IMG/VR virus record: IMGVR_UViG_3300032268_001230
Span: 1 to 32,643 of that record
From: a virus
DNA: 32,643 bases
Direction: 5' to 3' (one strand)
The notes below the pieces were generated by a model. That model ran no database searches, was not told the DNA's origin, and saw only the letters and a program-made list of their open reading frames with translations. A program made the translations under genes and the position numbers. Shown here one piece after another: positions 1-32,643 of the stretch (position 1 is its first letter; every line of letters begins with the position of its first letter).

Positions 1-252
1 AGAACAACATGGACAAGTAAGTGGAAATTCAACCATTGCTTTTAATGCGTCGTGTTTGGTGATGGTTTGCTTAATACCATTGTGAATAGTCCAGGTTTTA
101 CCGTTTTCTTCCCATATATCACCTTCAATATGAGTAACTTTATCTTTACTATAACCTGATTGAATTCTAGTAGCATTTCCAGTATTACCTGAAATAATGT
201 TTCGCATTCTTTGAATGTCGTGTTCTGAGAATTCTCTGTTTAATTGTGACAT
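1..252 (-). CDS. Partial hypothetical protein with a terminal Cys cluster (C-terminus outside the window)
   Basis: An open frame begins with ATG at 252 and stays open for 84 codons to the window edge, so the C-terminus is missing. The protein starts MSQLNREFSEHD and is hydrophilic. It ends, as far as seen, in a CPCC cluster at residues 80-83, which could be half of a zinc ribbon or knuckle. It lies 3 bases downstream of the HAD phosphatase stop on the same strand, so the two are probably co-transcribed. I do not recognise the family. The frame and operon position make it convincing as a gene; a zinc-binding role is only inference from the cysteines. Confidence 0.75.
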   Translation of the reverse strand, partial: MSQLNREFSEHDIQRMRNIISGNTGNATRIQSGYSKDKVTHIEGDIWEENGKTWTIHNGIKQTITKHDALKAMVEFPLTCPCCS

Positions 253-255
253 AAC

Positions 256-795
256 TTATATTCCTAATTTTTTTAAATCGTTTATTGCTTGTTCTGTATT
301 TTTATATAAAATTCCAATACCATTTTTAGATTTCCAATTCATAATAGTATCTTCTCTATCGTCAATTAGTATTTTGTTTGGTCCTGCTAAATCAGATTTT
401 TGTTTAGCTTGTTTAAAAACTATTGGGGTACCTGGAATGTTATCTTGTACCCATAATGTTTTTCCTATACGACTTGATTCGTGGTATGAGGGAGCGGTGA
501 GTAAAGTTGGTTTATAAGGTTTAATATAATCCCATAATTCTTTACCACCAGGCATCCAAGGGATACCTCTCCAAAATCTTACTCCAATTTCATTATCAAT
601 AAGTTTCCAAAACATTTCTGTGGCTTTCTTTTCACCATATTTTTGGGTCATTTCAGCTCTGTATTGATCAGGAGACATTCCTGTAAAATGTTCAAAACGT
701 GCTTCGAAGTCGCACAAACATCCATCTAAATCCTGGTATATTTGGTAATTAATTTTAGGTTGAGCTTCTTCGAACAATTTATTTAATGATATCAT
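256..795 (-). CDS. HAD-superfamily phosphatase, 5'(3')-deoxyribonucleotidase-like
   Basis: The 179-residue protein carries the HAD signature. Motif I is DLDGCLCDF with the nucleophile D22 and acid/base D24. Motif II is the Thr in LLTAPS (T100), followed by lysines around 128-133, and motif IV is the acidic pair in ILIDDRED (D145, D146). Size and layout resemble phage and cellular C-type 5'-nucleotidases that remove phosphate from deoxynucleotides, but the substrate cannot be read from sequence; a polynucleotide 3'-phosphatase is an alternative. A short segment (MISLNKLFEEAQ) precedes the catalytic core and resembles the N-termini of several neighbours. Its start lies inside the end of the HNH endonuclease gene (17-base overlap). 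The kinase at 3207-3959 may act on related substrates. Confidence 0.82.
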   Translation of the reverse strand: MISLNKLFEEAQPKINYQIYQDLDGCLCDFEARFEHFTGMSPDQYRAEMTQKYGEKKATEMFWKLIDNEIGVRFWRGIPWMPGGKELWDYIKPYKPTLLTAPSYHESSRIGKTLWVQDNIPGTPIVFKQAKQKSDLAGPNKILIDDREDTIMNWKSKNGIGILYKNTEQAINDLKKLGI

Positions 796-1468
796 CTATT
801 ATCTTATCTTTTTTACTTCTATTTTCGGATTTATATAAGGGTTGTGTATTAACATAATTAAAGCACTTGTAAATGTTTTCTTCAATGGTTAAATCAAATT
901 TAGAGCAAGGGTAGATATGATCTACTTCCCATATAACTCCATGATTACCCCAATTCATATCAGGTTTAAATTGTTTCTTTAAATGTTGTTTATATTCTTC
1001 TAAAGAGCAACCTAAATATTTTAGAGAGGTGTTATCCCTATGAGTTGATTGTTTTTTTAAAATACTATTCATTCTACATCTAAAATTGCTTTTTAATTTA
1101 TGGTTTAAATTATTATGATATTGGTGAGTATCCCAAATTTTTCTTGCATCTTTATAATGTGAATATTGATTTTTATTCCAATCTTTATCCTTTCTATCTT
1201 CTTTAACACAAACTCTACACCAATAATTTAAATTATCAGTTTGAGACTTCATTGTACTAAATTCAGTTTTAGACTTTTCTTCACTACATTTAACACATAT
1301 TTTGTTGTTTGGATCTTGAGGTAAGAGTATAATCCTTTCAGGACGATATTTTTTACTATTCTTAATTACACATTCTTTACAATATATGTCTAATCCATCT
1401 TTTTTAGATTTATTCTTATTATATTGAGTAAGTGGTTTATCTTGGTTACATTTTTGGCAAATTTTCAT
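779..1468 (-). CDS. HNH homing endonuclease with two N-terminal zinc fingers
   Basis: The protein has 229 residues. Two CxxC...CxxC fingers are visible at C4/C7/C30/C33 and C58/C61/C84/C87, followed by a basic region and a C-terminal HNH core, WEVDHI (D183, H184) with NTQPL (N207). This is the layout of free-standing phage HNH homing endonucleases, which cut genomes lacking the gene and spread by repair. It is a paralogue of the gene at 4748-5401, which has one finger pair instead of two; both share MNW...G.IWE.DHI...NTQPL. A TATTTATA motif lies 14 bases before the ATG, so it probably has its own late promoter. Its 3' end overlaps the HAD gene by 17 bases, suggesting insertion between neighbouring genes. 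Confidence 0.88.
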   Translation of the reverse strand: MKICQKCNQDKPLTQYNKNKSKKDGLDIYCKECVIKNSKKYRPERIILLPQDPNNKICVKCSEEKSKTEFSTMKSQTDNLNYWCRVCVKEDRKDKDWNKNQYSHYKDARKIWDTHQYHNNLNHKLKSNFRCRMNSILKKQSTHRDNTSLKYLGCSLEEYKQHLKKQFKPDMNWGNHGVIWEVDHIYPCSKFDLTIEENIYKCFNYVNTQPLYKSENRSKKDKIIDDIIK

Positions 1469-1482
1469 ATCTTATTATTTAA

Positions 1483-1490
1483 TATAAATA
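1483..1490 (-). promoter_or_regulatory. Late-type motif TATTTATA before the HNH gene
   Basis: Minus-strand TATTTATA, 14 bases before the ATG at 1468; flanks are AA and TTAA. Confidence 0.6.
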
Positions 1491-1541
1491 TTAAAAAATC
1501 CAAAAAGACCCCATCTACTTTCAATTAGTTATGAACAAAAA

Positions 1542-1823
1542 CTAAACTTTTTCTATATGATATCCAAAATAAGACTCTTGATCTTCAGGATTATAGTATC
1601 TATATCTAGTTTCATATCTATAATCACCATCTTTATAAACCTCTACTTCTTCATCAGATTCATATTCTTGAACAAAATTTTCAGCTTCCATTTCGCTATT
1701 AAAAAACTTTTCAGTATAAGGAACATCATCTCCACTATAATCGTGAAATATTACTTGGTATTTTTCTTCAGTTACTTCTTCAAGTAATTTGGTTTTTAAT
1801 TCTTTTAAATTTATATCTTTCAT
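1542..1823 (-). CDS. Small acidic hypothetical protein
   Basis: This 93-residue protein is strongly acidic and tyrosine-rich toward its C-terminus (YRYETRYRYYNPEDQ). It opens with a predicted amphipathic helix, MKDINLKELKTKLLEE, like the N-termini of the kinase, the fusion protein and the HAD enzyme. A central pattern of the type 'YQVIFHDYSGDD...F.S..EAENFVQEY' suggests a small alpha/beta fold, but I recognise no family. It starts 13 bases after the stop of the four-domain fusion gene and probably belongs to the same transcript. The HNH gene downstream of it has its own late-type motif. Function unknown. Confidence 0.7.
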   Translation of the reverse strand: MKDINLKELKTKLLEEVTEEKYQVIFHDYSGDDVPYTEKFFNSEMEAENFVQEYESDEEVEVYKDGDYRYETRYRYYNPEDQESYFGYHIEKV

Positions 1824-1836
1824 AATATTTAATTTT

Positions 1837-3207
1837 TTACCATTTTTTACAAGACCAATAGTTAGCTTTCCAACGTGGTCCTGGATTAGCGCAGTTATGT
1901 CTTGCTCTATAAGCTGCTCTTCTTTTAGGGTTTTTGGCTTTAATCACCATTCTTTTACCTTTAGCGGATTTACCACCAAAGCCAAAGTTAACTTTAACTA
2001 CTTTACCCTTATTATTTTTAACATATACTTTAAATTTCTTAATATCACCTTGCATAATTTTACCTAAGGTAACTTTACGTCCACGATATTCAGCTTCAGT
2101 TAAGGTTGATTCAGATAATTGTTTAGTATATTCTTTTAGAAAAGAAATAAATTCTTTTAAATCTTGTTCGTTTTCAACATCATATTCTTCAGTATTGTCA
2201 TGCCCACATTTATGACAAACATAAGGATCATTTCCTCCACTAGCTAAAGGCCAGTGCCACTCACAATTAGTACAATAAATTTCTTCTAATTTACTTTCAA
2301 AAATTTCAGGATTTTCACGTCCAAATTCTCTCATTATTACCCCAGCCATTGCATTAGCTTCATTTTCAGTATTAGAACCATCTTCTCCATTTAATTCATC
2401 ACCATTTAAATTTTGCATGTGATGAACTAACTCATGAGCTAATGTTCTTAAAATATCAGCCATATTTCGGTTATGAACTACTATTTTTATTTCTTGCTCT
2501 TGTGGGTAATAACCTCCAAAACTTTTATATTCTTGTGAGTATGTTGGAGAATTAATAACAAAAACTTTAGGTTTATCTATATTTAATCTATCACAAGCAT
2601 AATCAACAAATCTATCCATTAACGGAGCTTTTTGTGGAGTAAAGTTTTCATGTAATATAGGACCAGGTTTAAATTCATCTTTAGAATAAATAGAAAATAT
2701 TTTTTTAGCATCAATACCTTTTGGTAAAAATGTTTGTATATCTTCTAAATCTTTATTACGAATAGCCGTTCTTAAATCAGTAGCATTTAAACTTTCAAAA
2801 CTACCTGCATCTATTATTTGAACATTAGAATATTTTTCTCTATCTTTATCAATAGAAGCATATCTACTTCTTTCCCCTTTACCATAAAGTACAATAAAAT
2901 CTCTTGATTTGTCTTTTATAATATCAAATACTTCACTTACGGGAGATGATTTAGTTGAAACTTTTATTTCAACATTTGAAGGTAATAAATCTTTGTACAA
3001 AGACCAAACTTTCATTGATTGCTCAGGTGTGAATTCATCTTTAGGCACATTAGACATTATTACTATCACTTCATCAGCAATTTCAGAAGCTTTATTGGCA
3101 ACATTAAAATGCCCTGCGTGTGGTGGTTTGAATTTACCAGGATACAAAGCTACTATAGGAGTAGACTGTTCTAATAGTTCTTGTACTATTTCTTGACCTA
3201 TATTCAT
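1837..3207 (-). CDS. Four-domain fusion: HxGH nucleotidyltransferase, HExxH metallopeptidase, zinc ribbon, DUF5872-like tail
   Basis: This 456-residue protein joins four modules. Residues 18-165 form a cytidylyltransferase/NMNAT-like domain with PGKFKPPHAGH (HxGH at 30-33) and a later TDLRTAIR equivalent to the family's S/TxxxR motif. Residues about 195-300 hold a zinc metallopeptidase-like segment with HELVH at 258-262 and a following ENEANAMAG helix that could supply the third ligand. Residues 312-334 form a C4 zinc ribbon (C312, C315, C331, C334). Residues about 373-456 resemble DUF5872 of marine phages, with YRGRKVTLGK and a terminal RARHNC...WSCKKW. Its start overlaps the kinase stop by one base (TAATG), implying coupled translation. 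Nucleotidyl transfer and proteolysis are inferred from motifs; substrates are unknown. Confidence 0.85.
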   Translation of the reverse strand: MNIGQEIVQELLEQSTPIVALYPGKFKPPHAGHFNVANKASEIADEVIVIMSNVPKDEFTPEQSMKVWSLYKDLLPSNVEIKVSTKSSPVSEVFDIIKDKSRDFIVLYGKGERSRYASIDKDREKYSNVQIIDAGSFESLNATDLRTAIRNKDLEDIQTFLPKGIDAKKIFSIYSKDEFKPGPILHENFTPQKAPLMDRFVDYACDRLNIDKPKVFVINSPTYSQEYKSFGGYYPQEQEIKIVVHNRNMADILRTLAHELVHHMQNLNGDELNGEDGSNTENEANAMAGVIMREFGRENPEIFESKLEEIYCTNCEWHWPLASGGNDPYVCHKCGHDNTEEYDVENEQDLKEFISFLKEYTKQLSESTLTEAEYRGRKVTLGKIMQGDIKKFKVYVKNNKGKVVKVNFGFGGKSAKGKRMVIKAKNPKRRAAYRARHNCANPGPRWKANYWSCKKW

Positions 3208-3959
3208 TAAATAAAATTTTGAATTTTAGACTTTGCAGAACTTAAATCATCAAATTTAGGTAATGTTTTTACCATAGATTCGATATCTTTATTTAATTGA
3301 TCTTTTTCAGCTCTTGATTTAGCCATTTCTTCTGGTGTTTTTGGTTTTCCTATAGCAGAAGAAGCTTGTGTAAATGGTTTAATTAATTCAGGGCTAAATC
3401 CTTTATTAGAATTTTCAGAATCATTATTTAATAATATAAAATTATCTCCAAAGGCCTGCTCGTATACATCAATATTTTTATTAACATCTCTCCAAGTACG
3501 TAAAACAATACCAGGCATTAAACTTCTATCACGTTCTTGATTACGTTCAAGTGAAGTTAAAGGTGAAACATAAATCATTAACATAAATGTCTCGTACCTT
3601 AAATCTTCTAGTTGTTGTTTTTTCTTTAAAACAGGACCCGAAGCAGCACCAGTTCCATCGATAATAATGTTATTTTTATCTTCGATGGATTGTGCTAATT
3701 TATCTTGTGTTGTTTTTCTAGCTTGAGCTTGAAGTTTAGCAGCTTGGGATAATTGATCAGGAGTAAAATCTTTTTGTTTTAAACCAATACCACTTGCTTT
3801 TAAAAGTTCTTCATAAGTGTCATCTGAATTAATAACTTGATATGATGAAGGTAATAACTGTTTTGTTAAAGTGGATTTACCACTACCAGCAGGCCCTGCT
3901 AAAAATATAGCCTTTGGGCTACCCTGTATTTCTTTTAATAAAGTAGCTAATTTAATCAT
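3207..3959 (-). CDS. P-loop kinase, zeta-toxin / polynucleotide-kinase-like
   Basis: The 250-residue protein has a Walker A motif GPAGSGKST at residues 22-30, a downstream INSDD segment and a Walker-B-like hydrophobic strand ending IIIDGTG. It also has an arginine-containing lid region (ERNQERDR). This pattern fits AAA_33/zeta-type kinases that phosphorylate small molecules or nucleic acid ends. The first 14 residues, MIKLATLLKEIQGS, form a separate amphipathic segment before the core. The C-terminal 50 residues are charged and probably helical. A TATTTATA motif lies 15 bases before the ATG. It is followed by the fusion gene with a one-base overlap, and with the HAD phosphatase it could form a split kinase/phosphatase set, though that is inference. 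Confidence 0.83.
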   Translation of the reverse strand: MIKLATLLKEIQGSPKAIFLAGPAGSGKSTLTKQLLPSSYQVINSDDTYEELLKASGIGLKQKDFTPDQLSQAAKLQAQARKTTQDKLAQSIEDKNNIIIDGTGAASGPVLKKKQQLEDLRYETFMLMIYVSPLTSLERNQERDRSLMPGIVLRTWRDVNKNIDVYEQAFGDNFILLNNDSENSNKGFSPELIKPFTQASSAIGKPKTPEEMAKSRAEKDQLNKDIESMVKTLPKFDDLSSAKSKIQNFI

Positions 3960-3974
3960 TTTTTATATTATTGA

Positions 3975-3982
3975 TATAAATA
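3975..3982 (-). promoter_or_regulatory. Late-type motif TATTTATA before the kinase gene
   Basis: Minus-strand TATTTATA, 15 bases before the ATG at 3959, just after the stop of the PD-(D/E)XK gene. Confidence 0.6.
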
Positions 3983-3983
3983 T

Positions 3984-4748
3984 TTAAATTTCTCTTTTAA
4001 CTGTAGTTTTTAATGTTAATATATGGGGTTTAGGAGCAGGATTTTCTAAATCAAATAAAGCCTTAACATTATTAAAAATACTTAAATTTTGTTCTTGTGA
4101 TCTCTCAGATTCAACTATTTCCCAATTTTTACCTTTTAAACGTTTACCTGCTTTATCTTCACCTCTTGATTTTGATTTTAACCATAATACACCACGTCTA
4201 TTTATGGTTTTACCATAACATTCTTCATAACATTGGCTATAAATTGCTGTTTGTAAATCATAAGTAGTTTGTAAGTGGTTAGAAGTTTTTAAATCTAAAA
4301 CCCATAATTCACCATTTAATTCAATAATTAAATCACAAGTTCCTGCTACTCTTAAAGTATCTGAAAATAAATGTACTTCGGTTTCAATTAAAGTTGGTTT
4401 ATGTGTTTCCCAAAAATCAACAAAGTTTAAAAACATTGACCACACATGAGGTGGATAAGCCGGATTACCATATTGATTTAAGAATGAACATTCTTTTCCA
4501 TTTAAATAATCTTCACATAAATTATGAGTTTGAGTACCTTCCTCAGCTGCTTTTTTTACAATGTATTCTGAGGCGTAACCTACCTTTTTTAACCAATCTT
4601 CAAAGTGAGGACCTTTAGGATAATAAGACAAAACATGTGTGATTGAAGGATAATAATCCCCATTTCGTCTGTAAAACCTTGAATCAGGTAATGTGATTTG
4701 TTTGTGATCATCTGAAATTTGGAGAATTCTGTCGTAAGATTTTTTCAT
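3984..4748 (-). CDS. PD-(D/E)XK nuclease, RecB/Cas4-like
   Basis: The 254-residue protein shows the PD-(D/E)XK exonuclease layout. There is a helix with H75 in EEGTQTHNLCEDYL, D139 in GTCDLIIELNG, the catalytic LDLKTS with D152 and K154, and a following Q166xxxY helix (DLQTAIYSQ). The N-terminus contains YYPSITHVLSYYP, typical of phage PDDEXK_1 proteins. It probably degrades or trims DNA during phage replication or recombination, with a divalent metal. Its start overlaps the preceding HNH gene stop by one base. A late-type motif lies between it and the kinase downstream. The nuclease family is well supported; the specific role is not. Confidence 0.87.
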   Translation of the reverse strand: MKKSYDRILQISDDHKQITLPDSRFYRRNGDYYPSITHVLSYYPKGPHFEDWLKKVGYASEYIVKKAAEEGTQTHNLCEDYLNGKECSFLNQYGNPAYPPHVWSMFLNFVDFWETHKPTLIETEVHLFSDTLRVAGTCDLIIELNGELWVLDLKTSNHLQTTYDLQTAIYSQCYEECYGKTINRRGVLWLKSKSRGEDKAGKRLKGKNWEIVESERSQEQNLSIFNNVKALFDLENPAPKPHILTLKTTVKREI

Positions 4749-5401
4749 TAATTTATGTATTTATTTTTATTTCTGTTACCTATTTGTCCAGAATAACCTA
4801 AACCTTCTGCAATTTTAGTGGTTTTAAATAGGGGTTGAGTATTAGAATAGTGAAAACATTTTAACATTTCATCTTCAACTTCTATATTAAAATTAATACA
4901 GGGAACTATATGGTCTATTTCCCAAATGGTGCCATAATTATCCCAATTCATTTCAGGTAAAAATAGACTTTCTAGGTATACTTTATAATAATCTATAGAA
5001 CATCCTAAATATGTTTCGGTTCTAAAGGATTTTGAATTCCCTTTTAATAAACCCCATATTCTACAACTTATACTATTTTTAATTTTAAACCAAACTTTCT
5101 TCTTAAGTCTATACTTATTTTCGTACCCTCTTATCTTATCTTTATTTTGAGATTTCCATAAATCTCCTCTATGTTTGTGTTTAATTTTGTGTTTCTCATA
5201 ATATTGAGCACTAAATTTACAAATTTGAGATTTGTTTTGAAGATAATATTCTTGAATTTTATCTTTATTTTCAGAATTATATGAATTACGATAAACTTTT
5301 ATACAATCCTTACATTTATATTTTAAACCATCTTTTGATGATTTATCTTTAAAAAAACTATTTAAGCTTTTTTCTTGCCCACAATTTAAACACACCTTCA
5401 T
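4748..5401 (-). CDS. HNH homing endonuclease with one N-terminal zinc finger
   Basis: I start this gene at the ATG at 5401 (MKVCLNC, 217 residues). The upstream ATG at 5410 would lie only 5 bases after the TATTTATA motif, while 5401 gives 14 bases, as in four other genes, and matches the paralogue's MKICQKC. A C4/C7/C30/C33 finger is followed by a very basic lysine/tyrosine-rich linker and an HNH core WEIDHI (D163, H164) with NTQPL (N187). It is a free-standing homing endonuclease, paralogous to the gene at 779-1468 but with a single finger. It sits between the primase and PD-(D/E)XK nuclease genes, with a one-base overlap to the latter. Confidence 0.87.
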   Translation of the reverse strand: MKVCLNCGQEKSLNSFFKDKSSKDGLKYKCKDCIKVYRNSYNSENKDKIQEYYLQNKSQICKFSAQYYEKHKIKHKHRGDLWKSQNKDKIRGYENKYRLKKKVWFKIKNSISCRIWGLLKGNSKSFRTETYLGCSIDYYKVYLESLFLPEMNWDNYGTIWEIDHIVPCINFNIEVEDEMLKCFHYSNTQPLFKTTKIAEGLGYSGQIGNRNKNKYIN

Positions 5402-5415
5402 AATTAACATTTTAT

Positions 5416-5423
5416 TATAAATA
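5416..5423 (-). promoter_or_regulatory. Late-type motif TATTTATA before the second HNH gene
   Basis: Minus-strand TATTTATA, 14 bases before the ATG at 5401; this spacing decides the start. Confidence 0.6.
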
Positions 5424-5447
5424 TTACTATATCTTGGGGGTCTGTGA

Positions 5448-6377
5448 TTATTGCAATTTAAGCATGAACAAATCCTTAAAAGTAAATTCCTCTGAGGTTT
5501 GGATTAATTTAGTAAATTCATAAAAGCCGACATCGCTGGGGTCTTTACCTTCTAATTTTACAACATGTAATCGTTTTCCTGAGTGGAGTAGATCTCCGGC
5601 AATCTTAAGTGTACTTTTTAGTGCATCACTATCTAGAGCTAAATATATATCTTTTATATTATTAGACAATAGTTTTTTAGTTAATTGTTTTGACATTGTT
5701 TTACCATATAAAGGTATAGCATTTCTTTTAATAGCAATTGCATCAAATGCTCCTTCACAAAGTATAACAGGTAAATCCCAATTTATTAGGTTTTCAAATC
5801 CAATTATAGCATTTTTATCAACAGAGATAGCATCATATTTTCTAGCAGGATCTTTTTCAAATGAACGAGCTATAAAGTAATTTAATTTACCTTCAACATC
5901 ATAATTGGGGATAATAATTTTATTAGCATATCTTCCTACCTCACAATATCCTATTTGATATTTAAGTATATCTGTGGGTGTTATACCGCGTTTTTTAACA
6001 TAAAACAACGCGTGTTTCGCAGTAATATCTGTTTTCAATAGGTTATATAAGGGTTTATATTCCTTGGGTAATTCAACGTTGAGATTAAAATAGGATTGAT
6101 CTATTTTAGTTGTAGTACCTAATATAGAATTTAATTCAGAATATTTTTCTCTATCTGCTTTTACTGATTTAAATAAGGAAGCAATGGTTTTACCTTTAAT
6201 ATCACAAGCCCAACAATGCCAAGGATTTTCATTTTTGATTGTTGGTACTAGATTAATTTCTAACTTGGGTTTTCTATGATTGCATAAAGGACAATGGAAC
6301 GCATAATTACCTTTTGAAGTAGCATTTCCTTTTCCTAGTACCGATTGCACTAGACCTAATAATATTCCGTTTATCAT
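5448..6377 (-). CDS. DnaG-type DNA primase (T4 gp61-like)
   Basis: The 309-residue protein begins with a CHC2-type zinc-binding domain (HCPLC at 28-32 and CWAC at 55-58). A TOPRIM domain follows with the glutamate motif CEGAFDAIA (E208), the DSD motif (D249, D251) and DPSDVG (279-284). This is the DnaG family that lays down RNA primers for lagging-strand replication at the phage replisome. It is close in size to T4 gp61 (342 residues). No helicase-binding domain or fused helicase is evident. The start context AAAGGTTATG matches three right-end small genes. The 50-residue gene lies 17 bases upstream, probably in the same transcript. Confidence 0.92.
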   Translation of the reverse strand: MINGILLGLVQSVLGKGNATSKGNYAFHCPLCNHRKPKLEINLVPTIKNENPWHCWACDIKGKTIASLFKSVKADREKYSELNSILGTTTKIDQSYFNLNVELPKEYKPLYNLLKTDITAKHALFYVKKRGITPTDILKYQIGYCEVGRYANKIIIPNYDVEGKLNYFIARSFEKDPARKYDAISVDKNAIIGFENLINWDLPVILCEGAFDAIAIKRNAIPLYGKTMSKQLTKKLLSNNIKDIYLALDSDALKSTLKIAGDLLHSGKRLHVVKLEGKDPSDVGFYEFTKLIQTSEEFTFKDLFMLKLQ

Positions 6378-6394
6378 AACCTTTGCTTGTTTTT

Positions 6395-6547
6395 TTATAT
6401 TTCTCTTACATCAAAAAGAGCATTAAATTTTTCTAAATCTAATTGTTTTTGAGAAGAAAAAAACATTATTGCTTTATCTAAAGAAACAGATTTAATTGAA
6501 TTAATGGGCTCATTTGAGTTTTGGTGAAATAGACCGTAGCGTTTCAT
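6395..6547 (-). CDS. 50-residue hypothetical protein
   Basis: The sequence starts MKRYGLFHQNSNEPINS and continues as a soluble alpha/beta-looking peptide ending FNALFDVREI. It fills the 200-base gap between the GIY-YIG-like gene and primase. It ends 17 bases before the primase ATG and is on the same strand as every other gene. The composition is protein-like, with an SLDKAIMFFSSQKQLDLEKF helix pattern, rather than random AT-rich translation. I know of no named family and assign no function. Confidence 0.68.
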   Translation of the reverse strand: MKRYGLFHQNSNEPINSIKSVSLDKAIMFFSSQKQLDLEKFNALFDVREI

Positions 6548-6577
6548 AAATAGAGATTTTTATTATAATGTAATAAA

Positions 6578-7042
6578 TTATTTTGGGGTATCAAAGTCTT
6601 TTTTAAACATTCTTCCACTTATATTATCATTAAAGTATACTGATCCAGGTTCTAATACTTCATTAACATAAAGGTATTTATCTTCATAATAAGTTAATAA
6701 CTTTTTTGAAGGTACAAACATAAGTATTTCTCTTGTAAATTCATCTTGTTTACCTTCAACTAACATTTGTTTAATTGTAGGATTAGATCCATAATAGGTT
6801 TTCCAATCAGTTTCTTTAGTAACTGTTTTTTTCTTAGAGGCTCTTTTATCTACAATTAAAGCTAATTCTTTTTTACCTAAAGCTTTCTTTTGAACAGATA
6901 TTAATTGTTTTTTACCTAAATATTTTTTACCTGATGGGGTATGAGTCACTTCATAGATAAATCCAAATGGGGTAATTTCCCCCATATCCCCAATATTGTT
7001 AATAATTTTTCCTTTATAAATCCAAGTTGGAGTTGTAACCAT
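6578..7042 (-). CDS. GIY-YIG-like nuclease-superfamily protein
   Basis: The 154-residue protein contains FIYEVTHTPSGKKYLGKK (FIY at 28-30, YLG at 41-43), a degenerate GIY-YIG hairpin. It also has a TDWKTYYGSN segment near residue 80, a YYEDKYLY helix that could provide the catalytic glutamate, and a terminal NISGRMF segment with a possible asparagine. The GIY-to-FIY change is tolerated in some members. Unlike the gene at 12182-12805, it has no NUMOD repeats, so it may be a domesticated or structure-specific nuclease rather than a mobile homing enzyme. It lies 14 bases after the start of the tail module's last gene region and 30 bases before the 50-residue gene. Activity unproven. Confidence 0.72.
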   Translation of the reverse strand: MVTTPTWIYKGKIINNIGDMGEITPFGFIYEVTHTPSGKKYLGKKQLISVQKKALGKKELALIVDKRASKKKTVTKETDWKTYYGSNPTIKQMLVEGKQDEFTREILMFVPSKKLLTYYEDKYLYVNEVLEPGSVYFNDNISGRMFKKDFDTPK

Positions 7043-7056
7043 AATTATGTTTTGTT

Positions 7057-7362
7057 CTAAATATCGTATTTTACTACAAAAACTGTATCTGTTGTTGAAG
7101 AAAGAGGAATTGGTTGAGCTAATTTAGCTACTGCTAATAATTCATTTCTACTATTATATAATCCTACTGTTGTAACATATGGGGCAAAAAATGAACTTGT
7201 AGCAAAATCTCTTAATGAACCTGAATTATCTGTTGATATTGTAGGGTTCATAGACATGTTAAAGTCGTTTTCTCCTACTTTACAACGGAATTCATTTTCA
7301 TAAATGATATGTTCGTTTTTAAAACTTAACATAGCGTTTGGATCTTGTATTATAGCTGCCAT
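7057..7362 (-). CDS. Small virion structural protein sharing a C-terminal module with the 345-residue protein
   Basis: The 101-residue protein ends with VTTVGLYNSRNELLAVAKL followed by about 20 more residues. The 345-residue protein at 10458-11495 ends with a closely similar stretch (VTTVGMYNTNNELLAVAKL). The rest, including GENDFNMSMNPTIST, is typical of tail-associated proteins of T4-like marine phages. It starts 2 bases after the stop of the adhesin-like tail gene. It is likely a small tail, baseplate or fibre-attachment component, and the shared module may be a common docking element. Copy number and location in the virion cannot be read from sequence. Confidence 0.78.
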   Translation of the reverse strand: MAAIIQDPNAMLSFKNEHIIYENEFRCKVGENDFNMSMNPTISTDNSGSLRDFATSSFFAPYVTTVGLYNSRNELLAVAKLAQPIPLSSTTDTVFVVKYDI

Positions 7363-7364
7363 TT

Positions 7365-10300
7365 TTAAGTTATTACTGGGATTATTGTTAATGTAATTGT
7401 TGATCCTGGAGTGTAATTTTCTCTATTAATATCTACTCTTAAATCAAAAATATTAAAATCAGAATCTGCACGAAAAGTAAATATATTATTTCCATTATCA
7501 TAATTTACAATGAAATTTTGATTAGGATAAAGAGTTGGGTCAACTAATGATTGACAAGTTGTATAAATACCTCCATTTATTGGGTCTGTACTAGTTACTA
7601 CTATATCATATAGATTAGTATCTCCTGTACTTAGAGATAATTGATTATTTCCAATCATTCCTATTTCAATCCAAGGAGCTATTACATTATCATTACTTGT
7701 ACCTTCATAATAAAAAGATAAATTGGAATTATTATTAATTGTAGAAGTGTAAGTGTTAGTTAATAAAGAATTAGGAGTTAATGTTTTTATTGGATTTTGG
7801 CTATTATTAACTACATTTATAAACATACCTTCCCAAGTAGTTGGTGGTGGGACAAAAGGTGCACAACTAGCTGTTATTACATTACTATAAGAAGAGGTTG
7901 CTCCATTACTACAACTATTATAAGCTCTAAAATATATGATATCATCGGGTTCAACTGAGGTTCCTGAGTCATTAAAGTAATTAAGAGGTAAAATTAATGG
8001 GGTGGCATTAGTTATAATACGAGAGGCATAATCACTAAAATTAAAATAAGGACCATACTCTATAATAGTATAAGTAGAATTAGCTGAAGCTGAATTATAT
8101 GTAATAAAATATTCTGATTGCCAATTTCCTGAGCAACTAACAGGTGTTACTGTTAATAAAGTAGGGGCAAAACATCCACTTATAGCACATGAAGCTGTGT
8201 TTTGATAGTATCTATAAAATGGTAATCCCCCACAAAATGATAAAACCTCAATTGATCCTGTATCTCCAGGAGATCCTGAAATGAAAGATGCTGTAAAATT
8301 CACAGTAGGACCTAATAAAGTAGAACCGCTAGAATAACTAGAAGTTACTAATGAACCCGAATAAGGACCTGAATTAAATACTTGAATTACTCCTGAACTT
8401 GAAACATATCCTGTATTGATTCCTGAAGCTGTTACACAGAATGAACCTGTGTATCTATATTCTCTTCCAAAGATTTGTATACTGGAAGTTGTACTAGTAC
8501 ATCCGTTAGAATCTACTACAAATGCCTTATATAAACCTGAATTTAATCCATTTAAGTTTACAGAGCTTGTATCTGATGAATATAATATATTTGATCCAGT
8601 ATCAAAAGCGTAATAATAGTAAGGAGAGGTTCCTCCTATAACACTAAATGAAATAGCATTAGAACATGAATCTATATAAGAAGCAGTTGCATTAAATGAT
8701 AATGATGTAGGTGAAGTTAAAGTAAAAGTATTACTATAAGATTGACATTCTAATATACCCAAAGGAGATACTATTAAATCATAACTTCCACTAACTAAAC
8801 CAGAAGCAGTTATAGTATTATTAGGAAATAAGCTTAAATTAACATTAGTATAGATATAACTACCAGTAGCATCTGTCATATTAACTATTAAAGTATCTGT
8901 TATATTTGTAAATGCTACAGTTATAGATCCATTAGATCCACCATAACAAGATACGTTGGATTGAGTTACACTAGCAGTTACAGGGGGATAAACTCCTAAA
9001 TTTACTATAGAACTTGTAATACAATTAAATGAATTTTTAACATCTATAGTATGTGAACCTGTTGATAATCCTAAAAAAGATTTAGGTAAAGCAAAATAAG
9101 CACCTCCATCTATAGAAGCTGAAGTAGCTGTGTTAGTACCATCATTTGAGATTGTTATTCTACCATCATTACTTGTGCTAGAACATGGTAATTTAATTAT
9201 ACTAGTTGTATATGATATAGGAGGGTACCATGAATTAAATGAAGCAGAATATACTGTATTAGTATAATCCTTAACATAAATTATATTATTTAAAGAAGCA
9301 GTCATACTACCACTAGCAGTTTTATTAAAAAATCCTGGTATTCCTGTATATGTAGTTCCTTGATCTAAAGAATAACTATAAGGAGGTACTCCATAATTAA
9401 TTGAAAAAGTTACCGGAGAACTAGCTGTTAAACCAAAACAAACTGATGAGCTAATTAAATTGGTAATTTGTAAAGGTAAAGCTGTTATCTCTAAATTTAC
9501 AGAACTTGTATTACTACTAATACCACCATAGGTATCAATAGTATAATTTAATTTATAACTTCCAGGAATCACACTAGTTTGATCAGGAGTAATTGTTATA
9601 ATACCATTATTTGTAGTATAATTAGGAAAACTGTACCCAGGTATAGACATTAATTGAACTGAAGATGGATCTATATTTCCACAATCTGCAAAATCATTTG
9701 CTAAAATATCTAAAGTTTGAGAAGCATATTCAGTATTTTGATACGAAAAATAATCATTTACTGATGTTGGAGGGGCTCCAAAAATGCATAAATAATCTTG
9801 ATCTGTAAGTACTATTAATCCTTGAGAATAAAATACATTACCCACATATAAAGAAGAAGTAGCTAAAGTATCTAATAAATTACCTTCACCATCATCCTGA
9901 ATATTATAAGTTGAACCTGATATTGATATTGATTTGGGTGTTAATCCTGAACCAAATATATTTTGGTCTACTGATATTACTATTATTTTACTTCCTTGAT
10001 CAGGATCAAATGTAGTTTCATCATATAAACTTGAAGATATATCGTATAAAGCAGTTTCAAATAGAGTAGGATTATTTCCTATAGCAGAACTACCTGTTAT
10101 AGTAGGAATATTTCTATTTGCAGCCAACATTGATCCTGAAGTCAAAGTAGATTGCTCGTAGTTAAAAAATGAGGATGAATGAAAAAACTGTCCTGTAAGT
10201 GATCCTGAGGTGTAGTTTTGGTAATAAAGATTTTTTATAGAAGCATAAATTAATCTTCTATATTCTTCATTAGAGGTTTCAGAATCATTTATAGGATCAA

Positions 10301-10454
10301 AAGGATTAGTTCTATTAATAGGTAAATTCTCACCTATATAAATTGTAATTCCATTTTGAGATAAGGTATCATTAGTAATCCTCCATTGCTTATTAGCAAT
10401 ATAGGAAGTTAATGATATATCATTTGAACTTAATGTTTTGTATGAAAAACTCAT
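7365..10454 (-). CDS. Large tail/adhesin-like protein with SprB-type repeats
   Basis: The protein has 1029 residues. Residues 1-230 look like a virion attachment region (WRITNDTLSQNGITIYIG, NEEYRRLIYASIKNLYYQNY). From about 235 to 880 it is a chain of Ser/Thr-rich beta domains. The clearest is around residues 500-580, where VSCYGGSNGSITV matches the SprB repeat signature, with related units starting near 334, 418 and 588. A PPPTTWEG linker near 885 leads to a distinct C-terminal beta domain. SprB repeats are known from cell-surface adhesins of gliding Bacteroidota. The likely role is receptor or surface binding by the tail; acquisition from a host adhesin is inference. Confidence 0.82.
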   Translation of the reverse strand: MSFSYKTLSSNDISLTSYIANKQWRITNDTLSQNGITIYIGENLPINRTNPFDPINDSETSNEEYRRLIYASIKNLYYQNYTSGSLTGQFFHSSSFFNYEQSTLTSGSMLAANRNIPTITGSSAIGNNPTLFETALYDISSSLYDETTFDPDQGSKIIVISVDQNIFGSGLTPKSISISGSTYNIQDDGEGNLLDTLATSSLYVGNVFYSQGLIVLTDQDYLCIFGAPPTSVNDYFSYQNTEYASQTLDILANDFADCGNIDPSSVQLMSIPGYSFPNYTTNNGIITITPDQTSVIPGSYKLNYTIDTYGGISSNTSSVNLEITALPLQITNLISSSVCFGLTASSPVTFSINYGVPPYSYSLDQGTTYTGIPGFFNKTASGSMTASLNNIIYVKDYTNTVYSASFNSWYPPISYTTSIIKLPCSSTSNDGRITISNDGTNTATSASIDGGAYFALPKSFLGLSTGSHTIDVKNSFNCITSSIVNLGVYPPVTASVTQSNVSCYGGSNGSITVAFTNITDTLIVNMTDATGSYIYTNVNLSLFPNNTITASGLVSGSYDLIVSPLGILECQSYSNTFTLTSPTSLSFNATASYIDSCSNAISFSVIGGTSPYYYYAFDTGSNILYSSDTSSVNLNGLNSGLYKAFVVDSNGCTSTTSSIQIFGREYRYTGSFCVTASGINTGYVSSSGVIQVFNSGPYSGSLVTSSYSSGSTLLGPTVNFTASFISGSPGDTGSIEVLSFCGGLPFYRYYQNTASCAISGCFAPTLLTVTPVSCSGNWQSEYFITYNSASANSTYTIIEYGPYFNFSDYASRIITNATPLILPLNYFNDSGTSVEPDDIIYFRAYNSCSNGATSSYSNVITASCAPFVPPPTTWEGMFINVVNNSQNPIKTLTPNSLLTNTYTSTINNNSNLSFYYEGTSNDNVIAPWIEIGMIGNNQLSLSTGDTNLYDIVVTSTDPINGGIYTTCQSLVDPTLYPNQNFIVNYDNGNNIFTFRADSDFNIFDLRVDINRENYTPGSTITLTIIPVIT

Positions 10455-10457
10455 TCA

Positions 10458-11495
10458 TTAAAAGTCTAGTTTTACTCTAATAAGAGCTTCTTTTGTAAAA
10501 TCTTTTACTAGTGGTGTTGATAATTTAGCTACAGCTAATAATTCATTATTGGTATTATACATACCTACTGTTGTAACAAAAGTTTGTGGATTATTAACCA
10601 TTGAAGGATAATAAAAATCACCACTACCACTTATCATAGAAGGATTTGTAGTATAATTAAAATCACTATTTTTAATTCTAACAAATATATAATCTGATGT
10701 AATGGTTTCTTCACTATTTAAGGAAAATCCTGTAGAACTTGCTAAGTTCATAGCATTGAATAATGCAGCGTTTACTGTACTTAAGTTAGCTGAGTTGTTA
10801 GCACTTGGGATTGATAATTGTATTCCCCCAAAACTAGAAGATAGTGCTAAAGCTTGAGAATTTAATAAAATTAAACCTACATCTGGTAAAAATTTACCAT
10901 ATGAACCGGAATTAGTATATCCAGCACTTACACTACTACTTGGTGGAATTAATGTAGTAGCTGAACCATTAGATCCACTTACAATATCAAATACTCTACC
11001 AGCATCACAATATGTTATAGTAGTAACACTATTACTATTATCAGTTAAATTAATTAATCCTGAACCAGATAGTGCTAAGTTAAATGTACCTATAAATAAT
11101 TTTTCTTTATAATTAGCTCTATTAATATTAATAACATAAAAATCAGGTGAATTGGAATTGCCCGTTCCAAAATTCATATTAGTATTTTCATCTCCATTAA
11201 TTAATGTTCTAAATTGACCATAAGTAATTCTTGATGGAGATAATCCTGGGATTACAGCATTTAAAGGAGCAGATCCTGATCCATTTACTTGACCATAAGC
11301 AATTGAAAATTGTGGTAATGCTGTAGTAATAGTATTTGGATTTTGACTATATACTGGAAGGTAAGCATTGTTTGAAATTGCAGTTGAAGATGTAAAATAT
11401 GAAGTTAAACGAGTTTGACCATTACTCCATAGTGTTGAAACTATTGAGTCCGAACTTACTACAAAGTCTTCATTATTTAAAGATATAAAGCTCAT
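10458..11495 (-). CDS. Virion structural protein, tail/baseplate associated
   Basis: The 345-residue protein is rich in Ser, Asn and Gly, lacks membrane segments and is flanked on both sides by structural genes with gaps of 3 and 12 bases. It ends with an FVTTVGMYNTNNELLAVAKL module also found at the end of the 101-residue protein at 7057-7362. The N-terminal part (SLWSNG-type pattern, SPSRITYGQFRTLINGDENT) resembles uncharacterised structural proteins of T4-like marine phages. It probably sits on the tail or baseplate near the adhesin-like protein. I cannot assign it to a specific T4 gene product. Confidence 0.78.
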   Translation of the reverse strand: MSFISLNNEDFVVSSDSIVSTLWSNGQTRLTSYFTSSTAISNNAYLPVYSQNPNTITTALPQFSIAYGQVNGSGSAPLNAVIPGLSPSRITYGQFRTLINGDENTNMNFGTGNSNSPDFYVININRANYKEKLFIGTFNLALSGSGLINLTDNSNSVTTITYCDAGRVFDIVSGSNGSATTLIPPSSSVSAGYTNSGSYGKFLPDVGLILLNSQALALSSSFGGIQLSIPSANNSANLSTVNAALFNAMNLASSTGFSLNSEETITSDYIFVRIKNSDFNYTTNPSMISGSGDFYYPSMVNNPQTFVTTVGMYNTNNELLAVAKLSTPLVKDFTKEALIRVKLDF

Positions 11496-11507
11496 ATTAT
11501 ATTTTTA

Positions 11508-12167
11508 TTAGCTAGTTACTCTAGTTATTGTTACAGGAATTGTTACTCTAGCTCCAGAATCTCTACCAATTATAGTTAAGATAGTAGATAAAGAAGATTG
11601 GGCACCAAATAATGTATTAACAGTAGTTGCTGTTAAGTTTATAGTAGCTCCAATTACTGTTCTAGATACATTAGTACCAATTGTTGTTGTTGAATTTAAA
11701 GCAGCAACTTCAGCAGTATTAATACCTACACCATTAAATGTAGCTAATAATCTTGAATCACCAATAGTAGCTGTGTAACCTGAAGATTCAAATGTTGTTG
11801 AAGTTCCTAAATAATTTAATGTTTGAGGAGTAATAGCTAAAGTAGCTCCTTGACGTAATGTAATAGAAGTATAACCTACATTTAATACAGGTAATTTAGC
11901 AGTACCACGTGGTAAAGTTAAAAGTTTATACTTCATAATTTGAGTCTCATCAGGAAATGCTTCCAATATTGGCATAGCTTCAATAGCTTCACCATAATAA
12001 GCTGATCCTGAAGGATGAGTTGGGTTGTAAAGAGTATAGTCAATCTCATCATCTGATAATGAGAATTGAGTAATTCTAAATGAACCGTCATTTTTAGCTA
12101 AAAGTTCTCTACCTTTTTTAGTTAAGATAGCATCTACGGTTACGGATGTGTTGTTGAGAAAGCCCAA
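11508..12167 (-). CDS. Virion structural protein with apparent TTG start
   Basis: The 219-residue protein starts, as I read it, at a TTG codon (12167) giving MGFLNNTSVTVDAILTKKGR. This N-terminus, with LTKKGRELLAKNDG and FSLSDDEIDY, recurs in marine phage structural proteins. No ATG or GTG is available upstream in frame before the endonuclease gene. The C-terminal half (about 95-219) is Thr/Ala-rich and probably an Ig-like beta domain. A GIY-YIG homing endonuclease lies just upstream, ending 14 bases before the start. The non-ATG start beside a mobile gene is unusual and may reflect insertion close to the original start. Confidence 0.78.
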   Translation of the reverse strand: MGFLNNTSVTVDAILTKKGRELLAKNDGSFRITQFSLSDDEIDYTLYNPTHPSGSAYYGEAIEAMPILEAFPDETQIMKYKLLTLPRGTAKLPVLNVGYTSITLRQGATLAITPQTLNYLGTSTTFESSGYTATIGDSRLLATFNGVGINTAEVAALNSTTTIGTNVSRTVIGATINLTATTVNTLFGAQSSLSTILTIIGRDSGARVTIPVTITRVTS

Positions 12168-12181
12168 GGTATTTATGTTTT

Positions 12182-12805
12182 TTAAGATTTATAATATTTA
12201 AATTGCAATTTATCTTTTCTTGTAGATTTAGCTCGACCTTGTAATATATTATCTATACTAGAAGATTTTAAATTTAATTTTAAGGAAGCATATTTTATAC
12301 TTTCAAATATCTCTCCTGTGTTTATACATATAATAGGAATTAAATTTTTACCAATCATGGATTTTTTATAATTTTCTATATGTTCAGGAGTATGCTTAAT
12401 TCCTTTTTTAATTTTACTTCTATACTGTTTTTCAGTAAGGGATTGTACTCTTCCTTTATTTCTACTTATCCCAAGACTAGAATTACTTATTTTATCTTTC
12501 AATTCTTGAGATAAATACCCAGATTTATCTTTAGTTTTAGTTAATTTACAATTTAATCCATTTTCAGATAATACATTATAATATTCTTGCCAATATCTTT
12601 CTTTTGAATTTAATTCTTCTAAACTACATTTTTCTAGAATTTCAAATTTATGTTTTTCAACACTATATTTTTTTAAAGAATAATATAATCTAGGTTGGTT
12701 TTTACATTTTAATTTATAATAAATTTCAAATCTTTTTTCTATATTAATACTTTGACCAATATAAACTTTATTAGAAGGTGAGACTATTTTATAAATTCCT
12801 ACCAT
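12182..12805 (-). CDS. GIY-YIG homing endonuclease with NUMOD-type DNA-binding repeats
   Basis: The 207-residue protein opens with the catalytic motif GIYKI (residues 3-7) and VYIGQS (14-19), with R25 and a later KERYWQEYY helix carrying the likely catalytic glutamate. Residues about 95-155 hold NUMOD3-like SxxxKxKISxxxxG segments. The C-terminus (ICINTGEIFESIKYASLKLN) resembles NUMOD1/IENR1 modules. It is therefore a free-standing homing endonuclease, lodged between two structural genes. A TATTTATA motif lies 22 bases before its ATG. Lysine-rich, very AT-rich coding and the flanking non-coding stretch set it apart from the virion genes. Confidence 0.93.
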   Translation of the reverse strand: MVGIYKIVSPSNKVYIGQSINIEKRFEIYYKLKCKNQPRLYYSLKKYSVEKHKFEILEKCSLEELNSKERYWQEYYNVLSENGLNCKLTKTKDKSGYLSQELKDKISNSSLGISRNKGRVQSLTEKQYRSKIKKGIKHTPEHIENYKKSMIGKNLIPIICINTGEIFESIKYASLKLNLKSSSIDNILQGRAKSTRKDKLQFKYYKS

Positions 12806-12827
12806 ATTGTTTTATTCGATTACTAAT

Positions 12828-12835
12828 TATAAATA
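12828..12835 (-). promoter_or_regulatory. Late-type motif TATTTATA before the GIY-YIG homing gene
   Basis: Minus-strand TATTTATA, 22 bases before the ATG at 12805, a wider gap than the others. Confidence 0.5.
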
Positions 12836-12883
12836 TGTATATTTTTTATTTTTTTAAATTAAATTTAATTAAAATCCTCCTCC

Positions 12884-15800
12884 TTAAACATTAGTAATAT
12901 TAGTTGTAGATACATCTAATAAGTTTTGTGCTTTCAATCTTTTAACAATATTACCAGCATCTTCTTTAGTTTCCTTAGTTAAATATTCAGGTAATAATAT
13001 TCCTGGTGATGTTTGCCCTTGGTTTTTACTTGTAAGTAAAACTATATTAGTTTCATCTTCAATTTTAGATAACATTATAAAATTTATAACGTGTCCTATA
13101 GCTGAACCTGTAGGGTTGTTTACACAGGATTGATTTAATATATCTGGGGGTAAATTATTGTTAGGAGAGGTATGTTCAGAAACTTCAAATACTAGTCTAC
13201 CATCATAAGAACCTGTACCATTAGAACCTGTACCAATAGTTTGATTAGGTAAATATATATTTGTAATTTCTCTTTCAAAAGGGGATGTAAATGGGAAAGT
13301 ATCACTATCATGATTAAAAAATCTAATTAAGTCACCTTTTTTAGGATTAAAAAATTCTGTTATAGGTTGGTAACCTAATTCTATAGATTGAGTAGGTAAA
13401 GTTTGTTTAATAAGATTTCCATAATAATTTCCTCCAGGTATATAATGATCATAATATAATTTAGATAAATCATATGAAGCTGTTAATAACGTAAATAAAC
13501 TTCCACTTACAACTTTATTTCCTCTCTCAAAATACCAATTATTAGAAAGAGCAGAACCTGAGTTAAATCCATTATCAAAAGAGCCTGTAATATATATTTG
13601 GTTAGGGGTTTGGGTATAATAGAAATTACTTCCCTGTAATGTTCTTACTATACTAGTTAATGGAGATGTTTTAAATTTAATTCTAGAGCTTGAAGTTGTT
13701 CTTGTGAAAGTTAATGTTTGAGCAATATTACCTATACTTCCTAATAAATTTTTTAAAGGGATGTTATCATTTGTTACCCCTGCAGGTAATATTATTAAAC
13801 CTTCAATTGGATATGTAACTTGTATAATTAAACCATCATCTTCTTCTATACTATAATTTCCTAATGGTTGACTATAAGAAACTAAAGGACCTGAGGTTTG
13901 GAAGGTATTTTGGGGAGATGTAGCAGAAAAACTTGCAGTTGTACCAGTTGAAGTTATTATTATACTATCTAAACCATTATTTCCTCCATCTCCTATTCTT
14001 AAAGGATATCTAAACGCTGGTGGGGATAAAGTAGTAGTTTGTATTAAACCATTATTTGCTGAGCCTGAAAAGAAATTAGTTGGAGGGAAAAGAGGTGAAG
14101 GAGTAAATGAATTGAAAGTCGCAGTAGAGTAATATCCTCCATTAGCTGCTATTTGAATTTGTACTCCAGGTTCAATACGTATAGCTCCTACTCTGTTAGT
14201 TAAACTGTAAACGTAATTTCCTGTTAAGGGATCATTAGGTCTCTCAGTAATAAGCCAATCATTATTATAAGGTCCTACATGGGTTTGATATGGTGTTCCA
14301 GTTCCCGTATAGTTATTATAAAATAAAGTAGTAAAATCTCCTGAAGGTGATACTTTTAATGTTAATGTTACATTTCCTGATATTATTTGTCTAATTTCTC
14401 CATCATAAGCAGTGGTTCTATTTATAGGAAATATAATTCCCGAATTTATATTTACAGATAAAGAGTCTGAGTTTATATTTGTGTTTGTGGAAATAACATC
14501 ATTAGCTAAAAAAGCAGTTCCAACAGTAAATCCATCATTTATATTAGCAGTTACTTGACTACCTGAAGCAGGGTTATTAATAGCTATATCATCTAAAAAT
14601 GTAAATGCTAAACTAGCCCAAGTAGAAATATCATTAGAAGTATTTTGTAAAATAGGTTCATATCTAAATCCACCAGCATATATAGGTTTTAAACCATTTA
14701 ATCTTTTTTGTTTTGAAGGTTGATTAATATTATCCAAAGCTACATTTACATTAGTTCTATTAAAAATAGATTGTAAATCAAATATATTTGCATTGGCTTC
14801 TGTTAATTCAATTACATTAGAAGCACTATCAATTATATATTTGGTATTTACATTTACTCGTCCTGGGAATGTAAGTGATTGAGATGTAATTTCTTTAAAG
14901 TAAGCAAATTTAACTGGATTTAAGTTTATTACAGGAGAATTACCATAAGAAATATCTCCTAATGAATAAGTATTATATAAATCTCCAAATAATCTACTTC
15001 CATTATATCTTGAATTAATATGCCCTTTTAAAGTATAATTACTATCTTGAACAGGAGCATTTAAAAATTCAAATCCTCCTATATTTAAATTAGCTCTTAA
15101 ACTAGCTGTTAAATAATTAAGATTAACGGGTAATATTGGATTATAGGCATAATCAACATCAAGATATTGAGGTGAAGTTCTTGCTGTTAAAACGTTGTTT
15201 AATGTTGGATTTATGGGTAATCTATAGTAGTTATCATGTATACTAGAAGAAACATTTACATTAATATTATTTAATTCGTATACAATATTATCAATAGATT
15301 GTGAATGAACTGTTATAAGGGTTCCTCCTAATTCACCTGTAAATAACTCTTTATTTTGAGTATTATATTTAATTATACTACCTGAAGTATATGTTGTAGA
15401 TGAAGTATAAGATGTGTTATAAATTTCATCTAACCCATTTGATCCAGTTATAAAAGCAGTTTCTATTGAACCACTGTAATCTACAAAAGTCATTACAGGT
15501 TCGTGTCTTGCTATTTTATTTCTTTCTAAGATATTAGTATTAATAACTAACCCTGTTGATAAATTAGCTTTAGCAGGAACAAAATCTTTTATCATTTTGA
15601 ATAATGAGTTATCAAAATAAGATAAAAGTTTAATTAAATCAAAAACATTTTGGGAATCAGAATATTTTTTAAAATAAAAATTTCTTAATTCAGTTAATGC
15701 CGGATATGAATCCGAAGAATTTAATCTTGGATCACCAATATATTCATCAATATTAAATGAACCTAGTTGTGCTATTATATCTTCATTAATTGAATCTTGT

Positions 15801-18583
15801 GGTGAAATAGATACTTCAACTATATTTAAATCATTAGTATAAGGATAAATTTCTGGTTTTTGGATTGAAATGTAAGGTGTTAATACATCTCCAGGCACTA
15901 AATTAGGAGTTGCAACTCTTACTTTTTCATCTATTTCTGTAATACTACCTAAATTAGGAGTATTAACTAAGAAAGTTTCATTATTTGTAGAATACTTGGC
16001 ATTAGAAGAATTTATTAAAAATATAGTAGATCTAATAGTAGATCTAATAACACTACTACCATCTCCAAAAGAAGAAGTTTGAGCAGGATGAACAGATGTA
16101 TAATTATTTCTAACTATATTATCTAATTCACTACCAAAAGGATATCTAAATATTAAACTTTCATAAGAACCCGTAACACTATTTTCAGGATAAGCTATAG
16201 GATTTAGAATATGATCTTTAAAATTATTTACTGGGATAGAACCTATCCATAGTCTAATTTCTTGTACAGAAGCAGAAGTAGGATAATAAATATTACTATT
16301 ACCTATGTTTATATTTTCAATAGTATTCCAACCATATAAATTATAATTAAATTGTGTAGTTCCATCTATAGTAATAGAACTAGAATTTAAGTATTGAATC
16401 CCATAGTCATTTTTATTACCTATAGTTAAAGTATAAGTATTAGTTGTAGTATAAGTAGATAAACTATTAGCATCTAAACTACCTGTTTCTCTAGTTAAAT
16501 TTAATACCCACCAATCATCATTATAAATTGGAATGTTTATAGGTGTTGAATATAAAAAAGAATTACCATTACTTAATCCAAAACTAATATCACCAAAAGA
16601 ACCTGATTTTTGTATTACTTTTACATGTTTATAGTTACTTTCTAGTATGGATTGGGTTGGATAGGTACCATTTAATTTAAATCTATATTCTATAGTATCG
16701 GGGAATATAGTTAAACCTGTATCTAAATATTGTTTATATGAAGGTCTAAAAGGTAATCTAACATATGAAATTCCATTAAGATCTAATTTGTAATTAAATT
16801 TAGGAGTAATTTGTTCAATAATATCTAAATCTTTTCTATTACCCCCATATTCTTTAACTTTTAGAATAGTATCAGGAATACCAAAACAATTAATTAATGA
16901 GCGTAATCCCCTTCTTGTACCCTTAGTTTTTAGTAAATAAGGTAAATTATGATAAATACGTTTATAAGTTTCTTTTACTATATCATTATCAGGAATAGTA
17001 TTATTGGAGGCAGTTACATAAGTATTTATCATGTAAGAACCAGTAGAAGGTAAAGTACTATTATTAGAATCAATTCCTAATAAAGATAAGTATAAATCTT
17101 CTTGATTTCTTGAATTAGTATAAAGTTTAATACCAAAATTTCTTAAAGTATCTGCTACTAAATCTTTTGAAATTCCAAAATCAACTCTATTATCTGCAAC
17201 TTGTAAATCAGTAATATCTTTTATATAGGTCCATATATAATCATAATGTTGACCTAACATTGCTGAAAATAATTCTAAATTAGAGTTTTGAGAGTCTTCT
17301 TTTATATATTCAGGGAAATTATTCCAAATATAATTTTTATTTTCAATATCATAATTATCAGCATCTAAAACTTGTCCTCCATAATATTGTGAAGTATAAT
17401 CAACTGAACCAAACCAAACCAATGATTCAGGGTTTGTAGTTGTTAGATTAGTATAAGGTTTAATTGATCCTGATTTAGGCCAAGAATAACTTCCAGATTC
17501 ATAGTATAAGAAATATTCATATCCATCAAATTTTTCAATTAGAGTATTTAATTGATTTTGTAAATTAAGTACACTTGCTGAGGTATAAGTTACACTAGAA
17601 GAAACACTTAAATTATTAATATTATTAATATCTGATTGGAGCGATTGGATTTGAGTTAATTTATATTTAAAATTTTCAAGTCTTTCTCTTGCAGAAGAAA
17701 AATGGACAAAGTTATTAAAATCTGTATAATCAACAGTTATTTCAATGCTTTTTTCTTCTAACCAAGATTGTAATTGTTGATATGAAGAAGAAACAGAAGA
17801 ATTTAATAATGAAGATAAATTTAAATAAGGTGTTGTTAAATTTGCTTTTTCTACTAATCCAATATTAATATTAGGTCCTCTTAAAGAAGTAGTATCAGGA
17901 GTAGCTTCAGCTATAAATTCAGTATTTACTTCAAAAACATAAGGTTCAGAAATGCTTTCTACTAACCAAAAAGTATCTTTTAATCTAAAATTTGAAGGAA
18001 GAGGTTCATATAATTTAATATATAAACTAGCATATGATTCGTTTGAATTATCAAATGCTATATTAACTCCAATAATAGTTTTATTGTCACCAAAATTTAA
18101 AAGAAAATCTGAATAGAAGGCTCTTGAGTTTCTTTCTGAGATGAAAGTCAAATATGATTGTCCTAAGTCAGTATATGAAACTGAATTGTTTGATACTTTA
18201 AGTTCAGTTCTATCTGATGATATTTGTGATATGAAAAAAGGAGTAGCAGGTGTACTAAAAAATAGTTGTCTATAGAAATTATATATTATCTCATATTTTC
18301 CCAAATTAATTCCAAATGATTCTAAATCAGCTTTAGGATCTAATTCAACTTGGTCATATAAAGAAGTACCTTGAATAGTCTGTCTTGTAGTATAATTTTT
18401 AAAATCATATACAGAATTTAATACCTCACCATTAGGAGATATAACATGTACTTCTACTCTATCCTCAGGTAAACCAAATTCTTTATTAATGTTTAATGAA
18501 TTCAATAAAGATTCATCACTAATTTTATAGTCTTGGTTTATAAATTGGGTTGGATCAAGTTGGGATATATTTGTAATTTCCAT
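12884..18583 (-). CDS. Giant tail/baseplate protein with tail-protein-I-like and LamG-like regions
   Basis: At 1899 residues this is the largest gene. Residues 1-120 (SDESLLNSLNI..., YNFYRQLFFS) form a conserved-looking attachment region and about 265-355 is helical. Residues about 410-580 (YIWNNFPEYI, LPYLLKTKGTRRGLRSLIN, FGIP) resemble the tail protein I type of baseplate component. Residues about 600-790 look like a LamG/concanavalin-like lectin domain (YVRLPFRPSYKQYLDTG... WWVLNLTRETGS). The remaining 1100 residues are Ser/Asn/Thr-rich beta structure with several probable binding domains. It overlaps the next gene by one base. A role in joining baseplate and fibres and in surface contact is inferred. 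Confidence 0.85.
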   Translation of the reverse strand: MEITNISQLDPTQFINQDYKISDESLLNSLNINKEFGLPEDRVEVHVISPNGEVLNSVYDFKNYTTRQTIQGTSLYDQVELDPKADLESFGINLGKYEIIYNFYRQLFFSTPATPFFISQISSDRTELKVSNNSVSYTDLGQSYLTFISERNSRAFYSDFLLNFGDNKTIIGVNIAFDNSNESYASLYIKLYEPLPSNFRLKDTFWLVESISEPYVFEVNTEFIAEATPDTTSLRGPNINIGLVEKANLTTPYLNLSSLLNSSVSSSYQQLQSWLEEKSIEITVDYTDFNNFVHFSSARERLENFKYKLTQIQSLQSDINNINNLSVSSSVTYTSASVLNLQNQLNTLIEKFDGYEYFLYYESGSYSWPKSGSIKPYTNLTTTNPESLVWFGSVDYTSQYYGGQVLDADNYDIENKNYIWNNFPEYIKEDSQNSNLELFSAMLGQHYDYIWTYIKDITDLQVADNRVDFGISKDLVADTLRNFGIKLYTNSRNQEDLYLSLLGIDSNNSTLPSTGSYMINTYVTASNNTIPDNDIVKETYKRIYHNLPYLLKTKGTRRGLRSLINCFGIPDTILKVKEYGGNRKDLDIIEQITPKFNYKLDLNGISYVRLPFRPSYKQYLDTGLTIFPDTIEYRFKLNGTYPTQSILESNYKHVKVIQKSGSFGDISFGLSNGNSFLYSTPINIPIYNDDWWVLNLTRETGSLDANSLSTYTTTNTYTLTIGNKNDYGIQYLNSSSITIDGTTQFNYNLYGWNTIENINIGNSNIYYPTSASVQEIRLWIGSIPVNNFKDHILNPIAYPENSVTGSYESLIFRYPFGSELDNIVRNNYTSVHPAQTSSFGDGSSVIRSTIRSTIFLINSSNAKYSTNNETFLVNTPNLGSITEIDEKVRVATPNLVPGDVLTPYISIQKPEIYPYTNDLNIVEVSISPQDSINEDIIAQLGSFNIDEYIGDPRLNSSDSYPALTELRNFYFKKYSDSQNVFDLIKLLSYFDNSLFKMIKDFVPAKANLSTGLVINTNILERNKIARHEPVMTFVDYSGSIETAFITGSNGLDEIYNTSYTSSTTYTSGSIIKYNTQNKELFTGELGGTLITVHSQSIDNIVYELNNINVNVSSSIHDNYYRLPINPTLNNVLTARTSPQYLDVDYAYNPILPVNLNYLTASLRANLNIGGFEFLNAPVQDSNYTLKGHINSRYNGSRLFGDLYNTYSLGDISYGNSPVINLNPVKFAYFKEITSQSLTFPGRVNVNTKYIIDSASNVIELTEANANIFDLQSIFNRTNVNVALDNINQPSKQKRLNGLKPIYAGGFRYEPILQNTSNDISTWASLAFTFLDDIAINNPASGSQVTANINDGFTVGTAFLANDVISTNTNINSDSLSVNINSGIIFPINRTTAYDGEIRQIISGNVTLTLKVSPSGDFTTLFYNNYTGTGTPYQTHVGPYNNDWLITERPNDPLTGNYVYSLTNRVGAIRIEPGVQIQIAANGGYYSTATFNSFTPSPLFPPTNFFSGSANNGLIQTTTLSPPAFRYPLRIGDGGNNGLDSIIITSTGTTASFSATSPQNTFQTSGPLVSYSQPLGNYSIEEDDGLIIQVTYPIEGLIILPAGVTNDNIPLKNLLGSIGNIAQTLTFTRTTSSSRIKFKTSPLTSIVRTLQGSNFYYTQTPNQIYITGSFDNGFNSGSALSNNWYFERGNKVVSGSLFTLLTASYDLSKLYYDHYIPGGNYYGNLIKQTLPTQSIELGYQPITEFFNPKKGDLIRFFNHDSDTFPFTSPFEREITNIYLPNQTIGTGSNGTGSYDGRLVFEVSEHTSPNNNLPPDILNQSCVNNPTGSAIGHVINFIMLSKIEDETNIVLLTSKNQGQTSPGILLPEYLTKETKEDAGNIVKRLKAQNLLDVSTTNITNV

Positions 18584-18924
18584 TATTTGGATGCTGTTAA
18601 ATCATTTATTGTTTGCTGTAACGTTAAATTTTCAAGTCTTAATTGATTAATCTCATCTAGTAGAGCATCTATTTCACCTGCATTTTGGTTAACACCAGTA
18701 TAGTCTGTACTTCTTCTAATTAATTCTAAGTGAGAATTTACATCTCCTTCTACGGGAATTTCATAAAATAAGTCATTATATGCTTGAAAAAATTGATCTA
18801 TAGTAATAGTGTTATCTACTATTACTGTTTGTGGTTGTAATAATTGAGAAAATTGAGTATCGATTACATTTAAATATGTAACTTTACCATAAACTGTTTT
18901 ATTTAATTGAACTTGTTCCGCCAT
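18583..18924 (-). CDS. Small tail-associated protein with C-terminal coiled coil
   Basis: The 113-residue protein has a beta-rich N-terminal half (VQLNKTVYGKVTYLNVIDTQF) and a C-terminal coiled coil of heptads (IDALLDEINQLRLENLTLQQ). Both ends overlap neighbouring structural genes by one base, so it is translationally coupled to the DNRLRE-like protein before it and the giant tail protein after it. The coiled coil suggests a trimeric or dimeric connector or fibre chaperone. I recognise no named family. Confidence 0.75.
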   Translation of the reverse strand: MAEQVQLNKTVYGKVTYLNVIDTQFSQLLQPQTVIVDNTITIDQFFQAYNDLFYEIPVEGDVNSHLELIRRSTDYTGVNQNAGEIDALLDEINQLRLENLTLQQTINDLTASK

Positions 18925-19955
18925 TATCTAACTATTTTAAAGTAGTTTGATGGGTCATCTATAACTACGGTTTCACCATTTGAAAGTATAGTTTTAATCA
19001 AAATTTGATAGTATCTTTCAGGTTCTAAACCATTCATATATAATTTAAAATAATTACTTGTGTTATCACAACTTACTTTAGTATAAATAGTATCAAAATC
19101 AATTACTATTTCTTCAGTTTTAGCATCTTTTAATGCCCAATATGTAGTTGAAGGTAACGCTTTTGGATTTAAATATACTGATGATGTTGAAAATGAACGA
19201 GCAGGATATCTATCTCTTGATTTTATTCTAAATACATAAGTTGAATTTTCTTCAAATTCTGATTTATTATTAGATATTACAGGTATAAAATCTGATGTTG
19301 TTAATTGTGTTAATGTAGTGCTATATAAACTATCATTCCATCTAAATTCTAATTGTGGTGGGTATATAGTATGAGTATCCATTGAAAAGAAAGATGTAAT
19401 TAATGGAGTAGTACTATTTTCTATACTAGAAGAAAGTTTTAATAAAACACCATTATTTTGAATTGAACCCGAATACCATAAATTAGTAATTGAAGTTAAA
19501 TCCATATTAATATCTTTACTATCAATATAAGTAAAAGATTGGGAAGTAAAAGAGCTAGAAGTAAATGAACTACCAGAAGAAGCCCAATTTGTAGTACCTG
19601 TACTAATCCATGTACAACCAGCAGTTGTTGTAGGCTCATCACCAGATCTTCCTAGTCCCATTATCCAACTTTGAGAAACAGGATGTCCAAAAATAGTATA
19701 ATCTATAGGTAAAGTAGCATTAGCTAAAAATAATTTAAGATAAGAAACAAAACTGCTTCCACTTACTTTATTATTAACTACATCAGTTATTTGAGAAGTA
19801 GGAAATTGAATTAACGCTCGTGTTACATCAGCGTTTATAGAAGTAATCTCAGTTTCATTTGATATTTCTAATATTTCGTCTCTACCAAAATTTTGAGTTG
19901 AGCGATATGAAGAAATGAAAGTATCTTTTTCAGGGAATATTTTGTATACAGCCAT
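18924..19955 (-). CDS. Tail protein with N-terminal DNRLRE/CBM96-like domain
   Basis: In this 343-residue protein, residues 1-180 follow the DNRLRE pattern: a start of the type VYKIFPEKDTFISSYRSTQNFG, then a segment ending RALIQFP, and later ITNLWYSGSIQNNGVLLKL. That fold is known from carbohydrate-associated beta-sandwich domains of secreted bacterial proteins. Residues about 220-343 look like one or two Ig/FN3-type domains. A TATTTATA motif lies 15 bases before the ATG, which may start a late transcript for this and the downstream tail genes. Glycan binding on the host surface is a reasonable inference but not proven. Confidence 0.77.
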   Translation of the reverse strand: MAVYKIFPEKDTFISSYRSTQNFGRDEILEISNETEITSINADVTRALIQFPTSQITDVVNNKVSGSSFVSYLKLFLANATLPIDYTIFGHPVSQSWIMGLGRSGDEPTTTAGCTWISTGTTNWASSGSSFTSSSFTSQSFTYIDSKDINMDLTSITNLWYSGSIQNNGVLLKLSSSIENSTTPLITSFFSMDTHTIYPPQLEFRWNDSLYSTTLTQLTTSDFIPVISNNKSEFEENSTYVFRIKSRDRYPARSFSTSSVYLNPKALPSTTYWALKDAKTEEIVIDFDTIYTKVSCDNTSNYFKLYMNGLEPERYYQILIKTILSNGETVVIDDPSNYFKIVR

Positions 19956-19970
19956 AAATCTAATATATAA

Positions 19971-19978
19971 TATAAATA
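19971..19978 (-). promoter_or_regulatory. Late-type motif TATTTATA before the DNRLRE-like tail gene
   Basis: Minus-strand TATTTATA, 15 bases before the ATG at 19955, in the gap after the gp6-like gene. Confidence 0.6.
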
Positions 19979-19996
19979 TACATTAGATAAATTTTT

Positions 19997-21874
19997 TTAA
20001 AAAGTTACGCACCTACCTTGAATATCAGTTGTTAGATTTTTAACTTCAAAAATACTTGGATCCAAAGAAGGATATAAAATGTTATTAATAGTTGCTCCCT
20101 TAATATCATAAGCATATTGTGAATAACCAGAATTAGTTCCTGCTTTATTTACTATATTTACTTTTTGTACTGTTTGTACTCCTTCTACTTGATCTAATGT
20201 ACTATAAATATCTGCGATTAAAATAGGCTGATTTATTTGCCATTGATCAATATTGAAATAAGACTGTAATACGTTTAAACAGTTGTTTATAACTAATTTT
20301 CCGTTATAATTTGGTCTAACTACTACATCAAAATCTACTCCAATATTAATAACAAAAGCATCTTTTATATTAACACCATCAGTTAACATTCTATATTCGG
20401 AAAGGAATGTTTTTACATTTTGTTTTAAAGCAGGACTAGAAACTATTAAATTACCTGTAGTATTTTTAGATAAAATATAGATTGAAATAGCATTTGGATT
20501 TTGTGTAGCTAATAAATCTGTTGGGTAGTTAACACTAATACCCATATCTTGTGATACAAATGCTTTAGAAATTAAACCATATTTTGAAGGTAAAGATAAA
20601 GTTCTAATAATATAATCATCATTAGTTATAGTTCTTAACTGTGTAGGATACATAGCTAAGGAATTTTGTCTTATTTCTTCATTTGTATCTCCATCTCCTC
20701 CTCCTACAGCTGCATCATCATTAGTAAAAGCTAATGAATTTAAAACAGTAGTTTGCATATTAGCATCTAACCCACTACCCGCAAATGAATTAGTTCCACC
20801 AATACGATTAGTTAAAGTATTTGAAGGTATATTTGAAACTGCTCCTCCTCCTTTTAAATAAGTAACTGTTAAAGTAGTATTTGAAGGAGCTAAACCATAG
20901 GTTTGGGTATATAAAAAGTTTGAAGGATCCCAAGCAGTAGTCATTTTATCTATCCCATAAGGTAAACCTAAACCTATATTATCAGGATTAGGGATAATTT
21001 CTTCATCCGCTCCTGATGATACACCAGGACCGAATTGTAACTCTAATGTATTATTAGTTTTAAAACGAGAAACAAATCTTCTAGGTACTTTTTTTAATTT
21101 AAGTAAATATGGAGTTGAATCATTATATTGAGATAAACTTGGATCATTTGTAGCAGTATTTTCAGTAGCTTCAAAAATAGTATCTTGAGCTAAATAAGGT
21201 ACTTCATACCATTGATTATTATCCTCGTCAATTATATTTACTATAGAAATTACATTATTATCCGTAATAGTCACAGTAGGAAAACGTTCAGGATTACCAA
21301 ATGTAAACGTCGTTGTAGTTAAAGTTCCAGCCGTAGCTTTTGCAGTTTTTTGTAATAAGTAAAATAATGGATTACCACTAGTATCATAACTATAAACTGA
21401 GGTGTCTGTTAAAGAAGATCCAGAGTTTGAAAAATCTACTTTTTCGTCTATATAAAAAGCTACATTCCCATTACTATTGGTTTGTAATTGAGTTCCTTCT
21501 TCTAAAATTAAAGCATAATTAAAATCAGGTATATATTGACTATTTACTATAGTTGAAGGTACTACTTGAAATACACTAACATCAACAGAAGCAGCACTTG
21601 TTACTTTGGGTTGATACCCAAAATTATAAGCTAAGGCTAATAGGTTTTTTCTCTGTTTAGCAAATTGTAAGAAATTTTCTTGAATTTGATTGTCAGTATA
21701 AAAAGATAAAACGTCTCCAACATATGAAGCCATTTCAATTAACATCATACCTGGAGATGCCTCTGAGAAATCATTATAAGTGTTCGGATAATATATTTTA
21801 GCAAAGTTAATTAACTGTGCCTTTAAACTATCAAAATCACGATTTAGATATTGTACGGTTTTTGTGTTAGCCAT
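19997..21874 (-). CDS. gp6: Baseplate wedge protein, T4 gp6-like (Baseplate_J family)
   Basis: The 625-residue protein is near the length of T4 gp6 (660). Its N-terminus is characteristic: YLNRDFDSLKAQLINFAKIY, then NDFSEASPGMMLIEMASYVG and LSFYTDNQIQENFL. A Baseplate_J-like core follows with GDGDTNEEIRQN and ITNDDYIIRTLSLPSKYG. In T4, gp6 dimers form the ring that holds the wedges together in the inner baseplate and transmits the conformational change at infection. It overlaps the gp25-like gene by 8 bases and is followed by 41 bases containing a late-type motif, so it closes one transcription block. Confidence 0.93.
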   Translation of the reverse strand: MANTKTVQYLNRDFDSLKAQLINFAKIYYPNTYNDFSEASPGMMLIEMASYVGDVLSFYTDNQIQENFLQFAKQRKNLLALAYNFGYQPKVTSAASVDVSVFQVVPSTIVNSQYIPDFNYALILEEGTQLQTNSNGNVAFYIDEKVDFSNSGSSLTDTSVYSYDTSGNPLFYLLQKTAKATAGTLTTTTFTFGNPERFPTVTITDNNVISIVNIIDEDNNQWYEVPYLAQDTIFEATENTATNDPSLSQYNDSTPYLLKLKKVPRRFVSRFKTNNTLELQFGPGVSSGADEEIIPNPDNIGLGLPYGIDKMTTAWDPSNFLYTQTYGLAPSNTTLTVTYLKGGGAVSNIPSNTLTNRIGGTNSFAGSGLDANMQTTVLNSLAFTNDDAAVGGGDGDTNEEIRQNSLAMYPTQLRTITNDDYIIRTLSLPSKYGLISKAFVSQDMGISVNYPTDLLATQNPNAISIYILSKNTTGNLIVSSPALKQNVKTFLSEYRMLTDGVNIKDAFVINIGVDFDVVVRPNYNGKLVINNCLNVLQSYFNIDQWQINQPILIADIYSTLDQVEGVQTVQKVNIVNKAGTNSGYSQYAYDIKGATINNILYPSLDPSIFEVKNLTTDIQGRCVTF

Positions 21875-22280
21875 TATTGAAATTTATTGAAATTTCGTCA
21901 CTTATATTAGTATTAAGTATAGAATATTTAAAATATACTTGTATTATGTTTTGATCAGGTGAAGCATTTACTACCAAAGAATTTAATTTAATTTGAGGAA
22001 AATATTCTTGTAACCCAAAAGAAATTATATCTTCTATATTTTGAGCAGTACCTTGAGTTATTTGTTCAAATAATTGTTCTCTAATACCTGCTCCAAAAAT
22101 AGGATTCATTACTCTTTCTCTTCTTCCTGTAAGAAAAAAGTTTAAAATATTTGATTTAGTAGCATCCTTAGTAGTATAAGTAATATTTAATCCAGTTGGA
22201 CCATCAAAAGGAACTTTAATACCTACACCTTTACTAGGTGATAGATCTAATGGATTTATATTAATTATACTATATGCCAT
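21867..22280 (-). CDS. gp25: Baseplate wedge protein, T4 gp25-like
   Basis: The 137-residue protein matches gp25 in size (132 in T4) and in the family signature around residues 40-75: KSNILNFFLTGRRERVMNPIFG, here seen as NILNFFLTGRRERV followed by MNPIFGAGIREQLFEQ. gp25 is the smallest conserved wedge component of contractile tails and nucleates the sheath at the baseplate. The gene lies directly before the gp6-like gene, as in other T4-like phages, and its start overlaps the preceding stop by one base. Confidence 0.95.
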   Translation of the reverse strand: MAYSIININPLDLSPSKGVGIKVPFDGPTGLNITYTTKDATKSNILNFFLTGRRERVMNPIFGAGIREQLFEQITQGTAQNIEDIISFGLQEYFPQIKLNSLVVNASPDQNIIQVYFKYSILNTNISDEISINFNNG

Positions 22281-22768
22281 TAAATACTACCTTTTTCTTT
22301 TAAAGCACCCATTAATTTTGAAAAATCAGGTACAACATCAATACTTACATCATTTATATCACGTACAGGACCTTGAGATTTAATCATCTCATCCACTGTA
22401 GCTACTACAGGAGTATTAGAACCTCCCATCATTCCTGGTGCTCCTCCATTCCATCCTACAGCTTGTGAGGCATTAAATTCACCTCCATTTAAAGTTCTCC
22501 ATTCACCCGCTTGAGCAGTTTCATTTAATATATCTAACATAGGGTTTCCTGTAGATTGAATTGGTTTTCTTTCCTCAGCAATTATATCTGAGAATGAGGG
22601 TTTATAAGTAGATTCTACTTTAGAGTAAGGTTTACCAGTAAATTTATCTTCTGTTAAATTAGGTTTACTAGCGGATTTAACTGCTTCAAGTAGAATGTCT
22701 CTCATTTCTTCTTGAATAGCTTTCTTTACTTCTTCTCTAATTACTTTTCTGAATGCATCTAATTTCAT
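22280..22768 (-). CDS. Hypothetical structural-module protein with basic/acidic N-terminal helix
   Basis: The 162-residue protein starts with a long amphipathic helix (MKLDAFRKVIREEVKKAIQE) continuing to residue 30. A low-complexity Gly/Asn/Met-rich middle (WNGGAPGMMGGSN) follows, then a short C-terminal segment, VVPDFSKLMGALKEKGS. It lies between the 488-residue protein and gp25. A TATTTATA motif stands only 3 bases before its ATG, so if it is a promoter this gene would be leaderless or begin downstream. The family is unrecognised; a baseplate assembly or scaffolding role is a guess from position. Confidence 0.72.
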   Translation of the reverse strand: MKLDAFRKVIREEVKKAIQEEMRDILLEAVKSASKPNLTEDKFTGKPYSKVESTYKPSFSDIIAEERKPIQSTGNPMLDILNETAQAGEWRTLNGGEFNASQAVGWNGGAPGMMGGSNTPVVATVDEMIKSQGPVRDINDVSIDVVPDFSKLMGALKEKGSI

Positions 22769-22771
22769 ACA

Positions 22772-22779
22772 TATAAATA
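22772..22779 (-). promoter_or_regulatory. TATTTATA motif very close to the 162-residue gene
   Basis: Only 3 bases before the ATG at 22768. If active, the mRNA would be leaderless or translation would start further in. Confidence 0.4.
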
Positions 22780-22798
22780 TTTAATATTAAAACTTATT

Positions 22799-24265
22799 TT
22801 AATCTGGTGTTACTGGACCATCGAGTGTATTATCGGGATTATATCCTATTTGGGTTACTATATCTGTTATATCTTGATCTGTGGGTGAATCATTACCTTG
22901 ATCACTTGTTCCGGTTTGTCCTTGTTTATCAATATAAAATTGACCTTCTTTAATCAAAACTTGATCATCAGTAGCATAGGTACCTTTACCTTCATATTGA
23001 ATAATACCTCTTTGATCAGCTACTATTACTCTTCTTCTTAATAAAGAAATACCTTCATCAACTACTTCTTCTTTAATTATATCAATTGCATATCCATTGT
23101 ATACTGAGGGTAATATAGCATTTCCATATTGTGAAGTAGGGAATAATTCATCTAATGTAGCTAAACTATTATTTAATGAATCTATACTTCCTTGTACAGC
23201 ATCTAATAAACCTGTATCTCCAGAAGTATAATTACAATCTCTTAAATTTTTATATAAAATATTAAGACCAGTTAATAATCTAAGAATTTCTTTTCTAATT
23301 CTACCTATCTCTAATAATACTACTCCTGTTAAGAAACCTGATATAGTATCAACTAGTTTTTCTAAATCATTAATAAAAACAGTAGCTGTTGAGAGAGTAT
23401 CTGCTTGAGTATTAGTAGAAGCATTAGTTTGTGAAATTACAGGTGATCCTCCTCCTCCTACTGCTAATGGTGTAGCTAAACGTTTTAGAATTTTCTTTAT
23501 AAATTTATAAACTTTAATTAGTACATTAATAATTCTTAAAATACTATTCATAAGTTTAACTATCTTTTGAATTTGAGCAATTGCTCTATCAACTGTTTGA
23601 ACTTGTTTAACTAAAAATCCAACACTTTCTTTAAATCTTTGTGGTTGAATTATACCTGCTAGTTTTTTATTTAATTCATCAGCATTTTTAGATATAATAT
23701 TATTTGCAATGTTAATGGGACTCATAAATGGAGTTAATTTTCTTGCAAACGATCTTAATAAAGTAACTTTAGTAATAATTAATTGAGTAGGATCAGCAGC
23801 AGCTCCAATTGTATCACTAGTAGCAACTAGTGCTAGATTTATTTGTTGAATAGTTTTTACTATACCTCCCCCACCAGGAATTATATCAACTAAATCATCA
23901 GGTGGTACTATATCCTCTAAAGCTAATCTTATTTCTTCAAGTGATGATTGATAAGATAATAATCTTACTTTATACTGTTCTTCAGTTTCGCCTGGTAATT
24001 TACCAGGGGTTAGTTTATTTTCAATATTATTAACAAATTTAGTAATACTAGTTCCAAATTTTAAAAGTTTGCTTTCTAAAAGACCACCAGGAGGCATAGC
24101 TTTAGTTAAAATATAACCTAAAGGATTACAAAAATCAATAGAATTTATTTCCCTTAGCACAGTATTAATCTTGAATAAAACGTCTAATATTTTTTCAGTA
24201 CCATCGTTTATTCTTTCAGGTGCAATTTCGGTTAATATTCTAGATAAGCCAGCAGGTATTCTCAT
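22799..24265 (-). CDS. Helical baseplate/tail protein of unknown type
   Basis: The 488-residue protein is mostly alpha-helical, with long Ile/Leu-rich amphipathic helices around 225-270 (LMNSILRIINVLIKVYKFIK) and 310-345. A GGGGSP hinge separates two halves, and a short beta-rich C-terminal domain (about 385-450) is followed by an acidic tail rich in Gln, Asp and Thr. It sits between the spike genes and gp25, where T4-like phages keep hub and baseplate assembly genes. The start overlaps the preceding stop by one base. I could not match it to a T4 product; a hub component or length-determining protein is possible. Confidence 0.75.
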   Translation of the reverse strand: MRIPAGLSRILTEIAPERINDGTEKILDVLFKINTVLREINSIDFCNPLGYILTKAMPPGGLLESKLLKFGTSITKFVNNIENKLTPGKLPGETEEQYKVRLLSYQSSLEEIRLALEDIVPPDDLVDIIPGGGGIVKTIQQINLALVATSDTIGAAADPTQLIITKVTLLRSFARKLTPFMSPINIANNIISKNADELNKKLAGIIQPQRFKESVGFLVKQVQTVDRAIAQIQKIVKLMNSILRIINVLIKVYKFIKKILKRLATPLAVGGGGSPVISQTNASTNTQADTLSTATVFINDLEKLVDTISGFLTGVVLLEIGRIRKEILRLLTGLNILYKNLRDCNYTSGDTGLLDAVQGSIDSLNNSLATLDELFPTSQYGNAILPSVYNGYAIDIIKEEVVDEGISLLRRRVIVADQRGIIQYEGKGTYATDDQVLIKEGQFYIDKQGQTGTSDQGNDSPTDQDITDIVTQIGYNPDNTLDGPVTPD

Positions 24266-24693
24266 TATAATGTATAAGTTTTATCAGATTTAATACCTTT
24301 AATTTGAGTTTTAAGCCTTGTAACAGATTTTATTAAACTTTTCCCTGCTGTTCTTATTACAGGAATACCTACTCCATTACTATCTTTGGCTTTAGAAAGT
24401 TTTTGACCTAAATTATTTAAATCATCTAATATATCAATTAATAAATTTTCTAAATTATCACCTTTAATAGCTGGTTGTGGTTTAGCTGTATCGGTTTCTA
24501 GACCTAGATAGATTTTTTTAGCATTAACTACCATATCACCATCTGCATCAAAATTAATTGTTCCTGCAGAAGAAAAACCAATTGCTTTTTTAGCAAACAA
24601 AAATACAGAATCATCCTTAGAGTTAAGAATAACTCTTCCAGAATTAATTATTATTTGGTCTCCTAAATAGGGAAAATCAGGTGTATAAGCCAT
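24265..24693 (-). CDS. Baseplate spike beta-helix protein (gp5 C-terminal-like)
   Basis: In this 142-residue protein, residues 10-65 show short repeating beta strands (IIINSGRVILNSKDDSVFLF, then GTINFDADGDMVVNAKKIYLG) typical of the triple beta-helix of phage and VgrG spikes. The remainder is helical (NLENLLIDILDDLNNLGQKL) with a basic tail. It follows the OB-fold protein at 24696-26078 by 2 bases. Together they look like the split halves of a gp5-type spike. Trimerisation and membrane puncture are inferred from the fold. Confidence 0.75.
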   Translation of the reverse strand: MAYTPDFPYLGDQIIINSGRVILNSKDDSVFLFAKKAIGFSSAGTINFDADGDMVVNAKKIYLGLETDTAKPQPAIKGDNLENLLIDILDDLNNLGQKLSKAKDSNGVGIPVIRTAGKSLIKSVTRLKTQIKGIKSDKTYTL

Positions 24694-24695
24694 AA

Positions 24696-26078
24696 TTATT
24701 GTGTGAATGGATCACTTATTAAATTTATTTTATTATAATTAGTATCCATATAATCTAACTTCATAACATAAGTCCCACTAGCTCCGCCCATTAAAGTTAC
24801 TTGTATAGTTTGATTAGTATCTATTCCTCCATATCCTTGATATTGTAATGGACGATCTAATTCAGTTGGATATACAAATTCAGCAATACCAATACCTCTA
24901 GGATTAAATTCAGTTGCAGTTTCTACTTTTATAATAACAAATTTACCATTTTTCTTTAAAATATTATAATAATTAGTATTATCACCTATTATTGAAGGGG
25001 AATCAGTATTTAATATTCTTAAAGAAGCTATTGGAGGTTGCTGTGTTGTACTTCCTGTTGGTTCAGGTGCACTAGAGGTTACTGCTAAACTAGCAGTAGG
25101 TACAGGTGCTATGGGAGTTACTGAAGAAGTAGGAGGTAAAGATGATGTAGCTAATGAAGAAGTTAAAGATGATGTTACAGGTGCTATTTCAGTAATAGAT
25201 TCTGTTACATAATATAATGGTTCTGGTTGTTTTAAATTATCTGCTTCTTTAGGTGACTGATCAGGAGTAGTAAATCTTGGGTCTGGTATTTGAAGTGAAC
25301 TATTAAATCCTGCTCCTAAGGTTACATTAAATGATTTTAAATTTTTAGAAGCATATTCTAAAGGTATATCTTGCCCCGCACATAAATAAATAGATGAACC
25401 ATCATTTGAAGGATCCTCATAAACTGGTACCCATGGGTCAGGATTAATATCCTGATTAGATTGACGATTTCTAATTATAGTAATAGGAGAACCAGCATCA
25501 CCTTGAGTACTCCAGGGGTTATTTATTATTTTTTGTTTAGTAGTAGATGAAAAACGAATTGAATTACCAAATCTTCCTTCTAATAATACATCACCTTCTT
25601 CAGGTAATAAACTACGTACATCTGCTTTTTCAACGAATGTTTGACCAAAATTTAATTCACCACCTCCATACGATGCTATATCGGGAAAAGCATTATGTTG
25701 AACACTATTCCATAATCCTACTGTAGTTAAATAATAAAAGGTTTTAGCTTGTGGATCATCATTTAACCCATATGAAGGAGCATTTAATATCATTACTATC
25801 TCCTCTAAAATAGGATATTTAGAAATATTATTAAATAAGGGTTTTGCTATTAAATTTGAAGGATTATCTTCATCTACTATAGTTCCTAATGGAGTAAATT
25901 TTACTGAACCTAATCCTGCCCAACCACCTCCATCAGAAAAAAAATTTTTTGTCTTAGTTTGAGGAGATAGTAAAATATCATTAACACGAGCAAAGAAAAA
26001 TAGACTTTTACTTCCATTTCCTTTACCTGATGTTATATTAGATATACTATTTTGTAAACTAGGATATAAACTACTCAT
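24696..26078 (-). CDS. Baseplate hub/spike protein with gp5-like OB-fold, no lysozyme domain seen
   Basis: In this 460-residue protein, residues about 30-240 carry the pattern of gp5-type hub proteins: GSVKFTPLGTIVDED, then EGDVLLEGRFGNSIRFSST, NPWSTQGDAGSPITIIRNRQ and SSIYLCAGQDIPL. An S/T/P-rich flexible linker (about 290-345) leads to a C-terminal beta domain (about 350-460). T4 gp5 has OB, lysozyme and beta-helix parts in one chain. Here the OB part and the beta-helix part (24265-24693) are separate genes, and I see no T4-lysozyme signature in either. It overlaps the preceding gene by 8 bases. Confidence 0.8.
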   Translation of the reverse strand: MSSLYPSLQNSISNITSGKGNGSKSLFFFARVNDILLSPQTKTKNFFSDGGGWAGLGSVKFTPLGTIVDEDNPSNLIAKPLFNNISKYPILEEIVMILNAPSYGLNDDPQAKTFYYLTTVGLWNSVQHNAFPDIASYGGGELNFGQTFVEKADVRSLLPEEGDVLLEGRFGNSIRFSSTTKQKIINNPWSTQGDAGSPITIIRNRQSNQDINPDPWVPVYEDPSNDGSSIYLCAGQDIPLEYASKNLKSFNVTLGAGFNSSLQIPDPRFTTPDQSPKEADNLKQPEPLYYVTESITEIAPVTSSLTSSLATSSLPPTSSVTPIAPVPTASLAVTSSAPEPTGSTTQQPPIASLRILNTDSPSIIGDNTNYYNILKKNGKFVIIKVETATEFNPRGIGIAEFVYPTELDRPLQYQGYGGIDTNQTIQVTLMGGASGTYVMKLDYMDTNYNKINLISDPFTQ

Positions 26079-26445
26079 TTATATTTAATTTTCTAACAGG
26101 GATTTCTTCTTCAGATTTGCTATTTAATTGTTGGATTGACTCAAATAACATTTCTTTTTCAGCATCCGAAATTAACATACTATCTTCACCTGAGGAAGAA
26201 TTCATAGCTCGTTGTACTATACCAGCCATTTTAATTAAAAGATCATCGTTTTTAACTGATACGTCTAAATAATCTTTAATTAGAGGGACAATTATAACAG
26301 CATCACCTGCTGAAGTGATGAAGGGTTTTAATCCTTCTATTAACCCTCTAATTTCTTTTTCCTTACTAGAAGAATTAGTGTGTATTTCTTTAAGTAAATC
26401 GGCAAATGTTTTTTTACCAAAAAGAGTTATACTATTAAAATCCAT
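26071..26445 (-). CDS. Small helical hypothetical protein heading the baseplate block
   Basis: The 124-residue protein is predicted to be helical throughout (TFADLLKEIHTNSSSKEKEI, DLLIKMAGIVQRAMN). It has an acidic C-terminus. It is the first gene after the gp55-like sigma factor and has a TATTTATA motif 13 bases before its ATG, so it probably opens the late baseplate transcript. Its 3' end overlaps the spike/hub gene by 8 bases. Homologous positions in other T4-like marine phages hold uncharacterised small proteins; an assembly chaperone is possible but not shown. Confidence 0.73.
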   Translation of the reverse strand: MDFNSITLFGKKTFADLLKEIHTNSSSKEKEIRGLIEGLKPFITSAGDAVIIVPLIKDYLDVSVKNDDLLIKMAGIVQRAMNSSSGEDSMLISDAEKEMLFESIQQLNSKSEEEIPVRKLNINE

Positions 26446-26458
26446 AATATATTTTTAT

Positions 26459-26466
26459 TATAAATA
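26459..26466 (-). promoter_or_regulatory. Late-type motif TATTTATA heading the baseplate block
   Basis: Minus-strand TATTTATA, 13 bases before the ATG at 26445, directly downstream of the gp55-like gene. Confidence 0.62.
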
Positions 26467-26484
26467 TAACTTCTATTAATTTTT

Positions 26485-27285
26485 TTAATAATTTAAACTA
26501 ACAAAACCATAATCTAGATATTGATTTAATAATCGTCTATATACCTTTTCTAATTTTTTCATTACCTTAGTTATCTGAGGGGTATCTTGATCTGTTTGTT
26601 CTCTAATATAAATGTAAATTCCTTTTTTATTAAAAATATCTAAATTTTCTCTATGTTTAAATAATTGCATTACAGCATCAGCTGTTTTAGCATCTTCATG
26701 TTCAGGGAAAACTCTAAATAAATAAAGATCCATATAATGAATAAATTTATCCATAAAATAAGTTTCACCCATTAAAGGTTCATCTAGACCATCTGAGTTG
26801 TTTACTATATTTAAAACAATGGTTTTATCTTCATCTATAGCTTCTACGTCGGCTTTACCTTTTAGTTTTTCATAGTTTTTATTATTATAAAGAATTAGAT
26901 AACGTTTAGCAATCGTGCCAAAGTACGAGAAAGCTTTACCTTTCGATTGATTATATAAATGTAATTTTTCTAGCAAGAAAGCCGTTACTTCATGTTGAAG
27001 TTCGGCTATTGTTTCTACCTCTGTATAATAAAATTTAAAAGTATGAATAATATTTTCTGTTAATTTATGAAAACCATAATCTATACGTTCATTATATATT
27101 TTATTTCTCTTATGAGGATCCGTTTCAGCTAAATATTCAATAATAGCATCCTCAGTATCCTGAGTAAAGTACATTTTTTTAGTTTTGGGTTTTCTTTTAC
27201 GAACTGTTCCCTTTTTTGTATATTGTACTTCTGTTTCTTCTTGGGGTACATGAAGAATTTTAATTTCGGAATTTAATACCTCCAT
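26485..27285 (-). CDS. gp55: Late-transcription sigma factor, T4 gp55-like
   Basis: The 266-residue protein has a sigma-70 region 2-like core at about residues 60-145, with HEVTAFLLEKLHLYNQSKGK and AFSYFGTIAKRYLILYNNKN. This is the hallmark of gp55 homologues that replace the host sigma factor for late promoters. It is longer than T4 gp55 (185 residues), with a basic N-terminal extension (KKGTVRKRKPKTKK) and extra C-terminal helices. It stands immediately before the virion genes and is the obvious candidate to recognise the TATTTATA motifs found upstream of late genes here. It begins 1 base after the membrane-anchored gene. Confidence 0.87.
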   Translation of the reverse strand: MEVLNSEIKILHVPQEETEVQYTKKGTVRKRKPKTKKMYFTQDTEDAIIEYLAETDPHKRNKIYNERIDYGFHKLTENIIHTFKFYYTEVETIAELQHEVTAFLLEKLHLYNQSKGKAFSYFGTIAKRYLILYNNKNYEKLKGKADVEAIDEDKTIVLNIVNNSDGLDEPLMGETYFMDKFIHYMDLYLFRVFPEHEDAKTADAVMQLFKHRENLDIFNKKGIYIYIREQTDQDTPQITKVMKKLEKVYRRLLNQYLDYGFVSLNY

Positions 27286-27286
27286 A

Positions 27287-27565
27287 TTATTTGATAAATT
27301 TGATATAATCCGAAAGCGCTTCTTGGATTGTTTTTAAATTAGTAAAGAAAAAACCTACTTCATCATCTGATTGAAATAATTGTTTGTTGTCAATTTCTTT
27401 AATTTTTTCTTCTGAAGTTTTAATTAGGTCATAAAAATCCAGAATATATTTTTCTTGTACATTTATAGTATTTTCTAATTTTTCTACTTTTTTAAGTAAA
27501 TTCCAAATAACGTATCCTATAACTCCTAGAATAATTACTCCAATATTGATTAAAATTAATGTCAT
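27287..27565 (-). CDS. Membrane-anchored coiled-coil small protein
   Basis: The 92-residue protein has one N-terminal transmembrane helix (residues 3-22, LILINIGVIILGVIGYVIW). A charged coiled-coil segment (LLKKVEKLENTINVQEKYIL) and a short cytoplasmic C-terminal region follow. It lies between the HD hydrolase (1 base) and the gp55-like gene (1 base), so it is tightly co-transcribed. Similar small membrane proteins sit next to gp55 in other aquatic T4-like phages, but I know no function. Confidence 0.78.
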   Translation of the reverse strand: MTLILINIGVIILGVIGYVIWNLLKKVEKLENTINVQEKYILDFYDLIKTSEEKIKEIDNKQLFQSDDEVGFFFTNLKTIQEALSDYIKFIK

Positions 27566-27566
27566 G

Positions 27567-28322
27567 TTATATATTGTTTAATAGATTTGCAAACGGTGCA
27601 TCTGGGTTAGATAATTTAGGTGTTTTAACTGAGAATTTATTAGGTGCCTTAATTTCTACTTTCTTATCTTGTTTAAATTTAGGTAACCATTCCTTCTCAA
27701 ATTCAATACGAGCAGCCATCATATCAGCCTGGTGTAATATTAATGGTAAAGCAGTACGTGGTTTTTGCTCGGGCATGTAAGTCATAAGATATTTCTTATT
27801 TCCCTCATCATATAATCCATCATGTGTCTGAATAGCAACCATTTCATTAAATGAATACTGGATACCATGAGACATAAGTAAAAATAAAGAACGATCGGGA
27901 ACAGATGCAAATGCTAATTTAGTATTAAACATATAATCTTCTCCTAATTTATCCTTTCTCCATTGATCAGTCTGAGGAATATATGCTTCATGTTGATCGT
28001 CTCCCATTTTACCTAAATCATGATTTAAAGCTGAAAATACTAATTCTTCTTTAGTATAAGTAGAAACATCTGTTCCCATTTCTTCCCAGACATTATGCAA
28101 TTTAAGGGAACAATCAATTACACGTAAAACATGATCAACATACCCTCCAGGGAAAGCATTATGGTATTCTTTCTTATGTGCAGCAGGCATCATAATGATA
28201 CGTTCTTGATACTTATTATAAAATTCTTTTAATTGAGTACGTCTTGGTTCGGGGATATAAGCATCAATACGAGACATTAAAATATCCCAATTTCCTTTAA
28301 TCTGTTCAGCGTTTAATTGCAT
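27567..28322 (-). CDS. HD-domain metal-dependent phosphohydrolase
   Basis: The 251-residue protein has a full HD set: H64 in GGYVDHVLRV, H101-D102 in NHDLGKMG, H152 in MSHGIQ, H167-D168 in QTHDGLYDEG and D200 in HQADMMAARIE. The family hydrolyses phosphoester bonds in nucleotides or cyclic nucleotides using two metal ions. Phage members are suspected to act on nucleotide pools or on defence signals, but the substrate is unknown here. The basic C-terminal 40 residues (FKQDKKVEIKAPNKFSVKTP) are unstructured. It starts 5 bases after the glutaredoxin-like stop, in one operon. Confidence 0.87.
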   Translation of the reverse strand: MQLNAEQIKGNWDILMSRIDAYIPEPRRTQLKEFYNKYQERIIMMPAAHKKEYHNAFPGGYVDHVLRVIDCSLKLHNVWEEMGTDVSTYTKEELVFSALNHDLGKMGDDQHEAYIPQTDQWRKDKLGEDYMFNTKLAFASVPDRSLFLLMSHGIQYSFNEMVAIQTHDGLYDEGNKKYLMTYMPEQKPRTALPLILHQADMMAARIEFEKEWLPKFKQDKKVEIKAPNKFSVKTPKLSNPDAPFANLLNNI

Positions 28323-28327
28323 AACTT

Positions 28328-28627
28328 TTATTTGTTAAATGTGTTAAAAATTTCATCTATCAATTTATAGATGTTGTTATATGTTCTAATAGTAGTGGAA
28401 GTTAATAACTCTGTTTCAGGTAACCAAGTAATTTGTGTAGGTTCTTTTAATAAAACTATAGGATATGAAGTACATTTAAATGTTTCCTCTAGAGTATCTC
28501 CTAATTTATTATTAGTTGAAATATCGATATTAGTATAAGGTATATTTAAGGTATCTAATCCCTCTCTCAATCGTTTACAATGTTCACATCCACTCAACGT
28601 AAACATTACCATTTCCCATTTTCTCAT
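28328..28627 (-). CDS. Glutaredoxin/thioredoxin-fold protein
   Basis: The 99-residue protein has VMFTLSGCEHCKRLREGLDT with the redox pair C14xxC17, then NIPYTNIDIST and the cis-proline TSYPIVLL (P56), the standard glutaredoxin order. It could reduce a phage ribonucleotide reductase, though none is in this window. An in-frame ATG at codon 7 (MVMFTL) is an alternative start. A host-like promoter (28665-28696) lies 37 bases upstream and a late-type motif about 107 bases upstream, suggesting expression in two phases together with the HD hydrolase and gp55 genes. Confidence 0.85.
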   Translation of the reverse strand: MRKWEMVMFTLSGCEHCKRLREGLDTLNIPYTNIDISTNNKLGDTLEETFKCTSYPIVLLKEPTQITWLPETELLTSTTIRTYNNIYKLIDEIFNTFNK

Positions 28628-28664
28628 CTTTCTATCTTAACTATTTTTTTCTTTTCCCGTACCC

Positions 28665-28696
28665 TAATTATACGGAATAAATTTTTAATCTCCAAA
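28665..28696 (-). promoter_or_regulatory. Bacteroidota-type promoter for glutaredoxin, HD hydrolase and gp55 genes
   Basis: Minus-strand TTTGG, 20-base spacer from TTTG ending TCCG, then TATAATTA, 37 bases before the ATG at 28627. It would place gp55 synthesis under the host-like class. Confidence 0.68.
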
Positions 28697-28734
28697 TCTT
28701 TTATATGACGCTTTTATAACTCCTTAAATGTCAA

Positions 28735-28742
28735 TATAAATA
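28735..28742 (-). promoter_or_regulatory. TATTTATA motif upstream of the glutaredoxin gene
   Basis: Intergenic copy, 107 bases before the ATG at 28627 and upstream of the host-like promoter. Confidence 0.4.
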
Positions 28743-28754
28743 TATAAAATCAAA

Positions 28755-29024
28755 TTATTCCTTAATTTTTTCTTTTGAATCACATACCTTATCGAATCCT
28801 AATAGTTTGTAATTCATATCCATGATTCTACCGTAAATTTTAGGAGATAATAAATGTTTATACTCACCAAAATTCTCTTCTAAATCTAAAATTAAATTAG
28901 AGACCTCATCTCTAGAAAAATCTTCCCCTGAAGCCATAATTTTTTCAATCATATCTAAAGATTGAGCAATTATGGGTTCTAACAAGGGAATTAACTGTTT
29001 GTCAAAATCAATTTCTTCCATCAT
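28755..29024 (-). CDS. Small helical acidic hypothetical protein
   Basis: The 89-residue protein is helical and acidic (LIPLLEPIIAQSLDMIEKIM, VSNLILDLEENFGEYKHLL), with no cysteine motif and one Cys near the end. It is the last gene of a tightly overlapping set and its start lies 17 bases inside the two-helix membrane protein. The N-terminal MM allows two start choices. Function unknown. Confidence 0.68.
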   Translation of the reverse strand: MMEEIDFDKQLIPLLEPIIAQSLDMIEKIMASGEDFSRDEVSNLILDLEENFGEYKHLLSPKIYGRIMDMNYKLLGFDKVCDSKEKIKE

Positions 29025-29202
29025 ACTCTTTTATAAAATAATAAACTACTATTGGATGAAAAAATACAGTAAAAAGTAAATCTTTTAAAGTAAGTCTCTC
29101 TACTCCATAACTATTAATTGAAATTACCCAAAAAATAAAACTTATTAGTAGGCCTACTTGCAAATACGCCCTAATAACCATCAGTATATACACCCAAATC
29201 AT
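29008..29202 (-). CDS. Small membrane protein with two predicted transmembrane helices
   Basis: The 64-residue protein has hydrophobic helices at about 2-28 (WVYILMVIRAYLQVGLLISF) and 42-58 (LLFTVFFHPIVVYYFIK) separated by a short polar loop. It ends in a charged YDGRN. It overlaps the 36-residue gene by 4 bases (ATGA) and the next gene by 17 bases, which argues for translational coupling. A role in the host inner membrane during early infection is plausible but not demonstrated. Confidence 0.65.
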   Translation of the reverse strand: MIWVYILMVIRAYLQVGLLISFIFWVISINSYGVERLTLKDLLFTVFFHPIVVYYFIKEYDGRN

Positions 29203-29309
29203 AATTTCTTCTTTAAATTACAGTAAATACATTTAACTTCTTTAAGTTTTAATCTACCCCAATAATTAGTTTTCCAAAATTCTCTAAAATCATGTTTACA
29301 TTCTTTCAT
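29199..29309 (-). CDS. 36-residue zinc-knuckle-like micro-gene
   Basis: An ATG at 29309 opens a 36-codon frame: MKECKHDFREFWKTNYWGRL, then KLKEVKCIYCNLKKKL. C4, H6, C27 and C30 could bind zinc. It overlaps the T5orf172 gene by 11-14 bases on its 5' side and the membrane-protein gene by ATGA on its 3' side, filling what would otherwise be a 93-base gap. The overlaps on both ends and the CxxC support a real gene, although its size makes this uncertain. Confidence 0.6.
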   Translation of the reverse strand: MKECKHDFREFWKTNYWGRLKLKEVKCIYCNLKKKL

Positions 29310-29931
29310 AATAAATTCCTTCATTAACTTTAAACATTTCACCAAAATTCTCAATGGTTTGAATTGCTTCCTCCAAAGTAATTTGAAAAAACTCCCTAGA
29401 GGAACCTTGAAACGAGCTCATACGTACAACCTCTAAATTTTGATGTACAATATTCTCCAAAGCATATCCATCAGAAACAGGTAAAGCCCAACGTAATTGC
29501 CATTCAGAAACTATTCCCGCACCATTAATTTGTTTTACCCTAGAGATAGGGGAAACAGCTTTACCTATTTTACATATCCCAGGATAAGCCTCATTAGTTA
29601 AAACATACACGTATTGACCTTTGGTAGTTGAGTAGTGTAATTTAAGAGCTGACTCGCACCGGTTCCCATACATATATGTCCAAACCAATTGTTGAGATTC
29701 TTGGTTTAGTAATTCTTCCTTGTGTTCGATAATGAAATCGAAGGAAATAAAATCCAGGAGTTTACCACGTGGAATCTTTTTATATTTTTGAGTTAATTCC
29801 TGGAAATTAGATTTCCAAGAATAGAATTGCGAATACTCGTTTAAAGAAGACTGAGCACCATTGGTATGATAAAGTACAAGTTCACCGTGAGATTCCATTT
29901 TTAATGCCTGAGAAATATTAATTGATGTCAT
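29296..29931 (-). CDS. T5orf172 / MUG113-type GIY-YIG domain protein
   Basis: The 211-residue protein has a helical N-terminal region (1-100) and a C-terminal T5orf172 domain at about 107-193. The domain shows YVYVLTNEAYPGICKIGKA, then SRVKQINGAG (R131), a helix with E159 (ALENIVHQNLE) and REFFQITLEEA. This family is a compact variant of the GIY-YIG nuclease fold found in phages and mobile elements. It lacks the NUMOD repeats of the homing enzyme at 12182-12805, so a homing role is less likely; a DNA-processing or host-takeover nuclease is possible. It begins 11 bases after the 79-residue gene. Confidence 0.85.
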   Translation of the reverse strand: MTSINISQALKMESHGELVLYHTNGAQSSLNEYSQFYSWKSNFQELTQKYKKIPRGKLLDFISFDFIIEHKEELLNQESQQLVWTYMYGNRCESALKLHYSTTKGQYVYVLTNEAYPGICKIGKAVSPISRVKQINGAGIVSEWQLRWALPVSDGYALENIVHQNLEVVRMSSFQGSSREFFQITLEEAIQTIENFGEMFKVNEGIYYERM

Positions 29932-29942
29932 GGGGAGAAAAT

Positions 29943-30182
29943 TTAGATTAAAATAGCTTTAACAATTTTAACCTCAGCACCATATTGGTGATTTTCGGGA
30001 GAAACTCTTTCGTGATTCCCGTAATACCAAGCGGGGTTAACATTCAAAGCTAAATCTATAACTAAAGGGGTATTGTCGAGAAATGCTATATCGTCATATC
30101 CTCCTTCATAACCCGCGGTAACTACTCTTAAGTCTTGGTTTTCTATTTGGGATAAAATGGAAATTAATTCTTTTACTGTCAT
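29943..30182 (-). CDS. Small conserved hypothetical protein (YEGGYDD type)
   Basis: The 79-residue protein begins MTVKELISILSQIENQDLRV and contains VTAGYEGGYDDIAFLD. That pattern occurs in small proteins of many phages and bacteria. It appears to be a compact alpha/beta fold without catalytic residues I can name. It is the first gene of the 30182-28755 operon, preceded by a host-like promoter at 30255-30286 (leader about 70 bases) and possibly a weaker one at 30195-30226. Function unknown. Confidence 0.75.
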   Translation of the reverse strand: MTVKELISILSQIENQDLRVVTAGYEGGYDDIAFLDNTPLVIDLALNVNPAWYYGNHERVSPENHQYGAEVKIVKAILI

Positions 30183-30194
30183 AATCCTTTTTCT

Positions 30195-30226
30195 TTTTTA
30201 TACGGGGTTACATTTAGTATTGTAAA
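30195..30226 (-). promoter_or_regulatory. Weak second promoter-like pair
   Basis: Minus-strand TTTA, a 20-base spacer ending in CG, and TATAAAAA. The spacing and CG match the strong promoters, but the -33 box has A for G and the leader before the ATG at 30182 would be under 10 bases. It may be inactive. Confidence 0.3.
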
Positions 30227-30254
30227 TTTTTTCATACATCTAATTTTTAATGAT

Positions 30255-30286
30255 ATAATATACGAAAAAGAAATTGGAAAACCAAG
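30255..30286 (-). promoter_or_regulatory. Bacteroidota-type promoter for the 30182-28755 operon
   Basis: Minus-strand CTTG, 20-base spacer ending in TTTCG, then TATATTAT. The spacing is the same as in five other sites. The -33 box forms a small TTGG-AAAA-CCAA hairpin with the adjacent bases. Confidence 0.7.
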
Positions 30287-30396
30287 GGCTTCCCAAAAAA
30301 AATTTTTTAAAAGAGGATTTTGAAATCTCGTGAAGTGTGGGTGAAATGGTTATTTCGGAATTGTAATATATGAGTATATATGAGGGGGTGGGTGAA

Positions 30397-30412
30397 AGAT
30401 CGTTTTCGATCT
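30397..30412. repeat. Perfect inverted repeat AGATCG-TTTT-CGATCT
   Basis: Six-base stem and four-base loop next to the GC island. No T-tract follows on either strand, so it is not a canonical terminator. It could be an RNA stem-loop or a protein-binding site. Confidence 0.55.
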
Positions 30413-30420
30413 GAGGGGTG

Positions 30421-30520
30421 TGGATCCCTTCCGCCACCCGCACGCGCCGCGCGTATGGACAGCAACGCCGCGTGGGCGTACCGCCATAATCCGTGCGCGA
30501 TCGCTATCGTCCCGGAATCA
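30421..30520. other. GC-rich island, possible structured RNA or DNA site
   Basis: I count 67 G or C in these 100 bases, against an AT-rich surrounding. It contains ACGCG-CCG-CGCGT (30442-30454), the palindrome GCGATCGC (30497-30504) and a pairing-competent CACGCG...CGCGTG. It lies between the stop of the 77-residue gene and the promoter of the next operon. Function unknown. Confidence 0.55.
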
Positions 30521-30526
30521 AACGAA

Positions 30527-30760
30527 TTAGTCCCACTCTTCAAATTCTTCTACCTCAGGATCAACCTCATACATTCCTTCAGAAATATCATCACAGGCGA
30601 TATCCAGGTGCGTAAATGCGTTATCCAAGTGGATTTTTACGTTATTATCGATCTCGTTGTATAGCTCATCATTATCGATGTAATCCAGCGTGCGTTCCAA
30701 ATCCTCCAATAATTCTTGCAGTTGGGCGCTTAATTTGGTAAGTTGTTTAAGTGTATTCAT
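30527..30760 (-). CDS. Small acidic helical protein
   Basis: The 77-residue protein is very acidic and helical (LTKLSAQLQELLEDLERTLD), ending in a run of Glu, Asp and Trp (EVDPEVEEFEEWD). Such DNA-mimic-like acidity is common among early phage proteins that bind host factors, but that is inference. Codons are more GC-rich than in neighbours. It follows the 94-residue gene across two hairpins and precedes the GC island. No promoter of its own was found. Confidence 0.7.
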   Translation of the reverse strand: MNTLKQLTKLSAQLQELLEDLERTLDYIDNDELYNEIDNNVKIHLDNAFTHLDIACDDISEGMYEVDPEVEEFEEWD

Positions 30761-30765
30761 GTTTA

Positions 30766-30784
30766 TATGGGTTTTTTACCCATA
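30766..30784 (-). promoter_or_regulatory. Hairpin in the leader of the 77-residue gene
   Basis: Perfect inverted repeat TATGGGT-TTTTT-ACCCATA, 6 bases before the ATG at 30760. In the transcript it could mask or present the start codon. Confidence 0.55.
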
Positions 30785-30790
30785 CATATA

Positions 30791-30808
30791 TGGGGGATTA
30801 CTCCCCCA
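30791..30808 (-). promoter_or_regulatory. Hairpin over the stop codon of the 94-residue gene
   Basis: Perfect inverted repeat TGGGGGA-TTAC-TCCCCCA containing the TAA stop at 30798-30800. It is GC-rich but lacks a following T-tract, so it may be an RNA processing or stability element rather than an intrinsic terminator. Confidence 0.55.
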
Positions 30809-31082
30809 CAGGTACTTCTGATTGGTATGGTATTAAATCTGAGAATCGATATTTAACTATCACTTTCTTTCTCATTATATGAGTAAAACCAACAAAACCT
30901 AACCTACCTACCTTTAAGACATTACAAAGATAATCATCTAATATTACTCTCTCATCTATGGATGATCTTACCTGTCTGGTCATATAATTGTCCTTTTGAT
31001 TATAAGAATAAGTTTCTGCTCCTTTGTAAGTTGGTCCTACTACTTTAAAAACTGTACCTGATAAAAATTGTTCTTTTGTCAT
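30798..31082 (-). CDS. Hypothetical protein, 94 residues
   Basis: The protein begins MTKEQFLSGTVFKVVGPTYK and is basic and beta-rich in the middle (RLGFVGFTHIMRKKVIVKYR). It has an early-gene start context (AAAAGGTTATGAC) and a strong host-like promoter at 31109-31140. I recognise no family or catalytic motif. Confidence 0.74.
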   Translation of the reverse strand: MTKEQFLSGTVFKVVGPTYKGAETYSYNQKDNYMTRQVRSSIDERVILDDYLCNVLKVGRLGFVGFTHIMRKKVIVKYRFSDLIPYQSEVPVGE

Positions 31083-31108
31083 AACCTTTTATATTTTATT
31101 ATTATGCT

Positions 31109-31140
31109 TAAATATACGAAATGATATTCGAGTATCCAAG
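31109..31140 (-). promoter_or_regulatory. Bacteroidota-type promoter for the 94-residue gene
   Basis: Minus-strand CTTG, 20-base spacer ending TTTCG, then TATATTTA. It gives a leader of about 20 bases before the ATG at 31082. Confidence 0.75.
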
Positions 31141-31142
31141 TT

Positions 31143-31364
31143 TTATTGGGCGCTTCTTAAAGTGGATTGTATCACACGGTGCTCCTTACTTCGGGCATCC
31201 CTAATAATAGCCCACCCATCATTATATGATAATAAGAGTCCAACCACCATATTGGCGTTACCAGTATCTCCCCAGTATACGACTCCTATCTGAAGGGTAG
31301 GCGTTGTGGGTTGAGTAGTAACTATAGTTTGAAGCCATTTAGAGTATTTCGTTTTGTATTTCAT
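31143..31364 (-). CDS. Hypothetical protein, 73 residues
   Basis: A small basic beta-rich protein (LQIGVVYWGDTGNANMVVGL, then LLSYNDGWAIIRDARSKEHR). The pattern of short strands with a VxYWGD turn suggests a compact SH3-like barrel, but this is weak. It starts 6 bases after the small membrane protein and shares its promoter. It ends 2 bases before the next promoter's -33 box. Confidence 0.7.
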   Translation of the reverse strand: MKYKTKYSKWLQTIVTTQPTTPTLQIGVVYWGDTGNANMVVGLLLSYNDGWAIIRDARSKEHRVIQSTLRSAQ

Positions 31365-31370
31365 ATGGGA

Positions 31371-31547
31371 TTAGTCATTACATTTAAGTTCTTCCAGTTC
31401 AATTGCCACAACAGCTAAACCTGAAAGTATGGCTAGCATTAAACATAAACCAAACACCTCAATTGTATCCGCTACTAGGAAAGCTAATCCCACTGTCAAT
31501 AAACACATTACCGAATACACAATTTTTCCAATTAAATACTTTGTCAT
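31371..31547 (-). CDS. Small membrane protein with two transmembrane helices
   Basis: I choose the ATG at 31547 (MTKYLIGKIVYSVM, 58 residues) because it has the AAAGGTTATGACA context of other right-end genes. The alternative ATG at 31565 would fall within about 10 bases of the -7 box. Helices span about 4-28 and 31-51 (VFGLCLMLAILSGLAVVAI), followed by a charged tail ELEELKCND. Probably an inner-membrane early protein; function unknown. Confidence 0.72.
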   Translation of the reverse strand: MTKYLIGKIVYSVMCLLTVGLAFLVADTIEVFGLCLMLAILSGLAVVAIELEELKCND

Positions 31548-31567
31548 AACCTTTATTTTTATCATTA

Positions 31568-31660
31568 TTATACGTTAATATACGAATTAAATCCCATGTA
31601 TCCAAATCCAAATACAAATAAAAAAACCACCAAGATAGATATCAGGGTGTTCAATTGCAT
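31568..31660 (-). CDS. Possible 30-residue membrane peptide
   Basis: The frame MQLNTLISILVVFLFVFGFG, then YMGFNSYINV, is a single hydrophobic helix with short polar ends. It lies in the otherwise empty stretch after the AT-hook gene's terminator and runs into the promoter of the downstream gene, which weakens the case. No clear promoter of its own was found. AT-rich DNA easily gives hydrophobic frames. Confidence 0.3.
   Translation of the reverse strand: MQLNTLISILVVFLFVFGFGYMGFNSYINV
31575..31606 (-). promoter_or_regulatory. Bacteroidota-type promoter for the 31547-31143 pair
   Basis: Minus-strand TTTGG, spacer (20 from TTTG) ending TTCG, then TATATTAA, about 27 bases before the chosen ATG. 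Confidence 0.72.
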
Positions 31661-31832
31661 TTTACTAAAGCCCTATCGGATTTATCGAGCGTTTGTTATA
31701 CCGGTATTACAATTTTGACTGTAATGGGTCATGTTAATTAAGAACGTTGTGTAATTATTGGCTCTGGTGGTTTGTGGCAACCTCTTTTTTAACCCTTAGT
31801 GCCTAAAAGTACGTGTATAAATATATGAAACT
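31661..31832. other. Non-coding stretch downstream of the terminator
   Basis: Apart from one TATTTATA motif (31816-31823) and a weak TTACA/TGTAA inverted repeat near 31707-31724, I see no gene or structured RNA here on either strand. Confidence 0.5.
31816..31823 (-). promoter_or_regulatory. TATTTATA motif after the AT-hook terminator
   Basis: Intergenic copy without a gene start within 150 bases downstream; it might serve the 31660 or 31547 frames. Confidence 0.3.
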
Positions 31833-31877
31833 TAAAAAAATATAGTGGGCCTGTGAGAGCAGGCCCTGAAACTATAT
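31833..31877 (-). terminator. Strong intrinsic terminator after the AT-hook gene
   Basis: On the minus strand GGGCCTG-CTCTCA-CAGGCCC (31847-31866) forms a seven-pair GC-rich stem, extended by an outer ATATAGT/ACTATAT pairing. A T7 run (31834-31840) follows. It lies 11 bases after the stop at 31888. Confidence 0.9.
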
Positions 31878-31887
31878 TGGGTGGGAA

Positions 31888-32253
31888 TTACTCCGCTTTA
31901 GCTGGACGACCTAACTTAATGGTTCCATTCAATCGTTTCGCTTCTAATTCTAACTTACGTTTGTATGAAGCACTTTCCGGGTTTGGTTTACGTCCCAATT
32001 TAACTAATCCTTTAACTGATAACCTCATTTGTCGTTTTGAACCTTCTACTATGGGACGACCTTTCTTAAGTTCACCTGCCTCACGTTTAGCTTCTAATTC
32101 TGCCTTACGAGTGGCATGTTTGCTTTCGGAATTCACGGGTCTTCCACGTTTAATTTCACCTGCCTCACGTTTTGCAGCTAGCTCGGCTAAGCGAATTTGT
32201 CTTACTGAATTTGTGTTAACTGGTCTTCCTAATGTTTTTACTGTGTTTGTCAT
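31888..32253 (-). CDS. Multi-AT-hook DNA-binding protein
   Basis: The 121-residue protein is built from repeats of about 28 residues, each with a charged helix (AELAAKREAGEIKRGRPVN) and a GRP core. The cores are at 9-11, 35-39 (KRGRP), 65-67, 87-90 (GRKP variant) and 115-117. GRP flanked by basic residues is the AT-hook, which binds the minor groove of AT-rich DNA. The protein has a strong promoter, the AAAGGTTATGAC start context and its own terminator, so it is an independent unit. Chromatin-like compaction, host silencing or anti-H-NS-type roles are possible inferences. The KREAGE helix could mediate multimerisation. Confidence 0.82.
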   Translation of the reverse strand: MTNTVKTLGRPVNTNSVRQIRLAELAAKREAGEIKRGRPVNSESKHATRKAELEAKREAGELKKGRPIVEGSKRQMRLSVKGLVKLGRKPNPESASYKRKLELEAKRLNGTIKLGRPAKAE

Positions 32254-32279
32254 AACCTTTATTTTTTATTAATTAATTT

Positions 32280-32303
32280 CTTATTACATGTTAAATATAC
32301 GAA
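32280..32303. repeat. 24-base direct repeat, copy 1
   Basis: Identical to 32517-32540. It covers the -7 box and the presumed start site of the AT-hook gene and contains the palindrome ACATGT. Confidence 0.85.
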
Positions 32304-32323
32304 TCCTTTTTTACTTAACCAAA
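32292..32323 (-). promoter_or_regulatory. Bacteroidota-type promoter for the AT-hook gene
   Basis: Minus-strand TTTGG, 20-base spacer from TTTG ending TTCG, then TATATTTA, 38 bases before the ATG at 32253. It overlaps the stop of the upstream gene. Confidence 0.78.
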
Positions 32324-32493
32324 CTTACTTTAATAAGCTTTCGATCTAATATTTCTACAACATCAGAATAATCTTCTGAATTACAAATGAATTTATTACC
32401 TATGTTATAAAATACAAATTTTAATTTATTAGAATTAATTAATGCTTGGTTAGCTTTTTTAACAAGACCTGTTTGAACTGTAAATTTTTTCAT
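32311..32493 (-). CDS. Small basic hypothetical protein
   Basis: The 60-residue protein is lysine- and asparagine-rich (MKKFTVQTGLVKKANQALIN, FVFYNIGNKFICNSEDYSDV). It has a likely beta-beta-alpha pattern and no recognisable motif. It has its own promoter at 32529-32560, and its 3' end carries the promoter of the AT-hook gene. Function unknown. Confidence 0.66.
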   Translation of the reverse strand: MKKFTVQTGLVKKANQALINSNKLKFVFYNIGNKFICNSEDYSDVVEILDRKLIKVSLVK

Positions 32494-32516
32494 ATATTTT
32501 CTTTTTTAATTATTAA

Positions 32517-32540
32517 CTTATTACATGTTAAATATACGAA
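32517..32540. repeat. 24-base direct repeat, copy 2
   Basis: Identical to 32280-32303, again covering the -7 box and start region of a promoter. Confidence 0.85.
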
Positions 32541-32560
32541 ACTAACTTTAAAACTCCAAA
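32529..32560 (-). promoter_or_regulatory. Bacteroidota-type promoter for the 60-residue gene
   Basis: Minus-strand TTTGG, 20-base spacer from TTTG ending TTTCG, then TATATTTA, about 36 bases before the ATG at 32493. Confidence 0.78.
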
Positions 32561-32613
32561 CCTATTTTATAAAGTATTAGTAATTAATGTTCTAAATGTA
32601 TATACCTTTCTTT

Positions 32614-32643
32614 AAAGGAGGAAGTGGAGGGGCGGAGGGGGAA
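32614..32643. other. Purine-rich tract at the window edge
   Basis: Nearly uninterrupted A/G on the plus strand with G runs of 4-5 (GGAGGGGCGGAGGGGG). It is cut by the window end. It is unlike the rest of the AT-rich sequence; meaning unknown. Confidence 0.4.

Follow-up and report, generated by a model that had tools for sequence, protein, structure and literature searches.

The window, by which we mean the whole stretch of DNA analysed, is a virus record consisting of a 32.6-kb fragment with 29% G+C. The sequence-only reading had placed an open frame at 1837–3207; the frame is real, and it lies on the minus strand (3207 to 1837), the plus strand of this interval being filled with stops. The motifs listed by that reading all occur at the residues it gave, namely H30-A-G-H33, H258-E-L-V-H262, C312/C315/C331/C334 and the terminal WSCKKW, and its view of a multidomain protein is borne out by separate domains in the model and by profile and Foldseek matches (Table 1).

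Table 1. Features of the candidate polyprotein gene and of neighbouring genes in the window; cut sites are predictions.
Feature	Position	Strand	Basis
Candidate polyprotein gene, whole, 456 aa, 52 kDa	1837..3207	-	Frame and homologue comparisons
Leader, residues 1-13 (MNIGQEIVQELLE), putative capsid-targeting sequence, predicted cut site E13 at end	3169..3207	-	Model helix 5-13; L11 and E13 invariant in homologues; leader class statistics
Nucleotidyltransferase module, residues 14-187 (HAGH 30-33, NATDLR 141-146), predicted cut site E187 (ILHE) at end	2647..3168	-	Profiles, alignment, model, Foldseek
Zincin-like metallopeptidase module, residues 188-304 (HELVH 258-262, ENEAN 281-285), predicted cut site E304 (IFE) at end	2296..2646	-	Alignment, model, Foldseek
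C4 zinc-ribbon module, residues 305-340 (C312, C315, C331, C334), extra [L/I]xE at E309	2188..2295	-	phrog_8315
Glu-rich linker, residues 341-371, [L/I]xE at E352, E359, E366 and E371; predicted cut at E371 (LTE/AEY) before basic module	2095..2187	-	Triplet scan
Basic C-terminal module, residues 372-456, pI 11.1	1840..2094	-	phrog_7595; charge; 24 distinct copies
Neighbour, P-loop kinase-like protein, leader MIKLATLLKE/IQG	3207..3959	-	Profile matches, leader statistics
Neighbour, 5'-nucleotidase, leader MISLNKLFEE/AQP (MISLNKLFEE/AQPKINYQIYQDLDG)	256..795	-	Profile matches; fused counterpart in G007
93-aa protein between 5'-nucleotidase and polyprotein genes, possible leader sites LLE15/LEE16	1542..1823	-	Sequence

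The first enzymatic module was rightly read as an HxGH nucleotidyltransferase: it passes the curated cut-offs of PF01467 (28.1 bits, cut-off 21) and TIGR00125 (41.1 bits, cut-off 27.7), and its HxGH, (S/N)xTxxR, Rossmann fold and curated score together place it in the HIGH superfamily. HxGH and NATxLR, like HExxH and ENEAN of the next module, are invariant across eight homologues with identity down to 37%. The AlphaFold2 model contains separate domains at residues 18–174 and 191–304, at a mean pLDDT of only 64 and with the C-terminal third badly modelled, and the nucleotidyltransferase domain matched PPAT/NMNAT structures in Foldseek with a probability of 1.00. The NCBIfam equivalog cut-offs for NMNAT/CoaD were not reached, the best scores being 37 bits against 103 for CoaD and 26 against 341 for NadR. 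The module resembles small-molecule adenylyltransferases (CoaD, NMNAT) more closely than protein modifiers, and most likely adenylylates a small molecule of the NMN or pantetheine-phosphate kind. An NAD salvage pathway was considered and dropped, since eight related contigs contained no NAPRTase (PF04095) and no NMNAT/CoaD equivalog cut-off was reached.

The second module combines HExxH, a candidate further acidic ligand (E281/E283, invariant) and the zincin fold of IrrE/M78-like proteins, and in Foldseek the 191–304 domain matched phage IrrE-like proteins (TM 0.84 by target, 2.3 Å). In the model the 190–300 segment is a zincin, for which the invariant Glu281/283 would supply the third ligand, and not the non-catalytic fold against which the earlier reading had cautioned; scores against Pfam peptidase families stayed below gathering (DUF3920, 22.2 vs 27.3; Peptidase_M78, 11.9 vs 22). 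Residues 312–334 match phrog_8315 as a C4 ribbon, and residues 372–456 match phrog_7595 (E 9e-9). The assignment of this last module to DUF5872 was abandoned, as it has no Pfam match even at E<=1; judging by its charge, it is probably DNA-binding. A PADLOC defence-system search returned nothing for the 456-aa protein and only weak P-loop matches for the kinase-like neighbour.

Relatives are encoded at 46 public viral loci, two of them over the whole length, so the suspicion that the frame is an assembly artefact can be set aside. Homologues are sometimes fused and sometimes separate, modules being gained, lost or split from one relative to another, and among the relatives at these loci the exact four-module set occurs in the window only. 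Three homologues (L004, L006 and L007) terminate exactly at ...NPEIFE, corresponding to the end of the zincin module (E304); L001 and L002 are without the ribbon, and L005, L007 and L008 carry additional modules. In G006 one gene encodes the nucleotidyltransferase–zincin part and another the ribbon–basic part, and both products have a leader. The neighbouring 5'-nucleotidase also has a fused counterpart, the last module of a 610-aa polyprotein in contig G007, with the joint ...IYE/GLKTEVKE/KYELYCDMDG. The separate and fused forms are 47% identical, and because homology begins at residue 17 of the separate protein and the fused copy stands behind V-x-Glu in G007, leader and joint hold equivalent positions. 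The proposal of a single enzyme that first transfers a nucleotidyl group to a target and afterwards cleaves that target found no support, because the modules are freely dropped, inserted or split, because the joints resemble protease sites, and because the nucleotidyltransferase is CoaD/NMNAT-like rather than like protein modifiers.

Other arrangements of these modules were also observed. In two contigs (L094:6289-8121 and L060:8456-9751) a module of ParB-like appearance (KYWLVAGEVILALYRA...) lies between nucleotidyltransferase and zincin. Pelagibacter phage Aegir, a short (18-kb), siphovirus-labelled record, encodes the basic C-terminal module alone (L111:2525-2764; 79 aa, no leader) near a head morphogenesis gene. 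In another phage group (L025, L037 and L040; 542-691 aa), different small modules precede the same basic module, with joints of the xxNEA/xxTEA type.

The baseplate wedge proteins of the window and of Flavobacterium phage immuto share 50% identity; immuto has a T4-like gp20, gp23 and prohead protease. The matching gene slot of immuto holds a primase, an exonuclease, one further gene, a 907-aa nucleotidyltransferase–zincin fusion (QQO92100.1) and a 5'-nucleotidase. The fusion shares with the window protein its slot, the order nucleotidyltransferase then zincin, and the adjacent 5'-nucleotidase; it differs in having an extra N-terminal nucleotidyltransferase and a second zincin, and its joints are [L/M]xE, with no clear leader at the annotated start.

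Residues 1–13 of the window protein (MNIGQEIVQELLE) have the form known from T4-type internal head proteins, an N-terminal leader of about 10 residues with a prohead-protease-like Glu end. Such leaders are frequent in the related phages: Glu at positions 8–14 within [L/I]xE was found in 211 of 1033 proteins (identical N-termini removed) against 92 by shuffling. They are also concentrated by head genes, both in immuto (16/28 vs 15/152, p 1e-7) and in G006 (15/32 vs 8/92, p 1e-5). The class MI.L..[IL]L.E occurs 36 times against 0.07 expected, related genes being counted more than once. A further class, RMQxLAGIxxE, copies the final residues of the scaffold protein, occurring at six scaffold C-termini and eight N-termini and nowhere else in 403,000 residues. 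In the window, the P-loop kinase-like neighbour is probably fellow cargo of the 456-aa protein; for the 93-aa protein this is uncertain.

A related observation concerns L061:10057-11082, L095:10054-11085, L092:10700-11782, L083:5335-6576, L104:5363-6577 and L076:983-2224: eight unrelated proteins have as their N-terminal leader a repeat of the scaffold's extreme C-terminus, SRMQxLAGIK. Binding to the capsid protein or the core may be the role of this tail.

The window protein contains eight [L/I]xE triplets (Glu 13, 187, 304, 309, 352, 359, 366 and 371), every one of them situated in the leader, at a joint or in the linker, so that the cores (18–179, 191–303 and 375–456) have none. The sequence-only reading mentioned neither the 13-residue leader nor these triplets at every joint. 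In the cores, 3.8 triplets would be expected from shuffling the whole sequence (p 0.015 for none) and 2.6 from shuffling the cores only (p 0.06). The linkers are Glu-rich, so that some triplets are to be expected there. The AlphaFold2 model, which is blind to the triplets, has a helix at 5–13 and confidence minima at 180–188 and 305–311. The triplets look like the sites cut by T4-type prohead proteases, which end in Glu, and L or I is preferred at P3 in sites of T4 gp21. The basic C-terminal module is preceded by [L/I/V]-x-Glu in 24 of 24 distinct copies, with P3 (L, I or V) and P1 (Glu) fixed and P2 and P4 variable.

In a set of 370 non-redundant proteins that have module edges, an edge lay within 4 residues of a triplet in 110 of 449 cases in leader-bearing proteins (58.8 expected, p below 0.001), whereas proteins without a leader gave 65 of 898 (62.3 expected, p 0.37); BLAST edges are fuzzy and many are just alignment ends, so that the contrast outweighs the percentages, and shuffle tests do not account for relatedness among proteins. 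This comparison supersedes an earlier boundary test with all proteins pooled, which was diluted (20 of 87 edges vs 11% expected). The absence of an edge effect in leaderless proteins argues against the protein being an ordinary cytoplasmic multidomain enzyme in which [L/I]xE is a by-product of Glu-rich helical linkers, as do the clustering of leaders by head genes and the finding of a cyanophage counterpart in virions. Such an enzyme would accord with the Glu-rich linkers and with the abundance of NMNAT-like enzymes among phage metabolic genes (PMC9503650), and we consider it very improbable.

The cyanophage counterparts are NMNAT-like proteins detected by mass spectrometry in virions of T4-like cyanophages, for which the authors were unable to rule out contamination (PMC9602691; PMC10665884). 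The protein of S-SCSM1 begins MKSFLQFLKE/AAES, and in nine such cyanophage proteins position 8 is hydrophobic and position 10 is Glu, with A, S or T coming next. This MKSFxxF[L/I/F]xE/A start looks like T4 capsid-targeting sequences and, as far as the sequences tell, is the same construction as in the window protein with another leader class. In S-SCSM1 ORF91 and S-CREM2 ORF154 (NMNAT/cytidyltransferase virion proteins), as in the window protein, a leader precedes a nucleotidyltransferase, theirs having [L/I/F]xE at residue 10; they differ in leader class and downstream modules, similarity is limited to single domains, and the virion detection by mass spectrometry is theirs. Over the S-SCSM1 proteome, most proteins with virion tags are tail proteins, and three non-tail virion proteins are without a leader.

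Capsid proteins of related phages carry triplets in their propeptides, the last near residue 60, and triplets also stand in scaffold proteins. Of 16 related contigs, 9 encode a Peptidase_S77 prohead protease that scores over the cut-off, and G001, the contig with the closest homologue, is one of them. The window is a genome fragment in which head genes are lacking, and the protease of its own phage is predicted from these relatives. The T4 protease gp21 cleaves behind Glu; it trims Alt as well as the internal proteins, and gp23 loses 65 residues to it (PMC5694885; PMC9958956). A capsid-targeting sequence takes the T4 internal proteins into the core (PMC3012670).

Considering these findings, we infer, with a probability of roughly three in four, that the product of this gene of a T4-like phage is a polyprotein packaged in the head, to which its leader would direct it and where the prohead protease would cleave it into separate enzymes. 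The first 13 residues would act as the capsid-targeting sequence that pulls the chain into the prohead core, where the S77 prohead protease of the phage would cut after Glu at [L/I]-x-Glu, removing the leader at E13 and severing the joints at E187, at E304/E309 and at one or more of E352–E371. The mature head would then hold four products, namely the nucleotidyltransferase, the zincin, the small ribbon and a strongly basic peptide that probably binds DNA, and the released modules may be ejected with the DNA into the bacterium and act early in infection. The passing suggestion of a packaged multifunctional effector in the sequence-only reading is thereby supported, the leader and joints suggesting how packaging might work.

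Packaging could also leave the chain whole, or remove the leader alone, giving one multifunctional injected protein like T4 Alt or the N4 virion RNA polymerase. The latter is packaged unprocessed (PMC5512222), and targeting is explicable by the leader site alone; this alternative nevertheless appears unlikely given [L/I]xE with fixed P3 and P1 at every joint, the match of joints with module edges, and the existence of modules as separate leader-bearing proteins. Release of the modules by the embedded zincin, following the polyvalent-protein proposal of Iyer et al., would be consistent with the intact HExxH of the window protein and with the frequent presence of zincins in polyvalent proteins, for which a role in processing has been proposed (PMC5512222). 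The same triplets, however, precede modules in proteins without a zincin (L018, L020, L021 and C48C1) and stand in capsid and scaffold proteins, making this route highly unlikely.

A polyprotein cut by the prohead protease would resemble T4 IPI–IPIII and Alt in its short N-terminal leader with a Glu site, a predicted S77 protease, a probable cargo role and genes near head genes; T4 cargo, however, is single- or few-domain and end-trimmed, whereas the window protein comprises several enzymes with sites between them. The window protein also falls in the broad class of polyvalent proteins, since a single phage chain unites a number of dissimilar effector-type domains that relatives combine differently. 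The polyvalent proteins of Iyer et al. (2017; PMC5512222) likewise join many effector-type domains per chain, zincin included, with free module shuffling, whereas the passages searched mention no nicotinamide/CoA-type adenylyltransferase or T4-type leader, and release was ascribed to the embedded zincin rather than a head protease. The evidence presented here adds that the head protease's motif marks module joints, including in proteins without a zincin. As an analogy only, retroviral Gag-Pol similarly carries enzymes fused behind a targeting region into the particle, where a maturation protease releases them; there is no homology, and in the phage the protease is a separate gene.

Beyond the window, we lean towards the view that a cargo system is widespread among T4-like phages whose hosts are aquatic bacteria. 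Common head-targeting leaders, at least one class of them copying the scaffold's C-terminal tail, would be combined in it with the prohead protease as a general polyprotein processor, and [L/I]xE joints would allow enzymes to be joined, separated and swapped, a Gag-Pol-like arming of the head. A literature search, with most subscription papers outside its reach, found no earlier report of enzyme polyproteins cut by a prohead protease. If correct, an N-terminal leader with [L/I]xE joints would provide a sequence-readable list of injected enzymes for many uncultured T4-like phages, and the prohead protease would gain a second job, the maturation of packaged enzymes. An explanation would also be at hand for the recurrence of NMNAT-like proteins in virions of cyanophages, which those who found them were unable to tell from contamination.

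Several further genes of the window were noted. Two endonuclease VII/HNH-like genes (779-1468 and 4748-5410, both on the minus strand), with N-terminal zinc-ribbon segments, lie among the cargo genes and have the look of mobile (homing) endonucleases. Between structural genes (12182-12805, minus strand) there is a probable GIY-YIG homing endonuclease, read from its sequence. Finally, a 121-aa frame at 31888-32253 on the minus strand contains a repeated GRP-type motif (GRPVNSESKH...KREAGELKKGRP) that is AT-hook-like.
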